A program made the position numbers and the translations under genes. The notes under the pieces are model-generated. The model searched no databases and was not told the DNA's origin. It saw only the letters and a list, made by a program, of their open reading frames with translations. A stretch of DNA of 33,708 bases from a bacterium (GTDB lineage Bacteria; Patescibacteriota; Saccharimonadia; Saccharimonadales; UBA4665): NCBI GenBank assembly GCA_021811685.1, contig JAJZNT010000031.1:1-33708 (forward strand). Reading direction: 5' to 3'. Below, piece after piece: positions 1 through 33,708 of the stretch; the first letter of the stretch is position 1; each line of letters begins with the position of its first letter.

Positions 1-44
1 ATGTATAGTTTATTAGGTTTTGTTTTTTTAGAGCTTAGATTAAA

Positions 45-1088
45 TTATTCAGTTTCGTCTAGTGCGTATGTTGCTTTAGCTACCCGACGGAATTGAGGCT
101 TACCTTGTAGGTTTAACAAAATGGTTGTTTCTTTAACAAAACGACTCTTTAATACACGTTTAACTATTTCATCACGGTGTAGCGGTTCCTTAGCTTCACG
201 TAGGACCTCGCTAATTATGTCAGCCACCGTTCCTTTTTCGTAGCCCCATTCTTTAAGTGCGTATATGCCGCGGCCTATAAGCACGAATCGCTTATCTTTA
301 ATTAATTCATTGTGGATTGCCTGGGTAGTAACATTTTTACGTTTGAAATCGCTTTGCTTTATTGCCTCGGCAATTTCGTTGAAGTGCATATGTCGGCCTT
401 TTTGGCTAAGAATAACGTAAATCTTATCCCTTATGTTCTTAGGATTTACTAGTGGCCACTTAATAAGACCCCATTGCTCATTTAGCTTAGCTAGATGCTT
501 AGAGGTACTTGCCAGGGCTTCTGCCTGAATTATGTCTTTAATCCCGGCTTGTCCGGCGATGTATTCAATATGCTTGGGCTCACCTATCTTAGTAATGGCT
601 TTAACTACATCCGCTGACGCTTCTTTTAGTGACTTTTCGGTAAATGACTTACTGCTGGCTACGCTGGCGTAGTTATTATCGTCATCAGTAATTACTATCA
701 GGTCCGGGCATAGATCACATAAGAAAGCTATCCTTGACTGCTCTGTTCGGTCCTGGCTATTCACTAGTTGATTTGTCAGGTCGCTAACCCTGATTACCTT
801 CCCTGTTTTGTTTAATATTGGCATAACGAGTGTCTGGAAGTTGTCTATACCCAGCAGTTTATGCTGCTGCCCTGCTTGACGGAGTTTCTGGACTACAGCT
901 TTCTCGAGTTGGCGGACTCTTTCCCTGGTAATGCCCAATAACTCACCAATTTGCTCTAACGTTTCACGACGCTCAAATAGACCAAAACGGCGGGAAATAA
1001 TTTCCCTTTCCCGGTCGCGCTCAATCGAGCGAAGTACGCCGTTAACCATATCTTTAGTGGAAAGCGATTTGCTGGATTTGTCTGCCAT
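45..1088 (-). CDS. Sigma-70 region 4-like HTH protein fused to a C-terminal HARE-HTH (RNAP delta-like) domain
   Basis: N-terminus 'REREIISRRFGLFERRETLEQIGELLGITRERVRQLEKAVVQKL' is sigma-70 region 4-like; 'GRHMHFNEIAEAI...NELIKDKRFVLIGRGIYALKEWGY' is HARE-HTH-like. Confidence 0.8.
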   Translation of the reverse strand: MADKSSKSLSTKDMVNGVLRSIERDREREIISRRFGLFERRETLEQIGELLGITRERVRQLEKAVVQKLRQAGQQHKLLGIDNFQTLVMPILNKTGKVIRVSDLTNQLVNSQDRTEQSRIAFLCDLCPDLIVITDDDNNYASVASSKSFTEKSLKEASADVVKAITKIGEPKHIEYIAGQAGIKDIIQAEALASTSKHLAKLNEQWGLIKWPLVNPKNIRDKIYVILSQKGRHMHFNEIAEAIKQSDFKRKNVTTQAIHNELIKDKRFVLIGRGIYALKEWGYEKGTVADIISEVLREAKEPLHRDEIVKRVLKSRFVKETTILLNLQGKPQFRRVAKATYALDETE

Positions 1089-1256
1089 AACTCTTTATCG
1101 TTAAATTATTACTGAACTCACTAATGTTATTATACAACACATGCTCTAAAAAAGCAAAATAAACCTTCTATAGATTTATTGTAGCACAATAATGACTATC
1201 GTGCATAGACGATGTTATAGGAGTAATACGATACAACAGACTTGAACTGTGCAAAA

Positions 1257-3542
1257 CTATTTAGTCTTCTTGTTTCTAAAACGACGCCTACGGGTGGGTG
1301 CCTTGGCTAAAATCTCTTCGGCTTCTTGTTGGGTTATTGCAGAGGGGTCTTTATCTTTAGCTATACGACCGTTACGTTTACCGTCTGTTACATATGGCCC
1401 ATATGGCCCGTTTAACACCCTAATGCCCTTTTCCAGTTCCTTTATCTTTCTGCTGGACTCTTTACTTATTTTTTCTTCTATTAACTCCCTAGCGCTTGCC
1501 TCATCAATAGTAAGAGGGTCATGTCCCTTAATCGAGACTGAAATCCCGCCCGCCTTTACATATGGACCAAATCTGCCAATGCTTGCAGTAATCTCCTCTC
1601 CGCCAACCGTTTTACCGACTATGCGCGGTAGTTTGAACATTTCAAGAGCTTGGTCTATGGTTACAGTTTCGATCTTGCATCCTGGCGGCATAGGTGCAAA
1701 TTCGGGTTTTTTCTCATCAGACGTCTCTCCTCTTTGAAGCATCGGACCGAATCGGCCGAAACGGGCATATATCGGACGCTTGCTGGCAGGGTCCTGCCCC
1801 AACAACCTAGCTTGAGAAACTTCTTGGCGGGTTACTGAATCGGTCTTTTCAATTAAGGGGTGAAACTCCTTATAGAACTCCTTAATCATGCTTTGCCATT
1901 GCCTTTCGCCTCTGGCTATTTCGTCGAAGTCTTCTTCTGCTTTTGCCGTAAAGTCGTAATCAACTACTGAGGGGAAGTATTTAACTAAGAAATCGGTTGT
2001 AACTTCAGCGATTGAAGTCGGAAGCAGTTTATTTCTGTCTGAGCCAAACGTTTCCTGTTCGGTTGACGAGATTATTTCCCCTTTCTTTAATTCCAGTTTG
2101 GTTATTTGGCGTTCTTCGCCCTCCAGGTCGGTTTTCTCTACGTAGCCACGGCTTTGGATGGTGGAAATTGTAGGTGCATAAGTGCTTGGTCTGCCTATTC
2201 CTAGTCGCTCAAGCTTTCTTACTAGGCTGGCTTCACTGTAGCGGGCTGGACCACGGCTAAACTGTTCCTTGGCGCTTAATTCGCCTAGCTTAAGGGGGTC
2301 ACCCGTTTTAACTATAGGTAAGATGACATCCTCTTTTGCTCCTCCCCACACCTTAATAAAACCGTCAAAAAGCAGAACTTCACCCTGGGCGATAAATAAC
2401 TCCTGTCTGTCAGAGACGGCTATGGTTATCTCAGTTCGGGATATTTTAGCATCTGCCATCTGGGAAGACACGGCGCGTTTCCATATAAGATCATATAGCC
2501 GCTTTCTGTTATTATCTCCCTCAATTGAAAGTTTGCTTACATTTGTCGGGCGTATGGCTTCATGGGCTTCCTGTGCACTGTTACTTTTAGTCTTATACTG
2601 ATGAGCTTTGTGATAATCTGCTCCATATTCCTTCTCAATAAATTTACCGATTGATTCAATTGCCAAAGCGGATAACTGGGTACTGTCCGTACGCATATAG
2701 GTTATAAGGCCGGCTTCGTATAGTTGCTGGGCAATCGTCATGGTTTGGCGAACGCTGAAACTTAGTTGGCGCGAGGCTTCCTGTTGTAGTGTACTGGTAG
2801 TAAAGGGTGCTCCCGGACTGCGTCTGGCGGGCTTAGTGGACAGATCAAGGACACTGAAGTTACTCTTTGAAATCTGCTTTAGCCACTCCGATACGCTCCC
2901 TTGCGTTGGAAGCTCAGTCTTTAAGGTTGCCGGTATCTGGCCTTTTTGGTGTAAAAATACGGCGCTTACCTTAAAACTTGCCTCCGGTTTGAAGTTTCGG
3001 ATTTCTCTTTCCCGCTCAACTATCAGACGAACTGCTACAGATTGAACCCTGCCCGCACTTAAGCCGGTACGGACTTTCTTCCATAGTACCGGGCTGAGCT
3101 CGTAGCCCACTAAGCGGTCAAGTACTCTTCTAGCCTGCTGAGCATCGACTAATCTAAGGTCTACCTTTCTCGGGTTATTGATTGCTGCTTCGATTGCCGG
3201 CTTGGTGATCTCATGAAAGACAATTCGTTTCGTCTTCTTCGGGTCTAGACCTAAAACCTGTGTCAAATGCCAAGCTATAGCCTCTCCTTCCCTATCTTCA
3301 TCACTAGCCAGCAGTACGTCGTTACCCTTAGCTAGCTTCTTTAGATCAGATATAACCTTTTCTTTACCGTCGCTTACTTCGTAGTTAGGCTTAAAGTTGT
3401 GCTCTATATCGATATTCAGGCCTTTTGACGGTAAATCCCTAATGTGGCCGAAGCTACTTTTAACCGTATAGCCGCTACCCAGAAAAGCCTCGATGGTTTT
3501 GGCTTTAGCCGGACTTTCAACTATCACAAGATTTTTGGACAT
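1257..3542 (-). CDS. topA: DNA topoisomerase I
   Basis: 'MSKNLVIVESPAKAKTIEAFLG', 'ASDEDREGEAIAWHL', 'LITYMRTDSTQLS', 'GIGRPSTYAPTISTIQSRGYV'. Confidence 0.97.
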   Translation of the reverse strand: MSKNLVIVESPAKAKTIEAFLGSGYTVKSSFGHIRDLPSKGLNIDIEHNFKPNYEVSDGKEKVISDLKKLAKGNDVLLASDEDREGEAIAWHLTQVLGLDPKKTKRIVFHEITKPAIEAAINNPRKVDLRLVDAQQARRVLDRLVGYELSPVLWKKVRTGLSAGRVQSVAVRLIVEREREIRNFKPEASFKVSAVFLHQKGQIPATLKTELPTQGSVSEWLKQISKSNFSVLDLSTKPARRSPGAPFTTSTLQQEASRQLSFSVRQTMTIAQQLYEAGLITYMRTDSTQLSALAIESIGKFIEKEYGADYHKAHQYKTKSNSAQEAHEAIRPTNVSKLSIEGDNNRKRLYDLIWKRAVSSQMADAKISRTEITIAVSDRQELFIAQGEVLLFDGFIKVWGGAKEDVILPIVKTGDPLKLGELSAKEQFSRGPARYSEASLVRKLERLGIGRPSTYAPTISTIQSRGYVEKTDLEGEERQITKLELKKGEIISSTEQETFGSDRNKLLPTSIAEVTTDFLVKYFPSVVDYDFTAKAEEDFDEIARGERQWQSMIKEFYKEFHPLIEKTDSVTRQEVSQARLLGQDPASKRPIYARFGRFGPMLQRGETSDEKKPEFAPMPPGCKIETVTIDQALEMFKLPRIVGKTVGGEEITASIGRFGPYVKAGGISVSIKGHDPLTIDEASARELIEEKISKESSRKIKELEKGIRVLNGPYGPYVTDGKRNGRIAKDKDPSAITQQEAEEILAKAPTRRRRFRNKKTK

Positions 3543-3629
3543 TACTACATCTTAAGCAATAGCAGCGCTTATTTGCAATTTAATATCTAAAATTCTTACT
3601 AGATTTTTTAAGCTAATAAGCCGATAGGC

Positions 3630-3803
3630 CTAATAACCGAAGTACTTCCCTGCCTTATACCCAATATATATACCGCCAAAGGCTCCGACAATCCCAAGCA
3701 AGATGCTCCAGCCGCCAAGCCAATTACCATGATCCATGACCTGCCCTATCCACCCGCCCAAGGTACTAAATATTAAAATAGAAAAAGAAATAATTCGTTT
3801 CAC
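3630..3803 (-). CDS. Small two-TM membrane protein (57 aa, GTG start; absent from the supplied ORF track)
   Basis: Reverse-strand translation VKRIISFSILIFSTLGGWIGQVMDHGNWLGGWSILLGIVGAFGGIYIGYKAGKYFGY*; the glycine-rich TM hairpin resembles small AtpZ/AtpI-type or CPR 2-TM proteins. Confidence 0.6.
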   Translation of the reverse strand: MKRIISFSILIFSTLGGWIGQVMDHGNWLGGWSILLGIVGAFGGIYIGYKAGKYFGY

Positions 3804-3883
3804 TAAACAAATTCTACCACAAGCATAATGACAGGTGTTCTAAAACATAGAATTGGCAATATAGAAACTACATGAGAAAAGTA

Positions 3884-3912
3884 TTGACATAAAGACATAC
3901 TTTTGCTAAAAT
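3884..3912 (+). promoter_or_regulatory. Sigma70-type promoter for the + strand ncRNA candidate
   Basis: TTGACA (3884-3889), 17-nt spacer, TAAAAT (3907-3912); no annotated + strand CDS follows. Confidence 0.75.
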
Positions 3913-3919
3913 TGCCATT

Positions 3920-4265
3920 TGTGAGTTTTAAAATCTTTTATGCTCACGTACCTTTTACCCATTCTAACAATGTTAGATTGCTTTAGAGCACGGACCATTG
4001 AAAAAGTAGTTGTTACCCTCCACTACTGTCCCAAGAGGCATCATCTTAGATGTCGTTCTAAAGCAAACTAACCCTTTCAAGTAAACCCCCGATCAAGTGC
4101 GAGCCTAAATGGTTTTACGGGTTTCCGAAAAGACACATGACTTATTTTTTTCGTCTTGTTGTTTCGCCCGGGTGGGCTTGAAGGGCATGCAAGGGGCAAC
4201 TTTTTGTTGCCCCTGAGAGCAGACTGACGAGCGGTGCCCACCCCCTCTCGTCGGTCTGTTTTTGG
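3920..4265 (+). ncRNA. Structured non-coding RNA candidate between topA and pth (family not recognised)
   Basis: Consensus promoter, intrinsic terminator and multiple stems: TCTAAC-aat-GTTAGA (3963-3977), TTGCTTTAGAGC/GTTCTAAAGCAA (3978-3989/4055-4066), GGAC..AGTAGT/ACTACTGTCC (3992-4031), GGCATC/GATGTC (4037-4054), GGGGCAAC-ttttt-GTTGCCCC (4193-4213). Confidence 0.75.
4220..4264 (+). terminator. Rho-independent terminator of the ncRNA candidate
   Basis: CAGACTGACGAG (4220-4231) pairs with CTCGTCGGTCTG (4247-4258) with one U.G wobble, followed by TTTTT. Confidence 0.8.
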
Positions 4266-4266
4266 T

Positions 4267-4908
4267 TTAAACAATAAACGTGCGGGTGTCAGTAGCTAGC
4301 TTTTTAGAGTAAACCAATTCGCTCAAAATAGCAGTGCATTCCTGACCCAAATTATTTAGTTGCTTCTCTTCCTTGGCAGAAAATTTTTGCAATACATAAT
4401 CTGCACTGTCTATTTCTAAGGGCTTTTTGGGTCCGATACCGATTCGGATTCGTCCGTAATCCTCGCCGATTTTTGAGCTTATGGACTTAATTCCATTATG
4501 TCCGGCAGATTGGCCTCCCAAACGGGTGCGTATATTACCGAACTTAACGTCTAAATCGTCATGAATTACGGTAACGCTCTCGGGCTGAATCTTGTAAAAG
4601 TTCATAACGGATAATACAGCGTCGCCGCTTAGGTTCATGTAGGTGGTAGGCTTGATCGCAATTATTCTAGTGTCACCGATTACTCCTGAAGAAAACAGGC
4701 ATTTAAGGTCGGCTTTATTGACCCATTGGCTCATTTCGCTGAACTTATCAACAAAGCGGTCTAGGCAAAAAAATCCTATATTGTGCCTGGTATTGGCATA
4801 TTTTGCTTCAGGATTACCTAGCCCTACAATGACCAGACTGTTGTTTAAGCCCGTAGCATAATAATTGGTTGGTAGTGCCACTTGCGGTCGTTTTTGCAGC
4901 CAGCCCAC
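4267..4908 (-). CDS. pth: Peptidyl-tRNA hydrolase
   Basis: 'LVIVGLGNPEAKYANTRHNIGF', 'KPTTYMNLSGDAV', 'VIHDDLDVKFGNIRTRLGGQSAGHNGIKSI'. Confidence 0.95.
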   Translation of the reverse strand: MGWLQKRPQVALPTNYYATGLNNSLVIVGLGNPEAKYANTRHNIGFFCLDRFVDKFSEMSQWVNKADLKCLFSSGVIGDTRIIAIKPTTYMNLSGDAVLSVMNFYKIQPESVTVIHDDLDVKFGNIRTRLGGQSAGHNGIKSISSKIGEDYGRIRIGIGPKKPLEIDSADYVLQKFSAKEEKQLNNLGQECTAILSELVYSKKLATDTRTFIV

Positions 4909-6276
4909 TTAATTATCTCCACTTTTTAAGCGTAATTTTTTACCAGCCGGGTGCGCTTCATGTTTTTCTATAAACCACAACTGAATCGGGTTACCAAAAA
5001 AGCCGAATTGCTCACGTATTCGCCTCTCTAAATAGCGGCGGTAACTCCAGTGGACGAAACGGGTTTGGCTGCCGAATATTTTAAATGCCGGGATTTCGTT
5101 GTCAGTTTCTTGGACAATGTAGTTTAGTTTGGGGCTGTGGTTTTTTACGCCCGCTGGAGGGTGCTCACGGACAGCTCTTTTTAACAAGTGATTAAGCTCC
5201 GGCGTAGAAACTGTAATTTCCCTGCCGCTTTTTATATTTAACACCAGCTCAAACAGTTTAGTTATGTTTTGGCCGCTGACAGAAGACGTTACTACTAAAG
5301 GGGCCCAATCTACGAACTCGTAGTCGTTTGAGACCTGCTTGATAAGGCCGTCGTAGTCGAAGTCCGCATGCTCGCTTAAAATATCCCACTTGCTAATAAC
5401 TAAAGCCAGACCTCTGCCCGCTTCTTTTATTAGCCCGGCTATTTTTTGATCTTGTGCTGTGTTCGGTTCACTTGCATCAATTAGTAAAAGACAAATATCC
5501 GCCTCTTCTATGGCGGATAAAGCCCTTAAGACGCTGAACTTCTCAACTCCCCTTTCGATCTTGCCGCTTTTGCGGATTCCGGCGGTGTCCATCAGCTCAA
5601 TCTCTTGGTTTTTAAAACGTACTACTGCCCGGTTAATATCTCTCGTCGTTCCGGCTCTCTCGGCGACTAAGGCCTGCTGCTTGTTGAGCAAGCCGTTAAA
5701 CAGGCTTGACTTTCCGACGTTAGGCCTGCCCAGAAGAGCAACCTTAAGTCTTTCGCCCTCGTTTCTCAGCGGAACCTTGGCAATGTTCTTAGTAATTGTT
5801 TCAAGCAGTTCGTGGATACCCCTAGACTGGGTAACGCTAGTTGCGGTAATGTTGCTAATGCCAAGCTTAGCAAAAGCAAAAACTTCCTCATTACTGGCCC
5901 TGTCTACTTTATTTACTACCAGGATAACCGGCTTTTGGCTTTTTAGCGCTAATGTTGCCACCTGACGGTCTTCGTTACTGATCGGCACATCAGCCTCTAC
6001 GACCACCAGAATAATATCTGCACTTTGGCTGGCTTGAATAATCTGGTCCTGAATTGATTGTTCAAAATCGTCCTCCGGGTCTTTTATGCCTGCCGTGTCA
6101 ACCACCCAAAACTGCTGGCCTAGAAAGACAGCTTTTGCCGATATGCTGTCTCTGGTTGTCCCTGCTTCCCGGGCTACAATTGCCTCACGGCGCTCTATTA
6201 GCGCATTAAACAGGCTGGACTTGCCTACGTTGGCTCTGCCTACGATTGCGACAATCGGTAATCTTTTACTGTTCAT
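4909..6276 (-). CDS. der: Ribosome biogenesis GTPase Der (EngA), two tandem G domains
   Basis: 'VAIVGRANVGKSSLFNAL' and 'VALLGRPNVGKSSLFNGL', NKVD motif, KH-like C-terminus. Confidence 0.96.
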   Translation of the reverse strand: MNSKRLPIVAIVGRANVGKSSLFNALIERREAIVAREAGTTRDSISAKAVFLGQQFWVVDTAGIKDPEDDFEQSIQDQIIQASQSADIILVVVEADVPISNEDRQVATLALKSQKPVILVVNKVDRASNEEVFAFAKLGISNITATSVTQSRGIHELLETITKNIAKVPLRNEGERLKVALLGRPNVGKSSLFNGLLNKQQALVAERAGTTRDINRAVVRFKNQEIELMDTAGIRKSGKIERGVEKFSVLRALSAIEEADICLLLIDASEPNTAQDQKIAGLIKEAGRGLALVISKWDILSEHADFDYDGLIKQVSNDYEFVDWAPLVVTSSVSGQNITKLFELVLNIKSGREITVSTPELNHLLKRAVREHPPAGVKNHSPKLNYIVQETDNEIPAFKIFGSQTRFVHWSYRRYLERRIREQFGFFGNPIQLWFIEKHEAHPAGKKLRLKSGDN

Positions 6277-6289
6277 GAACTAGCTTTGC

Positions 6290-6976
6290 TTACTTTCTAT
6301 CATTAACTGATTCTTGCCCGCCTAAGGATTTCCACTCCCCGGAATTTAACTTCCCTAAGCTAAAGTTCCCCATGCTGATGCGCTTAAGTCCCACTACCCT
6401 ATATCCTACACTAAAAAAAGTTCGTCTTATCTGCCGGTTTCGTCCTTCGCTCATAACTACTCTTAACTTACGACAGTCTTTATCCGTTATATCGATGCTT
6501 AAACTACTGATACCATCCTCTAGCAACAACCCTTTTTCGATTGCGCGCTTGTCTTTCTGTGTTAGCGGCCGATCAAGCGTAACAGCGTAAACCTTATTTT
6601 TATCTTCTGAAGGGTGCATCAGTTTATTTGCAAGGTTTCCGTCGTCCGTAAGGATTAGTAATCCTGAGGAGTCTTTATCTAGTCTGCCCACGGGCTTAAG
6701 TTTGCTCATACTATCCGGCAGCAATTGATAAATAGTTTTACTTCCCTGTCCTTCACGGCTAACTACATACCCAACCGGCTTATTTAGCAGTATGAGTGTA
6801 GATTTTGCCGGCAGAACTAGCGGTTTATCATCCAGGGCCACCTTGGATATACTATTTACAATTTGCCCCACGGGTGCGGTCTGTCCGTCGACGCTTATTC
6901 TTCCCTGTTTTATGAGTTCATCAGCTTTACGGCGGCTTACTCCGGTTGAGCGGGCCACGAATGCGTTAAGGCGCAT
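6290..6976 (-). CDS. Pseudouridine synthase, RluB/RsuA family (S4 plus catalytic domain)
   Basis: S4 domain 'MRLNAFVARSTGVSRRKADELIKQGRISVDG'; 'PVGRLDKDSSGLLILTDDGNLANKLMHP'; 'EGRNRQIRRTF'. Confidence 0.93.
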   Translation of the reverse strand: MRLNAFVARSTGVSRRKADELIKQGRISVDGQTAPVGQIVNSISKVALDDKPLVLPAKSTLILLNKPVGYVVSREGQGSKTIYQLLPDSMSKLKPVGRLDKDSSGLLILTDDGNLANKLMHPSEDKNKVYAVTLDRPLTQKDKRAIEKGLLLEDGISSLSIDITDKDCRKLRVVMSEGRNRQIRRTFFSVGYRVVGLKRISMGNFSLGKLNSGEWKSLGGQESVNDRK

Positions 6977-6984
6977 AATTCCTA

Positions 6985-8334
6985 TTATAGGGAGATATTG
7001 TTCGGATCGTTAGCATCAAAAGGGGTTGTCGGGTCGTTCATAGACGCAGCGCTGGCATTGGGATCAGGAGCAATCGATTGTCCGGGTACTACCGGCTCTT
7101 CCTGAGCTGCTAATTCTTCCAGGCTCTTTTGGGGCTTGGTGTTCTCCAAGGGTTTAATTACTTTTCTTCCGGTTATCTCTGTCGGGGAATCCTCTGTATT
7201 CGTAGTGCTGTTTACCGCCACAGGATCGGTTGCCGGTAGGGCTGGTGTTGCTGCTTTCTGCTCCCCTTTGGTTGAGGCATCATCCATCAGTTTATTAACT
7301 GCTTGGGATAGGGTCTGGTCATTTGCCGCCTGGTTGTTTATTGAATCGGAAGTTGCCTGTGCGGCTTCCGGGTTAGTAGGATGCACCATAGGCGGGCCTG
7401 AGGTCGGTGTAACAATATCTTCTTGATGCACCGGCGTATCATCCGGTTTGGCCTCAGTTTGCTCGTCCGACATCTTGTTAATAAAGTCGTTTATTTGTTT
7501 GCTTACTGTAACGTTTTCTTGGTCCGTAGACTGAGATTCTGTTTGAGATATCTGGCCGTTTGCATCTATAGAAATTGCCCCGGGCTCAATTGATGTTGAA
7601 GTCGGGGGCGTTGTGGATTGTGCCGACGTCTGGAGAGGCTCGTTTTTAGCCGGCTCAGGGATAGCACTTCCCTGATCTCCTGGAGCCGGTGCCGGTGGCG
7701 GGTCGATTTCTGCTACTGGGGGTTGAACTTGAGGAGTAGGTTCTGGTGCTGGAGCCGGTGCCTCTAGCGGAGTCACGTCTGTTGTCGGTGTAGCTGCCAC
7801 TGGCGGTTCGGCTGGGGGTTCGCTAGGCGGTTCGGCTGGGGGTTGAACTTGAGGAGTAGGTTCTGGTGCTGGAGCCGGTGCCTCTAGCGGAGTCACGTCT
7901 GTTGTCGGTGTAGCTGCCACTGGCGGTTCGGCTGGGGGTTCGCTGCCTGCTACTGAAGCTTCTCCGTTATCTTCTAATAGATCGTGAGAAACTTTAACAA
8001 TATCTTCTAAAGTAACCTGGGATTTAACTAGATATCGGTCGGCTCCAAGGTGACTGGCCCGGCTTTGATCTTCAGCCTGGCCCAGAGCCGTAAGCATTAT
8101 TACTTTTGTATTTTTTAGTTCAGCTGTATTGCGGAGAATGTCTAGCATTTCAAAGCCACTGATCTTGGGCATCATCACATCTGAGATAATTAAGTCTGGC
8201 CGTTCGTCCTTGGCAACAACTAGCGCTTCTTCACCGTCTTTCGCCGAAACGATCGTATAGCCCTCTGCTTGCAAGCGGGCTTCATATATTTCGCGTAGGT
8301 TATTGTCGTCTTCTACTAGGAGGATCTTTGGCAT
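6985..8334 (-). CDS. Response regulator receiver domain with a long Pro/Ala/Thr-rich low-complexity tail
   Basis: 'MPKILLVEDDNNLREIYEARLQAEGY...PDLIISDVMMPKISGFEMLDILR' REC domain, then about 300 aa of P/A/T/E-rich tail. Confidence 0.9.
   Translation of the reverse strand: MPKILLVEDDNNLREIYEARLQAEGYTIVSAKDGEEALVVAKDERPDLIISDVMMPKISGFEMLDILRNTAELKNTKVIMLTALGQAEDQSRASHLGADRYLVKSQVTLEDIVKVSHDLLEDNGEASVAGSEPPAEPPVAATPTTDVTPLEAPAPAPEPTPQVQPPAEPPSEPPAEPPVAATPTTDVTPLEAPAPAPEPTPQVQPPVAEIDPPPAPAPGDQGSAIPEPAKNEPLQTSAQSTTPPTSTSIEPGAISIDANGQISQTESQSTDQENVTVSKQINDFINKMSDEQTEAKPDDTPVHQEDIVTPTSGPPMVHPTNPEAAQATSDSINNQAANDQTLSQAVNKLMDDASTKGEQKAATPALPATDPVAVNSTTNTEDSPTEITGRKVIKPLENTKPQKSLEELAAQEEPVVPGQSIAPDPNASAASMNDPTTPFDANDPNNISL
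7716..7944 (-). repeat. Tandem direct repeat, 120-bp period (two copies, 40-aa unit) inside the response regulator tail
   Basis: 'ctgggggttgaacttgaggagtagg...ggctgggggttcgct' occurs at 7716-7824 and again at 7836-7944 with no difference seen. Confidence 0.95.
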
Positions 8335-8362
8335 ACTTATTATTCTAGCTTATGCTTTAGAT

Positions 8363-9733
8363 TTATTGTACCATGCTACCGGTTAACGGAGTAGGAGCTG
8401 CTGAAATATTGGCTGATGTGATGTTTAGCTTCTCTTTTTGAGCTTGTTCCGTTGAGAGTCTTGGTAGGTTAATAAAGAAAGTCGATCCTTTACCCATTTC
8501 GCTTTCCACCCATATTCTTCCCTGGTAGAGCTCTAGTATTTTTCTACATATGTAAAGTCCTAGGCCGGTTCCTCCGATGGTTCTGGTTGCGGAATTGTCT
8601 ACTCTGTAGAACTTCTGGAATAAGTGCGGGATATCTTCTTCGGGAATCCCAACCCCCGTATCCTTTATATATATCTGGACTATCTGGTTATCTCCGGTCA
8701 TGCCAATGGTGATTTTGCCTTGATCGGTGTATTTAACTGCATTATCGAAGAGGTTGGTTATAACCTCGCGCATCCGTTCCGGGTCAGCCCTGGAGTAATA
8801 TAGCGGCTTGACGACTTTCTGTCCGCCTACAGCGGATTTGGTAGCATCTATCGTCTGAGAGTTCCCTATATTAAATTCTAGAGCCAGGCCCTTCTTATCC
8901 GCGGCGAACTTAAGGTCATTGCAGAGCTGCTCTATATAGCTACCCAGTTCCATTAGCTCTGGATGAGAAATAAGTCTTCCGTCTTCGGCTTTAGCGGAAG
9001 TAAGCAGGTCCTGGAATAACTGACCTAGGTGTTGAGTTGATTCGTGGGCCTTTTCCAAGTAGTTCTTAGCCCGGCTATCGATAGTGCTGACTTTGTCATT
9101 CATCGCTAAGGCTAAATAGCCTTCAATTGCTGCAACAGGGGTGCGCATTTCGTGACTAGCCGTGCTTATAAATTCACTGCGCTGCTTCTCTTCCATGCGT
9201 TCTTTTGTAACATCGCGGAAAATAGCCACGACTCCGGTTAACGTCTGGTCTGTACTAATAAGCGGTGAGACACTTATGGATATTGGCACCTGCTGATTAC
9301 CCCTAGTAACTAAAAATCCTTTATTGTCTCTTATGGTTTCATTTGGGTTTTTAAAAATCTGGGTTAGCGGATCCTGGTCGGGCGTGTAGGCCTCACCTTT
9401 TGCATCAACCAGCTTTATAACCGACCTGAAGTCTAGGTTTCTAGCTTCATTCTCCGGCCAGCCGGTTATCTTAGATGCTCCAGGATTAAATAGCTGGATT
9501 ACTCCATTCTTATCTATTAGCATAACTCCGTCCTCAATGGCGTTTAAGATTATGCTTGAGGCCTGCTGGGTGTCCCGCAGACTACTCTCCAGCTTAACTG
9601 TTGTTCCTTTTTGTGCTTTGTGCCCGTGGCCGAACATAACTAATCTCCTGTACCGAACTGGTAAACGTACAGTACGAGCTGGCTTTTTGGTTTTAGATTC
9701 ATGATTTATTTTTGCCCATCTAAAAAACTGCAT
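8363..9733 (-). CDS. PAS-domain sensor histidine kinase
   Basis: PAS 'ILNAIEDGVMLIDKNGVIQLFNPGASKITGW'; H-box 'ISTASHEMRTPVAAIEGYL'; 'NLFDNAVKYTDQG', 'GTGLGLYICRKI'. Confidence 0.95.
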   Translation of the reverse strand: MQFFRWAKINHESKTKKPARTVRLPVRYRRLVMFGHGHKAQKGTTVKLESSLRDTQQASSIILNAIEDGVMLIDKNGVIQLFNPGASKITGWPENEARNLDFRSVIKLVDAKGEAYTPDQDPLTQIFKNPNETIRDNKGFLVTRGNQQVPISISVSPLISTDQTLTGVVAIFRDVTKERMEEKQRSEFISTASHEMRTPVAAIEGYLALAMNDKVSTIDSRAKNYLEKAHESTQHLGQLFQDLLTSAKAEDGRLISHPELMELGSYIEQLCNDLKFAADKKGLALEFNIGNSQTIDATKSAVGGQKVVKPLYYSRADPERMREVITNLFDNAVKYTDQGKITIGMTGDNQIVQIYIKDTGVGIPEEDIPHLFQKFYRVDNSATRTIGGTGLGLYICRKILELYQGRIWVESEMGKGSTFFINLPRLSTEQAQKEKLNITSANISAAPTPLTGSMVQ

Positions 9734-9822
9734 ATATTATCTCACTTAGCATAAGTAACCACAAACAGTTCTATAGACGTTTAGGTATCTGATGTGCTAA
9801 GATTCACCAGTTAAAACAGAGA

Positions 9823-9899
9823 GGCCCCTTCGTCTAGCGGTCCAGGACTCCGGGTTCTCAGTCCGGCAATCGCGGGTTCGAATCCCGCAGGGGTCACCA
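9823..9899 (+). tRNA. tRNA-Glu (anticodon CTC), CCA encoded
   Basis: ggccccttcgtctagcggtccaggactccgggttctcagtccggcaatcgcgggttcgaatcccgcaggggtcacca; anticodon stem CCGGG/TCCGG with loop TTCTCAG. Confidence 0.93.
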
Positions 9900-9901
9900 A
9901 A

Positions 9902-10192
9902 TCAGTTTCTATTTTCTCTGCTGTGCCAGACCCTGATTATTACTACTGTATTTTCGCCCTCCAGCTTATATCTAGTAACATAAGCTCCCGCCCCAAAAGC
10001 TATGAATAGTTCACGTCTGTTCCCGTCGTCAGGCATAGGGCGACCAATTCTTGGTGTGAGTTTAAGTATTTTAGAACCGCGAAGGGTGTTTGATACAGCT
10101 CTTTTAGCAGCTTCGCTATCTTTATCTAATAAGAAGAAATATAGACGTTCAAAGTCTTGTACGGCTTCTGGAAGCCATTTTATTCTTGCCAT
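9902..10192 (-). CDS. RelE/ParE-family toxin
   Basis: 'IKWLPEAVQDFERLYFFLLDKDSEAAKRAV...GRPMPDDGNRRELFIAFGAGAYVTRYKLEGENTVVIIRVWHSREN'. Confidence 0.88.
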   Translation of the reverse strand: MARIKWLPEAVQDFERLYFFLLDKDSEAAKRAVSNTLRGSKILKLTPRIGRPMPDDGNRRELFIAFGAGAYVTRYKLEGENTVVIIRVWHSRENRN

Positions 10193-10449
10193 TTGCGTGG
10201 TTTACCCTGGCTTAAGTCTTTTAGCCAAGTCTCTACCTTTTCGTGCTCAATGGCTTTACCAGTTATAAGATACTGCTCCCACCTTGCATTATCTTCGGCT
10301 TTTTCCTTTTCATATTGCTCCTCTCTCTTAAGGTAGTCTTCTATAGCAGTCCGCATAATCCAGTGAGGTGAGTGCTGTTTTTTCTTAGCCAAGACTTTTA
10401 GTCGTTCACGGGTATTGTCGTCTAGTTTTATACCTTGAGTGGTTGCCAT
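10180..10449 (-). CDS. CopG/RHH-type antitoxin, overlapping and upstream of the ParE toxin
   Basis: 'MATTQGIKLDDNTRERLKVLAKKKQHSPHWIMRTAIEDYLKREE' ribbon-helix-helix; 13-bp overlap with the toxin ORF. Confidence 0.88.
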   Translation of the reverse strand: MATTQGIKLDDNTRERLKVLAKKKQHSPHWIMRTAIEDYLKREEQYEKEKAEDNARWEQYLITGKAIEHEKVETWLKDLSQGKPRKWQE

Positions 10450-10606
10450 ATTATTATGGTAGCACTAGTTGCGAATTATAGCAACTATAATTTAATAATT
10501 GGTTCCTCCGAAGAATTTCGGTGGCAATGTCCTTATAAACCGAGCTGTCCAGGGTCACCAAACTTCTTATGCATAAATTAACTCGTTTTGCTAAAATATA
10601 ATTCAT

Positions 10607-10886
10607 ATGGCAAATTTTTTAACCAAGAAAGAATTAGACGACTCTCTAGACGAGCTAATAATTAAGCTATTTAATCGTATAGATAAACAAACAATAGAAG
10701 TTAAAGACGAGATAGCAGAAATAGACGAAAAGTATAACCATTTAGTCCAGACAGACGTTAAACGCTTTCCTTAAGCGTCTTGATAATATGGAAGCAAATA
10801 ATGCCGCGCGTGACATGCAAGTTGCAAGAATAGAGCGCTGGGTAGAACAAGTTGCCGCTAAAACAGGCGTTAAGCTAGTCTATTAA
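10607..10886 (+). pseudogene. Small coiled-coil protein gene interrupted by a frameshift
   Basis: MANFLTKKELDDSLDELIIKLFNRIDKQTIEVKDEIAEIDEKYNHLVQTD, then TAA at 10772; the +1 frame continues LNAFLKRLDNMEANNAARDMQVARIERWVEQVAAKTGVKLVY*. Confidence 0.7.
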
Positions 10887-11014
10887 TTGCCCTTTTGTTG
10901 TTGATTATTAACTGCCACCGCCTTAATTACTCAAATAATAAATGAGAATTATTGGCTTGGTGGTTCACCATTATGCTTATGCTTATTACAAGTATAATTT
11001 GCTGTTGTTGAAGT

Positions 11015-11359
11015 ATGAAAGAACAAGTCTCAACCGATAAAGCACCATCAGCTCCTAAGTTTTTATCTCAGGCTTTAGTCAGTGGTGGTTTTGTATTTGT
11101 ATCAGGCTAAATACACACAAAACCCGACAATACACTAGTTAGTGGTTCAATAAAAGATAAAGTTAACCAAATCATGAGCAACATCAAAGCTATACTAGAA
11201 GCTACTAATGTCGGATTAGACAAAATAGTAAAAGTGGTTATTTACGTAACGGATATGTCAGTAATGCCCGAACTCAACGAAGTATACCCAACTTACTTTA
11301 CTGAACCATATCCTGTTAGAGAGGCTGTATGTGTTAAGGAGCTTCCCCAACCTCATTGA
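11015..11359 (+). pseudogene. RidA/YjgF-family gene with an in-frame TAA and damaged C-terminus
   Basis: One frame from ATG 11015: MKEQVSTDKAPSAPKFLSQALVSGGFVFVSG*IHTKPDNTLV...EATNVGLDKIVKVVIYVTDMSVMPELNEVYPTYF...REAVCVKELP; internal TAA at 11108-11110. Confidence 0.8.
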
Positions 11360-11390
11360 CATCGGGGTTAACTTAAGTTAATCTTGAAGA

Positions 11391-11657
11391 ATGAAAACAA
11401 TAGGCGCAAAAGATTTAAGGCAAAATATGGACGAAATTCTTGACCGCGTAATAAACGGTGAAGATATTATTATCCAACATCGTTTTAAGAAGCCTGTACG
11501 TCTGAGCGCTATTAATACTTTGGCAAATAAGCACAACCAAAAACTTGCTGGTCTACAAGCGTTCGAAGCAGCACTTAAGAAAGCCTCACCTTTTAATCCC
11601 AATAAGTCTGTTAAGGAGCTGTACCATGAATCTATCACTGACAAGTACTCAAGCTAG
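11391..11657 (+). CDS. Phd/YefM-family antitoxin
   Basis: 'MKTIGAKDLRQNMDEILDRVINGEDIIIQHRFKKPVRLSA'. Confidence 0.8.
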   Translation: MKTIGAKDLRQNMDEILDRVINGEDIIIQHRFKKPVRLSAINTLANKHNQKLAGLQAFEAALKKASPFNPNKSVKELYHESITDKYSS

Positions 11658-12036
11658 TAGCATTTTTCTAGACGCTAATATAGTTTTGGAAATTATCTTA
11701 GAGCGACATAACCAGCAATTATCTAAAGATTTGTTATTTAAATACAGCGATAAATTAAACATCTCATCACTAACCGCTCACCTAATAACCTATTTTGGTC
11801 AGCAACGAGTTGACCTACCAGTATTAAGGCATTTTTTGGAAGATTACACTATACTTTCACTGGACTCTGGAGATTTTGAATGGGCTTTTAATAACATACG
11901 TAATAATGACTTTGAAGATGCACTTCAGCTCGGTGTAGCAATAAGAAACGGTTGCACCAATTTCATTACCTTTGATAAAACACTTGTTGACACCTATTCT
12001 AGCTTAAAGAGCATCTCTATACATCTACTATCTTAA
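11626..12036 (+). CDS. PIN-domain toxin (start chosen at 11626, not the 11545 of the ORF track)
   Basis: 'SIFLDANIVLEIILERHNQQLSKDLL...NDFEDALQLGVAIRNGCTNFITFDKTLVD'; AAGGAG Shine-Dalgarno upstream of ATG 11626; overlaps the Phd ORF. Confidence 0.82.
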   Translation: MNLSLTSTQASSIFLDANIVLEIILERHNQQLSKDLLFKYSDKLNISSLTAHLITYFGQQRVDLPVLRHFLEDYTILSLDSGDFEWAFNNIRNNDFEDALQLGVAIRNGCTNFITFDKTLVDTYSSLKSISIHLLS

Positions 12037-12074
12037 GTATTTTATTCCAACGTAATATTTCACTAAAAATAAGT

Positions 12075-12389
12075 TTATAAATCGGACCCCTTAGGGTCAC
12101 CATATCGCGGTCTATTTTTCCTGCTATGCCATATACGAATAATTATTAGGGTATTTTCATCTTCAAGTTTATTTCTAATAACGTAAGCTCCCGCCCCAAA
12201 AGCTATAAAAAATTCCCGTCTATCACCTTTGTCGGGCATGGGTTTACCTATATTTGGTGAGGTTTTGAGTAAATTAGAACCGTTTAGTATACTTGACGCG
12301 GCTCTTTTTGCCGGCCAGACTCTAAGCCTTTTACGAATATTATTGTCTAATATTTTGTAGCCATTATATAAAAGTGGCACCTGTTGCAA
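12075..12389 (-). pseudogene. Decayed second CopG-ParE module: antitoxin N-terminus fused by deletion to the toxin C-terminus
   Basis: 'GYKILDNNIRKRLRVWPAK' matches the antitoxin 'GIKLDDNTRERLKVLAKK', running straight into 'RAASSILNGSNLLKTSPNIGKPMPDKGDRREFFIAFGAGAYVIRNKLEDENTLIIIRIWHSRKN'. Confidence 0.75.
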
Positions 12390-12590
12390 CCTATAAGTTC
12401 ATGAGCTTGTTCCGGTGCTCTGCGAACCTTTTTTGCTATACTTATTAGCTTTACTTTTGCGAAGGGATATTAACAATAACAGAGGTGCCCCTTAGCGGAT
12501 CATCCTGCTCACCAGACCGCTAAAGGCCGTGGCTTCAATCTTATCTCGGGCAGTTAATTAAACTGGTTATGTCTATGATATTATGAGGCT

Positions 12591-13234
12591 ATGAAGAAAT
12601 TAAACAAAAATTCGTTAGGGTTCACTACTGTTAGATTCTGTTAGCACTAATATTCTTGGGCATCGTAGCACTTATCGGAGTCTATGTAGCGGAAAACCAT
12701 AATTCAAACAAGCAAACACCTATAGTTACAAGCACTTCAACTAATACGAATAGCAATTCGTCTTCTCAAAGCGCCACAAGTCCAACTCTTTCCCAGGCAG
12801 TATCACAGGTTAATTACGTTTATGCCAATTACGTAAACGACGTTTTGAATGGACAAGTTCTGCAAAATAAAAGCCAATGGGCGACAAATAATGTATCGGC
12901 GGCTGAAGACCTACAGTTTATTGATGGTCATAAAACATGGTTTACGACTGCGTTTATCTCGCAGGCGGGTAATTATGAATCAACCAACACTTCACCTCCA
13001 GGTGGTGCATTTTTGATGTGCGTTAGTGGCATTGCCTACCTTAATAGCAACTCTTTCGTAGCCAAGGGCTTATCCGAAAGCGGCACAACTGCCCACCTGG
13101 ACTTAACGTATAATGTCGGTGGAAGACAGGGACAAGGACCGAAAATAAACTATACTCTACCTATGACTTTAAGGGTTTCAGCTTCTAAAACTTGGGCTAT
13201 TGACAGCATTAACCTTAGTAGTTGCAGTGGTTGA
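12591..13234 (+). pseudogene. Type IV prepilin-like secreted protein with an N-terminal frameshift
   Basis: ATG 12591 MKKLNKNSLGFTTV, then a frameshift near 12630 into LLALIFLGIVALIGVYVAENHNSNK...; G|F prepilin cleavage motif followed by a hydrophobic helix. Confidence 0.6.
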
Positions 13235-13280
13235 ATTCAACAACATCATTTAACAGGCTTATATTTAAGGGTTTTCCCGA

Positions 13281-13682
13281 ATGCTGATTAAACTTGATGA
13301 TCTGGAATCTATCAGATCGCAGAATAAAGGAAACAGATAGTCCTTACTAGTGGAACCTTTGACTTGTTTCATTCAGGGCATCTAAGTTATTTAGAAGGCG
13401 TGAAACGCTACGGGGATATAGTTACCGTTCTTTTGAGTGGCGATAAACGGGTAAAGGCCAGAAAAGGCTCTTCCCCCGCCGATTATTCCTCAAGAAGAAA
13501 GAGCGAGGATAATTGGTAGCCTTAAGATTATTAATTATGTGTTAATTGATCCCTCTGAGTTAAACCCGGATGCGCTAGATCCTATTCATGCTGAAATAAT
13601 TAATAAGTTAGCCCCGGTTTTTGTGTTACTGACGGGCCAGATCCCAGATTCATTAATATCTTGGACAGATCAAAGTATATAA
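13281..13682 (+). pseudogene. Cytidylyltransferase-like (RfaE C-terminal/TagD-type) nucleotidyltransferase remnant
   Basis: MLIKLDDLESIRSQNKG / IVLTSGTFDLFHSGHLSYLEGVKRYGDIVTVLLSGDKRVKARKGS / PIIPQEERARIIGSLKIINYVLIDPSELNPD lie in different frames; HSGH motif. Confidence 0.75.
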
Positions 13683-13709
13683 TCCTAAAGCGCTTAAAGC
13701 CCTTCCCCT

Positions 13710-14411
13710 CTACGGGTGCCATAACTGATCGGGTCTTAGAGCTTTACCGGCAGCAGTGTTTAAGTTATTAGGGGTGTTTTTTTGAATAATTGCTAAGTTC
13801 TTCTGATGGGTAATCCTGGCGTCTTTATTAGCGAAATAGTTGCTTATGGCTCTATATACGCCTGGCAGATTACTTCGCATATAGTCGTCTACAATAATTA
13901 CTCCCCCGTTGCTTAATAGCGGCCAAATAAGCTCTAAACTGTCAGTTGTTGAGTTATAGAAGTCTCCGTCTATAAAAGCGAAGGATATGTTCTGAGGAAG
14001 ATCTTTTGGCTTAAGTTCGTTGAACCATCCTTTGTGGATCACGGGAGGTTTTAAGCCTGCCTTTTTGAAGTTGCGTACCAGATCGCGTTTAGTTGCTTTT
14101 AACTCCCCCGCCTTAAATCCTATTCCGGCTACCGAAGCGTCTTCGATTGTTTTATCCGGTAGACCGGAGAAGGAATCATAAACATGGAACTCTTTGCTTG
14201 AACTGTGTTTAATCAATAAGCGCCGGATAAATAAGGAAGTGGTGCCGACATAACAACCGAACTCAACCACCTCTCCCTTTATATCGTTTACAATTATCCT
14301 ATCTAGATTAGTAAGCAAGATGTGGAGCCGCGGCGAGTCCATTTGCTCACTGATTAGGTTGTGACTGCGAATTAACTTATCTACGTATTGACTATTGGCA
14401 CCGTTACCCAA
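13710..14411 (-). CDS. TylF/macrocin O-methyltransferase-like SAM-dependent methyltransferase
   Basis: 'GEVVEFGCYVGTTSLFIRRLL', 'FHVYDSFSGLPD', 'ISFAFIDGDFYNSTTDSLELIWPLLSNGGVIIVDDY'. Confidence 0.85.
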   Translation of the reverse strand: MGNGANSQYVDKLIRSHNLISEQMDSPRLHILLTNLDRIIVNDIKGEVVEFGCYVGTTSLFIRRLLIKHSSSKEFHVYDSFSGLPDKTIEDASVAGIGFKAGELKATKRDLVRNFKKAGLKPPVIHKGWFNELKPKDLPQNISFAFIDGDFYNSTTDSLELIWPLLSNGGVIIVDDYMRSNLPGVYRAISNYFANKDARITHQKNLAIIQKNTPNNLNTAAGKALRPDQLWHP

Positions 14412-14431
14412 GGGGTACTACCTTATATTAC

Positions 14432-14890
14432 TTAAGCGATGTTGTCGAGGAATCCAACTAGTTCTTTAGGAGTCAGTTCAGCTTTTACCACATAACCGTC
14501 GGCTTGTTTCTCGATATCCTCACGTACATCTTCTCTTTGTTCCAAGTTGGTTGTAATAATAATCTTGGCTTTCAAGTGAGGCGTTTTTGACGGATCTCTA
14601 AGGATCCTTAATATCTCAATACCGGTCAGGTTAGGGATCATTAAATCAAGCAGGATAATGTCAAACTCGTCAGATTGAGCTAAGGCCAATCCTTTATTGC
14701 CGTCTATCTCCAGGGTTACTTCATAGCCGCCCTTATCTAGTGCGCGTTTATACAGCTCTCCTATAAAACGCTCATCCTCAATGCATAGAACTTTCTTGTG
14801 CGGCTTATTTGTGTTTGTAAGTTCATTTGAATTGTCCACGATTTTATCTCCTGTAAAGCGAGTGATTCTTAATCCAGCCGTGTGCTCCAC
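14432..14890 (-). CDS. Stand-alone response regulator (REC only)
   Basis: 'KKVLCIEDERFIGELYKRALDKGGYEVTLEIDGNKGLALAQSDEFDIILLDLMIPNLTGIEIL'. Confidence 0.9.
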   Translation of the reverse strand: MEHTAGLRITRFTGDKIVDNSNELTNTNKPHKKVLCIEDERFIGELYKRALDKGGYEVTLEIDGNKGLALAQSDEFDIILLDLMIPNLTGIEILRILRDPSKTPHLKAKIIITTNLEQREDVREDIEKQADGYVVKAELTPKELVGFLDNIA

Positions 14891-16400
14891 GGGTTATTTC
14901 TTTATTATCGCTGTTTTTCATTTCTGCGGCAAGCTGAGAATAAGGAATGACAGTAAAAGAGAATGTACTGCCCTTGCCTAGCTCAGACCTGACCCAGATA
15001 TTACCTCCGTGGGCGGTAATGATGGCCTTAGAAAGGTATAGTCCTAAACCGGTTCCGCCAATTTGGGCGCGGTTTCTATGGTCACGGTAGAACTTGGTAA
15101 ACAGATTAGGCATAATGCTGGGGTTAATGCCAAGACCGAAGTCCTGAACGGTAGTTTCTACCAGTCCTTCTTTGGACATGTGGGCATCAACTTTTATTAC
15201 TTTGCCGTTTGAGCTGTACTTTATCGCGTTATCCAGCAGATTATTTATTACTTCGTAAATACTTAGCCGGTCTACCCCAACGCTAGGCAGTCCCTCCGCA
15301 ATAGTTGTTTCGATGTTGATACCTCTGACTTTAGCTCTTAAGCTGATAGCACTAACTGCTGAATTGACTATGTCTCCCCAGTTTTCTTCCTGCAATTTAA
15401 GGGAAAGCTGGTCATTATCTACTCTGGCGACGTTAAGGATGTTATTAACAAACGCAGTCAGCTGCTGACCCGTAGCACTCATTTTTTGCATAAAGTCTTT
15501 TAGTTCATCGTTGCCTGTGGAGTTTATTTCGTCTTCTAAGGCTTCAATGTACCCTCGCAGTAAGGTTAGGGGAGTTCTAAGCTCATGCACACTTAATGCT
15601 ACAAAGCTCACTGCCTGGTCGTCCTGAGAATACTGTTTTGTGTGGTCAAATAAAACGGCCATGGTTTCATAATGTTCGGGATTATCTTTGTTGTAGTATG
15701 CCGCAAGGTCGAACAATAGAGTCGGATGATTATCTAAAACGTTCATTCTAACCCGCTCCCAGCTCATGCTAGATGTAGCGCTACTTTCCTTAGCTTTCTT
15801 TAACCAGGCTTCAAAGGTGCTGTCGCTCGGGAAAGACATATCTAAAACCATATAGAAGTTTTTTCCGATCATTTCCTCCGGCTTGATACCTATGTAATCC
15901 CCGGCTTTATTATTTACAAAAACTATTGTTTCTTGCGGATCGAGAATAAAAAGCGGCAGCGGCAAGTTGTTGGCAATAAAATCGCGGCTGAGTATTGGTG
16001 ACTGCGTGGAACTTAATTTATCTGAAGTTGCCGAAGCCAGCTGCATTACTTGAGATGCGAGATCGGCTACTAATTCTCGCCCCACTTTAAGGGTATCTAT
16101 ATTGGGAGGACTGGTATTGCCTGAAGGTGCCAGGTTGACGATCTGTTGCCACAGCGCTCTTAGCGGGGACAGCAAAGACCTTGTTAATAATAGAGCGCCT
16201 ATAAGGCTGGATAAGATAGCTAAGATAATTAGGATCAGGGCATGCTCAAGCTTTATATTTGACAGGATGTGGGCATGCACTTTAGTGGTTACCAGATACC
16301 ATGTAGCTATTAAGATGATGTTTACAACTAGCAAGGCAAACAGTAATCGAAGCAGATACTGTCTCTTGGCACGACTTAAGTAATCTGAACTTTTCGCCAT
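14844..16400 (-). CDS. Membrane-bound PAS sensor histidine kinase
   Basis: N-terminal TM helices; PAS; 'VALSVHELRTPLTLLRGYIEALED'; 'NLLDNAIKYSSNGK'; 'GTGLGLYLSKAI'. Confidence 0.94.
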   Translation of the reverse strand: MAKSSDYLSRAKRQYLLRLLFALLVVNIILIATWYLVTTKVHAHILSNIKLEHALILIILAILSSLIGALLLTRSLLSPLRALWQQIVNLAPSGNTSPPNIDTLKVGRELVADLASQVMQLASATSDKLSSTQSPILSRDFIANNLPLPLFILDPQETIVFVNNKAGDYIGIKPEEMIGKNFYMVLDMSFPSDSTFEAWLKKAKESSATSSMSWERVRMNVLDNHPTLLFDLAAYYNKDNPEHYETMAVLFDHTKQYSQDDQAVSFVALSVHELRTPLTLLRGYIEALEDEINSTGNDELKDFMQKMSATGQQLTAFVNNILNVARVDNDQLSLKLQEENWGDIVNSAVSAISLRAKVRGINIETTIAEGLPSVGVDRLSIYEVINNLLDNAIKYSSNGKVIKVDAHMSKEGLVETTVQDFGLGINPSIMPNLFTKFYRDHRNRAQIGGTGLGLYLSKAIITAHGGNIWVRSELGKGSTFSFTVIPYSQLAAEMKNSDNKEITRGAHGWIKNHSLYRR

Positions 16401-16412
16401 CGGTTTATCGTT

Positions 16413-17696
16413 CTAGTTATATGAGATCTCGCTGGTATCGGCTAGAGCGGTTATCCAGGTTTGTCCTGCGTTTAACTTTAGCGGCTGACCGGCAGAATTA
16501 GTGAAAGTTAGAGCTGCAGTCGGTGATGACTTGCTCCACTGCCCTACGGTCAGGGTTCCATCCTGGAAAACATATGCCTTACCGCTCCCTATATCCTGAT
16601 AGGTAGAATAATATGCTCCCGAACTATCCAAAGAGCCTTGACTCCAAGGGACGATTAAGCCGATGACGACTTTAGGGTTCAATTGTTGTCCGGTATTGGC
16701 ATCGGTTTGGGCAGCACCTGCTTCATCGCGCTCATAACTGTCGGTTTGGGCATTGTAGCTATAGCTGACGTTATAAGTACTGTAAGAAGGGTTAAAGTTA
16801 ATATTCGTAGCGTTCGGCGATTTAGACGGACTGTCTGCTTTACGCGGCCAGCCGGTGAAAGTACTTGATGTCCAACCCAGCTTAGCTTCCAGGCTTACCA
16901 AATTAACAATATTCGTATAGAGGTTATGAGGCGCGGGCCGACTTGAGATGCGGGTATAGTAATTTGGGTAATACATATAATCCAGGTTTTTTACTTTCTG
17001 AGATTGGATATAGCTAAGTGCCTGAGGGCTTCCCCCGGCATGAGCGTAAGGAGCATCAAAGCCCATCGACCAATCAATAAAATACGGCCTGGCGGAGCGA
17101 ACTGGGCCAACAAAAGTTGGTAGCTGATCCTGGAATAAAGCCATAAATCGCGTAATACCTCCCTCGGTTAAGGCTTCAAAGACTACTCCGGCTTGACTGA
17201 GGCCTGCCTGGGGTCGGGCGTAGGTTGTATTTTCAATCATTACTGCAGTAATGGGCCGGTTGTTATCTGCGGGCGGTACCTGTAGCCCGGTAAGGGTTGA
17301 TGCTACCGTATTAGAGGCGGGCTTAGGCTTGGGTTTTGCAGGAGCTTTGGCTACCGGTATATTGGCAGTTATCGGTTTATGCCTTAAGGCCATATACGTT
17401 AGCCCGCCGCCAACGATTAAAATGACGGCGAGTATACTTCCACCGATGATCAGCTGCTTTTTGGTTGGCGGCCAAAGCTTATGCTTCTTGCTCTTTGGTG
17501 GTGAATTGTCGAGGATGCCCTTGCCCAGCATTGGGTTTGAGCTATTTACTGGTACAGTGTTCTCTCTATTCGGATTAGACTCAGATATTTCCGGATTGGA
17601 GTCCTTGGTAGCCGCTTCGTCCGGAGTTAAGAAGGGTGTGTTTTCGTTTGACTCTTTTGGCGGTTCCGGCATGTTAGGCCGGATGTCATCGTGCAT
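16413..17696 (-). CDS. DUF3048 (YerB-like) membrane-anchored protein
   Basis: 'NNRPITAVMIENTTYARPQAGLSQAGVVFEALTEGGITRFMALFQDQLPTFVGPVRSARPYFIDWSMGFDAPYAHAGGSPQALSYI'. Confidence 0.88.
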   Translation of the reverse strand: MHDDIRPNMPEPPKESNENTPFLTPDEAATKDSNPEISESNPNRENTVPVNSSNPMLGKGILDNSPPKSKKHKLWPPTKKQLIIGGSILAVILIVGGGLTYMALRHKPITANIPVAKAPAKPKPKPASNTVASTLTGLQVPPADNNRPITAVMIENTTYARPQAGLSQAGVVFEALTEGGITRFMALFQDQLPTFVGPVRSARPYFIDWSMGFDAPYAHAGGSPQALSYIQSQKVKNLDYMYYPNYYTRISSRPAPHNLYTNIVNLVSLEAKLGWTSSTFTGWPRKADSPSKSPNATNINFNPSYSTYNVSYSYNAQTDSYERDEAGAAQTDANTGQQLNPKVVIGLIVPWSQGSLDSSGAYYSTYQDIGSGKAYVFQDGTLTVGQWSKSSPTAALTFTNSAGQPLKLNAGQTWITALADTSEISYN

Positions 17697-17711
17697 AAGC
17701 TTAGTTTAACA

Positions 17712-19142
17712 TTAAAGCGAGTCTATTTGTTGTTTTATACGCGCCAAGGTGCGTTTTTTACCTATTACACTTAAACTTTCGGCTAAAGCCGGGCTGGCGG
17801 GTGCCTGGGTAGTGGCAATTCTTATTAGGCTAAAAAGTACCCCTGCCGGCTGATTAACGCTTTCCAGTAATGTATTAAGGCGTGAGTGCAGATCTTCAGT
17901 GCTAAAATCACTATCTCCTAAACTATCAAACGCCGCCTGTAGCATTTGTTTAATCTTAGAATTATCGAATGCGGACAGCTTGGGGTTGTCTTTAATCAAT
18001 GATGGGTTTAGGGGTAAATCTCTAAAGAAAAAACAAGTTAAAGACGGAATCTCGGCAAAGAATTTAAGCCTTTCTTTAATTAGCTCTAATACTTTTAGCT
18101 TGTATTCTCGGGAAAAGCCTTGAGCTTCTTCCGGCCAGAACGGCTCAGCGTGTTTAATCAACTCATCGTTATTTAACGAACGGATATGCGCTCCGCTCAT
18201 CCACAGCAGTCGTTTCTCGTCAAATCTGGCACCGCTTTTGACGATACGTTTCAGAGAGAATGCTTTAATAAGCTCATCTATAGAGTAAATTTCCTTGGTT
18301 GTTCCGTCGTTCCAGCCCAGGCTAGAAATGAAGTTAATTAAAGCACCTCTTAGATAGCCTTCATTTATATATTCAAGAACGTCTTTTGCGCCGTCACGTT
18401 TACTTAGCTTTTTATTGCCAGACGGACCCAGCACCGGGGGCGGCGTAACGAAAATTGGCGGTTTGATATCCAAGGCTTCATATAAGTTCAGGTAGTTAGG
18501 GGTCGAGGCGATAAACTCCTGTCCGCGTATGATGTGAGTAATGTTCATCTCATGATCATCAACAATGTGGGCAAAGTTGTATGTGGGGAAACCATCGGAT
18601 TTTATAAGGACAAAATCGTCAATCGCTTCTTTACCTGCCGACATTTTTCCCATAACTTCGTCTTGCCAGATGTAGTCCTTAGGGTCTGATTTAAAGCGCA
18701 GCGGCATGGTTGCGAATTCCCATTTAGGCGGATTGCTCGGCCGGTGGTTACGGTATAAAAATGGCTGATTACTGTTCACCGCTTGGCTATGAAACTTATT
18801 TATCTCGTCTTTAGTATAGGGGTCAGCGTAAGCCCTGCCCTGGCTTATTAATGTTTCTCCGTAGCGCCGGTATATTTCTAGCCTTTCGCTCTGCAGATAC
18901 GGACCGAAAGGTCCCGGTTTGTCTGGGCCCTCGTCATAGTCTAGGCCTAAGGATGCCAAGCACTTAATGATGTGATCGATGCTACCGGCAACTTCCCGGC
19001 TTTTGTCGGTATCTTCAATGCGCAGGATGAATTTGCCGTCCTGCTGTTTTGCTAGTAGCCAGGCAAATAGAGCCGTACGAACCCCGCCTACATGCAGATA
19101 GCCGGTAGGGCTGGGAGCAAATCTGGTACGCAGAGAACTCAT
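17712..19142 (-). CDS. gltX: Glutamyl-tRNA synthetase
   Basis: 'LRTRFAPSPTGYLHVGGVRTALFAWLLAKQ', 'FILRIEDTDKSR', 'KKLSKRDGAKDV'. Confidence 0.97.
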   Translation of the reverse strand: MSSLRTRFAPSPTGYLHVGGVRTALFAWLLAKQQDGKFILRIEDTDKSREVAGSIDHIIKCLASLGLDYDEGPDKPGPFGPYLQSERLEIYRRYGETLISQGRAYADPYTKDEINKFHSQAVNSNQPFLYRNHRPSNPPKWEFATMPLRFKSDPKDYIWQDEVMGKMSAGKEAIDDFVLIKSDGFPTYNFAHIVDDHEMNITHIIRGQEFIASTPNYLNLYEALDIKPPIFVTPPPVLGPSGNKKLSKRDGAKDVLEYINEGYLRGALINFISSLGWNDGTTKEIYSIDELIKAFSLKRIVKSGARFDEKRLLWMSGAHIRSLNNDELIKHAEPFWPEEAQGFSREYKLKVLELIKERLKFFAEIPSLTCFFFRDLPLNPSLIKDNPKLSAFDNSKIKQMLQAAFDSLGDSDFSTEDLHSRLNTLLESVNQPAGVLFSLIRIATTQAPASPALAESLSVIGKKRTLARIKQQIDSL

Positions 19143-19178
19143 TGACTTTAGTTAATACTAAATAAGTAATCTAAACAA

Positions 19179-20225
19179 CTAAAGCGAGGAGATCAGCTTG
19201 ACTAACTGACCCTGACTGAGGTTGCCGTTGCCGTTAATTTGGTACCAGACTCCCTTTGACACCCATGAAGCCTGGTCATAACCGTACAAATAGACTGTAT
19301 GCCCGTTGCTGCTTAGTTCGTGGTAACTCTCTCCCTGGGTTGGCGCGAGAATATTACTTACTAATGCGGCATTGTCCCAGTTTGAGCTGCGCTCACTTAA
19401 GTAATATTGAGCGTTGCTTGTAGCTACTCCGTAGCGCATAACTATCTGTCCGGGTTGATAAGAGACGGAAGACAGCGAGTACCCTGCGGGTTTGTAAGCC
19501 GGAGCTATAGCGCTAAACCCGGCGCGGATGCTGGCGTACTTGACCATAAGATTGGGCATATTGGAATAAATTGCAAAGCCGATAACGGCTATTCCCAGCA
19601 TAGAGGTTGCTATAACTGCGCTTTTTCGCCTGTGCCGGCCGCGCCAGGCCTGTGATCTGATCTCTCTTTTACTTAGTCTTGGTTGTTCGTGCGATTTAGC
19701 ATTAGCTATAGCCATTTCCAATAGCTTGTCGGTAGATGATTTAGCAGTAGCCTTTTGGTTATCGGAGGACTTATCCGGCAGTACTTTACTCAGCTCGTCA
19801 TTAACCGTCGGCGTATTAGGTACGGTAGCGATACTTTCTTTCAGCGATGCTCCGAAATGAGATATCTGCTCGCTTTTAGTGAATGTCCTGGCCCGCTTTA
19901 TAAGGGAAGGGTCAATATTTCCGGCTACTACCGGGTGGGTAATTTGCGAGCTCTTAGGGCTTAATTTAGCAGGTGAACTGATAGAGATAATCTTCCTCGG
20001 GCTTTTAGTCGGCTTACTAACCGAATGACGCACCAAGGTTTTAGCTTTATCCGGACGCAGCGATATATTATTTTGGCTACGGGTTTTAACGGCTCGAGCA
20101 GGCGTTTGCTCTTCCGCGGGGTCTGCTGCCTCAAGTTCAGCATTGGCCCGATTAAGCGGCTCTCCTGATCTGGCATCAAATTCGTGCCCGTTTATTTTTA
20201 ATACACCCTGCTTCTTTTTGCGCAC
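19179..20225 (-). CDS. Hypothetical single-TM protein with a long basic N-terminus
   Basis: Long ORF between gltX and a divergent gene; one TM 'KSAVIATSMLGIAVIGFAIYS'; no family recognised. Confidence 0.75.
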   Translation of the reverse strand: MRKKKQGVLKINGHEFDARSGEPLNRANAELEAADPAEEQTPARAVKTRSQNNISLRPDKAKTLVRHSVSKPTKSPRKIISISSPAKLSPKSSQITHPVVAGNIDPSLIKRARTFTKSEQISHFGASLKESIATVPNTPTVNDELSKVLPDKSSDNQKATAKSSTDKLLEMAIANAKSHEQPRLSKREIRSQAWRGRHRRKSAVIATSMLGIAVIGFAIYSNMPNLMVKYASIRAGFSAIAPAYKPAGYSLSSVSYQPGQIVMRYGVATSNAQYYLSERSSNWDNAALVSNILAPTQGESYHELSSNGHTVYLYGYDQASWVSKGVWYQINGNGNLSQGQLVKLISSL

Positions 20226-20442
20226 TTTATCTTTCCGTTTTTAGAATGCCCCTACACATTAACATAACCGTTAATTGCTTTAGATTAATCTTAGTCCTAC
20301 TTGTACTTGCCTGCAAGGGTACTTAGAATAGAGATTGAGAGTTTTCTTGATATAGGTATATAAATGCCGGTTTTTTGGGATTAACCCCAGCCTTCTTTTA
20401 TAGTCTGGTAGTGAATTCTATCTCTTAGCGGAAGATTACTTA

Positions 20443-21900
20443 ATGGAATATCTAGATCCACAAAGACGTAAACGGTACCGGATAAGCCTGCTTACAGGCT
20501 ACGCTTTAGTGACGATCGGAATTGCGGTCGGCATATTGATATTGGTATGGCAGGCCTTCGGCTATAACGTCCAAGACGGTCAGGTGGTCCAAGACGGCAT
20601 GATCTTCGTTTCATCTCAGCCCAATCCGGCATCAATTTATGTTAACGGCGTTCTTAATGCAGCGACTACTAATACGCGGCTAACCCTTCCCGAGGGTGTT
20701 TATTCATTTAAATTAACCTCGCCCGGCTATCGTCCGTGGAAGCACGTTATCTCCGTACTTGGTGATCAGGTGGTGCATTATGACTACCCGCTGTTAATTC
20801 CCTCTAAGCTGGTGAGCAAGACCATTACCTCGTTTACCGCCGCTCCAGCTTTTGCCACCCAAAGCCCGTCTCTGCAGTATTTGGTAATGCCGTCCCCAAC
20901 CGGTTTTACTACCTTTTACAGATTTAATCTAAATAATCCGACTGCCGCCCCTGCAACCATTACCTTGCCGGCCGGCCTGATTAGTACCGCCAGTACGACT
21001 CAGAGCTGGCAAGTGGTCGGCTGGGCGAATGATAACCGGCATTTGCTACTTGAACATTTATACGACGGCACTCAGGAGTTTATAGAGGTTGATACGGCTA
21101 ATCCTGCTCAGTCAATTAATATAAACCGTACATTTAACGTGACCCCGACTAAAGTAACCTTTAATAACTTAAAGTCTAATCAGTTTTACTTTTATGATTC
21201 TTCTACCGATATCCTTGACTCGGCGACTATCGGTTCTACGCCGACCCAGGTAGCCACTAGTGTGGTTGCCTACAAGAGCTATCAGAACAGTAATTTGCTT
21301 TACGCTACTACCAGTGGGGCACCTAGCGGTGAAGTTGCCGTTGAACTTATTACCGACGGAAACAGCTACTTTGTGCGTAACTTACCTCTAGCTTCAACCT
21401 ACCTGTTGGATATGGCTGGGTATAATAGCAATGACTATGCGGTCATAGGCGATAGTTCGGCTAATTTTGTTTATATCTACCAAAATCCGTCAAGTCAGGC
21501 TACGAGTGGTCCGGGAGCTAAGATACTACCCTTTAGGGCGCTTAAAATAAACAGTCCTAACTTTGAACAGTTTGCGCCCACGGCTCAGTTTATTTTAGTC
21601 GAGAACGGCACTGAGCTTTCGGTTTACGATATCCTAAACGACAATATATATCATTACGTCTTAGCTAAACCACTGGATGCTCCCCAGCAGCATGTTTACT
21701 GGATGGACGGTGACCGGTTTAATTATGTCAGCGGGGCAAGCGTTAATATTATTGATTACGATAATACTAACGAGCAGGTCTTGACGCCCGCTCTGCCGCA
21801 GTATCCGGCATTCTTTGCCTCTAACTACCTCTCCTACTTTACTTTAAGCCAAAAAGCCAATCATGTTGAACTGGATCAGATTTCACTGGTCGCATCGTAG
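20443..21900 (+). CDS. PEGA-domain protein (N-terminal TM plus beta-rich extracellular region)
   Basis: 'FVSSQPNPASIYVNGVLNAATTNTRLTLPEGVYSFKLTSPGYRPWKHVISV' is PEGA-like. Confidence 0.85.
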   Translation: MEYLDPQRRKRYRISLLTGYALVTIGIAVGILILVWQAFGYNVQDGQVVQDGMIFVSSQPNPASIYVNGVLNAATTNTRLTLPEGVYSFKLTSPGYRPWKHVISVLGDQVVHYDYPLLIPSKLVSKTITSFTAAPAFATQSPSLQYLVMPSPTGFTTFYRFNLNNPTAAPATITLPAGLISTASTTQSWQVVGWANDNRHLLLEHLYDGTQEFIEVDTANPAQSININRTFNVTPTKVTFNNLKSNQFYFYDSSTDILDSATIGSTPTQVATSVVAYKSYQNSNLLYATTSGAPSGEVAVELITDGNSYFVRNLPLASTYLLDMAGYNSNDYAVIGDSSANFVYIYQNPSSQATSGPGAKILPFRALKINSPNFEQFAPTAQFILVENGTELSVYDILNDNIYHYVLAKPLDAPQQHVYWMDGDRFNYVSGASVNIIDYDNTNEQVLTPALPQYPAFFASNYLSYFTLSQKANHVELDQISLVAS

Positions 21901-21903
21901 TTT

Positions 21904-23205
21904 TTAGTACTTTAGTTCCCTGGTTGACCAGCGCCAAATTATATAGATTAGACCGAGAGCTACCAGGCCGGTAACCACTTTGCCCCATAGCGTAGAAATA
22001 TACCTGCTCCAAAGTGAGGGGCCGTTACTGGGTAGCTGGCTGACGGTTCCGGCGGTTAGTAAGGGAGTCGGAGCGGTATTGCCGCTGGGTGATGGGCTGA
22101 TTTGGTCACCCACCACTACCAGGCGGTTAATACTGGTTCCAGGCGGGTCGCAGGTTATAAGGGTGGCCGTATCCGGATGATTAGCCACCGGGTTAAGTAC
22201 GCTGACGTCGTTAGGGCTGACAATAGAAGTTGAGAACACTTTGTAAGCATAGACTTTTAAGTTATAGGTCAGGTAAAAAACATCGCCGCTTACTAAATCG
22301 TGCAATAGCACGAAGGCAAACTTATACTTACCGGGGTTAAAGATATTATTTGCCGAGTGCCCGAAAAAAGCTGCATTACCTGTTTGCCCGGGAAAAGAAG
22401 TGGTCGGGTAATGTACTACCCCGCCTTGAAGATCGTTCTCAATTACATTTTCATTAGTCGTATTAACTGCATAGTTAACCGGTATCTCTACGTTAATTTT
22501 GGGAATAATTACTTCAGGAGTAGACGTTGGTGCCACGGTCTGTGTACTAATAATAATAGGCGTGGCCGTATCGTGGCGGCTGGGCTGGATAAACGGGGCG
22601 ATTATTACTTCGTTAAAGAAACCGAAGAGTACGATGATGACCGCTATAATCCCGAGAGAAAGGCCGAACAGCAGTGATTGTAAGTGATGCTTGAGAGTTA
22701 GCTTGGGCAGTGGCTGGACGGTCGAGCGGTGCTTAGGGGGTGTGTTTAGCGCTTTGTGCAAGCTTTCTTTTCTTGAGGCGCCGCGTCGATTAATATGCCC
22801 GGATAATTGCTGTTCGTGATCGCTGACTATGACTGGCGTGTCTTGGCTTGATTCGCTGCGGTGAGCCGGAGCATTCTGATTGCTGTTATAAAACTCCTGC
22901 CAAACCTGGCGTTTGGCGGCATCGTTTAGTGACTGGTAGTAATTGTGCCATTCGGTTTGTATTTGAGCCAAGTCTTTGCCGGAAGTTGTAAGTTCATACA
23001 TGAATTGCTGATGCTTGCTGCGGTGCGGCGTGATCAGTACCTCTTTTTCCTCAATTGCTGCATCCGGCTCATTATCGTAGATGCTGTCTAATTTTGCCCG
23101 CAGTAAGTTAATCGCCAGGTTCTTATCCGCAGCGCTTTGTTCCGCTGGTTTACTACTTGGGGTGTTAGGGTCCATAATTGGGTTTTCGTCTAGGTTTGTT
23201 GACAT
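21904..23205 (-). CDS. Sortase with an extended N-terminal cytoplasmic region
   Basis: 'IPKINVEIPVNYAV...GGVVHYPTTSFPGQTGNAAFFGHSAN', 'TATLITCDPPGTSINRLVVVG' (TLxTC...R motif). Confidence 0.9.
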   Translation of the reverse strand: MSTNLDENPIMDPNTPSSKPAEQSAADKNLAINLLRAKLDSIYDNEPDAAIEEKEVLITPHRSKHQQFMYELTTSGKDLAQIQTEWHNYYQSLNDAAKRQVWQEFYNSNQNAPAHRSESSQDTPVIVSDHEQQLSGHINRRGASRKESLHKALNTPPKHRSTVQPLPKLTLKHHLQSLLFGLSLGIIAVIIVLFGFFNEVIIAPFIQPSRHDTATPIIISTQTVAPTSTPEVIIPKINVEIPVNYAVNTTNENVIENDLQGGVVHYPTTSFPGQTGNAAFFGHSANNIFNPGKYKFAFVLLHDLVSGDVFYLTYNLKVYAYKVFSTSIVSPNDVSVLNPVANHPDTATLITCDPPGTSINRLVVVGDQISPSPSGNTAPTPLLTAGTVSQLPSNGPSLWSRYISTLWGKVVTGLVALGLIYIIWRWSTRELKY

Positions 23206-23268
23206 AACAATACTATAAGTGTTTATGCATTAACACCTTATAAGTATAGTACAATTAAGGAGTCATTT

Positions 23269-23354
23269 GCCGGAATGGCGGAACTGGTATACGCGCACGA
23301 CTCAAAATCGTGTTCCATTTTGGATTGAGGGTTCGATTCCCTCTTCCGGCACCA
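23269..23354 (+). tRNA. tRNA-Leu (anticodon CAA), CCA encoded
   Basis: GCCGGAATGGCGGAACTGG...CACGA-CTCAAAA-TCGTG...variable arm...GGGTTCGATTCCCTCTTCCGGCACCA. Confidence 0.93.
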
Positions 23355-23574
23355 CAAAAGTTGCCGCCCTTTCCATGTTTTAATGAGCACTTTATCTCAA
23401 TAATCCTTTTAGCTTTGTCGTTTGAAAGCGAGCCGGATAAATGTGACGCTTTGTCTTGGGTGTAACCGAAGACCTTGCCTAAGCCTCATTTTGAAGCTAT
23501 TAGCATGGCGGTTAAATGCTGGATAAATAAAGCAACATATAAGATTGTGATTTAGTTTTTGGATGGAATAAAAG

Positions 23575-24396
23575 CTAAAGTTTCGAATTATTGCTTTTTT
23601 GGGCTGCCAGTTCATAGATGCCGGAGGTAATTCCCATAAAAGACTTAGCGGGTTGTTGCATGCGCCAAACCGCTGAATAGGCCGCTACGTCGGTTAAGCT
23701 TAGACCGGTAGTTAGCGGTGTAACGGATACTTCCCCTTGGTAAGATACATAAATGAGACTTTGATGTATGGTGGTTACGCACCAGGGGTAATTTAGGGTC
23801 AACGAATGAAGCAAGCCCGCCAGTTGGAATAAAGTATTATCTAAACGCACGGACATCGGATAGCGAATGGATACAAGCAGGGATTGTAATTGAGCGGTGC
23901 TGACGGCAAGCGTTACTCGCTCATTCTCAAGAATCGGTGCCGGAGTATCGATTAATATATTGATACTATCCCCGGATAAGGTGATTATTGACGGGCTGCG
24001 GGACAGGTAGCGCTCGAGCAAAATAGCCGTTTCGCTGCTTTTTCCTAAATCTCCGGGTAATAAAACAGAGTCTGACCATTGGTCTAGATCCAACCATTCG
24101 CTTAGCGCGCTGGCTGCAAACTCTCCGCTTTTGGAGCTGGGAGCAAACTCACTTTCCGGCCATATCTTAGCTAGGGTGCGCCTTAGCGCGCTTGGGAACA
24201 GTACTCTAATTGCTCCTGCTCCGGCGCTACTGACCCTAGCATAGGCTTGGGACACAGTGTTAAAGCCGCGCTCGGATCCGCCTATAATCGCCAGTTTTCC
24301 GGCTGACGATTTTTGCTCAGGTTTACTCCAAAGCATATCCGGGTAAAGCGGTTGGTTATTCCCCTGCTGTTTTAAGTACGTATTGTCCATTCTCAT
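23575..24396 (-). CDS. YjeF C-terminal-like (NAD(P)HX dehydratase/ribokinase fold) protein, possibly degenerate
   Basis: 'PEQKSSAGKLAIIGGSERGFNTVSQAYARVSSAGAGAIRVLFP' is NnrD-like; the canonical catalytic motifs are altered. Confidence 0.6.
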   Translation of the reverse strand: MRMDNTYLKQQGNNQPLYPDMLWSKPEQKSSAGKLAIIGGSERGFNTVSQAYARVSSAGAGAIRVLFPSALRRTLAKIWPESEFAPSSKSGEFAASALSEWLDLDQWSDSVLLPGDLGKSSETAILLERYLSRSPSIITLSGDSINILIDTPAPILENERVTLAVSTAQLQSLLVSIRYPMSVRLDNTLFQLAGLLHSLTLNYPWCVTTIHQSLIYVSYQGEVSVTPLTTGLSLTDVAAYSAVWRMQQPAKSFMGITSGIYELAAQKSNNSKL

Positions 24397-25102
24397 GCCT
24401 TAACTTATAAATCATGTTTTTCCGTTCAATAACAATTTGCCAATGCCTTTCTGCTGCGTAATCGAAGAGTTCGCGGGAGGGATTAAAGGCAATTGCTTTT
24501 TGTGCGTACTCAAGCATGCCGATGTCTCCTGCCGAGTCTCCTACAGCGACACTGTCTTTTCTCGCGGCGTGGTGTTTCTTAACTAATTCCGCAAGCCTTT
24601 TTGGTTTAGCGGAAGCTAGTATAGTTGGGCCGTGTTCTTTGTAGTGGTTATTTTCAAACCTATAGGCGGTGCCTACATAATCGTCAAAGCCATAGTACTT
24701 TGCTATCTCGCCTACTAACTCTTCCGGTGAGGCGGATATAGCAAACAGCAGATAGTCTTGCTGCTTTAGCTTCTTGATCAGTTCTCGCGTATACGCATAA
24801 ACTTGCCCCCTGTAGCGTTCAACTACATTGTTGCAGGCTTCGTGAAACGTAGCGTGGTTAATCGAAGGCAGCGATTTTTCGATCAGCCTTATAAGAGCTT
24901 TTTCATAGTCGATAAAGGAATTGGATGAATCGCGGTTTTTCCAATTCATTCTGGCCGATAGTACTTCCTTATACTCACCCGGATCTATCGCTTTAAGTTT
25001 TACTAAAGTATCGGCCATAGCGTGGTATAGTTGCCAGCGGATCAGTGTACCGTCAATGTCAAATACTGCGTAAGGTCGCTGCTTCATTGGACTATAGATC
25101 AA
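24356..25102 (-). CDS. HAD-superfamily hydrolase (SerB-like HAD-IB)
   Basis: 'YAVFDIDGTLIRW', 'LFAISASPEELVGEIAKYYGFDDYVGT', 'VAVGDSAGDIGMLEYA'. Confidence 0.9.
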   Translation of the reverse strand: MIYSPMKQRPYAVFDIDGTLIRWQLYHAMADTLVKLKAIDPGEYKEVLSARMNWKNRDSSNSFIDYEKALIRLIEKSLPSINHATFHEACNNVVERYRGQVYAYTRELIKKLKQQDYLLFAISASPEELVGEIAKYYGFDDYVGTAYRFENNHYKEHGPTILASAKPKRLAELVKKHHAARKDSVAVGDSAGDIGMLEYAQKAIAFNPSRELFDYAAERHWQIVIERKNMIYKLRHENGQYVLKTAGE

Positions 25103-25892
25103 GAGTTAGGCTGGTAGGACAATGATCCGATCCGGTTACGTGAGGGTATATTTCTGCCGACTTTACTTTCTGCTGAAGGGCCGAAGAGGCCAGAAAATAG
25201 TCAATACGCCAGCCGACATTCCTAGCCCTGGCATTAGCAAAGTGGCTCCACCAGGTGTAATAGCCATTGCCTTTTTTAAACATGCGCAGCGTGTCTATAA
25301 AGCCGGAGTCTATAAAGGCTTGAAAACCTTGGCGCTCTTCTTTAGTAAAGCCCTTTTTGCCTTCGTTGGGTTTTGGGTTGGCTAGATCGTCAGCGGTATG
25401 CGCTACGTTAAAGTCGCCGCAGGCCACTACCGGCTTGGTTTGCTCCAGTGTCTTTAAGTAAGCTAAAAATGCCGGATCCCAGTGCTTGAAACGTAAGCTA
25501 AGGCGGCTCAGGTCGTCCTTTGTATTCGGAGTGTAAACCCCAACCAGAAAGAAGTCCTTAAATTCTGCAGTGATCACCCTGCCCTCTTTATTAGGGTCGC
25601 CGTATATATCGCCTTTTAATTTATGGTCTTTGATAATTTCTTCAGGCAGCCCGTAAATGATACTAATCGGTTCCTTCTTTGAGAGTAATGCTACGCCTGA
25701 ATATCCGGGTTTGTCTGCGGGGTACCAGTAGCTCTTGTAGCCATTCTCCGGCAGGTTTATTTGGTTGGGCTTAGCCTTGATCTCCTGGAGAACTAAAACG
25801 TCAGGATGGTATGTCTTAATAAAGGCGTCCCATGCACCCTTGTTTACTAGTGCCCTTATGCCGTTTACGTTCCACGAAAACAATGTACTCAT
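25092..25892 (-). CDS. xth: Exodeoxyribonuclease III
   Basis: 'LFSWNVNGIRALVNKGAWDAFIKTYHPDVLVLQEIKAK', 'VACGDFNVAH', 'WRIDYFLAS', 'TGSDHCPTSLTL'. Confidence 0.95.
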   Translation of the reverse strand: MSTLFSWNVNGIRALVNKGAWDAFIKTYHPDVLVLQEIKAKPNQINLPENGYKSYWYPADKPGYSGVALLSKKEPISIIYGLPEEIIKDHKLKGDIYGDPNKEGRVITAEFKDFFLVGVYTPNTKDDLSRLSLRFKHWDPAFLAYLKTLEQTKPVVACGDFNVAHTADDLANPKPNEGKKGFTKEERQGFQAFIDSGFIDTLRMFKKGNGYYTWWSHFANARARNVGWRIDYFLASSALQQKVKSAEIYPHVTGSDHCPTSLTLDL

Positions 25893-25946
25893 CTACTAAA
25901 AGAAGTATAGCCACCGCTTAATCAATTTGCTAGACTTGTTGTTTAG

Positions 25947-26660
25947 ATGGCTGAGCCCTATAAGCGCCTACTTATAAAGATATCCGGTGAGCAGTTAGCT
26001 GGAAAGTATGATGTTGGTATTGATCCGGACATTGCTGACTATTTAGCGAAAGAAATAAAAAAAGTAATCGGAAAGGGCTGCCAGTTAGTAGTCGTAGTGG
26101 GCGGCGGCAATATGGTTAGAGGGGCAAAGCTGGCCGGGCATGGACTAAAGAGAGTAACGGCCGACCAGATGGGTATGTTAAGCGGCCTAATAAACTCAAT
26201 GTTTTTAACTGACATCTTAGAGAGTAATGCTATTGATACCAGGTGCCTGAGCAATGTATTTGCCGATCAGGTCGCTGAAGCCTATTCCTATAGGCGAGCC
26301 GTAAAGCACCTGGAGAACAATCGGGTCGTTGTTGTGGCCGGCGGTATTGGCAGGCCCTATTTTACTCACGATACCGCTGCCGTCAGTATCGCCTTAGAGC
26401 TTGATTGCCAGGCGGTATTAAAAGCTACTAAGTTTGACGGTGTTTTCGATAAAGACCCGGCCAAATATTCCGATGCTAAAAAGATTAAGCAAATGACTTT
26501 TGATGAAGCCTTAGCCAATAGTGATATTCAGGTTATGGATAAAGCGGCAATCGGCTTAGCTATGGAGCATAATATGCCGGTTATTGTTTTTGACCCGATG
26601 GCGGCTGACAATATTTTAAGGGTTAGCGCAGGCGAACAAGTAGGCACCCTGATTAAATAG
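25947..26660 (+). CDS. pyrH: UMP kinase
   Basis: 'LLIKISGEQLAG', 'VVVVGGGNMVRGAK', 'DQMGMLSGLINSM', 'KATKFDGVFDKDP'. Confidence 0.96.
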   Translation: MAEPYKRLLIKISGEQLAGKYDVGIDPDIADYLAKEIKKVIGKGCQLVVVVGGGNMVRGAKLAGHGLKRVTADQMGMLSGLINSMFLTDILESNAIDTRCLSNVFADQVAEAYSYRRAVKHLENNRVVVVAGGIGRPYFTHDTAAVSIALELDCQAVLKATKFDGVFDKDPAKYSDAKKIKQMTFDEALANSDIQVMDKAAIGLAMEHNMPVIVFDPMAADNILRVSAGEQVGTLIK

Positions 26661-26669
26661 CCGGCTAGT

Positions 26670-27884
26670 TTAGGTAGTCTTGCCTCCTAGTCCGAAAAGA
26701 CCTTTGCGCTTTCTGCTAATAAACACCGAGTTGATAAGTTCTGCGTCAAAGGCTGCAGGAATCTGTCTGTACTGGGCAAAATAGAATAGTGCCGTATTAA
26801 GCACGTTAGACGCCGTAGTCATTAAAATACTGAATGCCATAAATAATAACGCAATAAACGCTATACTTATTAACCCGCCAATTACGTGGCCTATTAGTGA
26901 AGCTAAAAATATAAACACTAAACTGATCGGTATTAGTACGACGATAAACAGAATTATAGTAACGGCGCCAAAAGAAACCCTGCCAACGAGGTTCTCGCCC
27001 CATGTAGATATTAGCAGCTTAGTTGAGCGTCTAATGGATTTAAAAGCGTTGTCGTCAGACGTAACTATTACCGGAATTACGAACAGTCGTGCCAGTGACC
27101 ATAGAGCCCCTATGATCAAGGCAATAATTCTGCCAAGCAGTTTAGAGCGTTCAGCAATAACCCTTAAGATTAAACCTATGCTTGCTTCAATAAACGAAAA
27201 GACAAACAGCGTTCCACTCTTTGACCAGGCCATCTTCATATAGTGGGTGTAGTCCTGTGACTGACCATGGAACAAGTCAATTACGTTCGCTACTAGGCCG
27301 GCGGAGTATATATTAATTACAAAATAAGCTAGAATATAGTAAAGAAAAGCCACTACATAGCCGGCGGGTTTAAGGGATGAGTAGCTTGATCTGCTCGTAG
27401 TGCTGGTTTGTAAGAGAACGTGTTTACCGACAATAAAGATGACTGCATAAACTATGGTTAATATTAGGCCCACTAAAAAGCTCATAAACATATAGCGCGT
27501 AAGCTTCTTATTGTTCTTTAACAATCTAAGGCTTTGTTTAAAAAGCAGCCAGCCTGTCCTAAAACGTCCTCTGGTGATTGTCGCGGCTGGTTGGGGCTGA
27601 GAATTTGTCTCGCCAAGTTGAACTATGGGTGTTTCCGCTTCTTGTTGAGTTGGCTGTTGAGTATCTATTGCCTGATTTTGCATTTCCGGGCTTTGTTCGG
27701 TGTTAGGCACAACATCGTTTTGTACTAGCAAGAAAGCACTATTTATTAGATTGTCTTGCCAACCTGCTTGTTGCAGCTGGGTGCGGATCTCATTCGGATT
27801 AAGCCCTGTGTGTAATTGCTGCTTGATGTAATCCCTTAGTTGATCGGCGGCCGCATTCGTCTCCTGATGATTCTGATTATCCAT
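26670..27884 (-). CDS. Polytopic membrane protein with an N-terminal helical domain (start likely at internal ATG 27884; ORF track extends to 27989)
   Basis: 'MDNQNHQETNAAADQLRDYIKQQLHTGLNPNEIRTQLQQAGWQDNLINSAF' followed by about six TM segments. Confidence 0.7.
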   Translation of the reverse strand: MDNQNHQETNAAADQLRDYIKQQLHTGLNPNEIRTQLQQAGWQDNLINSAFLLVQNDVVPNTEQSPEMQNQAIDTQQPTQQEAETPIVQLGETNSQPQPAATITRGRFRTGWLLFKQSLRLLKNNKKLTRYMFMSFLVGLILTIVYAVIFIVGKHVLLQTSTTSRSSYSSLKPAGYVVAFLYYILAYFVINIYSAGLVANVIDLFHGQSQDYTHYMKMAWSKSGTLFVFSFIEASIGLILRVIAERSKLLGRIIALIIGALWSLARLFVIPVIVTSDDNAFKSIRRSTKLLISTWGENLVGRVSFGAVTIILFIVVLIPISLVFIFLASLIGHVIGGLISIAFIALLFMAFSILMTTASNVLNTALFYFAQYRQIPAAFDAELINSVFISRKRKGLFGLGGKTT

Positions 27885-28022
27885 AATGAATATGCTTAAT
27901 TTTCCTACCAGTATACTACTTATTGCCTCATGAACGCTGACTTTGTTTGTGAAGGTATATATAACGGCACAATTTTTAGACTGGCACATAAAAAGGTATA
28001 GAAAATATTCTTTTCCAGAAAA

Positions 28023-28050
28023 TTGACATAATTCTATAATTATTTACTAT
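28023..28050 (+). promoter_or_regulatory. Candidate sigma70-type promoter for the small operon
   Basis: TTGACA (28023-28028), 16-nt spacer, TACTAT (28045-28050); stem GAGC-ttaagt-GCTC downstream. Confidence 0.5.
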
Positions 28051-28095
28051 GTAATTATTCGGTTGAGCTTAAGTGCTCATTTCGACGATTAGGTT

Positions 28096-28299
28096 ATGAG
28101 TAAGACGGAACGAAGGTCGCTAGCAGGGCTGCATAAGACAACGCTACTAAGGGCTTTTGTTGAGTTTGCTCCAGAAGACCTGCACATTGACAAGATAAAA
28201 TGGTGCGAATTCAAGATGGGATCCCCGTCATATCTAAACATAGGTATACGGGAACCTCATCTTGAAAGAGAACTTTGCGCGCAAAAGATGGAGGAGTAG
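28096..28299 (+). CDS. Small hypothetical protein (67 aa)
   Basis: ORF downstream of a candidate promoter and co-oriented with the next two genes; no family recognised. Confidence 0.5.
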   Translation: MSKTERRSLAGLHKTTLLRAFVEFAPEDLHIDKIKWCEFKMGSPSYLNIGIREPHLERELCAQKMEE

Positions 28300-28346
28300 T
28301 ATATCGTTGTTTCAGTAGTTGATCTACTCTAAAAAGAAGGTCTATT

Positions 28347-28697
28347 GTGTACACTATCCGTAACTTAATGGGTAAAGCGGTTAGCCTATGCACGACAAGC
28401 GGTGTCGTCCTGAAATCGTGGGAGCCCGACAGTTTTGTCGCCTTCGCAGCGCCTACCTTCCGCCCTGATAGATGCGTAGATATCGATGGCCACATAGTCG
28501 AAGTGGTTAGATCTGAGTATAGGCCACTTGTTAATCTTCCAGCTCCAACTGAAGGAGTTTTTTTGCTGGTGACTTATAGTGTCGCAAAAGCTGCCAGATG
28601 CGAGGGGCGTACGACTGAAGATTTACTCACTCCCAACGATGTAATCAAGGACGAAAAAAATCGGATTATCGGATGCACTCGTTTTGCGCGGCTATAG
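28347..28697 (+). CDS. Hypothetical protein resembling a phage/actinobacterial 'NLTPH...VRDExGRIxGC'-type family
   Basis: 'TIRNLMGKAVSLCT...IVEVVRSEYRPLVNLPAPTEGVFLLVTYSVAKAA...DLLTPNDVIKDEKNRIIGCTRF'; AGAAGG Shine-Dalgarno 6 nt before the GTG start. Confidence 0.65.
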   Translation: MYTIRNLMGKAVSLCTTSGVVLKSWEPDSFVAFAAPTFRPDRCVDIDGHIVEVVRSEYRPLVNLPAPTEGVFLLVTYSVAKAARCEGRTTEDLLTPNDVIKDEKNRIIGCTRFARL

Positions 28698-28707
28698 TCA
28701 GTCTATG

Positions 28708-28770
28708 GGAGGGTGGTTAGACGAGGCTTAGATCTCGGTGATACTTAGATGTCTTTGCTAACCACCCTCC
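28708..28770 (+). repeat. 13-bp perfect inverted repeat (long-stem hairpin) between the hypothetical gene and the ribozyme/kinase gene
   Basis: GGAGGGTGGTTAG (28708-28720) and CTAACCACCCTCC (28758-28770); the 37-nt loop contains CGAG...CTCG. Confidence 0.85.
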
Positions 28771-28832
28771 GTGCTATAAAAGTACACTCTATCTCTCTTT
28801 GCATTCTCATTCACTAATTTATCTTGTCAATA

Positions 28833-28885
28833 ATCGTTCTGCGGATGTGTATCCGTGCTGATGAGTCCAAAAGGACGAAAACGAT
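28833..28885 (+). ncRNA. Hammerhead ribozyme (type III topology), predicted cleavage after C28839
   Basis: Stem III ATCGTT/AACGAT; U16.1, C17; stem I TGCGGAT-GTGT-ATCCGTG (two wobbles); core CTGATGA (28858-28864); stem II GTCC-AAAA-GGAC; GAAA (28877-28880). Confidence 0.9.
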
Positions 28886-29377
28886 ATGTTAAATCTAGAG
28901 CAGCAATTAAAGGGTTCAGTAGAACCATACGTTGTTAAGGGTGTTGGTGTGCCTGGAAGCGGTAAAACGACTATGCTTAAGGTTATTGCCCGGAATCTTG
29001 AAATAGTACGAATCTGCCCCGACGATATTCGGCAAGAATTGACCGGTTCAGACGAAGACCAATCGATTAATGACGAAGTATGGGCCGAAGCCTTCCGGCG
29101 TATTGGCGTTAACCTAAAGCTTGGGCGTTCGGTTATAGTTGACGCTACGCATACCGAAGCTAAATTACGCCCTAAACAGGTCGCAAAGTATCGCAGGAAC
29201 GGCGCAGAAAAGGTCATTGCTGTGGTTTTTGATACCCCTCTAGCTGTTGCAAAGCAGCGCAATAAAACCCGAAGCCGAATAGTTCCTCTTTATGTGATTA
29301 ACAGAAAGCACACAGAACTTAAGAAGCAAACGGTTAGTTGCCGTGAGGGATTTGATGCTGTATACGTTGTCAGATAG
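28886..29377 (+). CDS. T4 PNK-like P-loop kinase (AAA_33/polynucleotide kinase family)
   Basis: 'VKGVGVPGSGKTTMLKVI' Walker A; 'ICPDDIRQELTG' (DDxR, cf. T4 Pnkp NRDDYRQ); 'SVIVDATHTEAKLR'; 'VVFDTPLAVAKQRNKTRSRIVPLYVINR' (cf. T4 Pnkp '[26 protein letters not shown]'). Confidence 0.85.
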   Translation: MLNLEQQLKGSVEPYVVKGVGVPGSGKTTMLKVIARNLEIVRICPDDIRQELTGSDEDQSINDEVWAEAFRRIGVNLKLGRSVIVDATHTEAKLRPKQVAKYRRNGAEKVIAVVFDTPLAVAKQRNKTRSRIVPLYVINRKHTELKKQTVSCREGFDAVYVVR

Positions 29378-29416
29378 AGATAAGAGTTCATATCGAATTA
29401 GACTTGTTCCGGCGGC

Positions 29417-29432
29417 ATAAGCTATAGCTTAT
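29417..29432. repeat. 16-bp perfect palindrome ATAAGCTATAGCTTAT
   Basis: Seen directly in the sequence about 40 bp downstream of the kinase stop; followed by TTT, possibly a weak terminator. Confidence 0.6.
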
Positions 29433-29496
29433 TTTCAACTAGGTAATTTATTTAATACACCTTGTTTAGCTTTTTGTATTAGCTTCATGTTCTGTC

Positions 29497-29585
29497 TGGC
29501 GGAGGGAGAGGGATTCGAACCCTCGAGGGCTAATGCCCAACACGCTTTCCAAGCGTGCGCCATAGACCAACTAGGCGACCCCTCC
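29497..29585 (-). tRNA. tRNA-Ser (anticodon GGA), CCA encoded
   Basis: Reverse complement GGAGGGGTCGCCTAGTTGG...CACGCTTGGAAAGCGTG...variable arm...GAGGGTTCGAATCCCTCTCCCTCCGCCA. Confidence 0.93.
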
Positions 29586-29676
29586 GTAAGTAGGTATTAT
29601 ACATAATCTGTTAGGACTAAATTACTACAATAATCATTGCTAAAAAGCAAACTCACGAAGTAAAATTAATAAAGCA

Positions 29677-30564
29677 ATGTCCTTAATTAAGCTTGAAGAC
29701 GTCAGTAAACTGTACGGCTTCGGCGACGCCACTACCCTGGCGTTAGACGAAGTTAACCTTGCCATAGATAAGGGCGAGTTTGTTGCGGTTATGGGGCCGA
29801 GTGGCTGCGGCAAAAGCACGCTGCTTAATATTATGGGGCTGCTTGATCGTCCTACTCATGGCACCTACAGGTTACAAAATCGTTTAGTGGACCGTTTAAG
29901 CCAGAACCGGGCCGCCAAACTTAGACGGGACACTATAGGCTTTATCTTTCAGTCGTATAATCTATTGCCTAAGCTTACGGTTCTGGAAAATGTGGCTTTG
30001 CCGCTTGCATATAAGGGTGTGGGTGTAACCAAAAGAGTTAAGTTGGCCAGTCAAATCCTCGAACGGGTAGGTATGCAGAACCGTGAGTACTTTTTCCCGA
30101 ACCAGCTATCCGGAGGCCAGATTCAATGTGCCGCAATTGCCAGAGCTCTGGTTAATGACCCTTCAATTATTATTGCGGACGAACCGACGGGCAACCTGGA
30201 TAGTGCCGGCAGCCGTTTGGTTATGGAGCTGTTAAGTGAAATCCATAAAATGGGCAACACCATAATTTTTGTTACCCATAACCCCGAATTAACCAAGTAT
30301 GCCACTCGAGTAGTTTATATGCATGACGGCATGATAATTGAAGACGAGACTACCAGCATAGGAGAGGTTGCTAAAACTGCTAAGCGGCGGATGTATTCCC
30401 TGCCTAAGAAAACTGCAGAGGATGATTTAGCCGGCGTATCCTTACTGATGAAAGTAGTACCGGACAAAACAGAGGTTCCGTCTTCCAGCGGCCAGGCAAA
30501 GTCAAAGCAAGCTAACTCAACCAAACGCAAGCGCCGTTATATGAAAGCAAAGAGACAGAAATGA
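29677..30564 (+). CDS. ABC transporter ATP-binding protein (MacB/LolD-like)
   Basis: 'VMGPSGCGKSTLLNIMGLLDRPTHG', 'LSGGQIQCAAIARALVNDPSIIIADEPTGNLDS'. Confidence 0.94.
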   Translation: MSLIKLEDVSKLYGFGDATTLALDEVNLAIDKGEFVAVMGPSGCGKSTLLNIMGLLDRPTHGTYRLQNRLVDRLSQNRAAKLRRDTIGFIFQSYNLLPKLTVLENVALPLAYKGVGVTKRVKLASQILERVGMQNREYFFPNQLSGGQIQCAAIARALVNDPSIIIADEPTGNLDSAGSRLVMELLSEIHKMGNTIIFVTHNPELTKYATRVVYMHDGMIIEDETTSIGEVAKTAKRRMYSLPKKTAEDDLAGVSLLMKVVPDKTEVPSSSGQAKSKQANSTKRKRRYMKAKRQK

Positions 30565-31769
30565 GTTTAAGAAGCGGACATATTCATACGGCTATTGCTA
30601 CGATGCGTACCAATCGCTGGCGTAGCGTTTTAACTATGTTCGGAATTACCGTTGGCGTGGCTAGCGTAATTGTCATTATTGGTATAAGCCAAGGAGTGAA
30701 GAACGAGATCACTAATCAGGTTTACGCCTTTTCTAAGAACGTGATTACCGTTACTTCTAAAGCCGCTAATCTTACTAATTTCGGCGTGTCCCAAGTGCCG
30801 ACCGTCTCTACTCTAACCAACCAGGATGTAACTTCCATTGGTAAGATAAAGGGGGTTACGGCCAGTGTTCCCATGATAATTGAGTCGGGCTTGGTTACTG
30901 GAGATAAGACGCTTCACGGCGGGATTGTAATCGCTACCAGTTCAGAGCTGCCGAGCGTGCTTAATCAGTCCTTAGCCTTCGGCTCGTTCTTTACTTCGGA
31001 AGATATAAGTTCTTATCCGGCAGTGCTTGGCTATAATGCTTCGGTCGGTCTGTTTAAAGAAAATGTCCCTCTGGGTTTTAGCTTTAACTGGAGGGGCCAG
31101 CCTTTTATTGTAAACGGAGTATTAAACGGGTTTAGGGTTACGCCGTTTTCGAATAATACACTGTATAATAACGCTGTTTTCATTCCCTCTCAGGCAGCAA
31201 AGCAGCTAGACCCAGGCGGCGGTTCACTGTTTCAGATATTAGCCAGAGTGGATAATTCAAAAGACCTGAATAAAGTCGGCGGAGAGATCACAGCGGCACT
31301 AATAAAGAACCACGGCGGGCAGAAAAACTTTTCGGTATTACTTCCCTCTCAGGTTGCCAAGAACAATACCGGTATCTTGAATCTGCTTACTGAGCTAACT
31401 ATCGGCATAGCCTTAATATCTTTGTTTGTAGGCGGAGTCGGGATTATGAATGTTATGTTAGTGTCGGTTGCGGAAAGGATCCACGAAATAGGCATCAGAA
31501 AAGCTATAGGTGCCAGTAACCGTCAGGTTATGTCGCAGTTTCTGGTTGAGGCGACCACGGTAAGTGTTACCGGCGGACTAATCGGTATCTTATTAGCTTT
31601 GTTAGCCGATCTGGTATTGAAGCTAGTGACTAACCTTTCCCCGTCAATTAGCTGGGAGATTATAGTTATCGGGGCGGCAATCTCGATGCTTATAGGTATT
31701 GTCTTCGGATCGATTCCGGCGATTAGGGCCGCCAGTAAGGAACCAATTGAAGCTTTGAGAAACGAGTAA
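30561..31769 (+). CDS. ABC transporter permease (MacB/FtsX-like)
   Basis: 'AIATMRTNRWRSVLTMFGITVGVASVIVIIGISQGV', 'GVGIMNVMLVSVAERIHEIGIRKAIGASNRQVMSQFLVEA'; overlaps the ATPase ORF. Confidence 0.94.
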   Translation: MSLRSGHIHTAIATMRTNRWRSVLTMFGITVGVASVIVIIGISQGVKNEITNQVYAFSKNVITVTSKAANLTNFGVSQVPTVSTLTNQDVTSIGKIKGVTASVPMIIESGLVTGDKTLHGGIVIATSSELPSVLNQSLAFGSFFTSEDISSYPAVLGYNASVGLFKENVPLGFSFNWRGQPFIVNGVLNGFRVTPFSNNTLYNNAVFIPSQAAKQLDPGGGSLFQILARVDNSKDLNKVGGEITAALIKNHGGQKNFSVLLPSQVAKNNTGILNLLTELTIGIALISLFVGGVGIMNVMLVSVAERIHEIGIRKAIGASNRQVMSQFLVEATTVSVTGGLIGILLALLADLVLKLVTNLSPSISWEIIVIGAAISMLIGIVFGSIPAIRAASKEPIEALRNE

Positions 31770-31776
31770 AGCTTTA

Positions 31777-32946
31777 TTACTGGGCGCAGGTACCACTACT
31801 GACTGGGCGGGTAGTGTTCAGATTATCTTTAATGATCTTGACAATTGGAGTGGTTACTAATGCGTAGCCCACATTGTTATATTCGGTTGATTGGGCAAAG
31901 ACTACCCCTATAACACTACCCTTGTTGTTGATTAAGGGTCCGCCGGAATTGCCCGGGATAATTGTCGCCTGAACTTCATATACTTGCCGCTGAGTTGAGC
32001 CTTGAGCATAGATATTGCTGCCGATTGCCGAGAATTCCTGAAGCACTTCGGCTACTCTGGCGTTAAAAGCACCCCCTCCCGGGTAGCCAAGTACTGCTGC
32101 GGGGGTATTATTTGCTACAGAGGTACTAAATACGTTTAGTGCCGGTTCGCGTAAGCCGCCACTTACTCTTAACAGGGCAAAGTCTAGGTTAGGATTAAAA
32201 TAAACAACCGTTCCGATGTGGTTGCCGTTGCTGTCTTCAATGTATGGCTCGCTGATGCCGGCAACAACGTGGGCGTTTGTAGCCACCAGGTCGTTTCCGA
32301 CTACGAATCCCGAGCCTTCTACTACCCCGCCGCAACCATTGCCGACTATTTTTACAACCGAGGCTCTGTCGGCGTTGATTGCTGCAGCAAATTGGCTATA
32401 CGGCGGTAGCTTGGTGTTACCTGGAGGTGCCGGTTCGCCGGCATTAAACACTCTAGGGAAACCGTTTGGGTCTACCAGATGACTTAGGCTGGCAATAACA
32501 TTGGGTGCCGGCGGTAAATGCCTATCTAGAGAAGCTACAATTCTTGATGACTTCAGTTCGTTTTGAAGGGATACGTAAGGCAGGCTTCTCAGCACTGCAG
32601 CTCCCAGCCATACACCTATAAGTACCGATGCTACGGATAGTAACGAGCCGAGTATATTGTCATAACGGTTGAGTTTAGCCAGGGCTACCTTGCGTTTAAG
32701 GAAAATACCAATGTATTCCCCGACAATCAGCATAATAATGGCCATACCAAGAGTGGTAAGCAGGGTAACTATTGACCGGCTAAGTTGCGTATGGACTAAT
32801 TTTATGGTTGAGGGTTCAATTAATACACCCAGTAACAGTCCACCGAAGAAACCGATAGTTGAAAAGGCTTGCTGCACAAAACCGATTTCCCTGCCTCTGA
32901 TTACCGCACTGATCAGCAGTACGATGATAATGATGTCGATTATCAT
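31777..32946 (-). CDS. CvpA-like membrane domain fused to a trypsin-like (S1C) serine protease, MarP-like architecture
   Basis: N-terminal 4-TM CvpA-like region; catalytic triad 'LVATNAHVVAG', 'NLDFALLRV', 'IIPGNSGGPLI'. Confidence 0.88.
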   Translation of the reverse strand: MIIDIIIIVLLISAVIRGREIGFVQQAFSTIGFFGGLLLGVLIEPSTIKLVHTQLSRSIVTLLTTLGMAIIMLIVGEYIGIFLKRKVALAKLNRYDNILGSLLSVASVLIGVWLGAAVLRSLPYVSLQNELKSSRIVASLDRHLPPAPNVIASLSHLVDPNGFPRVFNAGEPAPPGNTKLPPYSQFAAAINADRASVVKIVGNGCGGVVEGSGFVVGNDLVATNAHVVAGISEPYIEDSNGNHIGTVVYFNPNLDFALLRVSGGLREPALNVFSTSVANNTPAAVLGYPGGGAFNARVAEVLQEFSAIGSNIYAQGSTQRQVYEVQATIIPGNSGGPLINNKGSVIGVVFAQSTEYNNVGYALVTTPIVKIIKDNLNTTRPVSSGTCAQ

Positions 32947-32959
32947 AAATCGTAAATTC

Positions 32960-33708
32960 TTATGTTTTTAGTTTAGCAGAATCTTCACGGCTTAGCCGTG
33001 AGGTTGACGGACCCTTGCCTCCGTTTTCGTAAATAACCAGATCGTCACTTGTTGACTGCCAGTAATTGAGTATTGGCTGCAGTAAATACCATGAAGCCAT
33101 TATTTCCTCTTTGGTGGCAAATAGTAAGTGGTCTCCACGGATAGCGTCAACCAGCACTCTCTCGTAGGCGTCGTGATTGTTATCTTCGAAGTAGCTGTTG
33201 TAGCTGAAGTTCATCTTTACTTTGCGTAAGTTGTGGGTAAAGCCCGGCTTTTCTATTAATAAATCAACGTCGATGCCTTCATCGGGTTGGATGCGGAATC
33301 TTAAGATATTCGGATCTTTGCTGCCGAAATAAACCAAGATGGCAGTCAGTTTCTCATTAAGTGCCTTGCCGGTTGTTAGCCTGAACTCGGCTTCAGCCCA
33401 GTTTGGGTCTTTTGATTTTAAATTTAGTGAAACAAAAGTTTCAATATTAGAGTTCGGATTATCTACTTCGCGCTTATAGGACGAATACTGTCCGCGGATA
33501 ACTTGCGGTATGCCTGAGGGCTCGACGGTAGGCATGGTCAAGTTGGACATAAACTCATGTTTTTTAGCGTGGATCTCGCTGCTGGTTAGCGCGTCTGGCA
33601 TATCCATAGCTGTTAGTGACAGCAACTGGAGTAAGTGGCTTTGAGCCAAGTCGCGCAATGCTCCGATCCCTTCGTAAAATCTGACCCCTCAACCATAAAA
33701 TTAGTCCA
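32960..33708 (-). CDS. zwf: Glucose-6-phosphate dehydrogenase C-terminal region; runs off the window and shows a frameshift at 33676-33679
   Basis: 'GIGALRDLAQSHLLQLLSLTAMDMP', 'KALNEKLTAILVYF', 'LRFRIQPDEGIDV', 'AYERVLVDAIRGDHLLFATKEE'; upstream residues WTNFMVEGSD are in another frame. Confidence 0.85.

Follow-up and report, generated by a model that had tools for sequence, protein, structure and literature searches.

Hammerhead ribozymes of all three types are known from bacteria. Perreault et al. (2011; PMC3088659) found many of them near integrases, as well as flanking single prophage genes in arrays, and proposed that long transcripts are in this way processed to gene-length mRNAs, with activity being shown for some of the ribozymes. 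Types I, II and III in prokaryotes are also covered by De la Pena et al. (PMC6155905, PMC7761336), with their roles left open. Both bacterial type III hammerheads and gene-flanking prophage arrays are hence known already, and the ribozyme considered herein, because bacterial hammerheads of all types have been described, is a member of a known family. A comparable arrangement exists in the RiboJ insulator, an engineered sTRSV hammerhead with a hairpin downstream, which serves mRNA 5′ ends.

The window, i.e. the whole stretch of 33,708 nt that was analysed, derives from a chromosome of the Saccharibacteria, within the Patescibacteria (CPR). A first-pass annotation, made without database searches, had reported an apparently complete type III hammerhead at 28833–28885 on the + strand, in a CPR-like genome, and held that a natural ribozyme of this kind in a CPR chromosome would be notable. 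The features of the locus are listed below, where G284 is a second genome of the same genus.

28012–28050, + strand: promoter-like sites, TTTCCA-17-TATAAT and TTGACA-16-TACTAT, ahead of the ORFs (judged by consensus alone)
28347–28697, + strand: 116-aa ORF with a GTG start, phage-type family phrog_30542, preceding the hairpin–hammerhead module
28708–28770, + strand: strong hairpin GGGAGGGTGGTTAG ... CTAACCACCCTCC, starting 11 nt past the stop codon, no U-tract after it
28771–28832, + strand: pyrimidine-rich linker, last 8 nt identical in G284
28833–28838, + strand: stem III 5′ strand ATCGTT, U16.1 being last (sequence, RF00008 alignment, covariation)
28839, + strand: C17 (H17=C), predicted cleavage 28839/28840 (inferred from the hammerhead fold)
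28840–28857, + strand: stem I and loop, TGCGGAT GTGT ATCCGTG (sequence, family consensus, covariation)
28858–28864, + strand: catalytic core CUGAUGA, C3–A9 (sequence)
28865–28876, + strand: stem II, GUCC-AAAA-GGAC (sequence)
28877–28885, + strand: GAA (G12–A14) and stem III 3′ strand AACGAT, A15.1 being first (sequence, RF00008 alignment)
28886–29377, + strand: 163-aa P-loop kinase, putatively of polynucleotide-kinase type (phrog_505, PF13671), its ATG starting at the base after the hammerhead
29497–29585, − strand: tRNA-Ser(GGA), bounding the accessory region (G284 comparison)

The claim of a complete hammerhead held, with every element that had been named found in its place, and 28833–28885 is a genuine, complete type III hammerhead ribozyme in structure, its catalysis being inferred. 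All requirements of the type III core (CUGANGA, GAA, A15.1–U16.1 and H17) are met, and the core and the U16.1–A15.1 pair are invariant in 97 of 97 aligned relatives. Stem I comprises 7 pairs between 28840–28846 and 28851–28857 around a GUGU loop, its two core-proximal pairs being G–U wobbles; stem II joins GUCC (28865–28868) to GGAC (28873–28876) across an AAAA loop; and, following the GAA at 28877–28879, the AACGAT strand (28880–28885) pairs with the 5′ strand of stem III, including the U16.1–A15.1 pair. The claimed topology held too: the three stems meet at the core, with I and II loop-closed and III open. The sTRSV resemblance of stem I and its loop was likewise upheld, GAAUGUGUAUUC together with loop II AAAA lying near the CPR-family consensus. 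With regard to the loop I/loop II contacts that had been suggested, the loops are of the sTRSV kind and conserved in the family, the contact itself being inferred from loop sequence. A natural type III hammerhead in a Saccharibacteria chromosome is accordingly supported as a claim, with self-cleavage inferred in the absence of activity data. The predicted cut at 28839/28840 would leave a 2′,3′-cyclic phosphate upstream and a 5′-OH downstream. The isolated ribozyme strand does not fold with unusual stability (z −1.2 to −1.6), which is not informative, as unremarkable stability is expected of so short a ribozyme. With the hammerheads of RF00008, sTRSV and plant satellite RNAs it shares all core nucleotides, the open stem III topology and an sTRSV-kind stem I and loop I, whilst differing from them in being chromosomal, in lying 3′ of bacterial genes behind a hairpin, and in scoring below the gathering cut-off.

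The Rfam search that the first-pass annotation had suggested as a check was run, and RF00008 aligns with the element end to end (E=7e-7 locally, E=3.3e-7 on the whole genome), with a score of 37.8 bits against a gathering score of 48.5. This cut-off is not discriminating here, because a second complete type III hammerhead in the same genome (G000:C12:23140-23192, − strand; L002:1496-1548), which has no clear upstream ORF before the contig end, is given only 17 bits or nothing by RF00008. A covariance model, R1, built here from 97 hammerhead copies, scores this second ribozyme at 67.8 bits and that of the window, itself among the training sequences, at 69.7 bits (E=2.3e-18, genome). When the same stem rules were applied to 0.63 Mb of loci, the true core gave 137 matches to hammerhead-like structures, with 0 for 40 permuted cores and 0 for 6 altered GAA triplets. 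As these loci were preselected for hammerheads, the decoy count measures false positives and not abundance; the permuted-core decoys exclude a chance match for the window ribozyme.

Conservation is best viewed against G284, the only other genome of 94 in the family with the same ORF–kinase pair, in which a phrog_30542-type ORF, hairpin, hammerhead and kinase follow in the same order as in the window. The two genomes agree at 35/35 bases of the ribozyme core, stem II and stem III, and at all 8 bases immediately 5′ of the ribozyme, whilst identity is 44 % for the ORF, 64 % for the hairpin, 44 % for the linker and 68 % for the kinase; separate comparisons put the ORF at 40 % identity and the kinase at 64 % similarity. 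All ribozyme substitutions fall in stem I with pairing kept (UGCGGAU/AUCCGUG in the window, UGCGGG/CCCGCA in G284), and the hairpin arms similarly differ in sequence and retain their pairing. The first-pass annotation had held that the hammerhead would be refuted by a motif unconserved where neighbouring genes are; the opposite is seen, with core and stem III exceeding the genes in conservation. Across the 97 aligned hammerheads 96.1 % of cells are paired, and the covariation score is 0.844 versus 0.227 when shuffled and 0.09–0.123 when slid. Compensatory change is likewise established, 14 of 17 pairs being changed on both sides among the 97 copies. Part of this pairing is a product of selection, because the copy detector demanded at least 4, 3 and 3 pairs in stems III, I and II, respectively; the additional pairs are not, and neither is the near-identical fold that RNAalifold, unaided, recovers from the alignment.

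With regard to distribution, RF00008 finds a match (E ≤ 0.01) in 78 of 394 genomes of the class Saccharibacteria and in 0 of 14 control genomes, only 3 of the 394 passing its gathering score; at E ≤ 1e-4, a phylum-wide search matches 26 of 384 genomes, with many families beyond the class represented. R1 (E ≤ 1e-6) places hammerheads in 96 of 388 class genomes, with up to 15 copies per genome, its recall here being favoured because the training copies came from this class. The gathering score thus misses nearly all of these ribozymes (3 genomes versus 96). In a partial scan for the exact core over a set of 85,462 species genomes, the matching records with group-naming titles were almost all Patescibacteria, some other titles reading only 'bacterium'. 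The natural type III hammerheads of this set number several hundred and, in the collections searched, are almost restricted to a single phylum.

CPR-type hammerheads were also observed on short contigs of metagenome-assembled genomes (MAGs) named Polynucleobacter (L149/G777, SSFP01000090.1) and Caldiserica (L140/G778, QMOQ01000101.1), for which binning contamination and transfer are both possible. On 229 genomes of the class of the Polynucleobacter MAG, which was chosen for its match, R1 found none in the other 228 and matches only in that MAG. Amongst viral sequences, 41 IMG/VR contigs (L250–L290) contain the exact core CTGAYGAGTCCAAAAGGACGAAA, and 37 of 42 viral core matches are complete type III hammerheads. 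Within one genus, three genomes (L033, L095 and L029) have a hammerhead directly before rlmH, that of L029 being a natural core mutant, CCGATGA.

The position of these ribozymes was assessed using 138 distinct copies with flanks and naive ORF calls. A same-strand ORF (≥90 aa) stops 0–260 nt upstream of 115 of 134 hammerheads, compared with 26 % of random positions and 67/131 for the mirrored question, and the stop codon lies a median of 95 nt from stem III. The upstream gene is on the same strand in 103 of 133 hammerhead gaps versus 202 of 353 other gaps of ≥80 nt (p=4e-5), whilst the downstream gene shows no strand bias (81/133 versus 236/353 of such gaps) and 40 hammerheads lie between convergent genes; the ribozyme therefore belongs to the preceding gene. 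For about 15–20 % of copies these ORF calls show no clear same-strand upstream gene. The 110 nt before stem III fold with a mean z of −3.61 (61 % below −3), compared with −0.81 for control DNA (7 % below −3) and −1.27 for the 110 nt after the hammerhead. A hairpin of −10 kcal/mol or lower lies within 130 nt upstream in 135 of 138 copies, with a median spacing of 4 nt to stem III (90th percentile 48 nt). Since a U-tract (TTTT) follows in only 7 copies, these hairpins are not intrinsic terminators. An intrinsic-terminator-like site does occur behind 17 of 138 hammerheads (2.4 expected), which are therefore not the sole end signal in those cases. The recurrent order is an orphan gene, its stop codon, a strong hairpin without U-tract, the hammerhead, and then the next gene or its promoter. 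In one genome (G279) four hammerheads follow in succession, the units between them each consisting of a promoter-like site, RBS, gene, hairpin and hammerhead. Pfam families are sparse among the genes before hammerheads (18 in 90 proteins) and plentiful among those behind (38 in 51 proteins at a stricter cut-off, RlmH, GroES, TruB and transporters included). Promoter enrichment after the ribozymes is weak (65/138 versus 52 when shuffled).

This order of parts recurs in the window and in G284. Its hairpin (−34.2 kcal/mol, z −4.4, 0 of 200 shuffles equally stable) has an outer stem of 13 bp and lies 62 nt from stem III, farther than in most copies. Within the linker, TCTTGTCA resembles a block, GCTTGTCAT, found just 5′ of the hammerhead in other Saccharibacteria. 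In many Saccharibacteria copies a shared block, GTCTGCTTGTCAT, also forms the 3′ arm of a long hairpin that abuts stem III on its 5′ side (L019, L022, L025, L045, L047, L050, L068 and others). The promoter-like sites of the region number 5 against 3.5 expected by chance. Elsewhere in the window (9902–10449 and 11391–12036, + and − strands) two ORF pairs resemble toxin–antitoxin modules, one RelE/ParE-like with a ribbon–helix–helix partner and the other Phd-like with a PIN-like partner, as judged from sequence only.

Hammerhead cleavage leaves an upstream 2′,3′-cyclic phosphate and a downstream 5′-OH, and 3′ exonucleases such as PNPase require a free 3′-OH and stall at stable stems. Taken together, this end chemistry and these limits make a hairpin plus hammerhead plausible for forming and protecting the 3′ end of an mRNA that has no terminator. 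A PNPase-like gene with two RNase PH domains is present in 16 of 16 Saccharibacteria searched, whilst the Rho RNA-binding domain and RtcB were each absent from all 16, with controls detected in both searches. The reading favoured here is that the module, i.e. a stop codon, a strong non-terminator hairpin and a hammerhead, recurrent in Patescibacteria 3′ UTRs, forms and protects mRNA 3′ ends. In the window the ribozyme would cut the nascent transcript after C28839, so that the mRNA of the 116-aa ORF would end shortly past the stable hairpin with a 2′,3′-cyclic phosphate, an end that should withstand 3′ exonucleases such as PNPase, and the downstream RNA, here the kinase mRNA, would begin with a 5′-OH. 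In organisms that lack Rho, accessory genes would thereby gain a gene end made by processing, or an mRNA insulator, which frees the mRNA from read-through RNA. The analysis demonstrates the ribozyme's structure, conservation and covariation, the hairpin upstream of it, its place in the 3′ UTR, the absence of Rho and RtcB and the presence of PNPase; there being no RNA data, cleavage in vivo and a protective purpose at the 3′ end rest on inference, and on balance the proposal leans towards being correct, by a modest margin.

The gene that follows in the window merits separate consideration. The nearest structures to its product are 4gp7/4jst (E 1e-12), deposited as 'Metallophosphoesterase', which we take to be the kinase domain of Clostridium thermocellum Pnkp, followed by T4 Pnk entries including 1ltq (8e-4, 2e-3). 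The P-loop and the catalytic Asp and Arg of Pnkp kinase domains are present, with GVPGSGKTT, PDDIRQ and QRNKTR aligned. It resembles C. thermocellum Pnkp and T4 Pnk in its P-loop, PDDIR and RNK(T/N)R motifs, whilst differing in being a stand-alone protein of 163 aa with no phosphatase or ligase domain. A 5′-OH polynucleotide kinase type is inferred from these sequence and structure matches, as is activity on 5′-OH RNA. A search of the genome contigs with back-translated patterns found no kinase homologues. Enrichment of polynucleotide kinases beside hammerheads was considered and rejected as insufficiently supported, AAA_33 genes being present behind 4 of 51, in two lineages only.

Of the alternatives, the one that survives best, though unlikely, is that the hammerhead is chiefly a 5′-leader element of the kinase, which may phosphorylate its own 5′-OH message in a stability feedback, or whose Shine–Dalgarno sequence may be hidden by the fold in stem II. 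In its favour, the ribozyme ends 0–3 nt before the kinase ATG in both the window genome and G284, the kinase resembles Pnkp domains that act on 5′-OH ends, AAGGA in stem II is the best Shine–Dalgarno candidate (10 nt before the ATG, its role being inferred), and no promoter-like site was found between hammerhead and ATG. Against it, a close relative of the kinase occurs in only 2 of 94 family genomes, its own included, with hammerheads being far commoner; the rarity of AAA_33 genes and the lack of downstream strand bias noted above likewise count against it. Since in both genomes the hammerhead runs up to the start codon of the kinase, it may have a role for the downstream gene at this locus; as a general rule, suggested by the many hammerheads that end near start codons, such a role was rejected, there being no downstream strand bias and 40 convergent cases. 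It is also possible that a 5′-OH kinase message made by the hammerhead is the very end type such kinases take, although this is merely suggestive, comes from one genus only, and rests on inferred cleavage.

A second, still less likely alternative is that the hairpin and hammerhead close an integron-like gene cassette that is mobile as DNA, with the ribozyme as cargo or as a tidier of array transcripts. Supporting this, hammerhead-bearing genes are mostly orphans and many genes behind them core genes, tandem arrays exist, and the window module adjoins a tRNA-Ser. In G284 pyrH, tRNA-Ser(GGA) and macB adjoin one another with no cassette among them; its cassette lies at another site, close to a large serine recombinase, IS remnants and tRNA-Ser(CGA), and the module is therefore accessory DNA. 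Against this reading, no shared DNA junction was found outside the hammerhead, and gene mobility does not account for selection on the ribozyme core. Integron attC identity of the hairpin was rejected, as hairpins have no core common to genomes, and integration repeats at the tRNA-Ser end were looked for without any being found.

Much weaker is a retrozyme- or viroid-like element, whose hammerhead ends would be ligated into a spreading circular RNA: repeated copies per genome and the sTRSV-like type III fold speak for it, but this is very unlikely, as the copies are wholly different outside hammerhead and hairpin, most are single and not paired, and the defining features (paired hammerheads around a conserved non-coding unit, plus a ligase) are not met, with ordinary, unrelated protein genes between copies and no RtcB in the 16 genomes. 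Equally improbable is a catalytically dead relic or chance match, for which the score below the Rfam gathering threshold, the lack of activity data and the mutated core of L029 might be cited, but against which stand the 0 decoys versus 137 real matches, the 35/35 identity with G284 beside flanking genes at 44–68 %, and the strong covariation.

Returning to the 3′-end module, a close precedent is that of Perreault et al. (PMC3088659), which is alike in having hammerheads that flank individual genes, in arrays. Their examples are tied to integrases and prophages, whereas those described here are phylum-wide in Patescibacteria, mostly between chromosomal genes, of type III, and coupled to a hairpin in the 3′ UTR. 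RiboJ similarly joins an sTRSV-type hammerhead to an adjoining hairpin, so that the mRNA acquires a defined end, whilst the present arrangement is natural, at 3′ ends, and has its hairpin upstream of the cut. The phylum-wide set, the 3′-UTR placement behind a strong hairpin, and a kinase-type gene at the very next base are shown here and could not be seen in the first-pass annotation. A search of open-access literature (no subscription journals or preprints) found nothing relevant joining hammerheads with Saccharibacteria, Patescibacteria or the candidate phyla radiation, and within that scope neither the hairpin-coupled 3′-UTR module nor its spread through Patescibacteria was encountered.

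A bolder reading would be that Patescibacteria, Rho-less where tested, use hairpin and hammerhead as a general means of forming and protecting the mRNA 3′ ends of accessory genes and, in addition, that the 5′-OH message of the window lineage encodes a kinase acting on such ends; this combined proposition must be regarded as falling somewhat short of probable. The several hundred natural type III hammerheads, mostly missed by the Rfam cut-off, share a uniform position behind a non-terminator hairpin. The role of bacterial hammerheads is called an open question in review (PMC6155905), and their uniform 3′-UTR position in Rho-less organisms makes that question simply testable. If true, the proposal would mean that a large branch of bacteria employs ribozyme-based formation of mRNA ends.
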